NCBI GenBank assembly: GCA_944323955.1
Contig: CALUUK010000007.1
Coordinates: 62,001 to 126,000, forward strand
Direction of reading: 5' to 3'
Source of the DNA: Candidatus Gastranaerophilales bacterium
Lineage (GTDB): Bacteria > Cyanobacteriota > Vampirovibrionia > Gastranaerophilales > Gastranaerophilaceae
DNA: 64,000 bases
In this document: positions 1 through 64,000 of the stretch, in pieces
Position numbering within the stretch: the first letter of the stretch is position 1
Layout: every line of letters starts with the position of its first letter
Made by a program: the position numbers and the translations under genes
The notes under the pieces: generated by a model
The model's database searches: none
The model's input: the letters and a program-made list of their open reading frames with translations, nothing else
Told to the model about the DNA's origin: nothing

Positions 1-2416
1 CGGTGTATGAAATAAGATTTTTTATTACTTCTTCGGGAATTGTTTGAGTCGGATAAATTGCAATGGAGTCACCGGAGTGGATACCGGCTCTTTCAACGTG
101 TTCCGTAATTGCCGGAATTAATACATTTTCTCCGTCAGAAATTGCATCAAGTTCAAGTTCGGTTCCTTCAATATATTGGTCAATAAGTATAGGATGTTCG
201 TCAGAGAATTTCATTGCACTTTCAATATAAGAAAGAAGTTCATCTTTGTTATAAACAACCTGCATACCGCGGCCGCCGATTACATAAGACGGGCGAACCA
301 ATAGAGGATAGCCGATTTCTTTTGCAGCTTCAAGTGCTTCCGATTGCTTTCTGATTGCGCATCCTTTCGGCTGAGGGATATTAAGCTCTCGAAGCAGTTG
401 TTCAAAAAGTTTTCTGTCTTCTGCTATATTTATGGACTCAAGTGAAGTGCCTAGAATCTTTATCCCGCGTTCATTAAGTTTCGGCGCTAAATTAATAGCT
501 GTTTGTCCGCCGAATTGAACCATAACTCCTTCCGGATTTTCTTTCTCAATTATATTCATTATATTTTCGATATGCATAGGTTCAAAAAATAATTTATCCG
601 CAACATCAAAATCAGTTGAAAGCGTTTCGGGATTGGAGTTTACTATTAATGATTTATAATTGTTATTTCTGACCTCCCAAGCCGCATGTACGGAACAGTA
701 GTCAAACTCAATACCTTGTCCTATTCTTATAGGACCCGAACCTAATATTAATATCTTTTTGTCATTTGTATTAGCATTTGTTTCATCAACTTCATTATAG
801 GTTGAGTAATAATAAGGAGTATATGCTTTAAATTCTGCCGCACAGGTATCAACTATTTTAAATGATGCACTTATTGAATTATCATGGCGGATTTTCTCTA
901 TTTCTTCAAGCGGAAGCCGGCTGTATTTTGCGATTTCTTCATCGAGAAATCCTTTTTCTTTTGCTTCAAGATACATTTCTGCCGTTAAGGATTCGTTTTT
1001 AAGTTTATTTTCAAAATCTACAAGATTTTTAATTTTATATATAAACCATTTATCGATTTTTGTTATTTTATTTATTTCATCAATACTAATACCGCGGTTT
1101 ATTGCTTCTGCTACTCGGAAAATTCTTCTGTCATCCTGAACATGTAAAAGTGCTTTTAATTCTTCTTCGCTGCTGTCAAGATGCCTGCCTCTTAATAGAC
1201 CTGTATATTTTGATTCTATTGATGTTATAGCTTTCTTAAAAGAACTTTCAAAAGTTCTGCCTATTGCCATAACTTCTCCCGTTGCTTTCATTTTTGTTCC
1301 GAGAATTCTGTCGCCGTGTTTAAATTTATCGAACGGCCATTTCGGAATTTTTGTTACAACATAGTCGATTGCAGGTTCAAATGCTGCAACTGTTTTCTTT
1401 GTTATTGAGTTTGGAATTTCTTCAAGATTATAGCCTATGGCTATTTTTGTTGTAATTTTAGCTATAGGATAACCGGTTGCCTTTGATGCCAATGCAGAAG
1501 AACGGCTTACTCTGGGGTTTACCTCAATAACATAATAATTGCTGCTTACGGTATCAAGTGCAAATTGTACATTGCAGCCGCCTTCTATTTCAAGGGCTTT
1601 TATAATTTTTAATGCTGCATTTCTGAGCATCTGGCATTCTTTATTTGTGAGCGTTTGTGTCGGAGCTACAACAAAACTGTCGCCTGTATGTATACCAATC
1701 GGGTCTATGTTTTCCATATTACATATTGCTATAGAGGTGTTGTTTGCGTCACGTATTACTTCATATTCTATTTCTTTATAGCCTGCAATACTTTTTTCAA
1801 CAAGCACCTGAGAAATCGGGCTTAGAGAGAGACCTGTGTGAACAATATCCTCATATTCATTATAGTTATTAGCAATACCTCCGCCTGTACCTCCCAGTGT
1901 ATATGCAGGACGTACAATAATAGGGAAACCTATTTTTTGTGCGAATTTTTGAGCGTCTTCATAATTAGATACTATATCACTTTCAGGAATCGGTTCATTT
2001 ATTTCAAGCATAAGGTTTTTGAACATTTCTCTGTCTTCCGCTTTTTTTATGGATTCAATTTTTGTCCCGAGAAGTTCAACGCTGTATTTGTCAAGAATAC
2101 CGTTTTCATACAGTTTAACTGCAAGGTTTAATCCTGTTTGTCCGCCGAGTGTTGCAATAATTCCGTTCGGGCGTTCTTTATCAATTATGTACGTCAGTGA
2201 TTCCAGCGTTAAAGGTTCTATATAGACTTTGTCCGCTATATTTTCATCCGTCATAATTGTAGCGGGATTAGAGTTTACAAGAATTACTTCAATATTTTCT
2301 TCTTTTAATGCTCTGCAGGCTTGAACTCCCGCATAGTCAAATTCTGCGGCTTGCCCTATTACAATCGGGCCTGAGCCTATAACAAGAACTTTTTTAATGT
2401 TTGTATTAATCGGCAT
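1..2416 (-). CDS. carB: Carbamoyl-phosphate synthase large subunit (partial, C-terminus outside window)
   Basis: Synthesises carbamoyl phosphate from bicarbonate, ATP and ammonia channelled from the CarA glutaminase; first step of pyrimidine (and arginine) synthesis, cytoplasmic. The visible 805 codons begin MPINTNIKKV and show the two tandem ATP-grasp synthase units: the first opens with GSGPIVIGQAAEFDYAG and carries GGTGGG, and the second restarts near residue 560 with LILGSGPIRIGQGIEFDY. The family is about 1070 residues, so roughly 265 C-terminal residues, including the MGS-like allosteric domain that binds UMP in E. coli, lie beyond position 1. The start follows the stop of pyrF-carA by 14 bases with an AGAGAA Shine-Dalgarno. 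It is the last visible gene of the pyr operon. Confidence 0.96.
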   Translation of the reverse strand, partial: MPINTNIKKVLVIGSGPIVIGQAAEFDYAGVQACRALKEENIEVILVNSNPATIMTDENIADKVYIEPLTLESLTYIIDKERPNGIIATLGGQTGLNLAVKLYENGILDKYSVELLGTKIESIKKAEDREMFKNLMLEINEPIPESDIVSNYEDAQKFAQKIGFPIIVRPAYTLGGTGGGIANNYNEYEDIVHTGLSLSPISQVLVEKSIAGYKEIEYEVIRDANNTSIAICNMENIDPIGIHTGDSFVVAPTQTLTNKECQMLRNAALKIIKALEIEGGCNVQFALDTVSSNYYVIEVNPRVSRSSALASKATGYPIAKITTKIAIGYNLEEIPNSITKKTVAAFEPAIDYVVTKIPKWPFDKFKHGDRILGTKMKATGEVMAIGRTFESSFKKAITSIESKYTGLLRGRHLDSSEEELKALLHVQDDRRIFRVAEAINRGISIDEINKITKIDKWFIYKIKNLVDFENKLKNESLTAEMYLEAKEKGFLDEEIAKYSRLPLEEIEKIRHDNSISASFKIVDTCAAEFKAYTPYYYSTYNEVDETNANTNDKKILILGSGPIRIGQGIEFDYCSVHAAWEVRNNNYKSLIVNSNPETLSTDFDVADKLFFEPMHIENIMNIIEKENPEGVMVQFGGQTAINLAPKLNERGIKILGTSLESINIAEDRKLFEQLLRELNIPQPKGCAIRKQSEALEAAKEIGYPLLVRPSYVIGGRGMQVVYNKDELLSYIESAMKFSDEHPILIDQYIEGTELELDAISDGENVLIPAITEHVERAGIHSGDSIAIYPTQTIPEEVIKNLISYT

Positions 2417-2430
2417 AATTTATTCTCTTT

Positions 2431-4266
2431 CTATACTTTAAGCAATTTATCTTTTTCGGTTTCTTCTATCCATCGGGTCATTATTTTATTGGCATCATAC
2501 GGGCCTGCCGTTAGTTCAGGATGGAATTGTACAGTTTTCACTTTGTATTCATCACAGCTTATACCTTCAATCGTATTATCATTGAGATTTATGTATGTTG
2601 TTTTAATATTTGCGGGCAGTGATTCAATATCTACGGCATAACTGTGGTTTTGTGCGGTTACAAAAATTTCTTTTGTTTGTGTGTTTTGTATCGGGTGGTT
2701 ACCGCCTCTGTGACCGTATTTTAGTTTAAATGTCTTTGCTCCGAGTGCGAGTGATATAATTTGATGTCCCAGGCAAATACCAAACAATCTGACTTTTCCG
2801 AGAAGTTCTTTTGCTGTTTTTATTGTTTTAACGGCATTTTCGGGATTGCCGGGACCGTTGGATATTAAAACTGCGTCAAAATTATCTTTTAATATCTCCT
2901 CAGCGCTGACATCGGCAGGGAATACTGTTATATTACAATTAAGGTTTTTAAAGTTTTCAAGGATGCTGTTTTTTATTCCCATATCTATTATTGCAAGATT
3001 TATACCGGAGCCTGCTATTTTGAATGTTTTATAAGTTGTAACATCAAGTGTTATATCCTTGCTTATTTTATATTCAAGCATTTTTTCTTTCATTTCCTGC
3101 GTTAATTCTTCTGTTGTAAGAACACAGTTCATAGCGCCGTTATTTCTTATTATTTGTGTTAAATATCTTGTATCAATACCTTTAAGTGCAATAATGTTAT
3201 TTTGTTTTAAATAGTCGGTCAATGAAAGGCAGCTTTTATAGTGAGATTCATGCTCGCACATATTTTTTACAATAAGCCCTTTTGCATGAATTTTACCGCT
3301 TTCAAAATCATCTCTGTTTATTCCGTAGTTTCCGATTTCAGGATATGTCATTACAATTGTTTGTCCCGCATAAGATGGATCTGTCAGAATTTCCTGATAA
3401 CCAACCATTGAGGTGTTAAATACAATTTCTCCGTAAGAAGTGCCTTCCGCACCAATTGATTCACCTTCAAAAATCATACCGTTTTCAAGTACTAATTTCC
3501 CTTTTGATACGGCGTATGATTTGTTTTTTGTCAAAAGAGTATTTTCTATCTCTTCATGTATCATTTGAATTGCTTTAATTCTATCTTCTGCCGAGGTAAC
3601 AGCTCTTCCTATAACAAGATAATCGGCACCTTCTTTTATTGCTCTGCCGGGAGTTGCCAACCTTTTCTGGTCATTTTTATTTGACCAATCGGGTCTGATT
3701 CCGGGGCAAAGCACCTTAAAATCCTTTCCGCATATTTGTTTTATTTTTTTAGCTTCCCATACACTTGCAACAACACCGTCAAGTCCTGCCCGTTTTGCTG
3801 CAAGAGCTAAATTTAGTGCATATTCGTCAGGATTATATGGTACTTTTAGTTCGGTTTTTAAAGTTTCTGCACTTATACTTGTAAGAACGGTAACCCCCAG
3901 AATGGTAGGATTATCTCTTCCGAGTTCTTTTGCGGTTTTTCTTGCCGCTTCGCTTGCAGCACGCATCATTTCTTCGCCGCCCGTCGTGTGTACGTTGAAA
4001 AATGTTGCGCCGTTTCTTATAACATTTTCTGATGCTTTTGCAACAGTATTCGGAATATCATGAAGTTTTATATCAAAGAAATATTTTACATTTCTTTCAT
4101 TCATAAAATTAAGTATTTCAAGTCCGTTGCCCGTAAAAAGCTGCAATCCGACTTTAAATACTCCGACGTAATCACTCAGCTCTGTTATTAATAATTTTGC
4201 CTGTTCTATGTCATCCACATCAAGTGCAAGTACTATCTTTTCTTTTATTTCGGGTTTTATCTGCAT
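2431..4266 (-). CDS. pyrF-carA: Fused orotidine-5'-phosphate decarboxylase / carbamoyl-phosphate synthase small subunit (PyrF-CarA)
   Basis: One 611-residue reading frame joins the last and first enzymes of UMP synthesis. Residues 1-245 are OMP decarboxylase: VLALDVDD at the first strand, the catalytic Asp65-x-Lys67-x-x-Asp70 array in FFDIKLHD, and the phosphate-loop segment VIGRAVTSA near 218. Residues 252-611 are a full-length CarA: the N-terminal small-subunit domain followed by a class I glutamine amidotransferase with nucleophile Cys498 in GICLGHQ and His582/Glu584 in FHPEL. Only about 10 residues link them, both active sites are intact and I see no frameshift, so this is a genuine fusion. 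The gene sits between pyrC and carB in the pyr operon, so its CarA half is next to its usual CarB partner gene. Confidence 0.95.
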   Translation of the reverse strand: MQIKPEIKEKIVLALDVDDIEQAKLLITELSDYVGVFKVGLQLFTGNGLEILNFMNERNVKYFFDIKLHDIPNTVAKASENVIRNGATFFNVHTTGGEEMMRAASEAARKTAKELGRDNPTILGVTVLTSISAETLKTELKVPYNPDEYALNLALAAKRAGLDGVVASVWEAKKIKQICGKDFKVLCPGIRPDWSNKNDQKRLATPGRAIKEGADYLVIGRAVTSAEDRIKAIQMIHEEIENTLLTKNKSYAVSKGKLVLENGMIFEGESIGAEGTSYGEIVFNTSMVGYQEILTDPSYAGQTIVMTYPEIGNYGINRDDFESGKIHAKGLIVKNMCEHESHYKSCLSLTDYLKQNNIIALKGIDTRYLTQIIRNNGAMNCVLTTEELTQEMKEKMLEYKISKDITLDVTTYKTFKIAGSGINLAIIDMGIKNSILENFKNLNCNITVFPADVSAEEILKDNFDAVLISNGPGNPENAVKTIKTAKELLGKVRLFGICLGHQIISLALGAKTFKLKYGHRGGNHPIQNTQTKEIFVTAQNHSYAVDIESLPANIKTTYINLNDNTIEGISCDEYKVKTVQFHPELTAGPYDANKIMTRWIEETEKDKLLKV

Positions 4267-4271
4267 TTTAT

Positions 4272-5546
4272 TTATCCTATATTATGTATTGTACCTTTTA
4301 TAATTGTCATCTTTACAGCTCCTTTTAATGTCATTCCATCAAACGGAGATATTCTGCATTTTGATTTAAATTTTGATGCATCAACCGTTATTTGTTCATT
4401 CGGGTCAATAACGGTTAAGTTTGCTTCTTTACCTGTTCTTATATCTCCCCTGTTTTTAAGTTTCAAAATTTTTGCAGGGTTTGAAGTTAATTTTCTTATT
4501 GCTTCCATAAGTGATAATTTCCCGTTTTGAACAAGGAAATTTATTGTTACGGATAAAGCCGTTTCAAATCCTGCAATTCCCATCGGGGCATTTTGGATGG
4601 GAAGCTGTTTCTCACGAACTGTATGAGGTGCGTGGTCCGTTGCTATTACATCAATTGTTCCGTCCTGAAGCCCTTCAATAATGGCTTGTAAATCTTCTTT
4701 TGTTCTTAACGGGGGATTTACTTTATATTTTGCATCATAATCTTTTATATCATCTTCACTCAGGCTGAAATAGTGAGGAGCTGTTTCACAGGTAACATTG
4801 AGCCCGTCTTTTTTCGCCTGTCTTATAAGTTCTACGGAGCGTTTTGTTGAAATATGCGCAAAATGATATTTCCCTTGTATTGCTCTTACTATCTCAAGTT
4901 CGCGTGCTATTGCCAAAGATTCCGTTATTGCGGGGATACCTTTTAAACCTGTTTTTGTGCTTATAATGCCTTCATTTATTACTCCTGAATTTACAAGTGA
5001 AGAATCTTCAGAATGTGAGATAATTATTTTATTATGCGAATTTATATATTTAAGTGCTTCTCTTAAAAGATGCATATTTTCAAGCGGTTTACCGTCATCG
5101 GAAAAAGCAATTGCCCCAAGAGAGATAAGTTCTGATACATTAACAATTTTTTCTCCGGATAATCCTTTTGTTACCGCACATATCGGGAAAAATCCTATTT
5201 GCGATACTTCTTTTGCTTTACTGATACAGTAAGTTAGGGTTGTTGCATTGTCTGTAACCGGATTTGTATTTGCCATCGGACAAATTGCCGTATATCCTCC
5301 GTTTATGGCGGAGGCGATACCTGTTTTTATTGTTTCTTTTGCGTTAAATCCGGGTTCCCTTAAGTGGCAGTGCATGTCTATTAATCCCGGAGTAATTACT
5401 TTACCCGTAAGGTCAATGACTTGTTCATTCGATACGGGCATTAAGTTTTTTCCGATTTCTGTAATGATTTCATCTTGTATTCTTATATCGGCAAAATCTT
5501 CAAAATTATCTATAGGGTTTATTATTTTAGCATTTTTTAAAAGCAT
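4272..5546 (-). CDS. pyrC: Dihydroorotase
   Basis: Cyclises carbamoyl aspartate to dihydroorotate, third step of UMP synthesis. The 424-residue length and motifs fit the long dihydroorotase class of the amidohydrolase fold: metal ligands His59 and His61 in DMHCHLREPG, Asp151 in AFSDDGKP where other classes have a carboxylated lysine, His178 in ISHSED, His231 and Asp304 in ATDHAPH. The Asp in place of the lysine is typical of dihydroorotases that work closely with aspartate carbamoyltransferase. The start codon directly follows the pyrB stop (TAAATG), so translation is probably coupled, and the gene ends five bases before pyrF-carA. Confidence 0.95.
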   Translation of the reverse strand: MLLKNAKIINPIDNFEDFADIRIQDEIITEIGKNLMPVSNEQVIDLTGKVITPGLIDMHCHLREPGFNAKETIKTGIASAINGGYTAICPMANTNPVTDNATTLTYCISKAKEVSQIGFFPICAVTKGLSGEKIVNVSELISLGAIAFSDDGKPLENMHLLREALKYINSHNKIIISHSEDSSLVNSGVINEGIISTKTGLKGIPAITESLAIARELEIVRAIQGKYHFAHISTKRSVELIRQAKKDGLNVTCETAPHYFSLSEDDIKDYDAKYKVNPPLRTKEDLQAIIEGLQDGTIDVIATDHAPHTVREKQLPIQNAPMGIAGFETALSVTINFLVQNGKLSLMEAIRKLTSNPAKILKLKNRGDIRTGKEANLTVIDPNEQITVDASKFKSKCRISPFDGMTLKGAVKMTIIKGTIHNIG

Positions 5547-6458
5547 TTAACCTTCACTTTCTTTTAATATGGTATTTAATATTGCCATTCTTACGAATAC
5601 TCCGTTTTGAGCCTGTTCCAATATTGTTTTCCCGACCTGATTATCAAGAAGTTCCGAAGATACCTCAATATTTCTGTTGGCGGGGCCGGGATGCATTAAA
5701 ATAACATCCTTTGCTGCATATTGTTTTAAAAGTTCCGTGTCAATTTCATAAAGTCTTTTATATTCCGATGAATCCGGATATCCTTCTTTATCGTGTCTTT
5801 CATTTTGAACTCTTAAAACCATTACGACATTAGCTCCTTCTATAGCGGTTTTAACATCATTATGGTAAGTGACGTTAAATGCGTTATGATTTTCAAATTG
5901 TAAATATGATGGAGCGCACAGATGAATATCAGCTCCGAATTTTGATAATAAACTTATATTTGATTTCGCCACGCGGCTGTGGGAAACATCTCCGACAATC
6001 GTTATTTTCTTACTCTCAACGCTGCCGATTTTTTCAAGCATTGTGTAAAAATCCAAAAGTGCCTGCGACGGATGTGCATGAGTTCCGTCGCCGCCATTTA
6101 CAAAACATATCGGATATTTCACCTGTTTCATAACGTTGTTTATTATTCCCGAAAGACAATGCCTTATGACAACTGCATTTACACCTAAAAAATATAAATT
6201 CTCAATTGTATCTTTAAGGCTTTCACCTTTTGAGAGTGATGAGTGCGGTGCATCAAAATTAATGATATTCATATTGAGCTTTTGTGCTGCTATTTCAAAA
6301 CTGCATCTTGTCCTTGTAGAATTTTCATAGAACATTAAAGAAAGGGTTTTTTTCTGAACGTCAGAATCTTTTGTTCCCTGTTTAAATTCTTTTGCAAGAT
6401 TTATAATATTTAAAATTTCTTCTTTTGAAATACTTTGAATATCAATCAGATGTTTCAT
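5547..6458 (-). CDS. pyrB: Aspartate carbamoyltransferase catalytic subunit
   Basis: Condenses carbamoyl phosphate with aspartate. The 303-residue chain has the carbamoyl-phosphate motif S47-T-R-T-R, the mobile loop lysine at residue 77 (SSLSKGES), HPSQ at 129-132 and the HPGPANR segment starting at His256. No pyrI regulatory subunit is next to it, so feedback control through PyrI is not suggested locally. Its ATG shares one base with the pyrE stop (TAATG), and pyrC follows without a gap, a layout that would favour a PyrB-PyrC assembly, which is known for this dihydroorotase class in other bacteria; here that is inference. Confidence 0.95.
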   Translation of the reverse strand: MKHLIDIQSISKEEILNIINLAKEFKQGTKDSDVQKKTLSLMFYENSTRTRCSFEIAAQKLNMNIINFDAPHSSLSKGESLKDTIENLYFLGVNAVVIRHCLSGIINNVMKQVKYPICFVNGGDGTHAHPSQALLDFYTMLEKIGSVESKKITIVGDVSHSRVAKSNISLLSKFGADIHLCAPSYLQFENHNAFNVTYHNDVKTAIEGANVVMVLRVQNERHDKEGYPDSSEYKRLYEIDTELLKQYAAKDVILMHPGPANRNIEVSSELLDNQVGKTILEQAQNGVFVRMAILNTILKESEG

Positions 6459-7036
6459 TATGCTTTTACCTTCTCTTCGCCTCTGCTGCCGGGTTTAACA
6501 AGAGGAATTCCTTCTTTGCACAACGGGCAGTTATCAGGTTCATAAACAACCGGGTCTATCTGTAATAATGATTTGATGTTATATTCTGTTTTTCCTTTTG
6601 TTCTGTCTACTATGCAGCCTACTGCAGCAACTTCAGGTTCAAATTCTTTAATTGCTTCCATTGTTTCTTTTATTGTTCTTGCCGTTGTAATAACGTCTTC
6701 AATTATAACTACTCTTTCACCTTTTTTGAGAGTATAGCCTCTTCTTAATTGCATTTCACCATCTTTTCTTTCGACAAAAAGATTGCGTTTCTTTGCATTT
6801 TTTGCGGTTTCATAACCGATAATTACCGCACCGATTGCAGGTGCAACTATTGTATCAAAATCAATATCTGAAAGTTTCTCGGCTAGTCTTTTGCCAAGTT
6901 CTGCTGTTATATCCGGATATTGATATAGTTTTGCGCACTGGAAATAAATATCCGAGTGAAGCCCCGATGTAAGGCAAAAATGCCCGTGTAAAACTCCTTC
7001 GGCTTTCTCCAGTAAATTTAATACTCCATTTTCCAT
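6458..7036 (-). CDS. pyrE: Orotate phosphoribosyltransferase
   Basis: Transfers the phosphoribosyl group of PRPP to orotate to give OMP. The 192-residue type I PRTase fold is recognisable from the FVERKDG segment, the RRGYTLKKGERV strand-turn and the PRPP loop IIEDVITTART at about 111-121. In most orotate phosphoribosyltransferases the two residues after the TT pair include Gly; here they are Ala119-Arg120, a mild deviation. The C-terminal extension has a CPLC pair (170-173) of unknown use. It is separated from pyrD by one base and overlaps pyrB by one base. I see no competing function given its place in the pyr operon. Confidence 0.94.
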   Translation of the reverse strand: MENGVLNLLEKAEGVLHGHFCLTSGLHSDIYFQCAKLYQYPDITAELGKRLAEKLSDIDFDTIVAPAIGAVIIGYETAKNAKKRNLFVERKDGEMQLRRGYTLKKGERVVIIEDVITTARTIKETMEAIKEFEPEVAAVGCIVDRTKGKTEYNIKSLLQIDPVVYEPDNCPLCKEGIPLVKPGSRGEEKVKA

Positions 7037-7037
7037 T

Positions 7038-7952
7038 TTATTTCCTCAACTTCTTTTTTAATTCTTCTAAATCTTTAAATCCGTTTTTTATAATATATTC
7101 TTCAAGTTCCCTAACTAATTTTCCCGCAATTTCAGGGTGCGTAAAATTAGCTGTCCCTACTTGAACGGCGTCAGCTCCTGCGGCAAAAAATTCCAATACA
7201 TCTTCAAGAGTTTCAATACCGCCTATTCCTATAATCGGAATATCAATAACTTTGGAAAGTCTGTATACAGCACTTATTGCAACAGGTTTTATTCCTGAGC
7301 CGGAGTATCCTCCCTGAACTATTGTTTTGTTGAATCTGCCGTTGAAATAATTAAACTTTATTGAGACTCCTTTTAAGGTATTAATTGCACTTACGGCATC
7401 CGCTCCGGCGTTTTGTGCCACAAGTCCGAGTTTTTCTATTGAAGTTACATTCGGTGTTAGTTTTACTATTAAAAAGCCCGTGAACTCTTTTCTTACCTGT
7501 GAAACAAGTTCATACAATGAATTTTCATCGGTTCCGAATTCAAGGCATCCTGCTTTTACGTTCGGGCATGATACATTCAGTTCAATGGCTTTAATTTTAT
7601 TCGTTTCACATTTTTTTGCAAGTTCAATATATTCTTCTATTGTTGAGCCTGCTATATTTATAACGAATTCTATGTTTTTTTTCTTCAAAACCGGCAATTT
7701 ATCCGTTAGAAATTTTTCTATTCCTACATTTTCAAGTCCTATTGAATTTATCATTCCGGCTTTTGTTTCTGTTATTCGGTTATGTTTGTTTCCTTCTCTG
7801 GGTTTTAGTGAGATTGCTTTTGTAACAATTGCGCCTAACGATGAAACATCAATAAAATCATCATATTCATCGTTATAGCCGTATGTTCCCGATGCGGTCA
7901 TTATCGGGTTTTTAATGTTAAATCCTTTAAAGTTTACTGAAGTTATTGCCAT
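7038..7952 (-). CDS. pyrD: Dihydroorotate dehydrogenase, class 1B catalytic subunit
   Basis: FMN enzyme oxidising dihydroorotate to orotate. At 304 residues it has the class 1 active-site cysteine (Cys129 in LNVSCPN), the conserved FMN lysine near 45 (IVTKAISLKP) and the FMN phosphate-binding run IGIGGIETLEDVLEF followed by GADAVQVGTA. The subclass is set by its neighbour: pyrK, the FAD/[2Fe-2S] electron-transfer subunit, lies immediately upstream and overlaps it by 10 bases, which fits an NAD-linked PyrD-PyrK heterotetramer. This route does not need a quinone, consistent with an anaerobic or fermentative lifestyle. Confidence 0.95.
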   Translation of the reverse strand: MAITSVNFKGFNIKNPIMTASGTYGYNDEYDDFIDVSSLGAIVTKAISLKPREGNKHNRITETKAGMINSIGLENVGIEKFLTDKLPVLKKKNIEFVINIAGSTIEEYIELAKKCETNKIKAIELNVSCPNVKAGCLEFGTDENSLYELVSQVRKEFTGFLIVKLTPNVTSIEKLGLVAQNAGADAVSAINTLKGVSIKFNYFNGRFNKTIVQGGYSGSGIKPVAISAVYRLSKVIDIPIIGIGGIETLEDVLEFFAAGADAVQVGTANFTHPEIAGKLVRELEEYIIKNGFKDLEELKKKLRK

Positions 7953-8704
7953 ACAACCTCGTTTCCTTTGAATACCGGCCCGTCTTTACAAACGGAGGCG
8001 TTAACCGTTTTTCCGTCTTTTATTACATCTATAACGCAGCCCCTGCAAACTCCTATTGAACATGCCATTACTTTTTCCATTGCAACTTGAGTTTCTATGT
8101 TATATTTAATGCCTAAATCAGCAACTGTTTTTAATACAATATGAGGACCGCAGGCATATATTATTTCAGGGTCGATTTCTTGTATAAGTTTTTCAAGATA
8201 ATCTATAATACTGCCTTTTTCTCCGATTGAACCGTCATCTGTATATATCTTATCAATATTTATTTTTTGAGGAACTTCATTTTTTGTAAGAAATCCTGCC
8301 GCAAAAGTATTTGTTATTCCGTTTTTGTCAAGTTTTTCTTTTAAATATGAAATAGGAGCAACTCCGATACCTGCTCCTATTAATAATGATTTTTTATTTT
8401 TAATGTCAAAGGAATTACCGAAAGGTCCGATTAAATCGACAATATCTCCGACTTTTAAAGACTTTATGTATTCTGTGCCTTTTCCTCTTTCTTTAAATAA
8501 AATTCCTATATTGCCGTTATTATTTGTAAAAACACTAAACGGACGTCTTAGTGTTAAACCGCCGCAGTATATTGAAACAAATTGACCCGCTTTTACTTCT
8601 ACCGGATTTTCACATTTAAGTTCAATATAGAAGGAACTTTGTGTAACTTTTTCAATAGCCGCAACTTTTGCTTTATAAATTTTTTTATTTTTTGTGTCAC
8701 TCAT
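7943..8704 (-). CDS. pyrK: Dihydroorotate dehydrogenase electron-transfer subunit
   Basis: Passes electrons from PyrD FMN to NAD through FAD and a [2Fe-2S] cluster. The 253 residues show a ferredoxin-reductase-like FAD domain with RRPFSVF at 53-59, an NAD-binding region with LLIGAGIGVAPI at 107-118, and a C-terminal cluster motif with Cys215, Cys220, Cys223 and Cys239 (C-x4-C-x2-C-x15-C). It is the first structural gene of the pyr operon. The start has an AAAGG Shine-Dalgarno and lies about 20 bases downstream of the leader hairpin, so its transcription depends on read-through of that hairpin. Confidence 0.94.
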   Translation of the reverse strand: MSDTKNKKIYKAKVAAIEKVTQSSFYIELKCENPVEVKAGQFVSIYCGGLTLRRPFSVFTNNNGNIGILFKERGKGTEYIKSLKVGDIVDLIGPFGNSFDIKNKKSLLIGAGIGVAPISYLKEKLDKNGITNTFAAGFLTKNEVPQKINIDKIYTDDGSIGEKGSIIDYLEKLIQEIDPEIIYACGPHIVLKTVADLGIKYNIETQVAMEKVMACSIGVCRGCVIDVIKDGKTVNASVCKDGPVFKGNEVVWQ

Positions 8705-8724
8705 AATTTTGCCTTTGAATAATT

Positions 8725-8757
8725 AAAAAAAAAGAAAAACAAGAATGTTTTTCTTTT
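8725..8757 (-). terminator. Intrinsic terminator / attenuator in the pyr operon leader
   Basis: On the minus strand a 12-bp perfect inverted repeat (arms 8746-8757 and 8730-8741, loop TTCT) runs straight into a U-rich tract before pyrK. The stem has only two G-C pairs but the arm plus tract gives about nine consecutive U residues. The stem begins at the base after the stop codon of a 12-codon leader reading frame, so a ribosome finishing the leader peptide would cover the rising arm. Seen directly: repeat and tract. Inferred: conditional termination. Confidence 0.72.
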
Positions 8758-8796
8758 CTAAATTATATATTCAATTTTTCTAATCCAATATTTCAT
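8758..8796 (-). CDS. Candidate pyr leader peptide (12 residues)
   Basis: A short frame between the pyr promoter and the leader hairpin encodes MKYWIRKIEYII and stops with TAG one base before the hairpin stem. A GGGA Shine-Dalgarno lies eight bases upstream of its ATG. There is no run of a single regulatory amino acid, so an amino-acid attenuator is unlikely; the composition is rich in U at the RNA level, as expected if UTP-sensitive polymerase pausing sets how closely the ribosome follows (known for E. coli pyrBI). Coding status is inferred from position and ribosome-binding site only. Confidence 0.5.
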   Translation of the reverse strand: MKYWIRKIEYII

Positions 8797-8818
8797 TTTC
8801 TTTATCCCGTTTCCATGT

Positions 8819-8847
8819 ATTATGAAACTAACCGGATACAAAGTCAA
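8819..8847 (-). promoter_or_regulatory. Promoter of the pyr operon
   Basis: Minus-strand -35 TTGACT (8847-8842) and -10 CATAAT (8824-8819), each 5/6 to sigma-70 consensus, spaced by 17 bases. Transcription would start near 8812, giving a leader of about 108 bases that contains the leader peptide and the hairpin. Confidence 0.72.
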
Positions 8848-8964
8848 ATAAAAAAGAAACTATTTTACAAATAAAAACATATTATTCTTATAGCCTATCC
8901 TTGTCGGCGATTTCCTAATGTTAAATTTGTAATACTGTTTATGTGTATTATGAAAGGGAATTAT

Positions 8965-9384
8965 ATGTTTGAACATGAAAAAATAACAAAAGATGTATCC
9001 AGAGCAAAGAAGTTTTTTGAAGATATTATTTCTTTTACAATAGGTCCGTATACTTTAGATGAAATTATAGAAAAAAGAGTGAATACGATAAATATTGTTG
9101 ATGTAAGAGATTATGATAATTATACGGACGGACATATACCTTATGCAAGCCATATTCCGCATGACAGAATTGAAGAAAATGCAGAAATTCTTGATAAATC
9201 TAAAGTAACGGTTGTTTATACATATTCTGATTCTTGTCCGAGAGCTTATTATGCGGCACTTAAACTGGCGGAACACCATTATCCGAGTGTTGTTTTAAGA
9301 GGCGGATTCAGAATGTGGAAAAAATTTGATTTTGATATTACAAAATCAAGTGCGGATGATTATCCTCCTTCCGATGAAATATAA
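8965..9384 (+). CDS. Single-domain rhodanese-like protein
   Basis: A roughly 139-residue protein with a rhodanese homology domain: IVDVRDYDNYTDGHIPYASH is the first motif (CH2-like region) and VVYTYSDSCPRA then LRGGFRMW form the active-site loop and final strand. Many relatives have Cys at the loop start and a second Cys five residues later (CxxxxC); here the first position is Thr and only the second Cys remains, so sulfurtransferase activity by the usual nucleophile is uncertain. I chose ATG 8965 because AAAGGG lies six bases upstream; in-frame ATGs at 8941 and 8950 lack a ribosome-binding site. It is divergent from the pyr operon and ends at a strong terminator. Confidence 0.85.
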   Translation: MFEHEKITKDVSRAKKFFEDIISFTIGPYTLDEIIEKRVNTINIVDVRDYDNYTDGHIPYASHIPHDRIEENAEILDKSKVTVVYTYSDSCPRAYYAALKLAEHHYPSVVLRGGFRMWKKFDFDITKSSADDYPPSDEI

Positions 9385-9409
9385 TTTTGCCTGATTTTTC
9401 ATATTTATT

Positions 9410-9442
9410 AAAAAGACCCTGAAATTTCTTTAGGGTCTTTTT
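9410..9442. terminator. Bidirectional intrinsic terminator
   Basis: Eleven-base perfect stem AAAAAGACCCT (9410-9420) pairing with 9432-9442, with A/T tracts on both flanks. It separates the rhodanese gene from the convergent lytic-transglycosylase-like gene and can serve both. Confidence 0.88.
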
Positions 9443-9446
9443 ATAT

Positions 9447-10463
9447 TTAACCGTTAATTATGTAATCAACTACTTCGGGATATTCATCAAGAATGCTTAG
9501 AGTTTCAAATTTTTCAATGTAATCTGCTCCGAAATCGGTTATATATTGTGCCCATGCTCCGTCATGATATCCCCAGGCAACGGCACTTTTAAGGTTATCT
9601 CCGGTAGGAAGGGAAACTCCGTTTTCCAGATCCTTACTTCTTTGTGCATTTAAAAATCTTAAATTGTATATACAGCCGTCAAGGTTATCATAAGGGTCCA
9701 TGATATCAAGCTCGTCAGGTGTTCCTTCAAGATTATAATAGTAATTTAAATAATCCTGTGTATCTTTTGTAATTTGAAAAGCGCCGTATGCGTCGCTGTT
9801 ACTTTTTAAAATATTTCCGGAACCGTCCGATTCGTATATTCTGCCTGTTGATTCTATAAAAAGAATTTTTAAAACATCTATTACTTCGACTCTTCCGTTA
9901 CCGAGTTTTTCAACACGGTCTTTTATCAAAGGAAGGGCATCTTGTCCCAGTTGGGCAGAGAAAGTATCTAATGCTTGCATTATTTTATCATATTGTTCTT
10001 TTACTTCGGGGTTGTTTTCAAGTATAATTTCCGCCGTAGAGACCGGGTCTTCAGTAGTAATACTATCTAAGATTTCCGGATACATACTGTTTTCCGGTGT
10101 TTCCTCAACATAGGGATAAGGTGAGTTCAGAACGAGAGTATCTTTAAGTTCGGGAGGATTTTGTTTTGCTGCCATTATTCCTCCGCCGGCAAGTAAAGAG
10201 AGTAAAGAAACACCGATACCGAGTCTTTGTCTCAATGCTTTTTTCTTTCTTGCCTGTGCATTTCTTTGTCTTTGAGCTCTTCTTCTTTCAATATCTGTTT
10301 GTATGTCTCTGTCACTTTGTTTTTCAAAGTAATCGAAAGATAAATTTTTTGAACTTCTTTGACTTTGATAAGGGGTTCTGTATTGTCCGGCATATGCCTG
10401 CATTTGAACATTTCTCGGACGATTTATATTATTTCTTCCGTTAATATTGTTTGAATAACTCAT
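9447..10463 (-). CDS. Membrane-anchored lytic transglycosylase-like protein
   Basis: 338 residues. Residues 1-80 are basic, rich in Asn/Gln/Arg and predicted cytoplasmic; 81-99 (LGIGVSLLSLLAGGGIMAA) form a single transmembrane anchor; the rest would face the periplasm. Residues about 190-320 resemble the SLT/goose-lysozyme fold: candidate catalytic Glu204 in FIESTG, then AYGAFQITKDTQDY matching the family G-x-x-Q motif, and DPYDNLDGCIYNLRFL matching the helix that closes the cleft. Function on peptidoglycan is inferred from these motifs; no other cell-wall gene is adjacent. It is transcribed alone, ending at the terminator shared with the rhodanese gene. Confidence 0.6.
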   Translation of the reverse strand: MSYSNNINGRNNINRPRNVQMQAYAGQYRTPYQSQRSSKNLSFDYFEKQSDRDIQTDIERRRAQRQRNAQARKKKALRQRLGIGVSLLSLLAGGGIMAAKQNPPELKDTLVLNSPYPYVEETPENSMYPEILDSITTEDPVSTAEIILENNPEVKEQYDKIMQALDTFSAQLGQDALPLIKDRVEKLGNGRVEVIDVLKILFIESTGRIYESDGSGNILKSNSDAYGAFQITKDTQDYLNYYYNLEGTPDELDIMDPYDNLDGCIYNLRFLNAQRSKDLENGVSLPTGDNLKSAVAWGYHDGAWAQYITDFGADYIEKFETLSILDEYPEVVDYIING

Positions 10464-10559
10464 AATCTGCCTTACTTGTTAACATATTTATAAAAGAAGA
10501 ACAAATAAATAATTGACTCAAAAAGATATACTTCTTAAGTTTTTTAATATTTCTTAATG

Positions 10560-11801
10560 TTACAAACGTATCTTAGCTGCGAGTCTGTGCGCAAATAATC
10601 CTTCTTTTTCCGCTAAAAAAGCCGCATTTACTGCTGTTTCTTTTAGCGCTTTTTCTTTTATTATCTGGTAGGTTTGAATTTTTATATAATCAAAGACGCT
10701 CAAACCGCCCGAATATTTTGAAACCTGATTGGTAGGAAGTGTGTGATTTGTTCCTGAAACATAATCACCGAAAACTTCCGCACTGTAATTTCCGATAAAT
10801 AAAGATCCGTAATTATTGAATTTATTTATCAGATTTTCCGCATTTTCCAGGCAGAGTTCTAAGTGCTCGGGGGCTTTTTTATTTGATATTTCAACTGCTT
10901 CATCCAGATATTCGACAATAATTGCCGCGGAATTTTCATATGCTTGCTGTGCTATTTCTTTTGTTGGAATGTTTTCAAGAAATTCTTTTGCTTTTTTATC
11001 TACATTTTGTGCAAATTCTTTTGAAAAACATATCAAAAACGCACGGGCATCTTTGTCGTGTTCACATTGAGCAAGCATATCAGCTGCGACAAAATCAGGA
11101 TTTGCCGTTTTATCAGCTATAATTAAAACCTCTGACGGCCCGGCGAGAAAATCAATACCGCATTCTCCGCAGACTTGTTTTTTTGCGGCAGTGACAAATT
11201 TATTCCCCGGACCGACTATTTTGTTAACCTTTTGAATGGATTCCGTTCCGTATGCCATGGCTGCAACAGCTTGTACTCCCCCTATTCTGTATATTTCATC
11301 GGCACCTGCCAGATGCGCTGCAGCTATTGTTACGGGTTGTATCTTAGGAGACATTGCGGCTATTCTTTTTACACCTGCAATTTTAGCCGGGACTACAGTC
11401 ATTATTGCGCTGCTGGGCAGCGGATAATTTCCTCCCGGAATATAACATCCAACGGAATCCAGCGGGATTATTTTTTGTCCGAGAAGATTCCCGTTTATGT
11501 TTACTTCAATCTCTTTTATGCTGCTAAGCTGTGCTTTTGCAAATTCTCTGACATTATTAATTGCAAATTTTATTGTTTCTATTGTTTGATTATCTAATTT
11601 TGCAATTGCTTCTTCAATTTCATTTTCTGTTAATTTGAAAGAATTTATTTCTCCGTCGCCGAACTTTTTTGCATATTTTTTTACGGCAGCATCTCCGTTT
11701 TTTCGAACGGCCGATATTATTTCCGAAACCGAGGAAATATTTTCAAATTCTATTTTTGAGAAAAATTTTTCATCTAAGTTCTCACAATTTATTATTTTCA
11801 T
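10560..11801 (-). CDS. hisD: Histidinol dehydrogenase
   Basis: Catalyses the last two oxidations to histidine. The 413-residue protein contains the family hallmarks: [10 protein letters not shown] near 121, VGPGNKFV near 196, [10 protein letters not shown] near 221, zinc ligands Gln245 and His248 in AQCEHD, the catalytic Glu312-His313 pair in APEHLE, Asp346 in [14 protein letters not shown] and His405 near the C-terminus. Its ATG overlaps the stop of the upstream hisA-hisIE gene by one base (TAATG), so the two are translationally coupled. No other his gene is in the window. Confidence 0.95.
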
Positions 11802-13027
11802 TATTTTGTCCTTGAAGCTAAGTTATTTATTATATCCTGAGGAGTTACATTATGTAATGCCATAAAAGTGAGCATATGGTAAGCAAGATCGCTTGCTTCC
11901 CAACCGAGACCGTCTCCTTGTTCAAAATTGACGGATTCAAATGCTTCTTCCATAACTTTTCTTTTTAAATAAAATTCATTTTTAAAAAGTTTAGTTGTAT
12001 ATGAATTTTCGGGCAATTTCTCTTTTCTGTCTAAAAGCAGGTTATAAAGTTCATTTATACAAAAATCTCTGTCTTCAAAACATGAATATCTTCCTGTATG
12101 GCAGGCATTACCTTTTTGACGGACTTTAAATAAAAGTGTATCCATGTCACAGTCAAATTTTGCGCTGATTAATTCTTGAGTATTTCCCGAGGTTAAACCC
12201 TTTGTCCAAAGTTCATTTCTTGAACGGCTCCAATAAGTAGCAAGACCTTCTTCAAGGGACTTTCTTAACGAGTCTTTATTTGAATATGCAAGCATTAAAA
12301 CTTGTTTTGTATCAATGTCTTGTACTATTGTTGGAACAAGACCGTTTTGCTTTTCAAAATCCATTACTGCAATATAAGCATCTTCAAGTTTTATTGCACC
12401 CGTATAAATACTCATGCCGAGCTGGGTTGAAACATTCATTTTGTTTAAAGTGACTATTTCATCAATTGTTGAAATTCCGCCTGCGGCAATAAGTGTTTTC
12501 TTTGTTAAATTGCGGATTCTCTTAATTGCTTCAATATCGGTTCCCTGCATCATACCTTCTTTATCTACAATTGTATAAAGGTATCCAGCACAAAAATTAT
12601 CAAAGCGTTTAACATAATCTTCAGGTGATGCATTAACCTGTGTTGTCCAGCCTTCAACGGTTATTTTCCCCTGTTTTGAATCAATTGCGACAATAACTTT
12701 ATCCTTTGGAAGTTTTGATAAAAATTCTTCATTTGCCGCAGTACCTATAATAATTTGTTTTGCACCGTTGGCTAAAATTCTTTTTGCTTTTTCCTTATCT
12801 CTTATTCCGCCGCCGACTCTGCAATGAGCAATTTTACATATTTCCTTGATAAGTTCTTCGTTATCACCTTTGTTCATTGCAGCATCTAAGTCAATGACGC
12901 TGATTTCTCCGAAACGGGAATAGTATTTTGCAAGTTCCAAAACATTTTCGCGTTCAAGAACTTTTTCTTTTCCTTGTTTCAGCTGTACGGCTTTACCGTT
13001 CATTAAATCGATACTCGGAATAATCAT
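11801..13027 (-). CDS. hisA-hisIE: Trifunctional histidine enzyme: HisA isomerase fused to HisI cyclohydrolase and HisE pyrophosphatase
   Basis: 408 residues in three parts. Residues 1-226 are ProFAR isomerase HisA: Asp7 in IPSIDLMNGK, VGGGIRDKEKA at 71-81, Asp116 in VAIDSKQG, and AAGGISTIDE at 181-190. Residues 229-327 are phosphoribosyl-AMP cyclohydrolase: YWSRSRNELWTKG, SGNTQ, DCDMDTLL metal ligands and NACHTGRYSCF. Residues 328-408 are phosphoribosyl-ATP pyrophosphatase: LLLDRK, EEAFE and ASDLAYHML. HisIE fusions are common; joining HisA as well puts steps 2, 3 and 4 of the pathway on one chain. All key residues are present. The start has an AAGGGTG Shine-Dalgarno. Confidence 0.94.
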   Translation of the reverse strand: MIIPSIDLMNGKAVQLKQGKEKVLERENVLELAKYYSRFGEISVIDLDAAMNKGDNEELIKEICKIAHCRVGGGIRDKEKAKRILANGAKQIIIGTAANEEFLSKLPKDKVIVAIDSKQGKITVEGWTTQVNASPEDYVKRFDNFCAGYLYTIVDKEGMMQGTDIEAIKRIRNLTKKTLIAAGGISTIDEIVTLNKMNVSTQLGMSIYTGAIKLEDAYIAVMDFEKQNGLVPTIVQDIDTKQVLMLAYSNKDSLRKSLEEGLATYWSRSRNELWTKGLTSGNTQELISAKFDCDMDTLLFKVRQKGNACHTGRYSCFEDRDFCINELYNLLLDRKEKLPENSYTTKLFKNEFYLKRKVMEEAFESVNFEQGDGLGWEASDLAYHMLTFMALHNVTPQDIINNLASRTK

Positions 13028-13053
13028 AATTTCACCCTTCTTTTATAAAGAGA

Positions 13054-13059
13054 ATTATA
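13054..13059 (-). promoter_or_regulatory. -10 box for hisA-hisIE / hisD
   Basis: Perfect TATAAT on the minus strand, about 27 bases before the hisA-hisIE start. The best -35 at 16-base spacing is a weak TTCAAT. It lies back to back with the bioB promoter. Confidence 0.45.
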
Positions 13060-13076
13060 AATTAAACATAAGTTAA

Positions 13077-13106
13077 TTGAAACTTAAAAATTTTTAACGC
13101 TATAAT
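13077..13106 (+). promoter_or_regulatory. Promoter of bioB-cysK
   Basis: -35 TTGAAA (13077-13082) and perfect -10 TATAAT (13101-13106) with an 18-base spacer, followed by an AAGGAG ribosome-binding site before the bioB ATG. I saw no inverted repeat resembling a BirA operator. Confidence 0.65.
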
Positions 13107-13122
13107 AAGTCAAGGAGATAAA

Positions 13123-14037
13123 ATGGATAAGAAAGAACTTTTGAGATTATATAATCTTCCATTGCAAGAGCTTTTAAATATGTCTGCAAAGTATGTTTCA
13201 AACTCTGTTGAATTGTGTTCTCTCGTGAATGCAAAAAGCGGAAAGTGTTCACAGAATTGTAAATATTGTGCGCAAAGTTCTCATTATTCGACCGATATTG
13301 AAAATTATCCGTTAATATCAAAACAAGATGTTCTAAAAGCTGCAAAAGAAGCAAAAGAAAACGGTGCTATTCGCTTTGCGGTTGTGACTTCAGGTAAATC
13401 TCCCGACGAAGAGAGTTTTGATAAAATTCTGGATTTGATTGACGCTTTAAATGAGACAGAAGGGATTAAAAGCTGTGCTTCCGTTGGAATTTTAAATGAG
13501 GAGCAGGCTAAAGAACTTTCAAAACACGGATTAAAAAGATATCATCATAATATAAATACATCGGAATCTTATTACGGTGACATTTGTACGACGCACTCCT
13601 GGCAGGACAGACTTAATACCTGTAAACTTGTTAAAAAGTACGGTATGGAATTATGCTGCGGTGTGATTCTTGGAATGGGTGAAACCGTTGAACAGCGTAT
13701 AGAGATGGCATTGGAATTAAGAGATATAGAACCTGATTCCATACCGATTAATATCTTAATGCCTATACCCAAAACTCCTTTTGAAAATTATCATAATGAA
13801 ATAGATGATGAAAATATTTTAAGAACGCTTGCTGTATTTAAAATAGCAAATCCCAAAGCAGTTTTAAGATTCTGCGGCGGAAGAAAACGGCTTTCGGATG
13901 AGAATCAGCTGCTTGCATTAAAAACCTGTGTTGAAGGTATTTTAACGGGGAATTATTTAACAACAACGGGAAAAAGTCCCCGGGATGATATTGAAACCGT
14001 TAAAAAACTCAATAAGACACTGAGAAAGGCATTGTAA
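13123..14037 (+). CDS. bioB: Biotin synthase (radical SAM)
   Basis: Inserts sulfur into dethiobiotin. The radical SAM motif is Cys42-x3-Cys46-x2-Cys49 ([12 protein letters not shown]), the BioB form, followed by the [10 protein letters not shown] segment, [10 protein letters not shown], and the C-terminal [10 protein letters not shown] and NYLTTTGK strands with the Arg ligand to the [2Fe-2S] cluster. At 304 residues it is somewhat shorter than typical (about 320-345) but no motif is missing. bioA and bioD are 31 kb away in the same window rather than adjacent. It overlaps cysK by one base (TAATG), which would couple production of the biotin and cysteine enzymes; a sulfur-supply link is inference. 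Confidence 0.93.
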
Positions 14038-14960
14038 TGAAAATTTATAATAATCTAATTGAATTAATAGGGAATACTCCTCTTGTAAAAATAAACAAAA
14101 TGAATAAAGGATATGCGGATATAGCAGTAAAAGTCGAGTATTTTAATCCTGCCTCATCAATAAAAGACAGAGCTGCATTAAGCATGATAGAAGAGGCGGA
14201 AAAACAAGGATTAATAAAACCCGGAAAGACCGTTATTATTGAATCTACAAGCGGAAATACCGGAATCGGACTTGCTCTTGTTTGTTTGATAAAAGGGTAT
14301 CGTTTGATGCTTACAATGCCTGATTCAATGAGCAAGGAAAGACGCGATATTTTAAAAGCATATGGTGCCGAATTAGTGCTTACTCCGGGTAAAGACGGTA
14401 TGAAAGGTGCAATAGACGAAGCACAGAAACTCCATTGTGAAATTAATGATTCTTTTATTCCGCAGCAATTCAATAATCCGGCAAACCCTAAAATTCATTA
14501 TGAAACTACGGCGGAAGAAATTTGGAAAGATACGGAAGGACTTGTTGATATTGTTGTTGCTGGTGTAGGTACCGGAGGAACAATTTCCGGTATAGCAAAA
14601 AAACTTAAAGAAAAGAAACCTTCCGTTAAAGCGTATGCCGTTGAACCCGCTTCTTCTCCGGTTATTACAAAAGGGATTGCCGCTGCGCATCAAATACAGG
14701 GAATAGGTGCAAATTTTGTTCCCAAAAATTATGATGCTGATGTTGTCGATGAGGTGATAACTGTTTCTAACGAAGATGCAATAAAAACCGCGCGGGAAAT
14801 GGCAAATACAGAAGGTATTTTTGCGGGTATTTCTTCCGGTGCTGCTTTATGGGCTGCTCTTAAACTATCTCACAGAGAAGAAAATAAAGGCAAACTCATT
14901 GTTGTTATCTTGCCTGATACGGGCATGAGATATTTATCAAGCGTAATGTTTGGCGATTAA
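14037..14960 (+). CDS. cysK: Cysteine synthase (O-acetylserine sulfhydrylase)
   Basis: PLP enzyme making cysteine from O-acetylserine and sulfide. The 307-residue fold-type II protein has the PLP lysine Lys43 in [11 protein letters not shown], the substrate loop STSGNTG at 70-76 and the phosphate-binding [10 protein letters not shown] near 176. Length and motifs fit CysK/CysM; the two isozymes cannot be separated confidently by eye. It is cotranscribed with bioB through a TAATG junction and its stop abuts the stop of the convergent next gene with no intergenic base. Confidence 0.92.
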
Positions 14961-16172
14961 TTATTTTCTATATTTTGGTAATATTGTAATTTTTTCATTT
15001 ATGTCAGCCGGAGCATTATAATTTGACGGTTTTTCTCTCCATAATTTTATATAAAGCACAACCTCAAGACTTTGATCCGGATATTCAAAAATTAACATTG
15101 GTTGATATGGGGAACCGTTATTGCAACCGCCGGACACTCCGCAAGACTTCCCTGTATGTATAAAATTCTTAAACTCTACAATCGTATTTGATATATTGCT
15201 GTATTCTTTCATTTTTACGTTCTTAGACTTATCATTGTCTAAAAGCGCATATTTATAACCGAAATCCCTGGCATTTAATCCGTTTAAATCATAATTACCT
15301 CTTACATGCATATTGGGATATATTACTTCGATCAGATTTTCTTCTTTATTGTATTTTATACTTGAAGGCATTGCGTTTAAGTAGTTGTATCTTTCATCTG
15401 CGCTCATTGTTATATGAGAGTAATCGGCAGCAACAAGAAGCGACGGATTATTTATAAATCTTGATTCCTCCGAAAGTCCGTCTGTTTCACTTATACCGTT
15501 CTTACGTCCCATACTTATTGAAATCCAGGGTTTTCCATCTTCAATTTGTCCAAATACTTTATCTGATGGTTCATAACCGGGATATGCAAATAGTGATTCG
15601 CTTACATATTTCTTTCTTGCTTCAAACACTTCTTGTTTTGATTTGTAACTAAGGGCAGTTGTTCCATTAACGGGAATAACACGGTCTCCTTGTGAAAGAT
15701 TTTGTTGTATATAGTTTTCTCTTATTATGTTATTGTTTTGCTGCATTGATTGCTGTGTTGGAGGTGCATCTATTTTCATATTGGCAAGAAGATAATTGTC
15801 TATGTTATTATTTTTCGGGGTTTTAGCAACTGCATTTGTATAATTTTTTAGTTTCTGATTGTATTGCTGTCTTTTTAGATTGTTAAAAACGGCTTTTTCT
15901 CTTCTTTTAATTTCTTCCTGCCTTAAAGAATTTATACTGTTAGCTCTTTGTGTACCTTTTTGCAGTCTTACAATTTTTCCGGGGGCAATGGGTTTATTTT
16001 GCTTTTTTTCATTTTGCTTTATATAATCGCTAAAAGATATATTTTCTTGATATTTTACCTGTTTTACCGGAGACAGCTTTTTTTGCCTGTTTTTTGAATT
16101 GGGCATACCGCAATAGAACAGTGTTATTATTGCCAGAATTATTATTAACGGAAATAATAATTTATTATTCAT
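14961..16172 (-). CDS. Unknown membrane-anchored protein
   Basis: 403 residues, not recognised. Residues 5-22 (LLFPLIIILAIITLFYCG) form an N-terminal anchor or uncleaved signal; the cysteine there does not sit in a proper lipobox. Residues 23-190 are very polar, rich in Lys, Gln and Asn with low-complexity stretches, probably an unstructured linker. Residues 190-400 look globular, with aromatic-rich strand-like segments (PWISISMGRKNG, LEVVLYIKLWREKP) and a SCGVSGGCN cysteine pair that could form a disulfide outside the membrane. Start chosen for its GAGGAG ribosome-binding site six bases upstream. It has its own promoter region after the rpaB terminator. Confidence 0.7.
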   Translation of the reverse strand: MNNKLLFPLIIILAIITLFYCGMPNSKNRQKKLSPVKQVKYQENISFSDYIKQNEKKQNKPIAPGKIVRLQKGTQRANSINSLRQEEIKRREKAVFNNLKRQQYNQKLKNYTNAVAKTPKNNNIDNYLLANMKIDAPPTQQSMQQNNNIIRENYIQQNLSQGDRVIPVNGTTALSYKSKQEVFEARKKYVSESLFAYPGYEPSDKVFGQIEDGKPWISISMGRKNGISETDGLSEESRFINNPSLLVAADYSHITMSADERYNYLNAMPSSIKYNKEENLIEVIYPNMHVRGNYDLNGLNARDFGYKYALLDNDKSKNVKMKEYSNISNTIVEFKNFIHTGKSCGVSGGCNNGSPYQPMLIFEYPDQSLEVVLYIKLWREKPSNYNAPADINEKITILPKYRK

Positions 16173-16245
16173 AGATACTCCTCGTTTAAAAAGTATTATA
16201 TATTATTTTTTGCTGTTATAAATCAATTATGTGAATTATAAAAAT

Positions 16246-16274
16246 AAAAAAGAGGCTGTTTAAGCCTCTTTTTT
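16246..16274. terminator. Intrinsic terminator downstream of rpaB
   Basis: Twelve-base stem AAAAAAGAGGCT (16246-16257) pairing with 16263-16274, five-base loop, with A and T tracts. It ends rpaB transcription on the minus strand and insulates the next minus-strand gene. Confidence 0.85.
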
Positions 16275-16290
16275 GTTTATGAAAATTTAT

Positions 16291-17040
16291 TTAAGAAATT
16301 CTTTGAAACATATATCCGATTCCGCGGGCGGTTAATATTAGTTCGGGATTAGCAGGATCGGTTTCGAGTTTTGAACGTAATCTTGAAATATGAACATCAA
16401 CAACACGTGTATCAATTCTGTGATCCGGCGGATAAGACCAAACATGCTGCAGAATTTCATTTCTTGAATATGCCTGTCCCGAGTTATTTACAAGCAGTTC
16501 AAGCAAACTGAATTCCATTCCCGTAAGTCTGATTCTTTCATTTTTTCTGAATACTTGTCTTCTTGCCGTATCTATTCTTATATTCCCTGTAGTAATAACA
16601 TTTTTTGTTATTTTACTTGCAGGTGCCGCAACTTCTTTTGTATTTGTTCTTCTTAAAACAGCTTTAACTCTTGCTTCAAGTTCTTTAGGACTGAACGGTT
16701 TAATAACGTAATCATCGGCTCCGAGTTCAAGTCCCGTAATCCTTTCGGAAACGTCACCCAGCGCGGTAAGAATAATAATCGGGACATCAGATGTTCTTCT
16801 TATTTCTCTTGTTACTCCATAACCGTCAATTTTCGGCATCATAACATCCAAAACGATTAAATCGGGATTGTGTTTATTAAAAGCCGCAATTGCTTCTTCC
16901 CCGTCTGTTGCGGTAATTATTTCATAACCAATCATACTTAAACGGGCTTCAAGAATTCTTCTGATACTTGCTTCGTCATCCGCTACTAGTATTTTTTGAT
17001 GAGAATCCTGCTCAGCCTGTAATTCATTGTTATCTGTCAT
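16291..17040 (-). CDS. rpaB: OmpR-family response regulator, RpaB/Ycf27 type
   Basis: 249 residues: receiver domain (16-130) and winged-helix DNA-binding domain (150-247). Phospho-acceptor Asp65 (LDVMMPKIDGYG), acidic pocket Asp21/Asp22, Thr92 and Lys114 are all present. Segments such as ASIRRILEARLSMIGYE, ITGLELGADDY, RIRLTGMEFSLLELLV and VDVHISRLRSKLE agree almost residue for residue with cyanobacterial RpaB as I remember it. RpaB in photosynthetic relatives acts with the kinase NblS/Hik33 in high-light and cell-cycle control; no histidine kinase is adjacent here. It has its own promoter and terminator, so it is a monocistronic unit. This gene is the strongest phylogenetic clue in the window. 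Confidence 0.9.
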   Translation of the reverse strand: MTDNNELQAEQDSHQKILVADDEASIRRILEARLSMIGYEIITATDGEEAIAAFNKHNPDLIVLDVMMPKIDGYGVTREIRRTSDVPIIILTALGDVSERITGLELGADDYVIKPFSPKELEARVKAVLRRTNTKEVAAPASKITKNVITTGNIRIDTARRQVFRKNERIRLTGMEFSLLELLVNNSGQAYSRNEILQHVWSYPPDHRIDTRVVDVHISRLRSKLETDPANPELILTARGIGYMFQRIS

Positions 17041-17082
17041 TTCTTAGACCCCTTAACATTAAAAAATATTACTATTGTTTAC

Positions 17083-17110
17083 ATTATATTACAAAATATA
17101 AAAAAATCAA
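17083..17110 (-). promoter_or_regulatory. Promoter of rpaB
   Basis: Minus-strand -35 TTGATT (17110-17105) and perfect -10 TATAAT (17088-17083), 16-base spacer; the transcript would begin near 17076 with a leader of about 35 bases carrying an AAGGGG ribosome-binding site. Confidence 0.6.
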
Positions 17111-17242
17111 AATATTTCTTAAAGTTTCATAAAAATATTTAATAAATTTTTGTTAATATTAAAATGCCGCATTTGATTTTCTTTTTATTTTATTTAATTA
17201 TTTTATTATTGTTTTTTAAGGGAATTGAGGATTTTTTATGAG

Positions 17243-18208
17243 ATGAAGGATTTTTTGTCCAAATATAAAAATCACCACGAAATATTTGCCTATTTGTCAA
17301 TAACAATTGCGGTAATATTATACGGTACAACGCTGACAGCAACAAAGATATGCCTGAACTATTATTCTACGGCACAGTTAATGACACTCAGGATGGTTAT
17401 TTCGGCTATCATATTTATTCCGTTCCTTCTCACTATATATAAAAATATTCGGATAGAGAAAAAAGATATATTTTTAATCCTTTTGATGGTGCTTTGCGAG
17501 CCTTGTTTATATTTCGTTTTTGAAACAAATGCACTTAAATATACAACATCTGGACAAGCAGGTATTGTAAGTGCATTGGAACCCGTGCTTCTTTTAATAG
17601 GCGCACGAATTATTTTAAAGGAAAAATTTTTAAAGATAGTTTATCTCGGTTTGGCAATAGCAATAACCGGTTCTGTTTTGTTAAGCATTTCTTCGGACGT
17701 TTCGGAACTTGCACCGAGGCCTTTATTGGGGAATTTCCTTGAACTTATTGCGATTATACTTACGGATACATGTGTTATAACAACAAAATATTTAATGGAC
17801 AGATATCCTCCGTTTTTTCTTGCGGGGATTGCCGTTATAGGAGGAGCAATTTTTTTCTCTTCAATGAATATTCTTTCCAACGACTCCTTCCATATCGCAT
17901 TAAATCCGAGTTTATTTCTTGTTGTATATCTTGGTATGCTTACGGTTGTTGCATATGCACTTTATAATTTTGCCATATGTACTTTACCTGCAAGCAAATT
18001 TTCTCCGTTTTTATTCTTGCTGCCGATTGCGGCTGTTATTTTCGGATGGTTTTTCCTCGGAGAAACAATAAATTTAAAACAATTTGCGGCATGCATTTTA
18101 GTGTTCGCGGGAATTTATATTTGTCAATTAAATGATAAAAAGAGTTTTGTATTGTTCTCTAAAAAGATGCCGCAAAGTATAAGAACAATATTATTGAGCA
18201 AAAAATAA
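17243..18208 (+). CDS. DMT-superfamily (EamA) permease
   Basis: Integral membrane protein with about ten hydrophobic helices arranged as two EamA repeats of five (roughly residues 15-145 and 160-290). Typical features are the early ILYGTTLTATKICL helix, the helix with SGQAGIVSALEPVLLLIGARIILKE and, in the second repeat, PFLFLLPIAAVIFGWFFLGE, the family's repeated EP...LG.....E pattern. Substrate cannot be read from sequence. The start is uncertain: ATG 17243 has a GAGG 12 bases upstream, while an in-frame TTG at 17225 would add six residues. It stands alone between rpaB and the DUF2229 gene. Confidence 0.85.
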   Translation: MKDFLSKYKNHHEIFAYLSITIAVILYGTTLTATKICLNYYSTAQLMTLRMVISAIIFIPFLLTIYKNIRIEKKDIFLILLMVLCEPCLYFVFETNALKYTTSGQAGIVSALEPVLLLIGARIILKEKFLKIVYLGLAIAITGSVLLSISSDVSELAPRPLLGNFLELIAIILTDTCVITTKYLMDRYPPFFLAGIAVIGGAIFFSSMNILSNDSFHIALNPSLFLVVYLGMLTVVAYALYNFAICTLPASKFSPFLFLLPIAAVIFGWFFLGETINLKQFAACILVFAGIYICQLNDKKSFVLFSKKMPQSIRTILLSKK

Positions 18209-18216
18209 TTTGTTCG

Positions 18217-18225
18217 TGTTATAAT
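18217..18225 (+). promoter_or_regulatory. Extended -10 promoter before the DUF2229 gene
   Basis: TGTTATAAT is a full extended -10 element (TGn-TATAAT), which can work without a good -35. The start codon lies 26 bases downstream behind a GAGGGA ribosome-binding site. Confidence 0.55.
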
Positions 18226-18251
18226 CCGGTAGAATAGTATGAGGGATATAA

Positions 18252-19316
18252 ATGCAAATAGGAATACCAAGAGCTTTATCGTATTATAACTTTTTCCCGT
18301 TCTGGTACGGTTTTTTTTCTGATTTGGGAATAGAAATAGTTTTATCGGATCCGACAACGAAGCAGACAATGACGACAGGTTCATCGCTTGTTGTGCCTGA
18401 AACATGTCTGCCTGTTAAAGTATATGTCGGGCATATATTGAATTTACTGGATAAAAAGGTGGATAAAATCTTTGTTCCGTCTCTTCAATCCATATTGCCT
18501 AAGATATATAACTGTTCTAAGTTAAGAGGGCTTCCGGATTTAATAAGAAATGTTGTAAAGAGAGATTTTACAATGATTGAAGCTACTCTTGATAAATCTG
18601 AAAAAAATCATGGTTTATATGACTTTTTAATGGAAATTGCCAAGTATTTTGATATTACCGATTTTGAGAGGGTTAAAAAAGCATCTAAAAATGCCTGGAG
18701 AGTATATAACAATTTTCAGGTAATGACAAGGAGCGGTGTGCCGTATAAAAAAGCATTAAAGTCGGCAATTGAAAATAAAGTTATAATTTCTGAAAATGAT
18801 AAGATGTATCCGATAAGCGTTGCTCTGGTTGCTCATGGATATAATCTTTATGATGAGCGTGTAAGTATGAAAATATTTGATAAACTCGAGGCTCTCGGAG
18901 TAAGAGTTCATACCGCTGATCAGCTTACATTAGAGCAGATGAAAGAAGGGCTTAACTCAATGCATTCAAGATTGTATTGGGCAAATGAATATGAAATGAC
19001 GGGCGCCGCATCTCATTATATTCAGGACAAAAATATTGACGGCATTATAACCATAAATGCTTTTGGCTGCGGACCGGATTCATTAATGCTGGAACGTATA
19101 TCACGTTTTTCCAGAAAGTCCGGCAAGCCTATTTTAAATCTTTCTATTGATGAACATACGGGAGAAGCGGGTTTTGTAACACGTATAGAAGCATTTATTG
19201 ATATGCTGTACCGCAAAAAACGCTCAAGTATATTAAATAAAATTAAGATAAAAAATGTAAAGGAAAATTATAGCAGTATTAATTGCAAAGACTTAATTTC
19301 CGACAGTTCTTATTAA
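18252..19316 (+). CDS. Acyl-CoA dehydratase activase-related protein (DUF2229)
   Basis: 354 residues matching the DUF2229 part of the large 2-hydroxyacyl-CoA dehydratase activase proteins: IGIPRALSYYNFFPFWYGFF at the start, VVPETCLPVKVYVGHI with the conserved cysteine near 57, KIFVPSLQSIL, and later ITINAFGCGPDSLMLERISR with ISLD-like NLSIDEHTGEAGFVTRIEAF. In the family this part accompanies an ASKHA-type ATPase activase and cluster-bearing dehydratase subunits; none of these is adjacent. It may be a scaffold or cluster-handling protein of unknown target. It ends at a strong palindromic terminator. Confidence 0.75.
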   Translation: MQIGIPRALSYYNFFPFWYGFFSDLGIEIVLSDPTTKQTMTTGSSLVVPETCLPVKVYVGHILNLLDKKVDKIFVPSLQSILPKIYNCSKLRGLPDLIRNVVKRDFTMIEATLDKSEKNHGLYDFLMEIAKYFDITDFERVKKASKNAWRVYNNFQVMTRSGVPYKKALKSAIENKVIISENDKMYPISVALVAHGYNLYDERVSMKIFDKLEALGVRVHTADQLTLEQMKEGLNSMHSRLYWANEYEMTGAASHYIQDKNIDGIITINAFGCGPDSLMLERISRFSRKSGKPILNLSIDEHTGEAGFVTRIEAFIDMLYRKKRSSILNKIKIKNVKENYSSINCKDLISDSSY

Positions 19317-19337
19317 AAAATTAATTAAAACTAATAT

Positions 19338-19369
19338 AAAAAGAGGAACAGTTAACTGTTCCTCTTTTT
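19338..19369. terminator. Bidirectional intrinsic terminator
   Basis: A 32-base perfect palindrome (16 bases per arm, AAAAAGAGGAACAGTT and its complement) with flanking A/T runs, lying between the convergent DUF2229 and sepF genes. Confidence 0.9.
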
Positions 19370-19390
19370 GTTATTTCCAATCCCCAAAAC

Positions 19391-19879
19391 TTATGCTTGC
19401 GGTTGGTTCCACAAAGCATCTCTTAAAAATTTGCTTTTTTGTGATTCTGCTGACAGTGCAACATTTACCGGAGTGAAGATAAATACGGAATCACCTATTT
19501 TTTGCTGACTTCCTGATAATGCGTGAGTTGCGCCGCATAAAAAGTCAACGATTCTTAATGCTTGTTCTTTGTCTAACAAATGAAGATTTAAAACAACGGT
19601 TTTTCTGTCTTTCAAATGTTTTACTATAGATATAGAGTCTTCATATGAACGGGGTTCGCAAACCATTACTTCATATCCTCTAAAATTCGGATGGGAAACT
19701 ACTTTCGCACTCGGTGCTTTTTGTTCCGTCGTAGTGTAATTCGGGTTAAGTGCTAAATTATCCTGGACGGGATACTCTTCAGCATCTTCCATCATTTCCC
19801 CATAAATACTGTCTTCTCTGTTTTCAAATCCTGATGTTAAAAAATCAATGATTTTTTGAAATTTGTCTGCAACTGCCAA
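19391..19879 (-). CDS. sepF: Cell division protein SepF
   Basis: Binds and aligns FtsZ filaments at the septum; called Cdv2 in cyanobacteria. The 162-residue protein has a variable N-terminal part, presumably with a membrane-associating helix (residues 4-16, VADKFQKIIDFLT), an acidic linker and the conserved core from about 67 to 147: GYEVMVCEPRSYEDS, TVVLNLHLLDKEQALRIVDFLCGATHALSG and GDSVFIFTPVNVAL. It follows pipY by 20 bases on the same strand, as in many cyanobacteria and Firmicutes. Confidence 0.93.
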   Translation of the reverse strand: MAVADKFQKIIDFLTSGFENREDSIYGEMMEDAEEYPVQDNLALNPNYTTTEQKAPSAKVVSHPNFRGYEVMVCEPRSYEDSISIVKHLKDRKTVVLNLHLLDKEQALRIVDFLCGATHALSGSQQKIGDSVFIFTPVNVALSAESQKSKFLRDALWNQPQA

Positions 19880-19899
19880 TTTTTCTTCCTCCTAGTATG

Positions 19900-20559
19900 T
19901 TATTTAAATAATATTCTTCCGAGTCTTATAATCGATGCGCCCTCTTCAAGCGCGATTTTAAAATCCCTGCTCATACCCATCGATATTTCACTTAATTCTA
20001 CTTTATATTCTGATTGTAAAACATCATATATTTGTTTGATATTACCAAATAATTGATGAAGTTTCTCCTCCGAACAATCTATAGGCGCCATATTCATTAC
20101 ACCTAAAATCTTTATCCCCTTTAACTCTTGAAGTTTAGGAAACTCGGACATAATTTCTTCGGGAGAAAAACCTGATTTTTGTTCTTCTCTTGCATTGTTT
20201 ATTTGAATTAAGACATTTTGAACAATGCCCTGTTTAAGAGCCTCATCAGATATTATTTTGGCAAGTTTCAGGGAATCCACGGAATGAATCAGGTAGAATT
20301 TACCTACGGCAAGTTTTGCTTTATTTGTTTGAAGGTGTCCTATTAAATGAAATCTGCTGTTCTTTAGAATTTCTTCAGGAAGTTTTTTCATTTTTTCAAG
20401 GGCATCTTTGACCCGGTTCTCTCCGAAATCACGAAAACCTATCTCGTAATATTTAATGATTTGTGATTCGTCAAAATACTTGGTAACAGCTACTATTGTT
20501 GGGTTGTAAGGTGCGATTTGCGATTTGACTTCTTTGTAGTTTTCAATGACATTGTCCAT
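19900..20559 (-). CDS. pipY: PLP-binding homeostasis protein (YggS/YlmE/PipY family)
   Basis: 219-residue fold-type III protein without known catalysis, controlling PLP and amino/keto acid pools. The PLP lysine is Lys27 in AVTKYFDE; FGENRVKDALEKM, FHLIGHLQTNKAK and the C-terminal EISMGMSRDFKIALEEGASIIRLG are family signatures. In cyanobacteria the gene is usually pipX-pipY; no pipX (NtcA/PII partner) precedes it here, only a 238-base divergent promoter region shared with the Xer gene. A GGAGATGA ribosome-binding site supports the start. It is cotranscribed with sepF. Confidence 0.92.
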   Translation of the reverse strand: MDNVIENYKEVKSQIAPYNPTIVAVTKYFDESQIIKYYEIGFRDFGENRVKDALEKMKKLPEEILKNSRFHLIGHLQTNKAKLAVGKFYLIHSVDSLKLAKIISDEALKQGIVQNVLIQINNAREEQKSGFSPEEIMSEFPKLQELKGIKILGVMNMAPIDCSEEKLHQLFGNIKQIYDVLQSEYKVELSEISMGMSRDFKIALEEGASIIRLGRILFK

Positions 20560-20680
20560 TTTATATGCGTCATCTCCTCCTACCGTGTTTAAAAACGCTG
20601 TTTTAATTATATTAAATGTTTAAAAAGAATACAACAATTTGTTCACTAAACAATAAAATGAGTATTTTTTTTAATATCAA

Positions 20681-20710
20681 AATCATGGAAACATGCATGG
20701 CTACATGATT
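20681..20710. repeat. Nested symmetric palindrome with four CATG cores
   Basis: AATCATG (20681-20687), four bases, CATGCATG (20692-20699), four bases, CATGATT (20704-20710): an outer 7-bp inverted repeat and an inner 8-bp palindrome share one centre and equal spacing. It lies in the divergent region between pipY and the Xer gene, about 50 bases upstream of the Xer promoter. It could be a regulator operator; no known site is recognised. Confidence 0.55.
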
Positions 20711-20759
20711 ACAAACCCGTTAATTTTTCTTAATAAACCACGCTTGTAGTAGTATTTTC

Positions 20760-20788
20760 TTGATTTTTTCTTAAAATTTTTTTACAAT
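20760..20788 (+). promoter_or_regulatory. Promoter of the Xer recombinase gene
   Basis: -35 TTGATT (20760-20765), 17-base spacer, -10 TACAAT (20783-20788). The expected transcription start (20794-20796) is only about three bases before the ATG at 20798, and there is no Shine-Dalgarno, so the mRNA is probably leaderless. Confidence 0.6.
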
Positions 20789-20797
20789 TTATTAGTT

Positions 20798-21700
20798 ATG
20801 AACGAAAATTCAAAAAAATACCTTCAAGAATTCAAATTATACATAGAAGTTGAAAAAAATTTTTCCAAACATACAGTAACGGCATACGGTTCTGATATTT
20901 TAAGTTTTTTGATATGGCTGGATGAAAGAAAAATCGAAGATGTTACTTATGATTTAATAAAAGAATATCTTGTATATATACGTCAATTTAATTATACAAA
21001 GACGACCACTGCCCGTAAAATTGCTTCATTAAGAACATTTTACAGATTTCTATACCGTGAAAAAATTATTGAAACAAATCCTGCGCTGGGGGTTCATTCT
21101 CCAAAAAAGGGGAAAACCCTGCCCGAGTTTTTAACTGAAAAGGAGATAGAGCAGGTGCTTAATAATACAAAAATGGAATCGCCGGCAGGATACAGAAACA
21201 GAGCTATTTTAGAATTACTTTATGCGACGGGAATGAGGGTTTCGGAGCTGAGTAATTTAAATTTTGAAAACTTAAATTTAGCCGAAAATGAAATAAAAGT
21301 ATTCGGCAAAGGTGCGAAAGAAAGGATTGTTCTTGTGTCGAACAGAGCGAAGAATTATCTGGAATCTTATATAAAAACCGCAAGATATCTTATCTTTAAA
21401 TCGGAGACCAATAAGCCAAAAGATCCTGTTTTTATTAATAAAACAGGTTTTAGGCTTCAACCGCAGAGTATAAGGCTGGCTATTAAAAACGTAATGGATA
21501 CAATAGAATTGCCCAAGCATGTAACGCCTCATGTATTCAGACACAGTTTTGCCACTAAATTACTTGAAAACGGTGCTGACTTAAGAGTTGTTCAAGAGCT
21601 TTTAGGCCACAGCAGTATAAGCAATACACAAATATACACCCACGTATCTGCCGAAAGGCTGAAACAGTCTTATAATCTTGCGCATCCGAGAGCAAATTAA
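20798..21700 (+). CDS. Tyrosine recombinase XerC/XerD type
   Basis: 300-residue site-specific recombinase expected to resolve chromosome dimers at dif. The N-terminal SAM-like core-binding domain (1-100) and catalytic domain carry all six catalytic positions: Arg147 (ATGMRVSEL), Lys171 (GKGAKERIV), His245 and Arg248 (HVFRHSFAT), His271 (LLGHSSISNTQ) and nucleophile Tyr280 (IYTHV). Length and linker (PKKGKTLPEFLT) match chromosomal XerC/D, not phage integrases; there is no attachment site or mobile gene nearby. Whether it is XerC or XerD, or a single-recombinase XerH-like system, cannot be told from here. Confidence 0.92.
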   Translation: MNENSKKYLQEFKLYIEVEKNFSKHTVTAYGSDILSFLIWLDERKIEDVTYDLIKEYLVYIRQFNYTKTTTARKIASLRTFYRFLYREKIIETNPALGVHSPKKGKTLPEFLTEKEIEQVLNNTKMESPAGYRNRAILELLYATGMRVSELSNLNFENLNLAENEIKVFGKGAKERIVLVSNRAKNYLESYIKTARYLIFKSETNKPKDPVFINKTGFRLQPQSIRLAIKNVMDTIELPKHVTPHVFRHSFATKLLENGADLRVVQELLGHSSISNTQIYTHVSAERLKQSYNLAHPRAN

Positions 21701-21736
21701 TATAATGAATATATAAATATATGGGGAAAAGATAAT

Positions 21737-22783
21737 ATGTATGATGTTATAACAATAGGCAGTGCGACACTTGACGCTTTTATTGAATCTGATGATGCGA
21801 ACATCGTTTCCGTTTGCACAAATAACAGCATTAAGGAATTTATGGCATATCCTTACGGTGCAAAACTTGATATAGAAAAATTTGATTTTAAAACCGGAGG
21901 CGGAGCAATAAATACAGCAGCTAATTTCGCCAATTTGGGATTTAATACTTCTACTATTGTTAAGATAGGAGAAGGTATTCAGGGAGAAAATATTACAAAG
22001 GAACTTAAAAAAGCCAATGTTGACTTATCAAACGTTGTAAGGTCAAAAAAATATAAAACAGGATTTTCTATAATTCTAATAAGTTTTCAGGGAGACAGAA
22101 CCGTTCTTGCCCATAGAGGAGCAAATGCTCATATGGAACTTGAAGATATTGATTTTAAATCAATTAAAAATTCCAAGTGGCTTTATTTGGCGCCTTTAAA
22201 CGGAAATTCCACAAAAATTCTTGATAAAATTGCCGAATATGCTGAAGAACATGATGTAAATATGGCAATAAATGTCGGTACAAGCAGCATTAAGCAGGGA
22301 AAAGAATATCTGTATAATGTATTAAAAACGGCTGAAGTTGTTATTATGAATAAAGATGAAGCCGGTATGCTTACAGGTATTCAGGTCAGACCTGATACAA
22401 AAGAAGAGAAATTTTCAAAAGAATTGATACATCCCGATATTAAGAAAATGCTGCGGGAAATATTTCCTAAAAAACATAAGATATCGATTATTACTGACGG
22501 CAGAAACGGGGCATATGCTTATGACGGAGAAAAATATTATCAATGTGATGAATTTCCAGCAAAAGTAGCTTCTACATTAGGTGCCGGCGATGCTTTTTCT
22601 TCAACTTTTGTAGCATCACTCGAAAAAACAAAATGGGATATTGAAAAAGCCTTAATGTATGCGTCTGTCAATGCTGCTGCTGTTGTAGAGCATTTTGGCG
22701 CACAGGATGGTTTTTTAACTTTTGATGAAATGGATAAACGGTTAAAAAAATATCCTGAATTTAAAGTTAAAATAATAAAATAA
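21737..22783 (+). CDS. PfkB-family carbohydrate/nucleoside kinase
   Basis: 348 residues with both PfkB signatures: GGGAINTAANFANLG at 54-68 and the catalytic STLGAGDAFSS with base Asp285. The N-terminal ITIGSATLD and MAINVGTSSIKQG, VVIMNKDEAGMLTG segments fit the ribokinase fold (adenosine kinase/ribokinase branch). Substrate is not deducible; an insertion with many charged residues (215-245) is unusual for ribokinase. It precedes trpB by 12 bases and probably shares its transcript, but no tryptophan-related role is known for the family. Confidence 0.85.
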   Translation: MYDVITIGSATLDAFIESDDANIVSVCTNNSIKEFMAYPYGAKLDIEKFDFKTGGGAINTAANFANLGFNTSTIVKIGEGIQGENITKELKKANVDLSNVVRSKKYKTGFSIILISFQGDRTVLAHRGANAHMELEDIDFKSIKNSKWLYLAPLNGNSTKILDKIAEYAEEHDVNMAINVGTSSIKQGKEYLYNVLKTAEVVIMNKDEAGMLTGIQVRPDTKEEKFSKELIHPDIKKMLREIFPKKHKISIITDGRNGAYAYDGEKYYQCDEFPAKVASTLGAGDAFSSTFVASLEKTKWDIEKALMYASVNAAAVVEHFGAQDGFLTFDEMDKRLKKYPEFKVKIIK

Positions 22784-22795
22784 GAGGAATGAAAA

Positions 22796-23980
22796 ATGAC
22801 AGATACCCGATTTGGTATATTCGGAGGACAATATATCCCCGAAGTTCTTATGGGAGAAATAAAAAAAATTGAAGCAGCGTATGAAAATTATAAAAATGAC
22901 GAAAAATTTAATGCGGAATTAAACACTCTTTTAAATAAATATGCAGGAAGGCCTTCATTGTTATATTTTGCAAAAAATATGACTGAAGATTTGGGCGGAG
23001 CAAAAATATACTTAAAACGTGAAGATTTAAATCATACCGGTTCACATAAAATAAATAATGTTTTGGGTCAGGCGTTGTTAGCGAAATATATGGGTAAAAC
23101 AAGGGTAATTGCGGAAACGGGAGCAGGGCAGCATGGTGTTGCAACTGCAACGGCGGCGGCATTATTGGGATTGGAGTGCGAAATATTTATGGGGCTTGAA
23201 GATACCGTACGACAATCTTTAAATGTATATAGAATGGAGCTTCTCGGAGCAAAAGTTCATGCTGTTACTTTTGGCACTCAAACATTAAAAGATGCGGTAA
23301 ATGAAGCTATGAGCGAGTGGGCATCAAGAAGTCATGATACTTTATATGTTCTGGGTTCTGTTATGGGTCCGCATCCGTTTCCTGCTATCGTAAGAGATTT
23401 TCAAAGTGTAATAAGCAAAGAAGCCAGGTCTCAGATTTTGGAAGCGGAAGGAAAACTTCCCGATGCTGTTGTTGCATGTGTCGGCGGCGGCAGTAATGCA
23501 ATGGGAATATTTTATAATTTTATTAATGATAAAAATGTGAAATTAATCGGTTGTGAAGCTGCAGGATTGGGTGTTGATACGGATAAACATGCAGCTACCG
23601 TTACTAAAGGCAGAATAGGGATATTTCATGGAATGAAATCAATATTTTGTCAGGATGAATACGGACAAATTTCACCGGTATATTCAATATCCGCAGGTTT
23701 GGATTATCCGGGCATAGGTCCTGAACATGCATATCTTCATGAAACAGGCAGAGCTGATTATGTTCCTGTTACCGATGATGAAGCTGTTGAAGCGTTTGAA
23801 TATTTATCGCGTATTGAAGGCATAATACCGGCAATTGAAAGTGCGCATGCCGTTGCTTATGCAAAGAAACTTGCTCCTAAAATGAAAAAAGATGAAATAA
23901 TGATTGTTTGTTTATCGGGCAGAGGTGATAAAGATGTTGCCGCAATTGCAAAATACAGAGGAAGGATTATTAATGAATAA
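22796..23980 (+). CDS. trpB: Tryptophan synthase beta subunit
   Basis: PLP enzyme joining indole and serine. The 394-residue protein is a standard TrpB1: FGGQYIPE near the start, PLP lysine Lys85 in [21 protein letters not shown], the phosphate-binding GGGSNAMG near 231, and GRGDKD near the C-terminus. A GAGG ribosome-binding site lies just upstream of the ATG. trpA follows with an eight-base overlap, so the alpha-beta complex is made together. The other trp genes are not in the window. Confidence 0.95.
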
Positions 23981-24737
23981 TATAATTTCTAAAAATTCTT
24001 TAATAGGATTTATTATGGCGGGTGATCCGGATTTGGAAACGACAAAAAAGTGTATTATTGCAATGGATGATGCGGGCGCCGATATGGTTGAGCTTGGAAT
24101 TCCTTTCTCAGATCCCATTGCAGAAAGTAAAGTTATTCAAAGTGCTAATATTCGGGCATTAAAATCAGGTACTCATTTGACAAATATATTTTTAATGCTT
24201 GAACAGGCCAGAAAAAGTACGGATATTCCCATAATTTGCCATTCATATATAAATCCGATTTTTAATTACGGGTATGAACCGTTTTTTGAAATGTGTAAAA
24301 AAGTAAAGGTGACAGGGGTTGTAGTTCCGGATTTACCCTACGAAGAAAAATCCGAAATAAAAGAATATGCTGATAAATACGGTGTTCATATTATTTCGTT
24401 TGTTGTTCCTGCTTCAAAAGAGAGAATTCAGAAAATATCCCAAAATGCTTCAGGATTTATATATTTTGTTCCTTCTATCAGTTCAACAGCAATGATGGGA
24501 GATAGTTCGAGCGAAATTGATAAGATTGTTGAAATAATAAAAGAAGTGAAAGATATTCCCGTTGCTCTTGGATTTGGTATTAATACAGCAAGTCAGGCCG
24601 AATACTTTTCCAAAAAAGCGGACGGAGTTATTATAGGTAATGCTATAGTGAAAATTATTGAAAAATATTCAAAAACATCTCCCGAATATGTTTATAACTA
24701 TGTAAAAGAAATGAAAAATGCTATAATACAGATATGA
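23973..24737 (+). CDS. trpA: Tryptophan synthase alpha subunit
   Basis: 254 residues cleaving indole-glycerol phosphate to indole. The start (MNNIISKN) is set by the GAGGAAGGA ribosome-binding site inside the trpB tail; an upstream in-frame ATG at 23904 would add 23 residues with no ribosome-binding site. General-acid Glu40 in [10 protein letters not shown] aligns with Salmonella Glu49. The Asp60 position is Glu51, a variant also seen in other phyla, but the following residues are Ser-Lys where Gly-Pro is usual. [10 protein letters not shown] and GFGINTASQ are normal. The downstream gene begins inside the trpA stop region (ATGA). Confidence 0.93.
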
Positions 24738-25918
24738 AAAGAAGAGATTTAATTAAAAGCGGTGTAATTGCCGTAAGTGCTGCGGCAGTTGGTATTGCCG
24801 GTTATAAGAAGATTGAAGATTATAATTCTTCTTCAAAGAAAATGAGCATTTCGCCAAAACAAACTGATGTGTATAAAATTTGTACACCGCTTCCTTTCCG
24901 TTTTGAACTTATTGATGAGATAGAAAACTTAAATTCCGAGTTAAAAAAATCTCAGATTAAAATATTGTATAATAATTTTCCTTATCCTTTAAGTTCAGAA
25001 TTTAACTGGCAGTTTGCAGCCGTCAGAGGAAGAAATTATAATATTAACTCATTTGACGATTTCGCAAGATACGTAAAATATGCACAGGATAAAGGATTTA
25101 ATTTTGTATATTTATTAAATTCTCCGAAGCCGTTTTCTGAAGATGATTTTAACAAATATAAAAAAAATCTGTTTGTATTGCTGGAAAATTTGCAAAGTAT
25201 AGGATGCAGAGAAATAAAAATTGCAAATACTCAATTAATGCAGATAATATCTAAGGAAAAAATGGGGTTTAAATTATCGGCATCAACTTCCTTTGAATAT
25301 CATAATGTCTCGCAATATGTGAATTTAATAAATACTTATTCTTCTATAAAGTCTATAAATACTGCAATAGATGATAATCGTAATTTTATATTTTTGAAGA
25401 ACTTAAAGAGGCTCTTTCCTGAAATAGACATTGAAGTAATGGTAAATGAAAAATGCATGCATGGCTGTCCTGCAAGAATATCTCATTGTGCTTCATTTTT
25501 TGAGGCTTTTCCCTGCATGACTTTGGCGGAAAAAACAGGAAAATTAAAATATTTTTTAAAAAGCAATGTTGTTTATCCCTGGCAGCTTGAATATTATTCT
25601 GCAATAGGTATTAATACTTTTAAGTTTATGAGTTATCCGATGCGGGCTGATATAGATAATCTGAATTTCTTAAAAAATTATCTAATGTGTTTGGAAAACG
25701 GAATAAATAATTTAACAGTCAGTGATTTTTTCAATGGCATTTTTGAGGTAGGTTTATCTCATATAAAGAACAATGTTAAATTATCTGAGATTATGCCTTA
25801 TTTGCCGGATATGAAGCATTTTGTCAAAAATGGAGACAGGTGTACGAATATTTGTGGTATAGATTGTAACTATTGTATAAAATGCGCGGAAAAAATCGGA
25901 AAGATTATCGGAGTTTAA
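24734..25918 (+). CDS. U32-peptidase-like Fe-S protein with Tat-like signal
   Basis: 394 residues. The N-terminus KRRDLIKSG followed by hydrophobic VIAVSAAAVGIAGY resembles a twin-arginine signal or anchor. The body looks like the U32 (collagenase-like, UbiU/RlhA) barrel: FDDFARYVKYAQDKGFNFVYLL, IKIANTQLMQI, LSASTSF, then DDNRNFIFLKNLKR and the cysteine motif VNEKCMHGCPARISHC (Cys241, 245, 252, with Cys261 nearby), likely an Fe-S site. A second cluster-type motif closes the protein: Cys370-x3-Cys374-x3-Cys378-x2-Cys381-x2-Cys384. It overlaps trpA by four bases and the following radical SAM gene by one. Family assignment is by pattern only; an export signal on a U32-like protein would be odd. 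Confidence 0.55.
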   Translation: MKRRDLIKSGVIAVSAAAVGIAGYKKIEDYNSSSKKMSISPKQTDVYKICTPLPFRFELIDEIENLNSELKKSQIKILYNNFPYPLSSEFNWQFAAVRGRNYNINSFDDFARYVKYAQDKGFNFVYLLNSPKPFSEDDFNKYKKNLFVLLENLQSIGCREIKIANTQLMQIISKEKMGFKLSASTSFEYHNVSQYVNLINTYSSIKSINTAIDDNRNFIFLKNLKRLFPEIDIEVMVNEKCMHGCPARISHCASFFEAFPCMTLAEKTGKLKYFLKSNVVYPWQLEYYSAIGINTFKFMSYPMRADIDNLNFLKNYLMCLENGINNLTVSDFFNGIFEVGLSHIKNNVKLSEIMPYLPDMKHFVKNGDRCTNICGIDCNYCIKCAEKIGKIIGV

Positions 25919-26901
25919 TGTTCAAATCGTATTATTGCGAAAAATTGGAAAAAACACTGCACTTTTTGCCGGACAAAATTAAATTTTGCTGCAGTTGTGC
26001 GCAAGGTCCCGGTGTGGAAATAAAAGACTTTTCTAATATTAATAAAGAACAGATTGAATCTGAAAAAAAAAGAATAAGAAAATTGCTTGAGAAAGGAATT
26101 ATTCCGCCTGAATGCACAGGTTGTGTTGAATATAAGGAAAAATCATTAAAAGAATATGTTCAAACTTTGTTCTGTAAAAAAGAGCAAATATCATTAGTAA
26201 AACATATTATTGTTGACCATTATAAACAGTGTGATTGTAAGTGTGTTTATTGCTCACAGGAATATCTTTATAAGGGCGTAACGCAAAATTATCAATTGCT
26301 TCCCATAATAAAACAATTGTATGCTTCAAAGATGATAGACGAGATTGAATTAAAAGCTGAATTTCAGGGGGGCGGGATTGCTGCTTTAAAAGAGTTTGAT
26401 GCATTGATGAAAGAATTTTATAAACATAGTTGCAATGATTATGTCATATTAATGAACGGCATAAAATATATGCCAATTTTAGAAAAAATAGGATGTAATC
26501 CTAAAAGCCATATATGTATTTCTCTTGACGCCGGATGCAGAGAGACTTTTTTTAAAATAAAAGGTCTTGATGTATTTGAGCAAACAATTGAAAATATAAA
26601 AAAATTACGTTCTAACTCAAGTGCACATATTGCTTTCCAATATATTATTGTGAAAGATTTAAATGATAATATTGATGAGTTAAAAAAATTTTTAGAACTT
26701 GCAAAAGAAATTGGTGGAATAGAACCTATTTCACTGGAAATAGATTATCGAAATACACTTTTATCTCAAGAAAAATTTGTTATACCGGAACATTATTATG
26801 AAATGTTTAATACTGCGGAGAATTTTTGCAGTGAAAACGGGATATGGTATATGATATCACCTTATACCCGGTCTATATTGGCAAGAGGGTCAAATATATA
26901 A
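25918..26901 (+). CDS. Radical SAM protein with N-terminal Twitch/SPASM-like region (paralogue 1)
   Basis: 327 residues, start set by the TAATG overlap with the upstream gene. The radical SAM motif is Cys105-x3-Cys109-x2-Cys112 (QCDCKCVYC). An N-terminal block has Cys7, Cys24/25/27 and Cys66-x2-Cys69 (PPECTGC), the spacing of an auxiliary-cluster Twitch/SPASM region placed before the barrel. The usual GGE SAM-amino-group motif is GGGI here, so the Glu is lost. A QYIIVKDLNDN segment is shared with two paralogues at 53981 and 55003. Substrate unknown; pairing with a U32-like Fe-S protein suggests a two-protein modification system, which is inference. Confidence 0.75.
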   Translation: MFKSYYCEKLEKTLHFLPDKIKFCCSCAQGPGVEIKDFSNINKEQIESEKKRIRKLLEKGIIPPECTGCVEYKEKSLKEYVQTLFCKKEQISLVKHIIVDHYKQCDCKCVYCSQEYLYKGVTQNYQLLPIIKQLYASKMIDEIELKAEFQGGGIAALKEFDALMKEFYKHSCNDYVILMNGIKYMPILEKIGCNPKSHICISLDAGCRETFFKIKGLDVFEQTIENIKKLRSNSSAHIAFQYIIVKDLNDNIDELKKFLELAKEIGGIEPISLEIDYRNTLLSQEKFVIPEHYYEMFNTAENFCSENGIWYMISPYTRSILARGSNI

Positions 26902-26928
26902 ATCCAATCTTGATTAACCGGCTTGTTT

Positions 26929-26952
26929 TAACTAATATTAATATGTTAGTTA
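26929..26952. repeat. Inverted repeat upstream of tpiA
   Basis: TAACTAA (26929-26935) and TTAGTTA (26946-26952) form a 7-bp inverted repeat with a 10-base spacer in the 73-base gap before tpiA. It could be an operator or weak hairpin; no consensus recognised. Confidence 0.3.
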
Positions 26953-26974
26953 CTAAAAGAAAGAAGGTAGAATT

Positions 26975-27751
26975 ATGTCAAGAAGACCCGTTATTGCAGG
27001 AAATTGGAAAATGCATAATCTTCAGCAGGAAGCCGTTGATTTAACAAACGGAATTATGCAGGAATTAAGAAGCGAAGATAAAGCAGCACTGCCTGAAGTT
27101 GTTATTGCACCTACATTTACTTCATTATATGCTGCACATAAAGCATTAACAGATTGCGGATGTGGCAAAGTAAGACTTGCGGCTCAGAACTGTTATTATG
27201 AAACAAAAGGTGCTTTTACAGGTGAATGTTCTGTTGAAATGTTAAAAGATGCAGGCTGTGAATATATAATTATCGGACACTCTGAAAGAAGAGAATATTT
27301 CGGTGAAACCGATGAAATGGTAAATAAAAAAGCAAAAGCAATCCTTGCAAACGGTTTAATTCCTATTATCTGCTGTGGTGAATCGTTAGAACAAAGAGAA
27401 GCAGGTGTTACGGATTACCATATTGCATCTCAAATCACAAAAGCATTAAGAGGTTTAACAGCAGAAGAAGTTGCAAAATCAATTATTGCATATGAACCAA
27501 TCTGGGCTATCGGTACGGGCAAAACTTGTGACAGTGTTGAAGCAAACAGAGTTATAGCTATGATAAGAAATGTTGTAAAAGGTTTATACGATGCTAATGT
27601 ATCCGATTCAATAAGAATTTTATACGGCGGCAGTGTAAAACCGGGAACAATAAAAGAACAAATGGCTCAATCTGATATAGACGGTGCACTTGTAGGCGGT
27701 GCAAGTTTAACTGCTGACAGCTTTGCTCAAATTGTAAAAGGTGCTATGTAA
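26975..27751 (+). CDS. tpiA: Triosephosphate isomerase
   Basis: Interconverts dihydroxyacetone phosphate and glyceraldehyde 3-phosphate in glycolysis. The 258-residue barrel carries GNWKMHN with the catalytic lysine, HSERREYFGE with the electrophilic histidine, and the base glutamate in AYEPIWAIGTGKT; YGGSVKP and GGASL close the phosphate site. Start follows a GAAGG ribosome-binding site. It is a single-gene unit ending in a long terminator hairpin. Confidence 0.96.
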   Translation: MSRRPVIAGNWKMHNLQQEAVDLTNGIMQELRSEDKAALPEVVIAPTFTSLYAAHKALTDCGCGKVRLAAQNCYYETKGAFTGECSVEMLKDAGCEYIIIGHSERREYFGETDEMVNKKAKAILANGLIPIICCGESLEQREAGVTDYHIASQITKALRGLTAEEVAKSIIAYEPIWAIGTGKTCDSVEANRVIAMIRNVVKGLYDANVSDSIRILYGGSVKPGTIKEQMAQSDIDGALVGGASLTADSFAQIVKGAM

Positions 27752-27768
27752 TAAATAGCCATATTATT

Positions 27769-27806
27769 AAAAAGAGGCTTCCATCCCTGGATGGAAGCCT
27801 CTTTTT
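27769..27806. terminator. Strong bidirectional intrinsic terminator
   Basis: An 18-base arm (27769-27786) pairs with 27789-27806 with a G-C-rich middle and A/T tracts on both ends, between convergent tpiA and anmK. Confidence 0.93.
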
Positions 27807-28932
27807 AGTATGAAATTTTTCCCATTACGACAGGAATCTCTGCTCCGGTACAAGACGGGATATTATTAGGTTTCCCGATTACGGTAAAATATCCCAAATA
27901 TGCAAAGGCAATACATTCTTTTAATTTGTTCGGTATATTAAAATCTTCATGCGTTTTTACGGGGATATCGGGCAAATATTCCCGTAGATATTGAATGATT
28001 GCCTGATTGTATGCTCCGCCGCCGCCCAGTACGATTTCATCAACGGAAGTTTTGGGTAAAATAAAATTTTTATATGAATCTGCTATGGCTCTTGCGGTAA
28101 GGTTTGTAATTGTCGCAATGATATCATATTTATTATCGGGTGCCGTTTTTAGGATGTTTTCGGCATATTTGTTGTTAAAAAGTTCTCTGCCGGTTGATTT
28201 GGGCGGCGGAATTGTATAATAAGGTTCTTTTAAGAGTTGACTGAGCCACTTTTTATTGATTTGCCCAAGCATAGCAATTTGACCGCCTTTATCAAATGGC
28301 AGATTAAAAAGTTTTTGAACAAAATAATCTATTAACATATTTCCCGGAGCATTATCAAATGCAAAGATATCACAATTTTTTGACAAAACCGTGACGTTTG
28401 AAATTCCGCCGATATTTTGTATAAGTCTGTTTTTATCTGTTCCGAACAAAATTTTATCTGCAAACGGAACAAGCGGTGCCCCCTGTCCGTTCGCGGCAAT
28501 GTCTTTTGGTCTGAAATCACCGACGGTTTTTATTCCTGTTTTATGTGAAATTACGGATATATCTCCGATTTGAAGCGTTGCTCTTGTTTTTATATTGTCA
28601 ATTTCTGTGTATTCGGGCATATGATAGATTGTTTGTCCGTGAGTCGAAATAAAATCAATATCTTCTTTTTTTAATCCTGATTTTTTTAAAAGCATATCGG
28701 CTGCATCGGCAAACAAATTACCGATGACAAAATTCATAAAACAAACATCCGATACCTTTCCATTATTGTTTGCCAGAGATAAAAGTTTCTTCCTTATTTG
28801 GGCAGGGTATTCAAGAGAATAACTGTCTTTGATTTCAAATGAAAGGTCATCAAATATTCTAATCAGACAAGCGTCTATCCCGTCTAATGAAGTACCTGAC
28901 ATCATTGCAATTATTGTTTTGTAATTATTCAT
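27805..28932 (-). CDS. anmK: Anhydro-N-acetylmuramic acid kinase
   Basis: Phosphorylates and hydrolyses 1,6-anhydroMurNAc released during peptidoglycan turnover, yielding MurNAc-6-P. The 375-residue ASKHA-fold protein has MMSGTSLDGIDACLI at the N-terminus, THGQTIYHMP, DFRPKDIAANGQGAPLVPF, NIGGISNVTVL, FDNAPGNMLIDYF and VLGGGGAYN. All conserved blocks are present. No murQ or transporter is adjacent. A TATAAT box ends six bases before the ATG and there is no Shine-Dalgarno, so a leaderless transcript is plausible. Confidence 0.94.
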   Translation of the reverse strand: MNNYKTIIAMMSGTSLDGIDACLIRIFDDLSFEIKDSYSLEYPAQIRKKLLSLANNNGKVSDVCFMNFVIGNLFADAADMLLKKSGLKKEDIDFISTHGQTIYHMPEYTEIDNIKTRATLQIGDISVISHKTGIKTVGDFRPKDIAANGQGAPLVPFADKILFGTDKNRLIQNIGGISNVTVLSKNCDIFAFDNAPGNMLIDYFVQKLFNLPFDKGGQIAMLGQINKKWLSQLLKEPYYTIPPPKSTGRELFNNKYAENILKTAPDNKYDIIATITNLTARAIADSYKNFILPKTSVDEIVLGGGGAYNQAIIQYLREYLPDIPVKTHEDFNIPNKLKECIAFAYLGYFTVIGKPNNIPSCTGAEIPVVMGKISY

Positions 28933-28938
28933 ATGAAG

Positions 28939-28944
28939 ATTATA
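28939..28944 (-). promoter_or_regulatory. -10 box just upstream of anmK
   Basis: Minus-strand TATAAT six bases before the anmK ATG; no good -35 at 16-18 bases. Transcription would start at or next to the start codon. Confidence 0.4.
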
Positions 28945-28998
28945 CTAAAAAATTTAATATTTAAATAATTTATTGTATAATCAAATACAGGAGAGTTT

Positions 28999-30441
28999 AT
29001 GACAGCATTATATTGTGTAATTTTGGCGGGTGGTTTAGGCAGCGGATTATGGCCGTTGTCAAGACAGATGCATCCTAAACAAATATTAAAAACACAAGAC
29101 GGTACTACTCTTTTTCGCAATACTTTTTTAAGAGTTGCAAGTGTTGTTGACGATAAAAAAATTATTACGGCAACAAATGTAAAACATGTTTCGGATATAA
29201 AAGAACAATTGAAAAATATTCAGGACAAATTTTACAGGGAAAAAGCATATAAAACAATAACGGAACCCGATGTAAAAAATACGGCACCCGCACTTGCACT
29301 TGCTGTTAAATATATAAAAGAAATTAAAACATTTTCAAAGGAAGCTCCTGTTGTTCTTGCAGTTCCTTCAGATCAATATATTCCGGACAGAGAAACTTTT
29401 GCCGAAATTGTCGAAAAAGGTGTTGAACTTGCAAAATCAGGATATATCGTCACTTTCTCTTCTAAATCAAATGTAATAAATGGACAATACGGTTATATTA
29501 AAACAAGAAAAAATGCAAAGATTTCCGATATACAGCCAATGGCGCTTAAAGTATCCTCTTTTGTAGAAAAGTCTTCCCCCAAAGAAGCAAAAGAGCTTTT
29601 AAAAGGTCAATGTTTTGTAAATACGGGGATATATATGTTTGGTGCAGATGTGTTTTTAAGTGAGCTGCAAAAATATGCAAAGGAAATTTATAATCTTTTA
29701 AAGAATGAACATATATCGGATCAAATACCCTCCGTCCCGTTAAAGGTATATGAGAAAATGCCTGTTATTTCAATAGATAAAGCAATAATGGAAAACAGCA
29801 AAAAACTGGTAACGCTGCCTTTTGAACCGAAATGGCAGGACATCGGGTCTTGGGATGCCGTATATGATATTTCAAAAAAAGATAAAAACGGTAATTATAC
29901 AGAAGGCAATGTTATTGATATAAATTCAAAAAATTCTTTAATCTATTCGACATCTAAATTGGTAGCAACGATGGGATTAAAAGACACAATTGTTGTTGAA
30001 ACGGAAGATGCTCTTCTTGTCTGTGACAGAAAAAAGCCTGAAGGAGTTAAAAATATATATAAAAAACTTAATGCGAAAAACGCAACGACAAAAGAAAGCC
30101 ACAAAACGGTTTACCGCCCTTGGGGGTGTTATACGGTGCTGGAAGAGGGAGAGGGATTTCTCTCAAAATGTATAGCCGTAAATCCTGATGCTAAATTAAG
30201 TTTGCAAAAACATTTTCACAGAAGCGAACATTGGATTGTTCTTGAAGGAGAAGCGACTGTTGTAAAAGGTAATGATATTTATACTTTATCTGCGGGAGAA
30301 AGTATAGATATTGGTATTGAAGAGGTGCATTCTTTGCAAAATTTCGGTAAGGAACAATTGAAAGTGCTTGAAATTCAGCAAGGTGATATCCTTGATGAAA
30401 ATGATATAGTAAGATTACAGGATATATACGGAAGAGTATAG
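28999..30441 (+). CDS. Mannose-1-phosphate guanylyltransferase / mannose-6-phosphate isomerase (ManC/AlgA type)
   Basis: 480 residues in the bifunctional type II arrangement: a nucleotidyltransferase domain (1-290), linker, and a C-terminal cupin isomerase domain (355-475) with KHFHRSEHWIVLEGEATV and the metal-binding histidines. It would make GDP-mannose for envelope glycans. One oddity: the signature read LAGGSGTRLWPLSR in most members is LAGGLGSGLWPLSR here, so the arginine that contacts the triphosphate and helps catalysis is Gly16 (codon GGA). PKQIL and EPKWQDIGSWDA are normal. Guanylyltransferase activity is therefore uncertain while the isomerase half looks intact. Confidence 0.88.
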   Translation: MTALYCVILAGGLGSGLWPLSRQMHPKQILKTQDGTTLFRNTFLRVASVVDDKKIITATNVKHVSDIKEQLKNIQDKFYREKAYKTITEPDVKNTAPALALAVKYIKEIKTFSKEAPVVLAVPSDQYIPDRETFAEIVEKGVELAKSGYIVTFSSKSNVINGQYGYIKTRKNAKISDIQPMALKVSSFVEKSSPKEAKELLKGQCFVNTGIYMFGADVFLSELQKYAKEIYNLLKNEHISDQIPSVPLKVYEKMPVISIDKAIMENSKKLVTLPFEPKWQDIGSWDAVYDISKKDKNGNYTEGNVIDINSKNSLIYSTSKLVATMGLKDTIVVETEDALLVCDRKKPEGVKNIYKKLNAKNATTKESHKTVYRPWGCYTVLEEGEGFLSKCIAVNPDAKLSLQKHFHRSEHWIVLEGEATVVKGNDIYTLSAGESIDIGIEEVHSLQNFGKEQLKVLEIQQGDILDENDIVRLQDIYGRV

Positions 30442-30446
30442 TCTTT

Positions 30447-31595
30447 ATGAAAAAGATTGCAATTTTAGGTTCTACAGGTTCAATTGGTACACAGGCTCTT
30501 GAAGTAACGGATAAAATTCCTGAAGAGTTTGAAGTGATTGCTTTATCTGCCGGAAATAATATCGGCTTAATAAGTAAACAGATTGAGAAATACAACCCAA
30601 AGTTAGTTAGTGTCAAAACAAAAGAGGATGCTGATTTTCTTCAAAAAAAATATTTAAATACACGAATTGTCTTTGGTGAAGACGGGCTTTTGACAATTGC
30701 AGGGTTAAACGAAATTGATATTTTACTTGTGGCAGTCTCGGGTAAAATCGGATTAAAACCGACAATAACGGCAATTAACAATAAAAAAGATATAGCGCTT
30801 GCAAATAAAGAAACACTTGTTATGGCGGGTGATATTGTTATGAAACTCGCAAAAGAAAATAATGTCAAAATCCTTCCCGTAGACAGCGAGCATTCTGCTA
30901 TTTTTCAGTGTTTAAATAAAAGAAGCGAAGTCAAACACCTTATTATAACTTCATCCGGAGGACCTTTTAGAACGGCAACAAAAGAAGAAATGGAAAAAGC
31001 TGATTTAACTCAGGCTCTTGCCCATCCAAGGTGGAATATGGGCAGAAAAATAACGGTAGACTCAGCTACTTTAATGAATAAAGGACTTGAAGTTATTGAA
31101 GCACATCATTTATTTGATTTTAATTATGATGATATAAAAGTTGTGGTTCACCCTCAAAGCTATGTGCATAGTGCTGTTGAATATGTTGACGGAAGTATCA
31201 TTGCACAAATAGGTAATCCCAGTATGCATATTCCTATTCAATATGCGCTTACATATCCTGAACGTGTAGAGGGAATTGAAACGGAGAGCTTTGATTTTGT
31301 CAAAGCCGCAAAATTAGAATTTTACGAGCCTGATTTTGAAAAGTTTCCGTCGTTGGCTCTTGCTTTTGAAGCCGGCAAAAGGGGAGGAACTTATCCTGTT
31401 TGTATGAACGCTGCAAATGAAGAGGCGGTTTTTGCTTTTCTTGGCGGAAAAATTAAATTTACTGATATTTATAAAATAACAAAAAAAGTTTTTGATGAAT
31501 ATGAACCAATTCAAAATCCTCAAATTGATGATATTATCTCGGAGGATGAAAAGGTGCGTGAGAAAACAAGAAAACTTATTGCAAACAAAATATAA
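30447..31595 (+). CDS. dxr: 1-deoxy-D-xylulose 5-phosphate reductoisomerase
   Basis: Second enzyme of the MEP isoprenoid pathway, NADPH-dependent. The 382-residue protein shows the Rossmann GSTGSIGTQALEV at 8-20, ALANKETLVMAG near 117-128, metal ligands Asp146 and Glu148 in VDSEHSAIFQ, TSSGGPFR, and MNKGLEVIEAHHLF with the third ligand. It starts five bases after the ManC-type gene and aroQ follows 25 bases later, so a three-gene transcript is likely. The MEP pathway is expected for this lineage and would supply prenyl donors for the UbiA-type enzyme further on. Confidence 0.96.
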   Translation: MKKIAILGSTGSIGTQALEVTDKIPEEFEVIALSAGNNIGLISKQIEKYNPKLVSVKTKEDADFLQKKYLNTRIVFGEDGLLTIAGLNEIDILLVAVSGKIGLKPTITAINNKKDIALANKETLVMAGDIVMKLAKENNVKILPVDSEHSAIFQCLNKRSEVKHLIITSSGGPFRTATKEEMEKADLTQALAHPRWNMGRKITVDSATLMNKGLEVIEAHHLFDFNYDDIKVVVHPQSYVHSAVEYVDGSIIAQIGNPSMHIPIQYALTYPERVEGIETESFDFVKAAKLEFYEPDFEKFPSLALAFEAGKRGGTYPVCMNAANEEAVFAFLGGKIKFTDIYKITKKVFDEYEPIQNPQIDDIISEDEKVREKTRKLIANKI

Positions 31596-31620
31596 TTAAC
31601 AATACAAAAAAGGTGAAGAT

Positions 31621-32055
31621 ATGAAAATTTTAATTTTGAACGGTCCGAATTTAAATATGCTTGGAACACGCGAGCCCGATAAATACGGGACGGAAACACT
31701 TGAAAGTATTGAATTATTTGTTCGTGAAGAAGCACTGAAATTGAATGTTGATGTTGATTTTAGCCAGAGTAATATTGAAGGGGAACTGGTTACAATAATA
31801 CAAAAAGCAAAAGGTTTGTACGACGGTATTGTTATGAATCCTGCCGCATATACTCATACAAGTGTCGCAATAAGAGATGCTCTTCTGGCGGTTGAGATTC
31901 CGGCAGTTGAAATTCATCTTTCAAATATTCATAAAAGAGAAGAATTTCGCCATAATTCTTTGACTGCACCGGCTTGTATCGGTCAAATAACGGGTTTCGG
32001 CAAGTATAGCTATAAGCTCGGATTAATTGCAATCGTTGATTATTTAAAAGGTTAA
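31621..32055 (+). CDS. aroQ: 3-dehydroquinate dehydratase, type II
   Basis: Dehydrates 3-dehydroquinate in the shikimate pathway. The 144-residue dodecameric-type enzyme has [19 protein letters not shown] with catalytic Tyr22, NPAAYTHTS at 73-81, His99 in [15 protein letters not shown] and Arg110. A GGTGA ribosome-binding site precedes the ATG. It is the last gene of the manC-like/dxr/aroQ run and is convergent with the phosphodiester glycosidase gene with no intergenic base. Confidence 0.95.
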
Positions 32056-32871
32056 CTATTTTAATATCAGGAAGGATTTTAATTTTCGCGCCTGATTATC
32101 TTTTTCGGATATAATATGAAGTTCCTGCGTATCAAAAGAAGTTGAGCCGCCGCCGTCAAAAGCCATTGCTTTTTCCATTCCCCATTTTCTTGTAAGGTCG
32201 GCAACTTCTTCAAGTGTCATCGGGGCTTCATTTGTAGCTATAAATAAATATACTTTGTTTTCTCTTATTCCTATTGCTGTTCTTGCGTATTTATGCAATG
32301 CCGAGGCAGATTCGCTTATAACTTTACCGTCTTTTACAAGAATAAAAAATTCTTCTTCTAATTTTAAATCGGGAAAAAGCATAGGTCCTGCCTGTATTGA
32401 GTGTTTTATTTTGTATCCTTCTTTAACAGGGTCTTTATGTTGTGCTATATCGTATAAAATTTTCCCTTTTTCATCTTCCAAAATCCTGAATTCGCTGCGA
32501 TTTAATATTTTATCCAAATAGCCCTTAAGTACTTGATTAGACATAAGATTTTCGTTATCTTCCGGATTTGCAGCCGTCTCGTTATTAATAGTTACATATG
32601 ATACGGTTTTTTGATTTTTGGGATCAAAAAAGCCCGCATTTACAACAAGCCTTGCACCTGTTGAATTAAATACATTGTTATTTGTCTCAAGTTCCTGCGT
32701 TACATATGGGAGAAGTTTATATTTTGACTTTGCTGTATTGATTTCAACGATATAAACACCTTTTGGGTCTTGAATTATTTTATAAGGGCATCTGCCTATT
32801 TTTGCCTCTGCAATAGTACAGGTTGTAATAATTAATGCAAATAAAATAAAAACTTTAAAGATATTTTTCAT
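32056..32871 (-). CDS. Secreted phosphodiester glycosidase family protein (NAGPA/DUF2233)
   Basis: 271 residues from the ATG that overlaps the upstream permease stop (TAATG). A signal peptide is clear: MKNIFKVFILFALII, then cleavage after AEA near 23. The domain has VVNAGFFDP, the central AGPMLFPDLKL, ARTAIGIRENKVYLFIATNEAPMTLEEVADL and the glycine-rich DGGGSTSF near 240, all features of the NAGPA fold that hydrolyses sugar-phosphodiester bonds or matures exopolysaccharide. Position after the LPS transport genes suggests an envelope polysaccharide substrate; that is inference. A longer in-frame start at 32946 lacks support. Confidence 0.82.
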   Translation of the reverse strand: MKNIFKVFILFALIITTCTIAEAKIGRCPYKIIQDPKGVYIVEINTAKSKYKLLPYVTQELETNNNVFNSTGARLVVNAGFFDPKNQKTVSYVTINNETAANPEDNENLMSNQVLKGYLDKILNRSEFRILEDEKGKILYDIAQHKDPVKEGYKIKHSIQAGPMLFPDLKLEEEFFILVKDGKVISESASALHKYARTAIGIRENKVYLFIATNEAPMTLEEVADLTRKWGMEKAMAFDGGGSTSFDTQELHIISEKDNQARKLKSFLILK

Positions 32872-33977
32872 TATAAATCCTTTGTTTTCTTTAGTATGCA
32901 AATAAGAATAATTGCGCAAACAGGTGCAATTAAAGATGTTACCCACGGTGACAGCACTGCTTTTTCCGCCAGCATGTCAAAAAACGGAATTGTAATATAA
33001 TAAGCAAAAATGATGCCAACGGCAATAAGCATTCCTATGAACTTTTGTTCCCTCGGCTGTGAAAATCCGAGTAAACATCCTAATATTGCAAATAAAATAC
33101 ACATGAATGAATGTACAAAACGTTGAATATATTTATTCAGCATAAAGCGGTATTCATCATCCATACGTTCTTTTTTAAGTAATTTTATGTACTCGGAAAT
33201 CTGGGCATTTGTTAATTCTCTGTCTCTGTAGACAGAGTATTTCATAAGTTTATAAGCATTTGAAGCACTTTTCCCTTTTAGAACGGATAAGTTTTTAACG
33301 CCCTCTATACTGTTAAAAATACCTTCTTCCGAGATGTTATATTTTTTTGCGGAATTAATGACCCATTCCGAGTCCTTATATTTTACATAGTCAGAGGTAA
33401 TTATACTGGAAAGAAGACTGGAACCGTCTTTTGATTCATCATAAAAGTTCAATATAATAACATCCCTTATATTGTTGTCATCAAAGTTGGATATGATTAA
33501 TATCTTATCCATTGAATCATTGTTCTCGTGTTTAACGGGAAAAACGAATTGAGAGGTTCTTATATCTCCTTTTATAACTTTCAGCTTACAGGCAGAAACA
33601 GGCAGAAGTTTTGAACCGACAATAAAAGTGCAGCTCATTGCCAGAATACTTAAGATAATTACAGAAGCAATAATTCTGAAAAATGAAATACCCGAGCCTC
33701 TTAAAACAGTAATTTCAAAATCCTTGCTCAATTTATCAAAGGTCAAAATACATCCTAAAAGCATACCCACCGGTAAAGCTATATTCAGAACTTTTGGCAG
33801 TTCATAAATTAAAATAGAAGCTGCAGTATGAAGCGAAATTTGTCCGCTCAGCGCCCTTTGCACCGTTCTAAGAAATATTTCCGGCATTATCCATACAATC
33901 ATAAATACAAAAATACAGGCAAAACAAGCTATAAAAACCTGACGGCATATATATTTGTCAATAAGCCTAATTTTCAT
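32871..33977 (-). CDS. LptF/LptG family LPS export permease
   Basis: 368-residue membrane component moving lipopolysaccharide from the inner membrane to the periplasmic bridge. Helices near 14-32, 50-75 and 100-122 precede a large periplasmic domain (125-265), followed by three C-terminal helices (285-365), the YjgP/YjgQ topology. The family segment ELPKVLNIALPVGMLLGCILTFDKLSKDFEITVLRGSG is recognisable in pieces at the second helix and coupling helix. Proteobacteria have separate LptF and LptG; only one gene is visible here, which is usual for cyanobacterial relatives and would act as a homodimer. TAATG junctions join it to lptB and to the glycosidase gene. Confidence 0.9.
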   Translation of the reverse strand: MKIRLIDKYICRQVFIACFACIFVFMIVWIMPEIFLRTVQRALSGQISLHTAASILIYELPKVLNIALPVGMLLGCILTFDKLSKDFEITVLRGSGISFFRIIASVIILSILAMSCTFIVGSKLLPVSACKLKVIKGDIRTSQFVFPVKHENNDSMDKILIISNFDDNNIRDVIILNFYDESKDGSSLLSSIITSDYVKYKDSEWVINSAKKYNISEEGIFNSIEGVKNLSVLKGKSASNAYKLMKYSVYRDRELTNAQISEYIKLLKKERMDDEYRFMLNKYIQRFVHSFMCILFAILGCLLGFSQPREQKFIGMLIAVGIIFAYYITIPFFDMLAEKAVLSPWVTSLIAPVCAIILICILKKTKDL

Positions 33978-34699
33978 TACAGTACGAAATCCTCTCCAAG
34001 ATAGTGTTTTCTGGCGACGGGGTCATTTGCAATTTCATCACGTGTACCTTGAATCTTAATTTTACCGTCAAATATTACATACGCTCTGTCTGTTATAGAA
34101 AGAGTAGCTTTTGGATTGTGGTCCGTAATTAATACGCCCAAACCTCTTTTTGAAAGTATTTTGATATTATCTTTGATTTCGCCGATTGCAATAGGGTCGA
34201 TACCCGCAAACGGTTCATCCAGAAGAATAAATTCCGGACTGGCGGCAAGCGCTCTTGCAATTTCAACCCTTCTTCTTTCTCCCCCGGATAATGATACTGC
34301 CATTGTATCGCGCAGTCTTGTAATACTGAATTCTTCAAGCAGTTCTTCCAGTTTTTCTTTTCGTTCTTTATTATTTAATTTTTCATTTAATTCAAGAATA
34401 AGTTTAATATTATCTTCAACGGAAAGTTTTCTGAAAATAGATGCTTCCTGAGGTAAATAACCGATTCCGTGTTTAGCGCGTATATTCATTGTCATTTCGG
34501 TAAGATCCGTGTCATCAACAAAGATTTTACCCGAATTCGGTTTTACAAGCCCTACAACCATATAAAACGTAGTTGTCTTTCCTGCGCCGTTCGGTCCTAA
34601 CAAACCGACAACTTCACCTTTATTAACCTCAATTGATATATCATTTACAACGGTTCTGTCATTATAGATTTTAACAAGGTTTTCTGCTCTTATTTTCAT
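33977..34699 (-). CDS. lptB: LPS export ABC transporter ATP-binding protein
   Basis: 240 residues, the normal LptB length from the ATG at 34699, which has a GGAG ten bases upstream; an earlier in-frame ATG would add ten atypical residues. Walker [10 protein letters not shown] (near 37-45), Q-loop GYLPQEAS, signature LSGGERRR, Walker [14 protein letters not shown] and switch histidine in LITDHNP are all intact. The LptB-specific stretch [18 protein letters not shown] is evident. It is the first gene of an lptB-lptF/G-glycosidase operon. lptA, lptC and lptD are not in the window. Confidence 0.94.
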
Positions 34700-34731
34700 A
34701 TAATATAATCTCCGTATATATATTAACAAAA

Positions 34732-34762
34732 AAGAAATGCCCTTACAACAAGGGCATTTCTT
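34732..34762 (-). terminator. Intrinsic terminator of the HEAT-repeat gene
   Basis: Thirteen-base stem (34732-34744 with 34750-34762), five-base loop, followed on the minus strand by a run of six T. It closes the HEAT gene and separates it from lptB. Confidence 0.85.
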
Positions 34763-34787
34763 AAAATGTTTAAATATTAACAGCCGC

Positions 34788-35636
34788 CTAAGCAGAAACT
34801 TTTTTTGCTTGAGCTTCGTTTACGGGTTTCCAATTTGCAGCCATAATCTTTTTGAAAGATTTTAAAGCCGTATCTTCAAGTTCACCCAATTCTTCAGCTT
34901 TAACAATTAATTCTCTTAAAGGAAGTAAAGCTCTTTGATCGCGAAGAACACCTAAAGCTGCAGCTGCACCTGCTCTTACGAGATCATTTTCTTTTTCGTT
35001 TTTCATTACTTCAATTAAAGAAGGAACTGCTTTTGTATCATTTAATTTTCCTAAAGAAGTAACTGCGTAGATTCTAACGTTAACCCATTCATCCTTTAAC
35101 ATTGTGATGATGTAATCAACTGCTTTAGGATTTCCGATTTCACCCAAAGCTCTTGTAGCATCGCATCTTACGTTAACTTTTTCACTGTCGAGTGATTCAA
35201 TTAATGCATCGGTTGCGACGTCGCCGATTTCAATTAACGCATCGGTTGCCGTAATACATACCTGAGGATTTTCGTCATTTAATGCTTCAACTAACGGTTC
35301 AACAACTTCGCGTCCGCCGAGTCTGCCGAGTGCACGGGCTGCACGAACACGAACGTCAACATTGCGGTCTTCTCTGAGAGATTCAATTAAAGGCATTGTT
35401 GCGGAAACTTCTCCGAGTTCACCCAAAGCTCTTGCTGCATATAAGCGTACGGAACCGTTTCTGTCATTTTTTAATACGTCGATTAACGGTTCAACGGCAC
35501 TTGCGTCACCCATTTCTCCAAGCACACGCGCAGCATTATATCTTACTTTTTCTGAGTTGCTTGTTCTTAAATCGTTTAAAAGCTCGTCAAAAGATTTCTT
35601 TGCTTGCTTTTTTCTAGAGTTCACACTTATTGTCAT
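34788..35636 (-). CDS. HEAT-repeat protein (PBS-lyase repeat type)
   Basis: 282 residues made of about seven HEAT-like repeats of 30-32 residues, each with the pattern [16 protein letters not shown]- (for example [21 protein letters not shown], and [21 protein letters not shown]). These short E/G-rich repeats are those seen in cyanobacterial phycobilisome lyases (CpcE/CpcF) and in many non-lyase scaffold proteins. With no phycobilisome genes here, a protein-binding scaffold role is more likely than bilin attachment. The start has a strong GGAGG ribosome-binding site four bases upstream, suggesting high expression. It is monocistronic with its own terminator. Confidence 0.85.
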
Positions 35637-35981
35637 TCTGCCTCCGACAAAAAAATTACTTACTTACCATCACTTATATATAAAAAATCTTGTATTCAAA
35701 TAATTGCCTTTTTTTATATTATTTGGTTACAAAATATTTACATTGTTCTCTCTGTCTGATAAAACGTACTTTGAACACTTTATCTTTGTTGGTTCTAATA
35801 TAATAACATATTTTTTATAAAAGTTAAATACTTTTTGATTAATTATTTTTAAAATTTTGTGTTTGTTTATTTAATAATACGGAAAAATATAATATTTTTA
35901 GGAAATTATTTGTAACAAAAATTTACAAAAAATCGAATTTTTTATGTTATGGTTGTTATATACTTGCGGGGTTTTTCTTTT
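35637..35981. promoter_or_regulatory. Gene-free 345-base divergent region with candidate promoters
   Basis: Very AT-rich, no coding sequence or structured RNA seen. The left end holds the GGAGG ribosome-binding site of the HEAT gene and a minus-strand TATATA-rich -10 area. On the plus strand TTTACA (35922-35927), a 17-base spacer and TGTTAT (35945-35950) form a plausible promoter starting near 35957 for the prenyltransferase gene; a perfect TATAAT at 35799-35804 has no matching -35. Confidence 0.4.
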
Positions 35982-36974
35982 ATGTTTTTTTCGGCAAAAA
36001 AATTGTCATGTTATCTTACCGCTTTAAGGGCTTATTCATTGCCAATTTCAGTAATGTCATGGACTGTACCTTTTATGTACGCTATATTTGACGGCGGAAA
36101 TATTTTTTTTGGAGTTGTTGCATTGTTCGGGATTATAATCTTGCATTTAGGTTCAAATTTATTTGATGATATTGCGGATTATTTGATTGCAAAACGAAAA
36201 ATTGAGAAAGGAATTCAGAAGGACTTTAATTTTCAGAGCGGAAAATGTATATGTTTATTTAACGGGTCGTTGTCATTAAAAAACTATATAATTACCGATG
36301 TTTTATTATTTTCAATTGCAGTTTTGATTGCGGGTTTTTTCATATTTGTTTGGGGAAGTAAATTATTTTTTGTTCTTGTACCTGCGGCAATATTGTGTTT
36401 GTTATATCCCGTACTGGGCTGTTTGGGTTTTGGTGAAATTATTATAGCGGTCATTTTTGCGCCGCTTCTTTATATGGGTACATATTTTGTTATGACGGGA
36501 GAATTTTCGTTTTCTATATTACTTTTATCGATTCCTACGGGGCTTTTATCCGTTGCCGTTCTTCATAACCATATGCTTCTTGATTACAAACTTGATGAAA
36601 AGAACCGGAAAATTACATTGTGCCGTTTGTGCGGTTCCTTAAAAAATGCTTATTTGCTGTTGTTTTTAATAGTAGTATCGGCTTATTTAAGCATAATAAT
36701 TTTTGTATTTACAAAACAGCTTAACTGTATTTATCTTCTGACGCTGTTAAGTATTCCGACTGCATATGTGCTTTTAAAAGTTATGTATATTCATATTAAA
36801 TCTCCCGAAACGTTGGTGAAACCGAATATCTTCATGGGCGATTTGAGCGGATTGAAAAAAGCGGATAAAACACAGAAGAATTTTTTAATTAAGTTTTTTA
36901 TAGTCAGAAACTTGCTTTCTTTGTTTACATTATTATTATGTATATCAATAGCGGTTGAAAAATGTATATTATAG
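35982..36974 (+). CDS. UbiA-family prenyltransferase (MenA-like)
   Basis: 330 residues with about eight or nine hydrophobic helices. The two Asp-rich motifs of the UbiA superfamily are present: HLGSNLFDDIADY (N-x3-D-D-x2-D form) near residues 55-68 and LDYKLDEKNRKITLCRLCG near 205, each after a helix facing the membrane. This resembles MenA, which prenylates 1,4-dihydroxy-2-naphthoate for menaquinone, but other UbiA substrates are possible since no men gene is adjacent. The start at 35982 fits the predicted transcription start; an in-frame ATG at 35949 would lie upstream of it. The following small gene overlaps its 3' end by 13 bases. Confidence 0.78.
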   Translation: MFFSAKKLSCYLTALRAYSLPISVMSWTVPFMYAIFDGGNIFFGVVALFGIIILHLGSNLFDDIADYLIAKRKIEKGIQKDFNFQSGKCICLFNGSLSLKNYIITDVLLFSIAVLIAGFFIFVWGSKLFFVLVPAAILCLLYPVLGCLGFGEIIIAVIFAPLLYMGTYFVMTGEFSFSILLLSIPTGLLSVAVLHNHMLLDYKLDEKNRKITLCRLCGSLKNAYLLLFLIVVSAYLSIIIFVFTKQLNCIYLLTLLSIPTAYVLLKVMYIHIKSPETLVKPNIFMGDLSGLKKADKTQKNFLIKFFIVRNLLSLFTLLLCISIAVEKCIL

Positions 36975-37174
36975 AGAAGTGTATTAAATTATATTTAAAT
37001 ATCACGAAAAAGAATCCGGTTCCGATTGTGCTTCCTGAGACTGAAGAAGTTGAACTTGAAGATATTGTAACATGTAAACACAATTTTATGCCGATTGATT
37101 CGACCGGAAAAATACTTGCCTGTTCTAAATGCGGATATGTTATAAGGAAAGATAAGCTGAAAAAGAAATCTTAA
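36962..37174 (+). CDS. Small zinc-ribbon-like protein
   Basis: 70 residues, basic C-terminus. A single putative zinc ribbon, Cys-Lys-His ... ACSKCGYVI (Cys48, His50, Cys64, Cys67), follows an acidic segment PETEEVELEDIV. No family recognised. It overlaps the prenyltransferase gene by 13 bases and the convergent secreted-protein gene by four, so it is probably translated from the same message as the prenyltransferase. The exact start could be internal. Confidence 0.55.
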   Translation: MYIIEKCIKLYLNITKKNPVPIVLPETEEVELEDIVTCKHNFMPIDSTGKILACSKCGYVIRKDKLKKKS

Positions 37175-37728
37175 TAAGGGCTTCTTTTGAATAGTAATAC
37201 ATATTTTGTATCGCCGTAGTAAAAATTAATTATTATGTATTTTACTTCTACATTTACATCTACAAGAGAGCTTGGCGGTGTTGAACGTCCCGAGTCTTTT
37301 GCCGTATCATAGAATGTCTTTCGCACTTTTGAAGCAAATTTTTGCCAGAGTGTTTTTTTTACTTCGGGTATATTTGCATTGTAAAAATTTAAAGGAGTTG
37401 CTTCTTTTTTTGCTATCGGAATTATGAATTGTACTTTCCCGTTTTGCTTAAATAATACATAATATTTGTCACCGAGTTTTCTCGGTGTCAGAAGATAGTA
37501 TCCGGGCTCGATTTTTATATCTTTAAAATAAAGTTCCGCGGATGTTCTGAACAGCGGATACGGAGACCAGGAATATCTTATTGTATCTTCATCTTCATAC
37601 GGGTCTATATCGTTATATAGTTTTGATTGAAAAGGTTCTGCCGCATTGTACAGTGCATCCAAATCTTCGGCAAATACATTTAAAGCGAAGGCAAACATTA
37701 ATATAAAAATACTCAAAACTTTTTTCAT
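37171..37728 (-). CDS. Secreted protein of unknown function
   Basis: 185 residues with a signal peptide (KKVLSIFILMFAFALNVFA, cleavage after VFA at about 20). The mature part is acidic near its start, then rich in strand-forming aromatic residues (GYYLLTPRKLGDKYYVLFKQNG, split here as a beta-hairpin) and ends in KYVLLFKRSPY. No cysteine after cleavage and no recognisable catalytic motif. It is alone on its strand and overlaps the convergent small gene by four bases. Confidence 0.7.
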   Translation of the reverse strand: MKKVLSIFILMFAFALNVFAEDLDALYNAAEPFQSKLYNDIDPYEDEDTIRYSWSPYPLFRTSAELYFKDIKIEPGYYLLTPRKLGDKYYVLFKQNGKVQFIIPIAKKEATPLNFYNANIPEVKKTLWQKFASKVRKTFYDTAKDSGRSTPPSSLVDVNVEVKYIIINFYYGDTKYVLLFKRSPY

Positions 37729-37778
37729 AATTATTATCTTAATACTTTTTACACGTTTATCAAGTTTTCAATTTATAT

Positions 37779-37784
37779 TATAAT
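37779..37784 (+). promoter_or_regulatory. -10 box just upstream of the membrane-TPR gene
   Basis: TATAAT six bases before the ATG at 37791, with no Shine-Dalgarno between them and only a weak TTTATC at 17-base spacing. Suggests a leaderless transcript. Confidence 0.4.
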
Positions 37785-37790
37785 TTTATT

Positions 37791-39935
37791 ATGTTTAATA
37801 AAATAAAAAATTGTTTAAAAAATAATAAGATATTTTACCTAAACATTTTTTTAAGCGCACTTTTAATTTGCTTTATTTGTTTGTGCGTAAATAAATATTC
37901 GGTTTTGTATAATCACGGTTATATATATCCGTGGTTTGATCTGGGTTGGAGAATAGCTTCTCAGACATATGAGTCCGTTATAAATAATTTTCTTCCCGTA
38001 TTATTTAATTCTAACCCGAATGATTTTCGTTCCGGTCTCGGCCCGGGGTCTGTAATATTGGCATCTTTATATGTTTTCATGTGCTTTTTATTTGTAAAAG
38101 GGTTCTTTTTATCGGACCCAAAGGCACGAAATCCGTTATTAAGAAAAGAACTCTGCTTAATATTACCTTTAGCCGCTTTGTTATTGTATATTCCTTTATA
38201 TGATTGTAATGATAAATATGCAATAATATTCCGTTTTAACGATCTGGCAACAAGTGCTGAATATTTTTTCGTACTTATTCCCGTACTCATAGCCGCTTTT
38301 GCTTTCCATGATATCCTTATGGGGGGTAAGAAAGAAAATAAACGGGTTTTAATCTTTTATGCTTTGATTAGTTATGTTGCAGGTTATTACAATGAACTTG
38401 CAAATATAACATTATTCTCTTTTGGTTTTTTCTTTCTGTTTTTTCTTTTTTTATTTGACAGACAAAAATTATTTAATAAATATTCTTTGTTTATTATTGT
38501 TCCGTTCTTAACGGGATGTATTAATTATTATATTTTTTCGGGCAGTGCATTAAGTAATATAGCGCATTATGACAGTACTCTTTTAGACGGAGTCAGAAAT
38601 CTTCAAACTAATTTTGTTGATATATGGCATTCTTTTGTTTATGAAATTTTTGTTTCAAAAGCGGCATTTTATGCGGGTATAATTTTTTTAAGTCTTATTT
38701 TGTATAAATTGAAAACGGAAAATTACAAAAATGTTTTGTTTTTTGTTTGGTCGCTTATTTTCGGATATGTTCTGGCTAATTTAAGTACGATTTTTGTGTG
38801 CAGTTTAGGATCTGAAACAGAATATCTTTTTGAAAGAACTTTTTGGGACAGACTTTATGTGAATATACTCGAGCTTGCGTGTTTGATTTTGCTTGGTGCA
38901 ATATATAAGTATGAAAAGATAAAAGGGTATGTCTTTGCTTTTATAACGGCATTTTTTGTTTTATTTGTTTATTTATTCTGTCAATTTAACGAAGAAAGAC
39001 AAAATGTTTTGTTTAATATTAAAAAAGTTGTGTATCAGCTTGATAAAATTAATCTTGTTTATTCGCTGCTTGGTGAATCGGCTGTTATTCCCGCAAAATA
39101 TTTGTCATATGAATGTGTTAAAAATTCCGAAATATTTATGATAAATTCAATTTTTAAAAGAGATGAAAGATTTGCAAAAGATAAATATATTAATGCCGAA
39201 TATCTTCATTATGTGCATTATTTTAGCCGTATATATAAACTGAATTATGCGGGTGCAATATTTAAAGATGATGATTTCGCGGAAAAAGAATTAAAAATAA
39301 GACTTGCTCTTTTTGACGAAAAAACGGAAACCGAAAAAGAACTTAAAAATAAATCACTTAGTTTTAAACAAATGTATAAAAAATACAAAGGATTAAAATT
39401 GACGCTTCAAGATATAGATGTAATGGAAGCAAAACATGGAAAACTTCCGGTTCTGGACAAAGCAAGAGCATTTATATTTTTTAATGACGGAAATTATGAC
39501 AGTGCAATGAAGCTATATAAAAAATATTTAATTTCATATCCCGATGATATTGATTCTTTGCTTCATATTGCCTGTATATATGAAAAAAATAATGATTACA
39601 AAAAGGCAGAAGCCATATACGAAAAACTTCATAAATACGATAAAAGAAACTTGCTGTTTCTTCATAAACTTTTATGCCTGTATTTTTATAATATGAACGA
39701 CATTGAAAAAGCAATTGAGATAAATCAAAAAATTATTGAAGCCAATAATGACTTGCATATTCCATACAGAAATATGGCAATATTATATATTTTGAAAGGT
39801 GACAGGGAAAAAGCAAAAGAATATGTAAATATATCAATTAAAAAAAATCCCGTTGCCGCTGAAGACTGGCTTGATGATTATAATAATAAATATATGGAAA
39901 AAGAAAATATTAATATAGAGTATCCCGGTTTCTAG
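37791..39935 (+). CDS. Large membrane protein with C-terminal TPR repeats
   Basis: 714 residues. Residues 1-400 contain about ten hydrophobic helices with polar extracytoplasmic loops, including a long one after helix 1 (YPWFDLGWRIASQTYES), a layout seen in glycan polymerases and GT-C-type or DUF6056-like proteins; no diagnostic catalytic motif is certain. Residues 400-545 are a soluble linker rich in Lys/Glu. Residues about 550-690 are four TPR units (for example ALKF-type DNGNYDSAMKLYKKYLISYP, ACIYEKNNDYKKAEAIYEKL, YNMNDIEKAIEINQKII). TPR tails on glycan polymerases recruit partners. Envelope glycan role is inference. Confidence 0.65.
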   Translation: MFNKIKNCLKNNKIFYLNIFLSALLICFICLCVNKYSVLYNHGYIYPWFDLGWRIASQTYESVINNFLPVLFNSNPNDFRSGLGPGSVILASLYVFMCFLFVKGFFLSDPKARNPLLRKELCLILPLAALLLYIPLYDCNDKYAIIFRFNDLATSAEYFFVLIPVLIAAFAFHDILMGGKKENKRVLIFYALISYVAGYYNELANITLFSFGFFFLFFLFLFDRQKLFNKYSLFIIVPFLTGCINYYIFSGSALSNIAHYDSTLLDGVRNLQTNFVDIWHSFVYEIFVSKAAFYAGIIFLSLILYKLKTENYKNVLFFVWSLIFGYVLANLSTIFVCSLGSETEYLFERTFWDRLYVNILELACLILLGAIYKYEKIKGYVFAFITAFFVLFVYLFCQFNEERQNVLFNIKKVVYQLDKINLVYSLLGESAVIPAKYLSYECVKNSEIFMINSIFKRDERFAKDKYINAEYLHYVHYFSRIYKLNYAGAIFKDDDFAEKELKIRLALFDEKTETEKELKNKSLSFKQMYKKYKGLKLTLQDIDVMEAKHGKLPVLDKARAFIFFNDGNYDSAMKLYKKYLISYPDDIDSLLHIACIYEKNNDYKKAEAIYEKLHKYDKRNLLFLHKLLCLYFYNMNDIEKAIEINQKIIEANNDLHIPYRNMAILYILKGDREKAKEYVNISIKKNPVAAEDWLDDYNNKYMEKENINIEYPGF

Positions 39936-39979
39936 CATCTTTATGGTAAGATAGAAAAGAACATTATTAAGGAGAGATT

Positions 39980-41305
39980 ATGGAAACCGCTAACCAGAAC
40001 ATTAAACCGATAACAACAAAAATAAACACACAGGGAAATATTGAAATAGGCGGATGTGATTTGGTAGAACTCGCCAATAAGTATGGAACGCCGCTTTATG
40101 TTTATGATGAGGCAACAATACGGTCTATGACCCATAGTTATAAAGATGCTTTTAAAACGTATCCGAAAATGAAAATGATGTTTGCGTCAAAAGCATTTAT
40201 GACAAAAGCAATCTGCAGGATTATGCAGCAAGAGGGTTTTGGACTTGATTTATGTTCGGGCGGCGAGATATATACCGCTAAATCGGCAGGATTTGATATG
40301 TCTAAAACTTTATTTAACGGGAACAATAAATCCTATGATGAATTGAATATGGCATTAGAGTTTGGTGTAGGTACAATTTCGGTTGATAACTTTTTTGAAC
40401 TTGCGCTTTTAAATAATATAGCCGAATCACAAAATAAGAAAGTAAGAATATTATTAAGAATAACTCCCGGTATAGAATGTCATACCCATGAATACATACA
40501 AACGGGACATTTAGATTCTAAATTCGGTTTTGATCTTACCGTACTTGATGAAGCAATAGATTTGATTTTTGATGAGTATAAAAATCTTAATTTGGTCGGA
40601 CTTCATGCACATATAGGTTCTCAGATATTTGAAAAGAAAGTATATTTTGATGAAGTTGACGTTATATTTAAAGAAATAAAAAGAATTAAAGATAAATATA
40701 ATATTGAATTATCTGAAATCAATTTAGGCGGCGGTCTCGGCATAAAATATACGGATAAGGATGCTCCGATTTCTGTTTATGAAATTGCGGAAACCATTAT
40801 TACGTCAATAGAAGAACATGCAAAAAAATATGAGATAGAAGCACCATATGTTTTTATTGAACCGGGACGCAGTATAGTAGGAACAAGCGGTGTCACTCTT
40901 TATACGGCGGGAAGTTCAAAACAGGTTCCCCACGGAAGAAGATATCAGGCAGTGGACGGAGGTATGTCGGATAATGTCAGACCTTCTATGTATCAGGCTC
41001 AATATACTGTTGAGGTTGCTAATAAGCCGGATGAAGAAGAGTGCGAAAAGGTTACAATATCGGGAAAGCACTGCGAATCAGGCGATATATTGGTTAAAGA
41101 TGTTAATCTTCCTGTTATTGAAGAGGGTGATGTAATTTGTTTCTATGATACCGGTGCTTACGGTTATTCTATGTCAAGTAATTATAACAGAGTTTTAAAG
41201 CCCGCTGCGGTACTTGTAAATAATGGAAAATCTGATATTATAATAAATAGGCAGACTTATGAGGAATTATGCGCATCTGACGTTATTCCCGACAGGTTGA
41301 ATTAG
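39980..41305 (+). CDS. lysA: Diaminopimelate decarboxylase
   Basis: Decarboxylates meso-diaminopimelate to lysine; PLP enzyme of the alanine-racemase-like fold. The 441-residue protein has PLP lysine Lys71 (FASKAFMT), LCSGGEIYTA, HAHIGSQIF near 209, glycine-rich INLGGGLGIKY near 247, EPGRSIV near 294 and the cross-subunit Cys365-Glu366 in SGKHCESGD. A strong AAGGAGAG ribosome-binding site marks the start. It heads a run of six same-strand genes ending at bioD; cdaA starts seven bases after its stop. Confidence 0.95.
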   Translation: METANQNIKPITTKINTQGNIEIGGCDLVELANKYGTPLYVYDEATIRSMTHSYKDAFKTYPKMKMMFASKAFMTKAICRIMQQEGFGLDLCSGGEIYTAKSAGFDMSKTLFNGNNKSYDELNMALEFGVGTISVDNFFELALLNNIAESQNKKVRILLRITPGIECHTHEYIQTGHLDSKFGFDLTVLDEAIDLIFDEYKNLNLVGLHAHIGSQIFEKKVYFDEVDVIFKEIKRIKDKYNIELSEINLGGGLGIKYTDKDAPISVYEIAETIITSIEEHAKKYEIEAPYVFIEPGRSIVGTSGVTLYTAGSSKQVPHGRRYQAVDGGMSDNVRPSMYQAQYTVEVANKPDEEECEKVTISGKHCESGDILVKDVNLPVIEEGDVICFYDTGAYGYSMSSNYNRVLKPAAVLVNNGKSDIIINRQTYEELCASDVIPDRLN

Positions 41306-41312
41306 GTAGTGA

Positions 41313-42212
41313 ATGCTTAACAAAATACTTGATGTTTACAGAAATATCTTTAGCGGCAGTGATTTGGTTAACAGCCCCGCCACTTTTACATTTAAAGATT
41401 TCGCTCAGGTTTTTGTTATTGTACTTATAGTCATATGCCTTTATATGCGTTTTATAAAAAATACGCAGGTTGAAAAACTTGTAAGAGGTATTTTGCTGTT
41501 TATTATTACGGTTTGGATATCCAGTGTTGTTTTGATTGCTCTTAATTTTCAAATTTTGGGACAAATTGCACAATATCTGCTGACAGGTATTATGCTTTCA
41601 ATGGTTATAGTTTTTCAGCCGGAACTTCGTAAAATGCTTGTGCATCTCGGACAAACGAAGTTTGTTGCTGCAAATTTCTTTAATCTTAAAAACAATAACA
41701 ATGAGAAAAAGACAAATGTAATAAAAGAAATAACCGAAGCGGTAAAATACTGCAGCCGCGTAAAAAGAGGCGCTTTAATAGTTATTCAGAAAACACAGGA
41801 TAATACGTTTTATAATGAAGTCGGTACTATAATTAATTCTGATGTTTCTGCTGAATTGATTTTAACAATATTTTTTCCGAATACTCCGCTGCATGACGGT
41901 GCAATGGTCATAAATAATGATAAAATATTAGCAGCCGGTGTTTTGCTTCCGCTTACGGAAGATCCCAAACTCAGCTGGAGATACGGAACAAGGCACAGAG
42001 CCGCAATCGGTGCAAGTGAAATATCGGATTCCGCCTGCGTTGTTGTATCGGAAGAAACAGGCGATATTTCAATTGCTATTGACGGAATACTCAGAAAGTA
42101 TGATGATATTACAAGGTTTAAAGAAGATTTGGAAAAAATAGTTTATAATGAATCTAATGAAAAAATAGAGAATGCATTTATAGCTAATTTGTTTAAGTTG
42201 AGAAAGAAATAA
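41313..42212 (+). CDS. cdaA: Diadenylate cyclase CdaA
   Basis: Makes cyclic di-AMP, which controls potassium and osmotic balance and envelope stress. 299 residues: three N-terminal helices (30-45, 58-78, 85-101) and a DAC domain with the two catalytic motifs, Asp195-Gly-Ala in LHDGAMV and Arg227-His-Arg in TRHRAAIG, plus VFQPELRKML at the membrane-DAC junction. No cdaR or glmM, the usual partners, is adjacent; instead it lies between lysA and an aldolase-like gene. It is one base upstream of the next start, so it is part of a polycistron. Confidence 0.94.
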   Translation: MLNKILDVYRNIFSGSDLVNSPATFTFKDFAQVFVIVLIVICLYMRFIKNTQVEKLVRGILLFIITVWISSVVLIALNFQILGQIAQYLLTGIMLSMVIVFQPELRKMLVHLGQTKFVAANFFNLKNNNNEKKTNVIKEITEAVKYCSRVKRGALIVIQKTQDNTFYNEVGTIINSDVSAELILTIFFPNTPLHDGAMVINNDKILAAGVLLPLTEDPKLSWRYGTRHRAAIGASEISDSACVVVSEETGDISIAIDGILRKYDDITRFKEDLEKIVYNESNEKIENAFIANLFKLRKK

Positions 42213-42213
42213 A

Positions 42214-42828
42214 ATGAACGCAATAGAAAAAATTTCTGCCGAAAAAATATTTGCAGTATTAAGAATGCAAGAAGAGACAAAAGCAGAAGATATAGTAAAA
42301 GCACTTACGGACGGCGGGATAAATATAGTTGAAATTGTTATTGAAAAACCTCAAATGGTTAATGTTATTGAGAAAATAACAAAAAAAGATGAAAGGCCGT
42401 TAATAATGGCAGGAGGGATTATCACGCAAAGGCAGGCTCAAATAGCTATTGATGCAGGTGCTGATGTAATAGTTTCTCCGGTATTTCAAATGAATCTTGT
42501 AAGGTTGTGTAAGAGCCAGAGAATACCTTTAATAATGACTGCAACAACGCCCAATGAAGCATACTCAGCCTGGAAAGCCAGAACACAGCTTATAAAAATA
42601 GCTCCTGCAAATCCTATGGGCGGTGCGGAATATATTGAAGATATATTAAGACCGATGAAATTTATCAACGTTATTGCGGCAGGAAGTATTAAAACGGAAG
42701 ATATACCGGCATATTTGAAAGCGGGTGCCAGAGCTGTCGGACTTGGAAGAGCTCTTTACAAAGATGCTTCTTTGGATGAAATAACAAAAAGAGCCGAATA
42801 TGCCTGCAAAATGTCGAAGGAAATATAA
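42214..42828 (+). CDS. KDPG/KHG aldolase-like protein with altered active site
   Basis: 204-residue TIM barrel of the Eda family. The Schiff-base lysine is kept (Lys128 in LIKIAPANPMGG) and the catalytic Glu40 is present in VEIVIEK. However, the substrate-carboxylate residues of E. coli Eda are not: the Arg of EVTLRT is Glu44, and the GAGT motif reads MAGG, losing the Thr. SPVF replaces the usual SPG. The phosphate-end AGSIKTEDIPAYLKAGA is normal. It may therefore cleave a different 2-keto acid or have drifted. It sits in the lysA-bioD run without Entner-Doudoroff neighbours. Confidence 0.78.
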   Translation: MNAIEKISAEKIFAVLRMQEETKAEDIVKALTDGGINIVEIVIEKPQMVNVIEKITKKDERPLIMAGGIITQRQAQIAIDAGADVIVSPVFQMNLVRLCKSQRIPLIMTATTPNEAYSAWKARTQLIKIAPANPMGGAEYIEDILRPMKFINVIAAGSIKTEDIPAYLKAGARAVGLGRALYKDASLDEITKRAEYACKMSKEI

Positions 42829-42842
42829 TAATAACAGGGGAT

Positions 42843-44276
42843 ATGATGACTGAATTAATTTTTGAAAAAAGCCAAGATGGTGCCGGCGGCATAAATTTAA
42901 CTGATGAAAAGATTGATTTTAGTTTCTTAAATCAAAAATATTTATCCGATAATAAAGATTCTATACTTCCGGAAATATCGGAATTGGAAGTTATGAGACA
43001 TTATAAAGAATTATCGGATAAAAACTTTTGTATAGAAAAAGGTTTTTATCCTCTGGGTTCTTGTACAATGAAATATAACCCCAAAGTAAATGAAGTATTG
43101 GCTTTATTGGAGGGATTTGCAAATGTTCATCCGCATCAGAATGATGAAGATGTGCAAGGTGCATTAAAATTGATGTATAATTTGCAAGAATCTTTAAAAG
43201 TTGTTACCGGAATGGATGCAATTACTTTGCAGCCTGCTGCCGGGGCTCATGGTGAGCTGTGCGGCATGATGATAGTCAAAAAATATTTCGAAACAGCCGG
43301 ACAAAAAAGAACAAATGTTATTATTCCCGATTCCGCTCACGGTACAAATCCTGCAAGCGCGGCAATGTGCGGATTTAATATTGTTGAGATAAAATCCAAT
43401 GAAAAAGGGCTTGTTGATTTGGAGGCTTTAAAGTCAGCTTTAGATGAAAATACTGCGGCTATAATGCTTACAAACCCCAACACACTCGGGCTTTTTGAAG
43501 AAGAGATACTTGAAATATCAAGGCTTGTTCATGAAAAGGGAGCTCTTTTATATTATGACGGCGCAAATATGAATGCAATTATGGGCTATACAAATCCCCG
43601 TCTGATGGGTTTTGATATAGTTCATTTAAATCTTCATAAAACATTTTCAACTCCTCACGGAGGCGGCGGCCCCGGAGCGGGACCTGTCGGTGTTATTGAT
43701 AAATTAAAAGATTTTCTGCCATCTCCCGTTATTAAGTATGACGGAAGTAGATATTTTCGTGATTATTCTTCAAAATATTCAATAGGCAAGATGAAAGCAT
43801 TTTACGGTAATTTTTCGGTTCTTGTTAAGGCCTATGCATATATACTTTTAATGGGCAGTGAACTTAAAACGGCAAGTGCAAATGCAGTATTAAATGCGAA
43901 TTATATGATGCACAGGCTGAAAGAATTTTATAACTTGCCTTATGACAGAAAATGCATGCATGAGTTTGTTCTTTCAGGTGAAAAACAAAAAGAGCAGGGC
44001 GCCAATACTCTTGCAATAGCAAAAAGGCTTATGGATTCCAATTTTCATCCGCCGACGGTTTATTTCCCTCTGATTGTTCATGAGGCTATTATGATAGAAC
44101 CGACGGAGTCCGAAACAAAAGCAAGATTGGATGACTTTATTGATACAATGATTGAAATTGCAAAAGAAATTGAAGCTAATCCTCAGGAAGTTTTGAAACA
44201 TCCGTTAAATACTCCGGTTCGAAAGGTTGATGAAACTCTTGCCGCAAGAAAACCTGATTTGGCATTTCGAAAATAA
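42843..44276 (+). CDS. gcvPB: Glycine dehydrogenase (decarboxylating) subunit 2
   Basis: PLP subunit of the split P-protein of the glycine cleavage system. 477 residues: FYPLGSCTMKYNPK near 69, QPAAGAHGELCG near 130, DSAHGTNPASAA near 163, PLP lysine Lys266 in HLNLHKTFSTPHGGGGPG. Starts with two adjacent ATGs; the GGGG at 42837-42840 is better spaced for the second (42846). The partner gcvPA and gcvT/gcvH are not in the window, which is unusual because they are normally adjacent, so the system must be completed from another locus. Confidence 0.93.
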   Translation: MMTELIFEKSQDGAGGINLTDEKIDFSFLNQKYLSDNKDSILPEISELEVMRHYKELSDKNFCIEKGFYPLGSCTMKYNPKVNEVLALLEGFANVHPHQNDEDVQGALKLMYNLQESLKVVTGMDAITLQPAAGAHGELCGMMIVKKYFETAGQKRTNVIIPDSAHGTNPASAAMCGFNIVEIKSNEKGLVDLEALKSALDENTAAIMLTNPNTLGLFEEEILEISRLVHEKGALLYYDGANMNAIMGYTNPRLMGFDIVHLNLHKTFSTPHGGGGPGAGPVGVIDKLKDFLPSPVIKYDGSRYFRDYSSKYSIGKMKAFYGNFSVLVKAYAYILLMGSELKTASANAVLNANYMMHRLKEFYNLPYDRKCMHEFVLSGEKQKEQGANTLAIAKRLMDSNFHPPTVYFPLIVHEAIMIEPTESETKARLDDFIDTMIEIAKEIEANPQEVLKHPLNTPVRKVDETLAARKPDLAFRK

Positions 44277-44289
44277 AAAGGATTTTGAT

Positions 44290-45654
44290 ATGAATAAAAA
44301 ACAATTGATTGAAGATGATTTAAAATACATCTGGCGTCCTTTCACGCAGATGAAATCACTTGAAAGTCCCGATAATAAACCTATTATTATCAAAAGGGGA
44401 AGGGGAATATATATTGAAGATGTTGACGGCAATAAATATATTGATGCCGTTTCTTCCTGGTGGGTAAATACTTTGGGCCATTCTAACAAAAGACTTAACA
44501 GGACTATCTATAAACAGGCTAAGAAAATTGAACATGTTATTTTCGCAGGTTTTACGCATGAACCCGTAATAAAATTCTCCAAAAAACTGGTTGAATTAAT
44601 GAATAACAAATTAACAAAAGTATTCTTTTCCGATAACGGCTCTACGGCTGTAGAAGTAGCACTTAAAATGGCGTATCAGTATCAGGTTTTAAAGGGCAGA
44701 GCTGAAAAACGTAAATTTATTGCATTTAAAAATTCCTATCACGGTGATACATTAGGTGCTGTTTCTGTCGGCGGGATTGATATGTACCATAAACTTTATA
44801 AACCGCTCTTATTTGAAATAAGACAGGCTGAAAGTCCTTATTGTTACAGGTGTCCTATGGGCTGTGAAAAGGAAACCTGCGCTTGTGAGTGTCTCTCTTC
44901 GGTAGAAAGTATATTGAAAGAGGAAGCAGATACCGTTGCAGGTATTATTATAGAACCTCTTGTTCAAGCCGCCGGCGGTATGATTATGTATCCGCCTAAA
45001 CTTATAACAAAATTACGCGAATTATGCGATAAATATAATATCTTGCTTATTGATGATGAAGTTGCAATGGGTTTTTACAGAACGGGGAAACTTTTTGCCT
45101 ATGAGCATGCCGGAATTGTTCCGGATATTATTTGTGCCGCAAAGGGCATAACCGCAGGCTATATGCCTTTATCCGTAACAGTTACAACCGATGAAATCTA
45201 TAACGCCTTCTATGATGACGACTTGGACGGATATAAAACTTTCTACCACGGACACAGTTATACCGCGTATCCTCTGGCACTTGCAGTTGCTTATGAAAAT
45301 CTTAGAATATTAAAGGAAATGAATATTGAAGAATATTTGAAACCGAAAATAGCAAAATTCTCAAAAGAACTTGAAAAGTTCCGCAATCATAAAAATGTGG
45401 GTGATATAAGACAGACGGGCATGATTTGCGCTATTGAACTTGTTAAAGATAAAAAAACTAAAGAGCCTTTTAGTTATGAAGACGGAATCGGGAAAAAGAT
45501 TTATCTTGAAGGACTCAAACTCGGCGCTATTCTTAGACCCATGTGGAACTGCATTTATTTCATAACACCTTATATAATTACGGAAAAAGAAATAGAAAAA
45601 CTTACGGATATAGCATATGAGGCGCTAAACAGAGTTTTGCCCGATAAGGAGTAA
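44290..45654 (+). CDS. bioA: Adenosylmethionine-8-amino-7-oxononanoate aminotransferase
   Basis: Converts KAPA to DAPA using SAM as amino donor. 454 residues with WRPFTQM at 15-21, SSWWVNTLGH, DNGSTAVEVALKMA, SYHGDTLGAVSVGG, LIDDEVAMGF near 253 and PLP lysine Lys285 in AAKGITAGYMP, all BioA-type rather than generic class III. A cysteine-rich insertion (Cys185, 188, 192, 197, 199, 201) after residue 183 is denser than in E. coli BioA and could bind metal. The start is set by AAAAGGA eight bases upstream; an earlier in-frame ATG overlaps gcvPB. bioD follows two bases after. Confidence 0.94.
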   Translation: MNKKQLIEDDLKYIWRPFTQMKSLESPDNKPIIIKRGRGIYIEDVDGNKYIDAVSSWWVNTLGHSNKRLNRTIYKQAKKIEHVIFAGFTHEPVIKFSKKLVELMNNKLTKVFFSDNGSTAVEVALKMAYQYQVLKGRAEKRKFIAFKNSYHGDTLGAVSVGGIDMYHKLYKPLLFEIRQAESPYCYRCPMGCEKETCACECLSSVESILKEEADTVAGIIIEPLVQAAGGMIMYPPKLITKLRELCDKYNILLIDDEVAMGFYRTGKLFAYEHAGIVPDIICAAKGITAGYMPLSVTVTTDEIYNAFYDDDLDGYKTFYHGHSYTAYPLALAVAYENLRILKEMNIEEYLKPKIAKFSKELEKFRNHKNVGDIRQTGMICAIELVKDKKTKEPFSYEDGIGKKIYLEGLKLGAILRPMWNCIYFITPYIITEKEIEKLTDIAYEALNRVLPDKE

Positions 45655-45656
45655 AA

Positions 45657-46319
45657 ATGGAATATTTTATAACGGGAGTCGATACTGATATAGGAAAAAC
45701 CTTTGTAACGAGAGGTTTGGCTCTGGCGTATGAAGCAAAAGGCAAAAAGGCCGGGGTGTTTAAACCGCTGCAATCCGGGGCAATAAAATCAAATAATGGT
45801 TTATTGGCGCCTGATTTAGAAGCAATAAAAGAATTCTCAAGAACAGTTAATACAAAATGCTCGTATCTGCTTGAAGGCGAGGTTTCGCCTGCTTTAGCTG
45901 CAAGACTTGCGGGTGTAAAAATTAATATAGAAAAAATTAAATCTGATTTTAAAGAATTTTCGCGGCAAAATGATATCACACTGGTAGAAGGAGCAGGCGG
46001 GCTGCTGGCGCCGGCTGCAGATAATATGCTCTGCGCTGATTTAATTAAGGAGTTAAATATACCTATAATTATTGTGACAGTGCCATTTTTGGGCAGACTC
46101 AACCATACTCTTTTAACTATTCATTATGCAAAAACAAATAATATTCCGATAAAAGGCATAATCGTAAATAAAGTCCCCGATAAAACCGATGACCTTGCAT
46201 CTTTAAACTTTATTAATGAACTTCAAAGGTATACTGATATACCGGTTATCGGGGAAATTCAGGAAACAAAAAACGTAAAAGCAGAGATTTTTTTTGATGC
46301 TTTAGCTTGTTTATTATAA
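45657..46319 (+). CDS. bioD: Dethiobiotin synthetase
   Basis: ATP-dependent closure of the ureido ring from DAPA and CO2. 220 residues: P-loop GVDTDIGKTFV at 7-17, FKPLQSGA with the carbamate-site lysine near 37, and VEGAGGLLAP near 112. The NTP base segment IVNKVPD is typical. It forms a bioA-bioD pair with overlapping ribosome-binding region, while bioB is 31 kb away and bioC/bioF-like genes are not seen. The stop overlaps the convergent rsmG by six bases. Confidence 0.94.
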   Translation: MEYFITGVDTDIGKTFVTRGLALAYEAKGKKAGVFKPLQSGAIKSNNGLLAPDLEAIKEFSRTVNTKCSYLLEGEVSPALAARLAGVKINIEKIKSDFKEFSRQNDITLVEGAGGLLAPAADNMLCADLIKELNIPIIIVTVPFLGRLNHTLLTIHYAKTNNIPIKGIIVNKVPDKTDDLASLNFINELQRYTDIPVIGEIQETKNVKAEIFFDALACLL

Positions 46320-47021
46320 AGGATTTTTCTTTATAAGACCGTTTTTACGAGGATATATGGAGGAAGTTTCTTTATTTTTCTTTATTACAATAAGTTTCCT
46401 TGTATTTTCTTCATTCAAAGGAAGTTTATAATCTATTATATCAACAATCTCTGAATTAAGTATTTTTAGCGCATTACGCGCATTTTTTATTTCTTCCTCT
46501 GCCTTAAGTGATTTATAAGCAGCAAAATACCCGCCTGTTTTTACAAAAGGGATTGCATATTCAAGAATCATCCTTAAATCTGCCATTGCGCGTGATACTA
46601 CTACATCATAACCGCTTTTATATGAAGGCGGCAAATCTTCAACGCGGCTGCATAAAGGGGCTATGTTATACAATTTTAGTTCTTCTGCTGCATATTTTAT
46701 GAAGTTAATCTTTTTATTAACGGAATCAATAGGAGTAATATTAAAATTTTCATAAAAAATAGAAAGAGCAATAGAGGGAAATCCCCCGCCGGTTCCGATA
46801 TCTAAGAGTTTTAAAGAGGCGGTGCCGCTTAAATATTTTTCATAAAACAAATTAAACGCAAGGCTGTCAAAGATATGTTTTTCAAAAAGAACAAGCGTAT
46901 CATTACTGCTTACCAGATTTACTTTAGTGTTGTAATCTTTAAAAAGTTCAATAAAAGAAACAAACTTTTGCTCCTGAGCACTGTTAAGATTTATGCCGAT
47001 TAAAGATAATTTTTCAAACAT
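46314..47021 (-). CDS. rsmG: 16S rRNA (guanine-N7)-methyltransferase
   Basis: Methylates G527 of 16S rRNA (GidB). The 235-residue protein has the Rossmann SAM motif LLDIGTGGGFPSIALSIF near 72-89, ITPIDSVNKKINFI, CSRVEDLPP and VVSRAMADL, followed by a C-terminal extension of about 20 Lys/Asn-rich residues. It is the second gene of a two-gene unit, its ATG overlapping the stop of the STAND-like NTPase gene by one base. mnmG, its frequent partner, is not adjacent. Confidence 0.93.
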   Translation of the reverse strand: MFEKLSLIGINLNSAQEQKFVSFIELFKDYNTKVNLVSSNDTLVLFEKHIFDSLAFNLFYEKYLSGTASLKLLDIGTGGGFPSIALSIFYENFNITPIDSVNKKINFIKYAAEELKLYNIAPLCSRVEDLPPSYKSGYDVVVSRAMADLRMILEYAIPFVKTGGYFAAYKSLKAEEEIKNARNALKILNSEIVDIIDYKLPLNEENTRKLIVIKKNKETSSIYPRKNGLIKKNPL

Positions 47022-49579
47022 TATTTTTTCTTCTTAATTTCGTTCAGTAATTTTAGAAACTCATTATCGCCCAAAAGAATTTTTATCCTGTTTATTCCGT
47101 TGTTGATTTTCTTTTGCATTTTTTCGGAAATATGTGAAGGCATAAGATTTTTTGCCAGAATATATGACTTTAATGCTCTTTTATAATCTTCCGACGTAAA
47201 ATAATATTCACCTATTTCATAGTAAATTGAAACAGCATAGCTTATATCATCAAATCGTTTTGCGGCACCCAGAGCTTTTACCAGATATTCATAATGTTTC
47301 TGAGGGAAGTCTTTTTTATTTAGTTCCGCAAGTTTTGTATATGAATAATATAATGCTTCATAATTATTTGTTTGTTTGTCGGCATCAACTGCAAGTTCAT
47401 AATACATTTTTGCAGCCGAAACATTATTATGTTCGTGGGATATCCCTGCTAAATTTGAATAAGCAGAAGATAAGAATAAATTTTCTTCAACATTTGCAGA
47501 TGTTTGAATGCATCTTAAGTAGTATTTTTGCGCCATATCAAGATTGTTATTGTCATCAAGTAACAGTGCATATTTAAAGTAACATTCCGTTAATAATTTT
47601 ACATCAGAATATTTTTCTGCTTCAGTTAATGCCATTTTTGCATATTTTAAAGCATTTTCTGTTTCAAGATTGTTATCTTCAAGTTCGGATAATCCCAAAT
47701 AACATTTTATGGTTGTTTCGGGTGAATTTTCCTCGGTTGAATACAAGATTCTTTCATATGTTTCTTTTACTTTGTCAAATTTATAGGCTTCATTGTATAT
47801 TTGTGCAATATTTAATAATATCTGAAGGGCTTTTTTCAAAGATACGCCGCTGTATATTGAATATGCTTTTTCGTACATTCTGACAGCTTCTTCATAATCT
47901 TGAATTTTTTTATTGCAAACGGCAAGATTTATATATATTACGGGTTCTTTTTCACTGAAAGATTCATCATTATTATAAGAAAGAGCTTTTTTATAATAAA
48001 GAATCGCACTTGAGAAATTATATGCAGCTTCATATTTTTTTGCTATTTCAATGTAATCATCAATACTGTTTGGAACTTCGTCTTTTTTCTCTGATACGGG
48101 ATTTTCTTCCAAAAATATATTCTGCATATTTCTTGCCTGTAAATCAACAAACTCGCGCAGCTTTGTTTCGGCAGAGTCCGAAGAAGAAGCGGCTTGAAGC
48201 AAACGAAAATCCTGACCGGAAAGTTCCAGCCCTTTTCTTTTTATTTTTGTATGTTTTTTTAGGTCTTGAATATATCTCTTTTCGTTTTTTTGCGATTTAT
48301 CTTGTTCTTTTTCATAACCGCTGTTTTTTGAATATGTGAGATAATTAAAATCTTTTGTTTCAGATGTTTTAACTTTGCCTGTTTTAATCAATTCTTCGTG
48401 AGCTTTTTGTATTTTTTCTTTATGATATGCAATTTCCTGCCTCATTGTTTGTCTTGAAAGGAATAATTCCCTGTCAAACGGCTTTAACGGTAATTCTTCA
48501 TCATATAACTTTACAAGATAATCGTGTACCTGTATTTTTGTTTCGGCTGAAAAACTCTTTAGATATTCGGCTTTTATATAATCTTTCATATAATATCGGC
48601 CGAAGTTTTCTGCAATAATATGTTTTTGGAGCAGATATATCATATCTTCTTCGCTCGTAAAATCTCTCGAAAGAAGAAATTCGCGTGTTAATCCGTGTCT
48701 TACCGTTGCAAGCAGAATTAACAATTTTATAAATCTTTCAGATGTAAACGAAAATAGTTTTGAGATAATAAAATCAAGAAAATTTCTTGCTGATTTTGTA
48801 TACTCAGAACAAAATGCGCCAAGAGGAATGTGCATAAGATTTATTATCAAAACAGATAGTTCTATTAAAATGTAGTGCCCGCGTGTCAATTTATACAGTT
48901 CATCAAATTCGTATTTACTTCCCGTAATTGAAAAATTGTTTAAATAATCATACATCTGTTCTTTGCTGAATTGAACCAGATAATGACATACTACGCCCGT
49001 ATCAGAAATAAGATTATCATTTCTGAAGGTTCGTGAGGATATTACAATTTTAATCTTTTCAAAATGACTTAAGAAATTAATAAAATCCAGAATATCTTTC
49101 TGAGATTCTTTAGAACGGGTATTTATTTCAAAAAAATCAAAAATAAACAGCATTGCTTTATTGCAGTTTTTTATATAGGCATTGATTTTTTCGGAAAAAA
49201 TATTGGACTCTATTTTGGGAAGAATAATTTTTTTCTCACTGTAATAAGTGGAGAAGTCTTTGAAAAAAGAAAGAAGCACATCATCAAGATTAACGGATTC
49301 TCCGTATGTTGTTTTAAATACAAGAACATCATCCGATACAAAATCCGTAAAAATATTAACCGTATGTGTCTTGCCGGAACCCATAAAGCCGTTCAAAATA
49401 AAAATATTATTCGAACTTTCAAGAAAGTTTAAAAAAGAGAGAAATGCAGGAATATTGTGTTTAAGAATATAATTGTTCTCTTTAAACGCAAGAAAATCTT
49501 CAAGGTCGGATGCACTTATCCCGCCTTCTTTATACAAAGACTTTATACTTTCCTTTATGAAGCTGTAGCTCATACTCAT
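47021..49579 (-). CDS. STAND-like P-loop NTPase with TPR repeats
   Basis: 852 residues. Walker A GFMGSGKT at 64-71 and a Walker B-like hydrophobic strand ending in Asp (MLFIFDFFE near 140-150), then KIVISSRT (sensor-like), place residues 30-390 in the AAA/STAND group. A charged linker (390-520) follows. Residues 520-840 hold at least seven TPR units (ALLYYKKALSYN, EEAVRMYEKAYSIY, AKMYYELAVDADKQ). STAND proteins of this type act as ligand-gated switches or transcription regulators; no effector (HTH, protease, nuclease) is seen at either end. A second ATG two codons in (49573) is also possible. Coupled to rsmG by TAATG. Confidence 0.7.
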   Translation of the reverse strand: MSMSYSFIKESIKSLYKEGGISASDLEDFLAFKENNYILKHNIPAFLSFLNFLESSNNIFILNGFMGSGKTHTVNIFTDFVSDDVLVFKTTYGESVNLDDVLLSFFKDFSTYYSEKKIILPKIESNIFSEKINAYIKNCNKAMLFIFDFFEINTRSKESQKDILDFINFLSHFEKIKIVISSRTFRNDNLISDTGVVCHYLVQFSKEQMYDYLNNFSITGSKYEFDELYKLTRGHYILIELSVLIINLMHIPLGAFCSEYTKSARNFLDFIISKLFSFTSERFIKLLILLATVRHGLTREFLLSRDFTSEEDMIYLLQKHIIAENFGRYYMKDYIKAEYLKSFSAETKIQVHDYLVKLYDEELPLKPFDRELFLSRQTMRQEIAYHKEKIQKAHEELIKTGKVKTSETKDFNYLTYSKNSGYEKEQDKSQKNEKRYIQDLKKHTKIKRKGLELSGQDFRLLQAASSSDSAETKLREFVDLQARNMQNIFLEENPVSEKKDEVPNSIDDYIEIAKKYEAAYNFSSAILYYKKALSYNNDESFSEKEPVIYINLAVCNKKIQDYEEAVRMYEKAYSIYSGVSLKKALQILLNIAQIYNEAYKFDKVKETYERILYSTEENSPETTIKCYLGLSELEDNNLETENALKYAKMALTEAEKYSDVKLLTECYFKYALLLDDNNNLDMAQKYYLRCIQTSANVEENLFLSSAYSNLAGISHEHNNVSAAKMYYELAVDADKQTNNYEALYYSYTKLAELNKKDFPQKHYEYLVKALGAAKRFDDISYAVSIYYEIGEYYFTSEDYKRALKSYILAKNLMPSHISEKMQKKINNGINRIKILLGDNEFLKLLNEIKKKK

Positions 49580-49638
49580 ATAATATATTATTATTCCTCT
49601 GTTTCATATCTGCTAAACAGTGTATTTTGTAAATTAAA

Positions 49639-49668
49639 TTGCAGTTATGCTGAAAAATCTGATATAAT
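49639..49668 (+). promoter_or_regulatory. Extended -10 promoter giving a probable leaderless mRNA
   Basis: -35 TTGCAG (49639-49644), 18-base spacer, TGA-TATAAT extended -10 (49660-49668). The ATG at 49675 lies six bases after the -10, so transcription should begin at the start codon. Confidence 0.6.
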
Positions 49669-49674
49669 ACGGGT

Positions 49675-50337
49675 ATGAAGAATATATTAATTTGTATAAC
49701 GATTATAATTTTGTCTGTATTTTCTCTGCCGGCTTTGGCAGATATAATACCATTGAGCAGTAAAAGCATAAAATATTACGGTGTCGGGGTATTGAATATG
49801 CCGAAAAGTTATAAGGTTTATGAATATCCCAGACATGATGCCGATATTATACGGGAAGTAAATTATGAAGGTATAAAAAAGTCGGCAATAGTAAATACTA
49901 TTGATATGCGAAAGGTTTCATATATTGCATATGTGCCTTCAAATGATGTTGCTCTTTTAACGGTGGAATTAAATCCCGGAACTAATTGGTACCGCGTATA
50001 TATTAATCAGTCGACAGGAGAACTGGGCTGGGTTTATTGCGAAGATGATTCTTCTTTCTATACTTACAGGCAGGTATTTTATAAATGGGGTAAAAAATAC
50101 GGCTTAAGAGCTTTCAGTGACCTTTCAAAAGAAGAAAAGGTTTTATATTCAAAAGAAGATAAAACATCAAAAGTGCTTGATGAATTTTCTTATCCTAAAT
50201 TTATCACCTTTACGGTAATACGTGGAAATTGGCTTCTTGCAACTGTTCAGGATGTTTCAGGTCAGCCTAAAGTGGGCTGGTTTAACTGGAGAAACGATGA
50301 CGGAACTCTGAACATGTTCCCTAATTTTAAAGAATAA
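49675..50337 (+). CDS. Secreted SH3-like protein of unknown function
   Basis: 220 residues with a clear signal peptide (MKNILICITIIILSVFSL, cleavage after ALA at 22). The mature part has two stretches that read like bacterial SH3 folds: SYKVYEYPRHDADIIREV at the start, and KVLYSKEDKTSKVLDEFSYPKF then VGWFNWRNDDG at the end. The phrases GWVYCEDD and GWFNW are typical hydrophobic cores. No enzyme motif. Possibly binds cell wall or protein in the periplasm; inference only. Confidence 0.65.
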   Translation: MKNILICITIIILSVFSLPALADIIPLSSKSIKYYGVGVLNMPKSYKVYEYPRHDADIIREVNYEGIKKSAIVNTIDMRKVSYIAYVPSNDVALLTVELNPGTNWYRVYINQSTGELGWVYCEDDSSFYTYRQVFYKWGKKYGLRAFSDLSKEEKVLYSKEDKTSKVLDEFSYPKFITFTVIRGNWLLATVQDVSGQPKVGWFNWRNDDGTLNMFPNFKE

Positions 50338-50344
50338 TTAAATT

Positions 50345-50611
50345 CTATACATTATCCTGATTGTGGGCCGGTAAAGATGCCGAATATTCGGCAAGAATTC
50401 TTGCAATATCTGACCCGCTTATAACCACTTCCAATATTAATTGGGCATTGATTAAAAGTTTGTCCGTATATTCAAGTTCATCAGTATCAAAAATTTCAAA
50501 ATCAACAAAATCAGCACCGACATAATTAATTTTGCCGTAACTTTCACTCGAACCCCATTTCATGAATACAAGCTGTTTTTCAAATAATTTTAATTTGTCT
50601 ACCAATCTCAT
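50345..50611 (-). CDS. Small conserved-looking protein of unknown function
   Basis: 88 residues, acidic. Pattern alternates beta-like segments (KQLVFMKWGSSESYGKINYVG, FVDFEIF) and an amphipathic helix (LILEVVISGSDIARILAEY). The first half resembles small Sm-like barrels but I cannot assign it. Codon use and the tight spacing to the convergent neighbour (seven bases) support a real gene. It has its own promoter region shared with the next plus-strand gene. Confidence 0.5.
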   Translation of the reverse strand: MRLVDKLKLFEKQLVFMKWGSSESYGKINYVGADFVDFEIFDTDELEYTDKLLINAQLILEVVISGSDIARILAEYSASLPAHNQDNV

Positions 50612-50715
50612 TGAATATTTTCTCCAAGTGTATATTTAACATGATAATGTTTTAAAATCCAATAGTCAAATTGATTTATAATGTAAATTTTTTTAAACAA
50701 AAAAAGATATATTAT

Positions 50716-50745
50716 CAATTAAAACTTTTGAATACCTTTTAATTG
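50716..50745. repeat. Perfect inverted repeat upstream of the kinase-like gene
   Basis: CAATTAAAA (50716-50724) and TTTTAATTG (50737-50745), 12-base spacer, 22 bases before the ATG at 50767 and overlapping the likely 5' region. Candidate operator or hairpin that would sequester the start region only partly. Confidence 0.4.
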
Positions 50746-50766
50746 TTAAGAAAAGGATGGGTATAA

Positions 50767-51786
50767 ATGAATATTGGTGCAATAAATACGCAAATACAGC
50801 TAAAAAATTATATAGGATTGGCAAAAACAGCGTCTTTTAAAAGTTTAAATTCCGTTGATACTTTTGAAAAAACAACAGTTCCACAATCTTCAAATGAAGC
50901 AATTGACTGGATGCAGCAAACGAATTTTGTAAACACCCGTTTGACGAATATTATTAATAATGATGATAATATTGCCGGAGAAGGATTTAATCATATTGCA
51001 TATTCTATTCCCGATAATGAAAAATACATCCTTAGAAGCGGGAAAGCTGATGCTATTAAAGGAAGAATAGTAAGCAGCGAGATAAAAGATATTGAAGATA
51101 AAAATTTGAGGGTAAATATAGGACAGCCCGTTGCGGAGATAGTCTTTAAAACTGAAAAATCACCTGTCATAGGACGTATCGAAGTTCTGAAAAAACAAAC
51201 AGGAGAACCCGTCGGAGTAAAGCCGCCGAGTGCAATTTATATTGAAGATACTGATAAATTAAGAGAAAATGAATTACCTTATGAAGATATTTCAAGAAAA
51301 GAGGCATATGCAAGAACTATTCATAAGGTGGCTGAATTGCCTGTTGAAGCATATGAAAAATTTCTTGAAGATATAACTTTGGCTTCAAAAGCGGGTTATA
51401 AATTTGATTATTATAATTCTAATAATATTTTAGTAGATGATAAAGGGCAAGCATTAAACATTATAGATATGGATAAATGTTCTATTGATGTTGACTACGG
51501 CAGTGTTTTGTACGCACTTACAAATATTGAATATTTTAATACATTCACAAGCAGGTACGAAGCACCCGTAATGAGTGATGAACAAAAAATGGCAGCAATT
51601 GATGATACAATAGCTATTATTGATAAATATATACAGGCAATGAAAAACAAAGGTCTTAAATTTGAAAGAGATAACAGTTCTGTTTATTTTTATAAATTAC
51701 TTGTAAGTATGCCGTTTTCATTCTTCTGTAAATCTTTTGATACAAATGAACAGTGGCTTAAACTCAAACAGATGGGCGTTGCATAA
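50767..51786 (+). CDS. Protein with kinase-fold motifs, unknown role
   Basis: 339 residues. A run of features recalls eukaryotic-like or aminoglycoside-type kinases: G-loop-like AGEGFNHIAY (Gly71, Gly73) followed ten residues later by KYILRSGKA where the ATP lysine would be; a helix with conserved acid; then YKFDYYNSNNILVDD, where Asp214 and Asn219 have the spacing of the catalytic HxD(x4)N loop, and IIDMDKC (Asp234, Asp236) where DFG would be. The first 30 residues are low-complexity. Homology is unproven and some positions differ, so it could be a pseudokinase. A good AAAGGAT ribosome-binding site precedes it. Confidence 0.5.
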   Translation: MNIGAINTQIQLKNYIGLAKTASFKSLNSVDTFEKTTVPQSSNEAIDWMQQTNFVNTRLTNIINNDDNIAGEGFNHIAYSIPDNEKYILRSGKADAIKGRIVSSEIKDIEDKNLRVNIGQPVAEIVFKTEKSPVIGRIEVLKKQTGEPVGVKPPSAIYIEDTDKLRENELPYEDISRKEAYARTIHKVAELPVEAYEKFLEDITLASKAGYKFDYYNSNNILVDDKGQALNIIDMDKCSIDVDYGSVLYALTNIEYFNTFTSRYEAPVMSDEQKMAAIDDTIAIIDKYIQAMKNKGLKFERDNSSVYFYKLLVSMPFSFFCKSFDTNEQWLKLKQMGVA

Positions 51787-51882
51787 TTTTTGTAAATTTT
51801 ACACTTATTATCGTTACAAAATAAATAAAAATATTTTGTTTCATATTTAATTCTGGTATAGTCATAGAAAAGGAAAAAAGTC

Positions 51883-52743
51883 GTGACTGGTACTTTAATC
51901 AGAAATATTGAATCTGAGACAGACTATGCAGGTAAATACGTTTCTTCCCCGATGGTGCAATCAAGAAGTATTGAAGCCCGATTGTCCATGATTTTTAAAA
52001 ATGAAATCAATTCCGAAGCAGGTGTTCTTCTTGATTACAATCCGAAAGTAATAAGAAAGTTGGCAATGTTTATTGCAGGTGATATAAGGCGTTCCGCATC
52101 TGTCGGAATAGCGGGTGAAACTGCAAGCGGCAAGTCTACAATTACTCTTGATATTATTGATACAATAGAAAAATTTGCAGCAGGATATAATTTAAAACAT
52201 ATTATAACCAGAGTAAACACGGATGATTATTATTATGATCGTTCTCAAGAGGTAAAAAAAGCCGGAGGAATGGCGGAATTCGCCAAGAATTATGATTTTG
52301 ACGTTCCCGAAGCACTTGAACTTGACCTTATGTGTCGTCATATTAACGAACTTCTTTGCGGTAATTCGGTGATGCTTCCGAAATATGACATGTCAGGTAC
52401 TACAATAAGATGGGATAACCATACATTAGCCAATCCTTCCAGAATTATAATTTCGGAAGGATTGTTTACACTTACCGATAAAATTAAAGATGTCTTTGAC
52501 TTTAAAATTTATGTTGATATAGACAGAGATATCCAGAAAAAGAGATTTTTCATAAGAGCACATGAAAGAGGACTGGGGGCTTCTTCACAGACAATGTATG
52601 ACAATGCTTCAAATAAAGCCGAAATATATATTCGTCCCTGCAGAAAAGATGCGGATATAGTGCTTGCGGGTGAAGCTGATCGTGAAGGTTACAGAAAATT
52701 TCTAAATAAAATAATTTCGGTTATAGAACGGGTTTATTTTTAA
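51883..52743 (+). CDS. Uridine kinase-like P-loop kinase
   Basis: 286 residues from a GTG start with AAAAGGA eight bases upstream. Walker A GETASGKST near 85-93, the TDDYYYDRS segment (phosphate-acceptor site Asp pair), FDVPEALELDLM, PKYDMSGTT and ISEGLFTL fit uridine kinase/phosphoribulokinase-family enzymes. The C-terminus has IYVDIDRDIQKKRFFIRAHERG, the lid region. It is about 70 residues longer than Udk because of an N-terminal extension. It precedes nadD by 12 bases and could share its transcript; pyrimidine salvage is the simplest guess for function. Confidence 0.75.
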   Translation: MTGTLIRNIESETDYAGKYVSSPMVQSRSIEARLSMIFKNEINSEAGVLLDYNPKVIRKLAMFIAGDIRRSASVGIAGETASGKSTITLDIIDTIEKFAAGYNLKHIITRVNTDDYYYDRSQEVKKAGGMAEFAKNYDFDVPEALELDLMCRHINELLCGNSVMLPKYDMSGTTIRWDNHTLANPSRIIISEGLFTLTDKIKDVFDFKIYVDIDRDIQKKRFFIRAHERGLGASSQTMYDNASNKAEIYIRPCRKDADIVLAGEADREGYRKFLNKIISVIERVYF

Positions 52744-52755
52744 GACGGGCAGTAT

Positions 52756-53355
52756 ATGAGTATTTGTTTATATCAGGGGAGTTTTAACCCAATACATAAT
52801 GCGCATTTAAAAGTTGCGGAATATGTCCATGAAAAATACGGATTTGAAAAAATAGTTTTTATTCCTGCTTTTAAACCCCCTCATAAAGATAATAATGAGT
52901 TTGATGCGGATAATGCCATTCACAGATTGAATATGATTCAAATAGCTATTGATTCAATACCTTATTTTGATGTCAGTGCAATAGAATACACAAGAAACAG
53001 GCCTTCTTATACATATGATACGATTGTTCAAATAAAGCAGATAGTAAAACCGAAAGACAGGATAAATTTTATAATCGGTACTGATGCTTTTATAAAAATT
53101 GAATCCTGGCACAGATCATACGAACTCAAAGACCTTGTAAACTTTATTTTATTTGTCCGTGAGAATAATTTTGATGAAGCTCCTTTTCTTGAATTAAGAA
53201 AAAAAGGTTATCAATATGACTTAACAGAAATGCCTTTTATTGATATTTCAGCAAGTGAAGTTCGTGAAAAAGTCAGACAACATAAAGACTTTTATGATAT
53301 AGTACCAACAAGAGTGGCAGATTATATAAAGCAAAATAATGTATACAAAATATAG
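52756..53355 (+). CDS. nadD: Nicotinate-nucleotide adenylyltransferase
   Basis: Makes deamido-NAD from NaMN and ATP. 199 residues: YQGSFNPIHNAHLKVAEY at 6-23 contains the T/HxGH-type motif, PAFKPPHK near 35, FIIGTDAF near 108 and the C-terminal ISASEVREKV. All family blocks are present. yqeK starts within its last 17 bases, the usual nadD-yqeK arrangement, and no obgE/rsfS neighbours follow. Confidence 0.94.
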   Translation: MSICLYQGSFNPIHNAHLKVAEYVHEKYGFEKIVFIPAFKPPHKDNNEFDADNAIHRLNMIQIAIDSIPYFDVSAIEYTRNRPSYTYDTIVQIKQIVKPKDRINFIIGTDAFIKIESWHRSYELKDLVNFILFVRENNFDEAPFLELRKKGYQYDLTEMPFIDISASEVREKVRQHKDFYDIVPTRVADYIKQNNVYKI

Positions 53356-53917
53356 TATCGAAGAAATAAAAGAAAAATTAAAATGTACATTGAATGAAGA
53401 ACGTTTTCTTCATTCAATAGGCACAATGGAGAAGGCAGCGGAACTTGCAAAAGAATTCGGATGTGATGTTGAAAAGGCTCAAATCGCAGGGCTTTTACAT
53501 GACTGTGCAAAATGTCTTTCCAAAGAAGAAATGGAAAAAATGCAGCATACATTTGAAGATTGTGAGAAACTGAGCGTTAAAACATGGCATGCTCCGATAG
53601 GCGCGTATACGGCTGAAAATGATTATGGTGTTACGGATAAGGAAATTCTGTCCGCAATCAGATGGCATACGATAGGCAAAAAAAATATGACTGATTTTGA
53701 AAAAATAGTCTTTCTTGCAGATAAAATTGAAGAGAGAACAAGAGAAGAAAAATACCGCAGTAAAATAGAAAAAACACTCAAAAAGACTCACAATCTTGAT
53801 AATGCGATGTTGAAAAGTTTTAAATTGACCATAAAAAGTCTTTTAAAGCGTAAATTACCGATTTGCTATCAAACAATTGATGTTTACAATGATTTGTTGG
53901 AGAAAGTTCAATTCTAA
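53339..53917 (+). CDS. yqeK: HD-domain hydrolase YqeK (symmetrical Ap4A hydrolase family)
   Basis: 192 residues. HD phosphohydrolase core with LLHDCAKCLS near 46-56 (metal HD), HAPIGAYTAENDYG near 83 and a helix bundle, matching YqeK, which hydrolyses diadenosine tetraphosphate to ADP. It overlaps nadD by 17 bases, typical for the family. Start is set by conserved position relative to nadD and by lack of a better ribosome-binding site. Possibly followed by the downstream radical SAM gene at 63 bases, but a separate transcript is equally likely. Confidence 0.92.
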   Translation: MYTKYSIEEIKEKLKCTLNEERFLHSIGTMEKAAELAKEFGCDVEKAQIAGLLHDCAKCLSKEEMEKMQHTFEDCEKLSVKTWHAPIGAYTAENDYGVTDKEILSAIRWHTIGKKNMTDFEKIVFLADKIEERTREEKYRSKIEKTLKKTHNLDNAMLKSFKLTIKSLLKRKLPICYQTIDVYNDLLEKVQF

Positions 53918-53980
53918 AAGGCAGATATTTCACGATGTAAATCGGTATGCTAAAATTATTGAAAAGGAAATTGAATATTT

Positions 53981-55006
53981 ATGGAATATTTGTATTGCGA
54001 GAAGATGAACCGCCAGCTGTGTTTCAATGGCAGCTATATATATGCCTGTACTGTTGGAAATAATACAAAATCAAACTCCAATTTAATAATAAAAGAAAAT
54101 TATAATGGAGAACCTATTGATGCGGAACAGTTTTTTGTTGAACGTGAACAAATAAAACTCGATGCAAAAAACGGAAAAATTCCCGAGAACTGTGAAGGAT
54201 GTCATTATCTTCAATTAAGAGATTGGGATAATGTTGCCGCAGACAGAAAAATAGACTACATATTAATCTCCAACTATAAAAGATGTAATTCAAGATGCAT
54301 ATATTGCATAAGCAGAACGGATTATAATCCGAAAAAAGATAAAAATCCCGAAACATACAATATAATACCCGTAATAAAAGATATGATTGATAAGGGATAT
54401 GTCAGTGAAGATACAAAGTTTGATTTTGCGGGCGGAGAGTGCACTTTATATCCTTATTTTGAAGAACTGCTTACTCTTTTAATAAATTCGGGAATAAAAA
54501 ATATTATCATTCATTCAAATGCAATTATATATTCGAAAGCAATTGAAAACGGAATAAAGACGGGCATGGTAAGTTTGTGTGTCTCAACTGACAGCGGAAG
54601 AAAAAGAACCCACGAAAAAATTAAAGGTGTCAGAACTTACGATAAAGTCTGGAAAAACATAAAGAAATATAATAAGTCAAAATCTCAGCAAACAAATAAT
54701 TCTGTCAGTGTAAAATATATTGTTGTTGAAAATGTAAATGATAATGAAAAAGAAATTTATGATTGGCTGAGAAAAGTTAAAAAATCAGGTATAAAAACAG
54801 TTCGTTTTAATGCGGATAATGACATTTTTATAAAATATCAGAATGATAAGAATTATAATCATCCATATCTTGCAAAAATAATTGTATTAACAGAATTTTT
54901 TGTGAAATGTGCGCAAGTGTACGATATAAAATATGAACTTGATTATAATGTGGATGCGGCATATAAAATGCTTAACATTAAGAAGCCGGATTGTTTTGGC
55001 TATTAG
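53981..55006 (+). CDS. Radical SAM protein with N-terminal Twitch/SPASM-like region (paralogue 2)
   Basis: 341 residues. Radical SAM motif Cys102-x3-Cys106-x2-Cys109 (RCNSRCIYC); N-terminal cysteines Cys6, Cys14, Cys23 and Cys71-x2-Cys74 (PENCEGC) precede the barrel. AGGECTLYPYFEELL supplies the GGE SAM motif, and KYIVVENVNDNEKEI matches the shared C-terminal segment of its paralogues. The 3' end overlaps the oppositely oriented third paralogue by four bases, so the two form a tail-to-tail pair. Substrate unknown; no precursor peptide gene seen adjacent. Confidence 0.78.
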   Translation: MEYLYCEKMNRQLCFNGSYIYACTVGNNTKSNSNLIIKENYNGEPIDAEQFFVEREQIKLDAKNGKIPENCEGCHYLQLRDWDNVAADRKIDYILISNYKRCNSRCIYCISRTDYNPKKDKNPETYNIIPVIKDMIDKGYVSEDTKFDFAGGECTLYPYFEELLTLLINSGIKNIIIHSNAIIYSKAIENGIKTGMVSLCVSTDSGRKRTHEKIKGVRTYDKVWKNIKKYNKSKSQQTNNSVSVKYIVVENVNDNEKEIYDWLRKVKKSGIKTVRFNADNDIFIKYQNDKNYNHPYLAKIIVLTEFFVKCAQVYDIKYELDYNVDAAYKMLNIKKPDCFGY

Positions 55007-56049
55007 TATTTATGGCTTGTATACAGTTCTTTAATTGCAGAGTTAAGAAATTTAAGTTTTATGTATTCAATTGTATTTTTGATGTTTTTCTTTTTTATTC
55101 CTTTTGTAATGGATTGTTTGATGAATTCGTGGTATTGAAAAACATATCCGTCAAATTTTTCGGCATAATTTTTCATTTTTTCCGCTAAATCAAAATAATA
55201 AGGATTAATGTCGTTATTGACGCTTCTTAAGTATCTGCCTTCAATATCAAGTCTTACAGTGCTTATTTTAGCATTTCTTACTATGTCTATAAACTTTTTA
55301 AATTCATTCATATTATCGTTTACGCCGGGAATAAGAATATATTTTAGTGTTACTTTATGAGGTTTTGCCTGTGAATATTTATAAATATTTTCTATAACCT
55401 TATCGAAAGCATCTATACGTTTGATTTTTTTAAATGTTTCTTTAGTCCCGCAATCAAGCGAAACTATAACATTTGTATTCCCTTTTGCTATTGCTTTTGC
55501 AAGATTTTCACTGTATTTAACGGCATTGGTCGCAGCGTGGATGCGGGCATTTCCTTTTATTCCGAATTCTTCAAGAATTGCTTCACATTCTTTATATATT
55601 GTAATTTCTCCGCCTCCGAGATGGAGTTCTAAATCGTCTTTAAGTATGCCTTCTTTTTTGAGATAAAGCAAAAACGGCATTACTTCGTATTTATCATTTG
55701 TTCTTTCTTCTTTTTCAAGATTATTAGAGCAGTATATACAGTCGGCATTGCAGCAGGAATAATGCGTAATTGTGATAAAATCAATATACTGCGATTCATC
55801 CCAATCTTTTTCTTTTATTTGAAAACAATTTTTGCATTCAACAGGACAACTTCCGTTTTTAAATATTTCGGAATATTTTTTCATTCGTGAAAAAAGTTCA
55901 TTTCTTTGAATAATTTCCCCGTTATATTTGTCAAATAATATTGGAGCCAGACCTCCGTTTACCTGTTCATTTGGTGAATAACAGCAGCTCACAAGCTCAT
56001 TGGGGTAAAAACATAAACCATGTAAAATTAAGTTGCAACTTTTATACAT
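55003..56049 (-). CDS. Radical SAM protein with N-terminal Twitch/SPASM-like region (paralogue 3)
   Basis: 348 residues from the ATG at 56049 (weak AAGAG upstream); a longer in-frame start adds 18 hydrophobic residues without a ribosome-binding site. Radical SAM motif Cys100-x3-Cys104-x2-Cys107 (CNADCIYC); N-terminal cysteines Cys5, Cys13, Cys22/23 and Cys72-x2-Cys75 (VECKNC). LGGGEITIYKECEAIL carries the SAM motif and KYILIPGVNDNMNEF the shared segment. A Lys-rich C-terminal tail (300-348) is not in paralogue 1. Divergent from the CoA-transferase genes. Confidence 0.78.
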   Translation of the reverse strand: MYKSCNLILHGLCFYPNELVSCCYSPNEQVNGGLAPILFDKYNGEIIQRNELFSRMKKYSEIFKNGSCPVECKNCFQIKEKDWDESQYIDFITITHYSCCNADCIYCSNNLEKEERTNDKYEVMPFLLYLKKEGILKDDLELHLGGGEITIYKECEAILEEFGIKGNARIHAATNAVKYSENLAKAIAKGNTNVIVSLDCGTKETFKKIKRIDAFDKVIENIYKYSQAKPHKVTLKYILIPGVNDNMNEFKKFIDIVRNAKISTVRLDIEGRYLRSVNNDINPYYFDLAEKMKNYAEKFDGYVFQYHEFIKQSITKGIKKKNIKNTIEYIKLKFLNSAIKELYTSHKY

Positions 56050-56146
56050 AATACTCTTATATTCTAAAATTGCTGAAAATACAACATATACCCAAAAAGT
56101 CATTTCTATGGTAATATATCTTCAAAAGAGGCTATAGGGGTAGAGC

Positions 56147-56794
56147 TTGAGTAAATTTATTTCAGCAAAAGAAGCGGCAGCTTTAATAAAAGACGGTTCA
56201 ACGGTAATGGTCGGCGGCTTTTTGAGCTGCGGCGCTCCGGATAAAATAATAGATGCCATGATTGAGCAAAAAATAAACAATTTGACCATGGTTTGTAATG
56301 ATACTTCCTATATGGATGCAGACAAAGGAAAACTTGTAAAAAACGGACTTGTTAAAAAAGTTATAGCTACTCATATCGGCACCAATCCCATCACCTGGCA
56401 GAAAATGCATTCCGGAGAAATTGAAGTCGAATTTTATCCTATGGGAACTTTAGTTGAAAAAATTCACGCAAAAGGTTCGGGTCTGGGTGGTGTATTGACC
56501 CCGACAGGCGTTGGGACGATTCTTGAAGAAAATAAAACAGTTGTTGAGATAAAAGGTAAAAAATATATTTTTGAAGAACCCCTCGGGGCTGATTATGCTG
56601 TTATATACGGTACAACGGTTGATAAATTCGGCAATGTTTCTTTTAAAGGTACAACAAGAAATTTTAATACATCTATGGCGACGGCAGCGGATGTTGTTAT
56701 TGTTCAGGCTGATGAAATTGTTGAAGAAATAGACCCTGACAGCGTTGTGATTCCCGGAATTTTTATAGATTATGTGGTTGATGGCGGAAAATAA
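56147..56794 (+). CDS. Acetate/acetoacetate-type CoA-transferase, subunit A
   Basis: 215 residues from a TTG start with AGGGG six bases upstream. Class I CoA-transferase alpha fold: MVGGFLSCGAPDKIIDAMIE near 23-42, the glycine-rich KGSGLGGVLTPTGVGT near 110-125, and GADYAVIYGTTVDKFGNVSFKGT. It moves CoA between short-chain acyl groups as AtoD/ScoA-type enzymes do; the exact pair (acetate, acetoacetate, butyrate) is not readable. Subunit B follows one base after. Confidence 0.88.
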   Translation: MSKFISAKEAAALIKDGSTVMVGGFLSCGAPDKIIDAMIEQKINNLTMVCNDTSYMDADKGKLVKNGLVKKVIATHIGTNPITWQKMHSGEIEVEFYPMGTLVEKIHAKGSGLGGVLTPTGVGTILEENKTVVEIKGKKYIFEEPLGADYAVIYGTTVDKFGNVSFKGTTRNFNTSMATAADVVIVQADEIVEEIDPDSVVIPGIFIDYVVDGGK

Positions 56795-56795
56795 A

Positions 56796-57476
56796 ATGAT
56801 AAAAACCGTAAAAGAGTTATCTAAAGACGAAATAAAAGAAATAATTGCCAGAAGAATAGCTAAAGAGTTTAAGGAAAACGATGTTGTTACTCTTGGTATC
56901 GGGCTTCCGACCGAGGCTGCCAATTATGTAAGTGAAGACATTCACGTTATTTTTCAATCGGAAAACGGAATTCTCGGACTCGGTAAAAATCAAAAAGGTC
57001 CAAACTTTGATACCCGTGTGGTAAATGCAGGCGGTGTTTTTGTTGAAGTTACAAAGGGCGCAAGTTTTTATGACTCTCAAATGGCTTTTACTATTATGCG
57101 CGGCGGACATATTGATGCTACTGTGCTTGGAGCTTTGCAGGTTGATGCAGAAGGAAGTATAGCAAGCTGGCAGATTCCCGGTAAATTTGTCCCGGGTATC
57201 GGCGGTTCAATGGATTTGATTGTCGGTTCAAAACGCGTTATTGTTGCAATGACACATACTTCAAAGGATGAACCTAAAATAGTACAGAAATGTTCTCTGC
57301 CGCTTACTGCCTACAAAGAAGTTGATATGATTGTTACCGAAAGATGTGTCTTTAATGTAGAAAATGATTCTCTTGTTCTTACCGAAATAAATCCCGTTTA
57401 TTCTTTGGAAGATATCAAAGCATCTACGGCTGCTGAATTTATTGTAAGTCCTGATTTGAAGAATATGACGGATTAG
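56796..57476 (+). CDS. Acetate/acetoacetate-type CoA-transferase, subunit B
   Basis: 226 residues. The catalytic glutamate is Glu56 in IFQSENGILGLG, the SENG motif of beta subunits; LGIGLPTEAANYV precedes it and FTIMRGGHIDATVLGALQVD follows. The start is the ATG two bases after subunit A's stop; earlier in-frame ATGs (56772, 56781) lie in subunit A and lack good ribosome-binding sites. The last 38 bases overlap the 3' end of the convergent SGNH hydrolase gene. With subunit A it forms a fermentation-type enzyme. Confidence 0.9.
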   Translation: MIKTVKELSKDEIKEIIARRIAKEFKENDVVTLGIGLPTEAANYVSEDIHVIFQSENGILGLGKNQKGPNFDTRVVNAGGVFVEVTKGASFYDSQMAFTIMRGGHIDATVLGALQVDAEGSIASWQIPGKFVPGIGGSMDLIVGSKRVIVAMTHTSKDEPKIVQKCSLPLTAYKEVDMIVTERCVFNVENDSLVLTEINPVYSLEDIKASTAAEFIVSPDLKNMTD

Positions 57477-58086
57477 TTATAAATTCAGCAAGTTTCTCTG
57501 CTATTATTTTATGTGTTTCCGCTTCATAGTGAAGTCCGTCAATTTCTGACGGATGTGCAAATTCATTAATATCGAAAAATTCTGTATTGTTATTTCTTGC
57601 AAAATTTACATAGGTATCTTGTATGACGATGGCATTTTCTATGGATTTTTCATCAAACATTAGTCCGAAATAACTTGTTAATATATCTTTTGTTATTTTT
57701 ACGGGAGGAATAAGTATAATTCTTACGTTATTGTTTTTTTCTTTTATTTTCTCAATATATGACATAAGTCCGTTTTCAAAAAATTTAATATTAAAATCAT
57801 ATAATTTTTGCAAATCGTTTGTTCCGACGGCCAGTATAAAAATATCGGGCGCAGGATGCTTTTTAAGGCATTCTTCTATATATAAATTACCGCTCTGCAT
57901 ATATCCGGCGGAATTTTTATAAAATCCTGTTCTGTTATTACATCCTTCTTCAATTACCGTGTAATTTTTTTTCAGTAATTCGGCGAGAATACCGGTCCAT
58001 CGAGTCGATAAGTTGTATCTGCCTTGTGTTTTAGGAATATATCCGTAGGTGTTTGAATCTCCGTATGCAAGAATTACTTTCTTCAT
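57439..58086 (-). CDS. SGNH/GDSL-type hydrolase
   Basis: 215-residue esterase fold. The nucleophile block is LAYGDSNTYGYIP with Ser11; a GTNDL block (near 97) gives the oxyanion Asn, and DGLHYEAETH supplies the Asp-His pair. No signal peptide is present, so it is probably cytoplasmic. It overlaps the upstream membrane SGNH-like gene by four bases (ATGA) and forms an operon with it and the MsbA-like exporter. Such hydrolases often deacylate lipids or sugars; the target is unknown. Confidence 0.85.
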   Translation of the reverse strand: MKKVILAYGDSNTYGYIPKTQGRYNLSTRWTGILAELLKKNYTVIEEGCNNRTGFYKNSAGYMQSGNLYIEECLKKHPAPDIFILAVGTNDLQKLYDFNIKFFENGLMSYIEKIKEKNNNVRIILIPPVKITKDILTSYFGLMFDEKSIENAIVIQDTYVNFARNNNTEFFDINEFAHPSEIDGLHYEAETHKIIAEKLAEFITNPSYSSNQDLQ

Positions 58087-59159
58087 TTGTCAGCCTTGAT
58101 TTTTATATCAGCCATATCAGGTGTTACGTTTTTTATGTTTTCGAACATTATCTTGTTTGCATTTATAAATGTTTTTAAGTATTCGGTGTCTTCTTTATTG
58201 TATCTGTCCACATTATCTTTTGTAATTAGTTTTCCGATTTTTTTATCCGCGGATAATAAATCTTCAACCAGCATATTATTGTAGTTTGTTGCAGGATGGA
58301 CATTATCTATAAAATTGATGCTGTTTTCATCAAGAGGTTGAGTGTTATATTTATCTGATAATGAATAATCATAGAAAGGTATTATTTTCGTAAGTTCTTT
58401 TTTAAATTCAAGATTTGTATTCCATATACCTTTTGAAAACATATGTATTTTTTTTGATATATGAATCGGCGAATAATATATAATAAGTTCAATATCATTG
58501 GATTTTGCATAGTTATATATATCTTGTATCTGTGACATAAAATCAAAAGATAAGGTTTTATCATAAGTTTTTTTTGCAATTTCACGATAAGGATATATGT
58601 ATATGGAGTCTTGACCTTTATTTTTTATCGAATCCATTACCGTTTCAATGCTGTATTTTGTTGTGTTCCAGGAAAAAAATAAATTTATGAAATCGTCTGT
58701 TTGAAGACGAGGACTTTCGACTTTGTTTAATATATCCGACTGTGTTGTTTGATTAAAATGGTATAAATCATCAAAGAAAACACCCCAGTATATTTTTTTG
58801 ATTTGAGGAGCAATTTTATGGATATTCTCAATAAGAATTGCCACTTCTTCTATCTTTGTAACAGGAATAGTGAAGAAAGCAACATTATCAAGTCCTTTAC
58901 CGTAATGCGACAGCATACAATTGCCTGTGAAGGCGGTATCTTTTCCTTTGTTATTTATTTTTATATCTGAATTTGTTATTGTTCGTTTATTTGAATATTT
59001 ATGTGTTTTAACATCATTAAATCCGCGGATTGTTGAATCTCTAAATATGTAATAAGGGTCTACAATAAAATTAAACAAGGAAATTCCGAATATCAAAAGT
59101 AACAAAAATATTATATAAAAGTAGTCGCTGCGTCTGTTAAAGTTTTTGTTGTTTGACAT
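58083..59159 (-). CDS. Membrane-anchored SGNH-like protein of unknown function
   Basis: 358 residues. A single N-terminal anchor (YIIFLLLLIFGISLFNFIV, about 14-32) is followed by VDPYYIFR, the FNxxVDPY pattern of many exopolysaccharide-cluster SGNH-like proteins. Block I may be AFTGNCMLSHY where a GDS-type serine is replaced by Asn-Cys, and DNVHPATNYN near 310 gives an Asp-x-x-His pair, so catalysis is uncertain. The domain would face the periplasm. It lies between the MsbA-like exporter (16-base gap) and a soluble SGNH hydrolase. Confidence 0.65.
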   Translation of the reverse strand: MSNNKNFNRRSDYFYIIFLLLLIFGISLFNFIVDPYYIFRDSTIRGFNDVKTHKYSNKRTITNSDIKINNKGKDTAFTGNCMLSHYGKGLDNVAFFTIPVTKIEEVAILIENIHKIAPQIKKIYWGVFFDDLYHFNQTTQSDILNKVESPRLQTDDFINLFFSWNTTKYSIETVMDSIKNKGQDSIYIYPYREIAKKTYDKTLSFDFMSQIQDIYNYAKSNDIELIIYYSPIHISKKIHMFSKGIWNTNLEFKKELTKIIPFYDYSLSDKYNTQPLDENSINFIDNVHPATNYNNMLVEDLLSADKKIGKLITKDNVDRYNKEDTEYLKTFINANKIMFENIKNVTPDMADIKIKADK

Positions 59160-59175
59160 TTCCGGTTCCTTTTAT

Positions 59176-61002
59176 TTAATAACTAACGGCTTCCTGTTTT
59201 TTAAATTGCATATCATAAAGCGCCTTATACTGTCCGTTTGGGATTGACATAAGTTCATCGTGAGAACCCAGTTCTACGAGTTCACCATCGTTTATAACCG
59301 CAATTCTGTTTGCATTTTTTATTGTTGAAAGTCTGTGTGCAATGACAAATACTGTTTTATTTTTTATTAAATTATCAAGAGCTTTTTGTACAACTGCTTC
59401 AGATTTATTGTCTAAAGCAGAAGTTGCTTCATCCAGGATAACAATTGATGAATTTCTTATCATTGCTCTTGCAATTGCAACTCTTTGTCTTTGGCCTCCG
59501 GACAATGTTAACCCTCTTTCTCCGAGAAGTGTTTCAATGCCGTCCGGAAGTTCTGCTATCATTTCTTCAAGGTGAGCGGATTGTATTGCATTTTGAAGCT
59601 CTTCTTCTGTGGCATCGGGTTTTCCCATAAGAATATTTTCTCTTATGGTTCCCGAAAACAAGAAGTTATCTTGAAAAACCATAGAAATATTTTGTCTGAT
59701 GCTGTTCATTGAATAATCTTTTAAATCAATTCCGTCGATTGTTATTGAACCGGTCGTAACATCATAAAATCTTGGTAAAAGATTTACCAGTGTTGACTTA
59801 CCTCCGCCCGAGTTACCAACAATGGCAAGAGTTTCATTTTTGTTTATCTTTAAATTTATATTTTTAAGTACTCTGTGATTTTCTACATATTCGAAATTGA
59901 CATTTTTAAATTCAATACTGTTATTTAAACCGTTGAAAGTAATCGCATTTGGTTTATTTGTTAATTCAGGTTTAATATCAAAAAGTTCAAATACACGGCC
60001 CATTGCCACAAAGATTGTTTGAAGACCCGTGAGTGTTTGACCGAGAGTTTTAATCGGTTTGTATAAAAGCAGCAATGATGTAACAAATGAAGCAAAACCG
60101 CCCGCTGTCATTTTTCCTGTTGTAATAAGATGTGTACCGTAGCCCAAAACAATTGCAATACCGAAAGAAGCTATTAAATACATTAAAGGAGACATCCATC
60201 CGGCACGTTTAACCAGAGACATATTATTATCAAACCCGAGATGTATTTGTTTGTTGAACAGAGTTTTCTGTCGTTCTTCCAGCCCGTAAGCTCTCATTAC
60301 TTTATTACCGGCATATGTTTCATTAAAGTTTGTTGTTATGTTACCGCCGATTACCATATTTTTATTTGATGTGGATTTTATCTTCTTTCTTATTATTGCA
60401 ACAGGCACAAAAGCTATGCATAATACTGCTACACCGATTATTGCCAGCCTCCAGGAACTGTATAACATTACCGCTATTAAACTGGCTGCCCCAAAAGAGC
60501 TTGTCAGTGCACTTTTTAAATTATTTATAATTCCTAATGAAGCGGTATCAGGGTCTGTAAGGTATCTTGTAATTATAACGCCCGATGTGTTTTCATCAAA
60601 AAATGATGTATCCATATAAACAAGTTTATTAAAAAGGGCTATTTTAACCCCGTTAGTTATTTTTTGGCTTGTCCAATCGGTAAGGTAGCTGTTTAAATAG
60701 CGGAGTACGCCTTGTATGACTGCGAATAATATTACTAAAAATGGTATTGATAACGCAAGAGAAGACCATGATATTGAAAATGTATGATTAAATACGGTAA
60801 AAATCAAATCTTTTTGACCGACAACATAGTCCATATAAGGCTTTAAGAAAAATGCGACAACACCATCCAGTGCACCTACGGGTATTGCAACTAAAAATCC
60901 GAGAATGACTCTTGCCATGTAAGGTTTTATAAACGGATAAATTCTTTGCAAAAGCCATTTGTATCTAAAAGAATTTGCTGCTGTTGTATCTTTTAATTTC
61001 AT
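59176..61002 (-). CDS. MsbA-like lipid/LPS ABC exporter
   Basis: 608-residue half-transporter with six-helix membrane domain (20-320) and a C-terminal nucleotide-binding domain: Walker A GNSGGGKST, signature LSGGQRQRVAIARAM, Walker B IVILDEATSALD and switch His in FVIAHRLSTI. The overall pattern is that of MsbA/lipid A flippases, but type 1 multidrug exporters look similar. It is the first gene of an operon with two SGNH-type proteins, suggesting that its substrate is modified by hydrolase or acyl transfer activity outside or inside the membrane. Confidence 0.9.
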   Translation of the reverse strand: MKLKDTTAANSFRYKWLLQRIYPFIKPYMARVILGFLVAIPVGALDGVVAFFLKPYMDYVVGQKDLIFTVFNHTFSISWSSLALSIPFLVILFAVIQGVLRYLNSYLTDWTSQKITNGVKIALFNKLVYMDTSFFDENTSGVIITRYLTDPDTASLGIINNLKSALTSSFGAASLIAVMLYSSWRLAIIGVAVLCIAFVPVAIIRKKIKSTSNKNMVIGGNITTNFNETYAGNKVMRAYGLEERQKTLFNKQIHLGFDNNMSLVKRAGWMSPLMYLIASFGIAIVLGYGTHLITTGKMTAGGFASFVTSLLLLYKPIKTLGQTLTGLQTIFVAMGRVFELFDIKPELTNKPNAITFNGLNNSIEFKNVNFEYVENHRVLKNINLKINKNETLAIVGNSGGGKSTLVNLLPRFYDVTTGSITIDGIDLKDYSMNSIRQNISMVFQDNFLFSGTIRENILMGKPDATEEELQNAIQSAHLEEMIAELPDGIETLLGERGLTLSGGQRQRVAIARAMIRNSSIVILDEATSALDNKSEAVVQKALDNLIKNKTVFVIAHRLSTIKNANRIAVINDGELVELGSHDELMSIPNGQYKALYDMQFKKQEAVSY

Positions 61003-61037
61003 TTGTATTCCTTGTTAATATCTGTCCGGTTGACTAT

Positions 61038-61076
61038 ATTATAACATTAATGAAAATCAAAATGAAAAGTTATAAT
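61038..61076. promoter_or_regulatory. Divergent promoter region with mirrored TATAAT boxes
   Basis: ATTATAAC (61038-61045) and GTTATAAT (61069-61076) form an 8-bp inverted repeat with a 23-base spacer. Each arm holds a -10 TATAAT pointing outward, one toward the MsbA-like gene and one toward the hydroxyacid dehydrogenase gene. -35 matches are weak for both. Confidence 0.4.
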
Positions 61077-61117
61077 ATTATAATGTTTGTTTTATTATAG
61101 AAGCAGGAGATATAAAG

Positions 61118-62104
61118 TTGAAAATAGCATTTTTTTCATTACGTAAATTTGATGAACTTGAATTAGCGGCAGAGTACGGTAAGAAATATGGTATTGATTT
61201 TGTTTGGACTGGAGAGTATCCTAATAAAGAAAACTTGAAACTTGCTCAGGGCTGTGATGCTGTTAGTATTGTACCTTGCGAATTTACCGATGAATATATC
61301 GACATTCTCTCAAAATACGGAGTTAAATATATTCTTGCCAGAAGTATAGGTTATGATCATATTCCGATTGATTATGCAAAAGAAAAGGGTTTTAAAATAT
61401 CTTCGGTTACATATCCTCCTGAATGTGTTGCAAATTATGCAATTATGTTAATGCTTATGGCTGCAAGAAAAATAAAACAAATAATGCTTAGAGCCAATTG
61501 TCAGGATTATTCTCTTCGCGGAAAAATGGGCAAGGAAATTTCAGATTGCACTATAGGTATTATCGGGACGGGGAATATAGGCAGTTGTGTAATCAAGCAT
61601 CTTTCCGGTTTTGGTGCGAAAATTCTTGCTTATAATAAATTTGGTGAAAACCCGGAAATAAAACAATATGCAGAATATACGGACCTTGAAACTTTATATA
61701 AAAACAGTGATATTATATCTCTTCATGTGGCTTCTAATAAAGAAACTTATCATATGATTAATGATGATTCAATAAGCAAGATGAAAGATGGCGTTATTAT
61801 TATAAATACGGCAAGAGGGACGCTTATAGATTCTGCTTCTCTTATAAAAGCAATTAAAACAGGTAAAATATCCGCTGCAGGACTTGACGTTATAGAAAAT
61901 GAATCAGGATTATATTATTATAACCGTTCATGCGATGTTCTTGATAATAATGAACTTGCTGTTTTAAGCAGTTTTCCGAATGTTGTTGTTACTCCGCATA
62001 CAGCATTTTACACGGAAACAACGGTAAGAAACATGGTCGAAAAAACATTTCAGTCATTGTGGAATTATCAAAATAATATGAGTAACCCATATGATGTCAA
62101 ATAA
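61118..62104 (+). CDS. D-2-hydroxyacid dehydrogenase (D-lactate dehydrogenase-like)
   Basis: 328 residues from a TTG start with AGGAGA seven bases upstream. NAD-binding GTGNIGSCV near 150, Arg in NTARGTLID, Glu in VIENESG and His in TPHTAFYT form the catalytic triad of the family. The segment SIGYDHIPIDYAKEKG and PPECVANYAIMLML are like D-lactate dehydrogenase and VanH. Product is probably D-lactate or related acid; no ligase vanA/vanX is adjacent, so resistance function is not indicated. Its 3' end overlaps the nucleotidyltransferase gene by 14 bases. Confidence 0.88.
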   Translation: MKIAFFSLRKFDELELAAEYGKKYGIDFVWTGEYPNKENLKLAQGCDAVSIVPCEFTDEYIDILSKYGVKYILARSIGYDHIPIDYAKEKGFKISSVTYPPECVANYAIMLMLMAARKIKQIMLRANCQDYSLRGKMGKEISDCTIGIIGTGNIGSCVIKHLSGFGAKILAYNKFGENPEIKQYAEYTDLETLYKNSDIISLHVASNKETYHMINDDSISKMKDGVIIINTARGTLIDSASLIKAIKTGKISAAGLDVIENESGLYYYNRSCDVLDNNELAVLSSFPNVVVTPHTAFYTETTVRNMVEKTFQSLWNYQNNMSNPYDVK

Positions 62105-62891
62105 ATTATTTGAAGAAATAACGGATGAATACAAGAAAATTGATAAAGTCAAAGCGATAGCCATAGGAGGATCATCCGCAAATAAAACTGCCGATATGAT
62201 TTCTGATATTGATTTATATGTTTTTGTTGATTCTGATATTCCGCTTCAAAACAGACTTGAACTTATAAAAAAATACTCAAGTAAATTTGAAGCGGGTTGT
62301 GAGTATTTTGGCTCGGGGGATGAATTCTTTGTTGATAAATTGAATCAGCAATTGGATGTTATGTTTTGGAATAATTGTTGGTTTGAAGATGCCGTTAATA
62401 ATGTTTGGGAAAAATATTATCCGTCAAACGGTTATACCACCTGCTTTCTATTTACTTTGAAAAATTTTCTGATAATTTATGATATCGATAATTGGCTTAA
62501 AAACTTGCAAAATAAACTAAATAGTCCATATCCCGAAAAATTGAAAGAAAATATTATAAAAAGGAATATGATGTTAATTAAAGATAAACCTTTTGCTTCA
62601 TATTATGATCAGATAAAAAAAGCTCTGAAAAGAAATGATATTGTTAGTATCAATCACAGAATAGCTGCATTTCTGGCAAGTTATTTTGATATATTGTTTG
62701 CAAAGAATGAAATTTTGAATCCCGGAGAGAAAAGACTTATAAAATTTGCAAAAGATAACTGTAAAAATTTACCTGAAAATTTTGAAGAGAATATTATAAA
62801 TCTTTTAAATCAACCGAATTCTTATACATTGGATATATTGGATAATATGGTCGAAAATATTAGGAAAACTCCTGATAAATTGAATATTTAA
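62091..62891 (+). CDS. Nucleotidyltransferase-fold protein
   Basis: 266 residues. The Pol-beta-type motif is IGGSSANKTADMISDIDLYVF (Gly26-Gly27-Ser28 and Asp39-x-Asp41), and a third acidic residue may be in LDVMFW near 115. The C-terminal half is helical with Lys and Asn enrichment. Related proteins add nucleotides to aminoglycosides or other small molecules, but the acceptor is unknown. Two adjacent ATGs (62091, 62094) are possible. The 14-base overlap with the dehydrogenase suggests they are cotranslated. Confidence 0.65.
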   Translation: MMSNKLFEEITDEYKKIDKVKAIAIGGSSANKTADMISDIDLYVFVDSDIPLQNRLELIKKYSSKFEAGCEYFGSGDEFFVDKLNQQLDVMFWNNCWFEDAVNNVWEKYYPSNGYTTCFLFTLKNFLIIYDIDNWLKNLQNKLNSPYPEKLKENIIKRNMMLIKDKPFASYYDQIKKALKRNDIVSINHRIAAFLASYFDILFAKNEILNPGEKRLIKFAKDNCKNLPENFEENIINLLNQPNSYTLDILDNMVENIRKTPDKLNI

Positions 62892-62892
62892 T

Positions 62893-62919
62893 ACCAATAA
62901 AAAATCAGCATTTATTGGT
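62893..62919 (+). terminator. Weak hairpin after the nucleotidyltransferase gene
   Basis: ACCAATAAA (62893-62901) and TTTATTGGT (62911-62919) make a 9-bp stem with a nine-base loop two bases after the stop; only a poor T tract follows. Possible weak terminator. Confidence 0.3.
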
Positions 62920-62947
62920 TAGTTTGTCTGTTTCTGCCAAAAGATTA

Positions 62948-63481
62948 TTATTGATTAACACAGGATTTGGATAATTTGTAAATTAAATGTGTCATTTTCT
63001 TATTTCTAACATTTTTTATAAATTTACCGCAGATTTTGGCATTCAAATTTTCAGCAACTTTGCGTGATGATAGATTATTTGGACGAATTTCAAAAATAAC
63101 TTCATTTAAGTGTAATATATTAAATGCATAATTAATTAATGCTTTGGCTGCTTCAACTGCATAACCTTTGTGCCAATATTCTTTTTTTAAAATATATCCA
63201 ATTTCATAGTATTGGTGTTTATCAATTATGTCAGGCATTAGAGCAGCTTGTCCCAAAATTTTTCCCGACCCATTTTCAATCATTAAAAAATAACCGAGGT
63301 TGTATTTTCTGTAGAATTCTATATTCTTATCAATCCAATTTTGAATATCTTGTATACTGAAATCATATTCCCAAGAATACATAACATCTTTATCTTGTAA
63401 TATAATTTTTAATTCTTCAAAATCATTTTGAGTTATATATCTTAAAATCAGTCTTTCTGTTTTTAAAAACACATTTTGCAT
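62948..63481 (-). CDS. GNAT N-acetyltransferase (RimJ/RimL type)
   Basis: 177 residues with LKTERLILRYITQNDFEELK at the start, GYILKKEYWHKGYAVEAAKALINYAF (acetyl-CoA pyrophosphate-binding region) and IRPNNLSSRKVAENLNA. This is the RimJ/RimL branch that acetylates protein N-termini or small molecules; substrate not determined. It is monocistronic, convergent with the nucleotidyltransferase gene, and its 5' region of 188 bases lies back to back with the last gene. Confidence 0.82.
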   Translation of the reverse strand: MQNVFLKTERLILRYITQNDFEELKIILQDKDVMYSWEYDFSIQDIQNWIDKNIEFYRKYNLGYFLMIENGSGKILGQAALMPDIIDKHQYYEIGYILKKEYWHKGYAVEAAKALINYAFNILHLNEVIFEIRPNNLSSRKVAENLNAKICGKFIKNVRNKKMTHLIYKLSKSCVNQ

Positions 63482-63669
63482 AAAATAGATTTTATCATAA
63501 ATATGTTTTTAAAAATTTCATATTATATAATTAAACCGTTTGTTCTGCGTGTCATAAGGGTTATTTGACGGTTTTGTTCGCTGCTTGATTTATTATATTG
63601 TACAGATAGTTTGATTTTTTTCGGCAAATTGAAGTCACTGTTTTGTATCAATTATGATATATTTGATTT

Positions 63670-64000
63670 ATGCAAATTAAAGAAATAACCGCAAATAAAA
63701 CTGATTATACGGATATTTTGTTAATCGGCGATGAAGATGAAAATATGATTAGCAAATACATAGAGCAGTCGACTGTTTTTGCTTTGTACGCAAATAATGC
63801 ATTGACTTCTGTATGTGCTGTTATAACAACGGATAACGAAACTATTGAAATAAAAAACCTTGCTACATATCCCGAATACCAAAATAAAGGTTATGCATCG
63901 GCATTGATTGACTTTGTATGTAATAAATATAAAACAGAGTTTAAATACTTAATTCTCGGAACAGGAGAAAACAATAAAACACTGTCATTCTATAAAAACC
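63670..64000 (+). CDS. GNAT N-acetyltransferase, 5' part only
   Basis: 110 complete codons before the window ends. MQIKEITANKTDYTDIL begins the protein; NLATYPEYQNKGYASALIDFV is the GNAT motif A with Q/R-x-x-G-x-G/A-like loop, and LILGTGENNKTLSFYKN is the following strand-helix. About 30-50 residues remain beyond position 64000. A TATATT box lies six bases before the ATG with no Shine-Dalgarno, hinting at a leaderless start. Substrate unknown. Confidence 0.75.
   Translation, partial: MQIKEITANKTDYTDILLIGDEDENMISKYIEQSTVFALYANNALTSVCAVITTDNETIEIKNLATYPEYQNKGYASALIDFVCNKYKTEFKYLILGTGENNKTLSFYKN

Follow-up and report, generated by a model that had tools for sequence, protein, structure and literature searches.

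The attenuator of Escherichia coli rph-pyrE employs a full-length enzyme gene, rph, as its leader frame, which ends just before the terminator of the pyr gene, and its action depends on UTP-dependent coupling. The leader frame of E. coli pyrBI, pyrL, has 44 codons and extends past the terminator. At pyrL, 49% of the leader is U, and low UTP gives the coupled ribosome time to prevent formation of the hairpin (PMC10135430), a process for which tight coupling is needed (PMC5021804).

The locus described here precedes pyrK in a stretch of 64,000 nucleotides from a Candidatus Gastranaerophilales bacterium (contig CALUUK010000007.1), hereafter the window. A search of open-licence papers returned no account of an attenuator of this kind in Gastranaerophilales. 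Judged from its sequence, the leader is probably a transcription attenuator that is coupled to translation and governs the entire UMP operon in the manner of E. coli pyrBI, with UTP (perhaps CTP) as the nucleotide most likely read. If this is true, it would represent a regulator-free pyrimidine-sensing attenuator in Gastranaerophilales, the non-photosynthetic cyanobacterial relatives of animal guts.

The pyrK leader and the UMP operon

The original prediction placed a promoter, a 12-codon frame and a hairpin with a U tract ahead of pyrK, and the window sequence together with its fold confirms all of these parts and their positions (Table 1). The promoter TTGACT-17-CATAAT has 10 of 12 matches, and transcription is expected to start near 8812, which would yield a leader of about 108 nt up to the pyrK ATG at 8704. 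The ribosome-binding site in the window is weak (CGGGAT). Directly after the stop codon TAG of the leader frame begins a hairpin spanning 8757-8725, read in the sequence as a 5' arm AAAAGAAAAACA, a loop UUCU, a 3' arm UGUUUUUCUUUU and further U. The stem comprises 12 pairs, or 14 with the AG of the stop codon counted in, and the hairpin dominates the predicted fold of the leader (z = -2.5). A generic scan of the window was insufficient on its own, since its terminator filter omitted the hairpin and promoter-like sites occurred near the shuffled expectation.

Table 1 Positions of the leader elements and operon genes in the window
Feature	Position	Strand	Remark
Upstream TGTAAA block	8864..8869	-	About 22-24 nt 5' of -35; UP-element-like or operator half-site
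-35 hexamer TTGACT	8842..8847	-	TTGACT/TTGACA kept in relatives
-10 hexamer CATAAT	8819..8824	-	17-nt spacer to -35
Shine-Dalgarno-like CGGGAT	8804..8809	-	8-10 nt before leader ATG; AAGG/AGGG in most homologues
Leader ORF, 12 codons, MKYWIRKIEYII and stop	8758..8796	-	ATG 8796, stop TAG 8760-8758
Terminator hairpin 5' arm, purine-rich, AAAAGAAAAACA	8746..8757	-	Fold and covariation
Terminator hairpin 3' arm, U/C-rich, TGTTTTTCTTTT	8730..8741	-	Proposed pyrimidine-NTP-sensing stretch
Run of nine T	8725..8733	-	Last stem positions and U tract of predicted intrinsic terminator
pyrK, first operon gene	7943..8704	-	Pfam DHODB_Fe-S_bind, FAD_binding_6
pyrD	7038..7952	-	Pfam DHO_dh
pyrE	6458..7036	-	Pfam Pribosyltran
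pyrB	5547..6458	-	Pfam OTCace_N, OTCace
pyrC	4272..5546	-	Pfam Amidohydro_1, DHOase
pyrF-carA fusion	2431..4266	-	Pfam OMPdecase 10-235, CPSase_sm_chain 258-383, GATase 426-595
carB, extends beyond window	2..2416	-	Pfam CPSase_L_D1/D2/D3

The genes behind the leader are closely spaced or overlapping and follow one another on the minus strand in the order pyrK-pyrD-pyrE-pyrB-pyrC-(pyrF-carA)-carB. PyrF and CarA are joined in a single frame of 611 amino acids. A rhodanese-domain gene (8941-9384, plus strand) is divergent from pyrK in the window; in family f7 (L050, L051), a rhodanese-like frame with the same orientation as pyrK ends upstream of it.

Distribution of the layout and covariation of the stem

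Homologues of pyrK were sought in relatives and the DNA upstream of them was then read. The original prediction looked to related genomes for the leader ORF and hairpin upstream of pyrK, and there they were indeed found: promoter, short frame and hairpin form a conserved unit in 17 genera, 14 in the same family as the window genome and 3 in two further families. The roughly 70 leaders concerned are related by descent, and their counts do not represent independent events. Genus g1 and the families f7 (G040, G045, G048) and f6 (G044) share the succession of TTGAC-17-ATAAT or a near variant, an SD-like motif, ATG, short frame, stop, hairpin and U tract. The layout is also kept at loci with a different upstream gene, and promoters are more variable outside g1. 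An order-wide model search showed that family f1 comprises many genera, and 144 f1 genomes were then searched for pyrK, which was found in 53 of them, belonging to 15 genera. All 14 f1 genera read, g1 included, carry the layout with widely different sequences and peptides; the fifteenth, g43, is represented by one leader (G183) outside this count. At L138, a locus that the script had mis-scored, the frame MNLKTFKLRYIK with its stop and the hairpin were recognized by eye. The more distant families f2, f3 and f4 (L055-L066) possess pyrK, and the leader layout is absent from the upstream DNA read there.

Several of the f3/f4 loci (L055-L066) share a motif like CTTGAAAA...AGTAYTTTACTRTA near the pyrK start codon, with no leader, and another control may operate at pyrK in these families. 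Within f1, pyrK was unmatched in 91 of the 144 sampled near-complete genomes; this suggests that many f1 genera have lost the UMP pathway or replaced pyrK. In addition, a GC-richer repeat, AAATTTTGCGTAGGGTGAAATCGAGCGAAGCGAGTGAACCCGAAGTA...GCAAAATTTAAGAC, is located just 3' of the attenuator U run, between hairpin and pyrK, in L018, L019, L020, L021, L022, L028, L032, L035 and L036. It occurs in tandem in some relatives, its longer motifs are not present in the window, and it resembles intergenic repeats of the mobile or REP-like kind.

Compensatory changes in the stem, which had been named beforehand as a sign in favour of the attenuator, are present in an alignment of 26 leaders. Over the 13 pairs, 96.4% of the cells are paired compared to 92.3% in shuffles, while changes on both sides affect 7 of the 13 stem pairs (2.6 expected) and 17 stem cells (4.4 expected); none of 500 shuffles equalled the observed value on any of these measures. 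The signal is gone when the partner is shifted by 1-3 columns. Free prediction with RNAalifold on the aligned leaders recovered exactly the terminator helix and no conserved competing antiterminator or alternative helix, and an antiterminator riboswitch was rejected for want of such a helix.

The element is furthermore specific to the pyrimidine operon. A covariance model scored the pyr leader in G000 at 75 bits and the next matches at no more than 41 bits, and the seven weaker matches read in this genome are all ordinary terminators behind long genes. Among eight weak matches read in other f1 genomes, seven are ordinary terminators or unrelated; the remaining match, L164, is itself the leader of a pyrK gene. 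No further regulon members rose above noise in G000; the element occurs solely before pyrK there and at the other loci checked.

Leader frame, pyrimidine-rich arm and proposed mechanism

In the 26 aligned leaders, the distance from ATG to stem falls into all three phases (9, 9 and 8 leaders). The leader frame nevertheless reaches the stem in every one of them, compared to 9 of 52 for the other two frames, and the same is true of 43 further leaders (43 of 43, compared to 19 of 86). As the starts in these 43 leaders were partly picked by eye, an unbiased count of any frame was also made. A frame of at least 8 codons runs to the stem in 69 of 69 leaders compared to 38% of dinucleotide shuffles, and one with an SD-like motif in 62 of 69 compared to 11%. 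Taking one leader per genus, an SD-preceded frame is found in 14 of 17 where 2.1 are expected, a result reached in none of 200,000 simulations. The ribosome-binding site is not recognizable in g42, g45 and g47.

Most leader frames comprise 8-21 codons. A kept distance between stop and stem, as originally proposed, holds in part: the stop remains near the stem across the three ATG phases, but strict spacing is not universal, with the stop lying before the stem in the L009 group (-6), L024 (-11) and some leaders of g34, g45 and g47 (as far as -10). In L028, L033 and g42, it is placed within the loop or shortly beyond the 5' arm. L025, L118 and L155 have no stop ahead of the 3' arm.

The peptide itself varies freely. 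In g1 its omega is 1.09 (mean 0.94 and sd 0.25 after shuffling of columns), with no sign of purifying selection, the peptides of other genera are unrelated, for example MKFTDVFHTKFVYF, MNLKTSKIKYIA and MKDKGMGS, and across genera there is neither a conserved residue or codon nor a run of regulatory codons. As far as the alignments indicate, the kept feature is the frame that would bring a ribosome to the hairpin, not the peptide; because the latter is unconstrained, it is the ribosome position rather than codon identity that appears to be maintained. As the peptide is not conserved, neither a specific peptide nor the sensing of a codon seems important, and codon-specific sensing is disfavoured by omega, the unrelated peptides and the lack of an antiterminator. 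The leader would thereby provide an example of a frame that is maintained solely for its position and whose peptide is free to diverge.

The expectation of a U-rich leader did not hold. Before the stem, the leaders average 31% U (27% in the window), which is about the composition of the window. U and C are concentrated instead in the 3' arm of the terminator hairpin, which is therefore the probable site of sensing. In every genus read, this arm consists almost wholly of pyrimidines; C+U make up 91% and U alone 71% of it in 66 attenuators, compared to 78% and 54% in the 41 ordinary terminators available from these loci (p ~9e-6 for C+U and ~3e-10 for U, relatedness uncorrected). However, 13 of the 41 ordinary terminators are equally pyrimidine-rich, and there could be other causes that favour a stem polarised between purines and pyrimidines.

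In the proposed mechanism, RNA polymerase would start near 8812, after which a ribosome would enter the 12-codon frame and proceed to the stop codon at the foot of the terminator hairpin. With plentiful pyrimidine triphosphates, the 3' arm would be cleared ahead of the ribosome, the hairpin would form and transcription would end in the U run. With scarce UTP (perhaps CTP), the polymerase would slow down in the U/C-rich 3' arm and the ribosome would catch up, covering most of the 5' arm or pushing the polymerase forward, so that no hairpin forms and pyrK-carB would be transcribed. We infer UTP as the signal, as well as translation of the leader frame, termination at the hairpin and the timing of ribosome and polymerase, from the arrangement of these parts. 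A ribosome modelled at the stop codon covers most of the 13-nt 5' arm and leaves a mean folding energy of -1.5 compared to -16 kcal/mol, with the hairpin lost in most of the 26 leaders; most of the hairpin stays intact in the L009 group and L024. In most leaders, the 3' arm starts 16-22 nt past the stop codon. Since the front edge of a ribosome lies about 13 nt ahead and 14 nt are held inside the polymerase, a polymerase touched by the ribosome at the stop codon would, at this distance, sit inside the 3' arm. More tentatively, the terminator hairpin itself might be the sensor, whereby the polymerase would slow in the near-homopyrimidine 3' arm only when UTP and CTP are scarce, before the hairpin closes, and the ribosome at its foot would win. 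If true, pause site and terminator would be merged in a compact attenuator only about 90 nt long.

A translation-gated attenuator could also read something other than UTP, such as the general capacity for translation, the rate of growth or the charging of tRNAs for common residues (Lys, Ile, Tyr), with read-through needing a ribosome at the stop at any level of UTP. This would fit the conservation of frame and stop position without upstream U-richness, and Lys, Ile and Tyr are indeed frequent in many leader peptides. It is the most serious of the alternatives, though we consider it unlikely, as the genera have no residue or codon in common, an antiterminator for codon sensing is lacking, and the element is confined to the pyrimidine operon.

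Control by a protein, either through PyrR or another attenuation protein or through a DNA-binding regulator with the hairpin as a passive damper, is a poorer candidate still. In its favour is an upstream element conserved at a fixed promoter distance in most genera. The TGTAAA block, 22-24 nt 5' of -35, has the same offset in nearly all g1 leaders and in the f6/f7 loci, and the whole pattern of this upstream element has two occurrences in G000. In g34, g35 and g38, a TGTWA-N7-TTACA inverted repeat is present at a similar place, near -50 (upstream of L128, L134, L136 and L142). Block and repeat could be a UP element or the operator of a regulator, to which a protein near -58..-42 would bind. 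Such control leaves unexplained, however, that the frame always reaches the hairpin. Moreover, the best match to the PyrR model, in a genome that is 99% complete, scores 31.4 bits against a cut-off of 138 and reads by sequence as a hypoxanthine phosphoribosyltransferase, and a search of Rfam 15 (gathering threshold and E <= 10) returned no relevant family and no PyrR element. The original prediction had likewise seen neither gene nor element, and PyrR control was rejected on both counts. A DNA-binding regulator at the -58..-42 element may still act alongside attenuation. UTP-dependent start-site slippage is not supported, the start regions being A-rich with no T run on inspection.

An arrest-peptide switch, in which the emerging leader peptide would halt the ribosome on sensing a pyrimidine compound, is very improbable: conservation of the block AAAATTGAATATA (peptide KIEY) is good within g1, but there is no selection on the amino acids (omega about 1.1) and the peptides of other genera are unrelated. 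Just as improbable is the absence of any regulation, with the hairpin ending stray transcripts and the frame arising by chance in AT-rich DNA, because the 38% of shuffled leaders with a frame to the stem stand against 69 of 69 observed (62 of 69 against 11% when SD-preceded), and the hairpin is placed between the pyr promoter and pyrK, where in the window there is no stray transcript to stop because the upstream gene is divergent.

Translation-coupled attenuation, the preferred reading, would make transcription-translation coupling directly testable in Gastranaerophilales, because the attenuator needs a ribosome close behind RNA polymerase; we know of no data on such coupling in these bacteria.

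Comparison with known attenuators

PyrR attenuation (Bacillus; Rfam PyrR element) likewise acts at a terminator ahead of a pyr operon with comparable genes, but no PyrR protein, PyrR-binding element or antiterminator was found at the locus described here. Amino-acid leader-peptide attenuators of the trp and his type also combine a short leader ORF with a terminator, whereas the pyrK leader has no run of regulatory codons and no mutually exclusive antiterminator. The rph-pyrE attenuator shares a frame ending just before a terminator ahead of a pyr gene; here this frame is tiny and unconstrained.

The closest likeness is to pyrBI and its leader pyrL. The element works, by analogy, like pyrBI rather than being a demonstrated member of its class, as the upstream leader is not U-rich (31% compared to 49% U) and the stretch rich in pyrimidines forms the terminator's 3' arm. 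Furthermore, the frame ends at the foot of the hairpin after 8-21 codons in most leaders, and the element stands before all of the UMP genes, carAB among them, with no sequence homology between the two systems. Both nevertheless consist of a promoter, a short leader frame (here putatively translated) and a predicted intrinsic terminator before pyrimidine genes, and both would use a coupled ribosome to prevent termination, with neither codon-specific sensing nor a regulator protein. Leaders without a stop before the 3' arm (L025, L118, L155) recall pyrL, the frame of which extends past the terminator.
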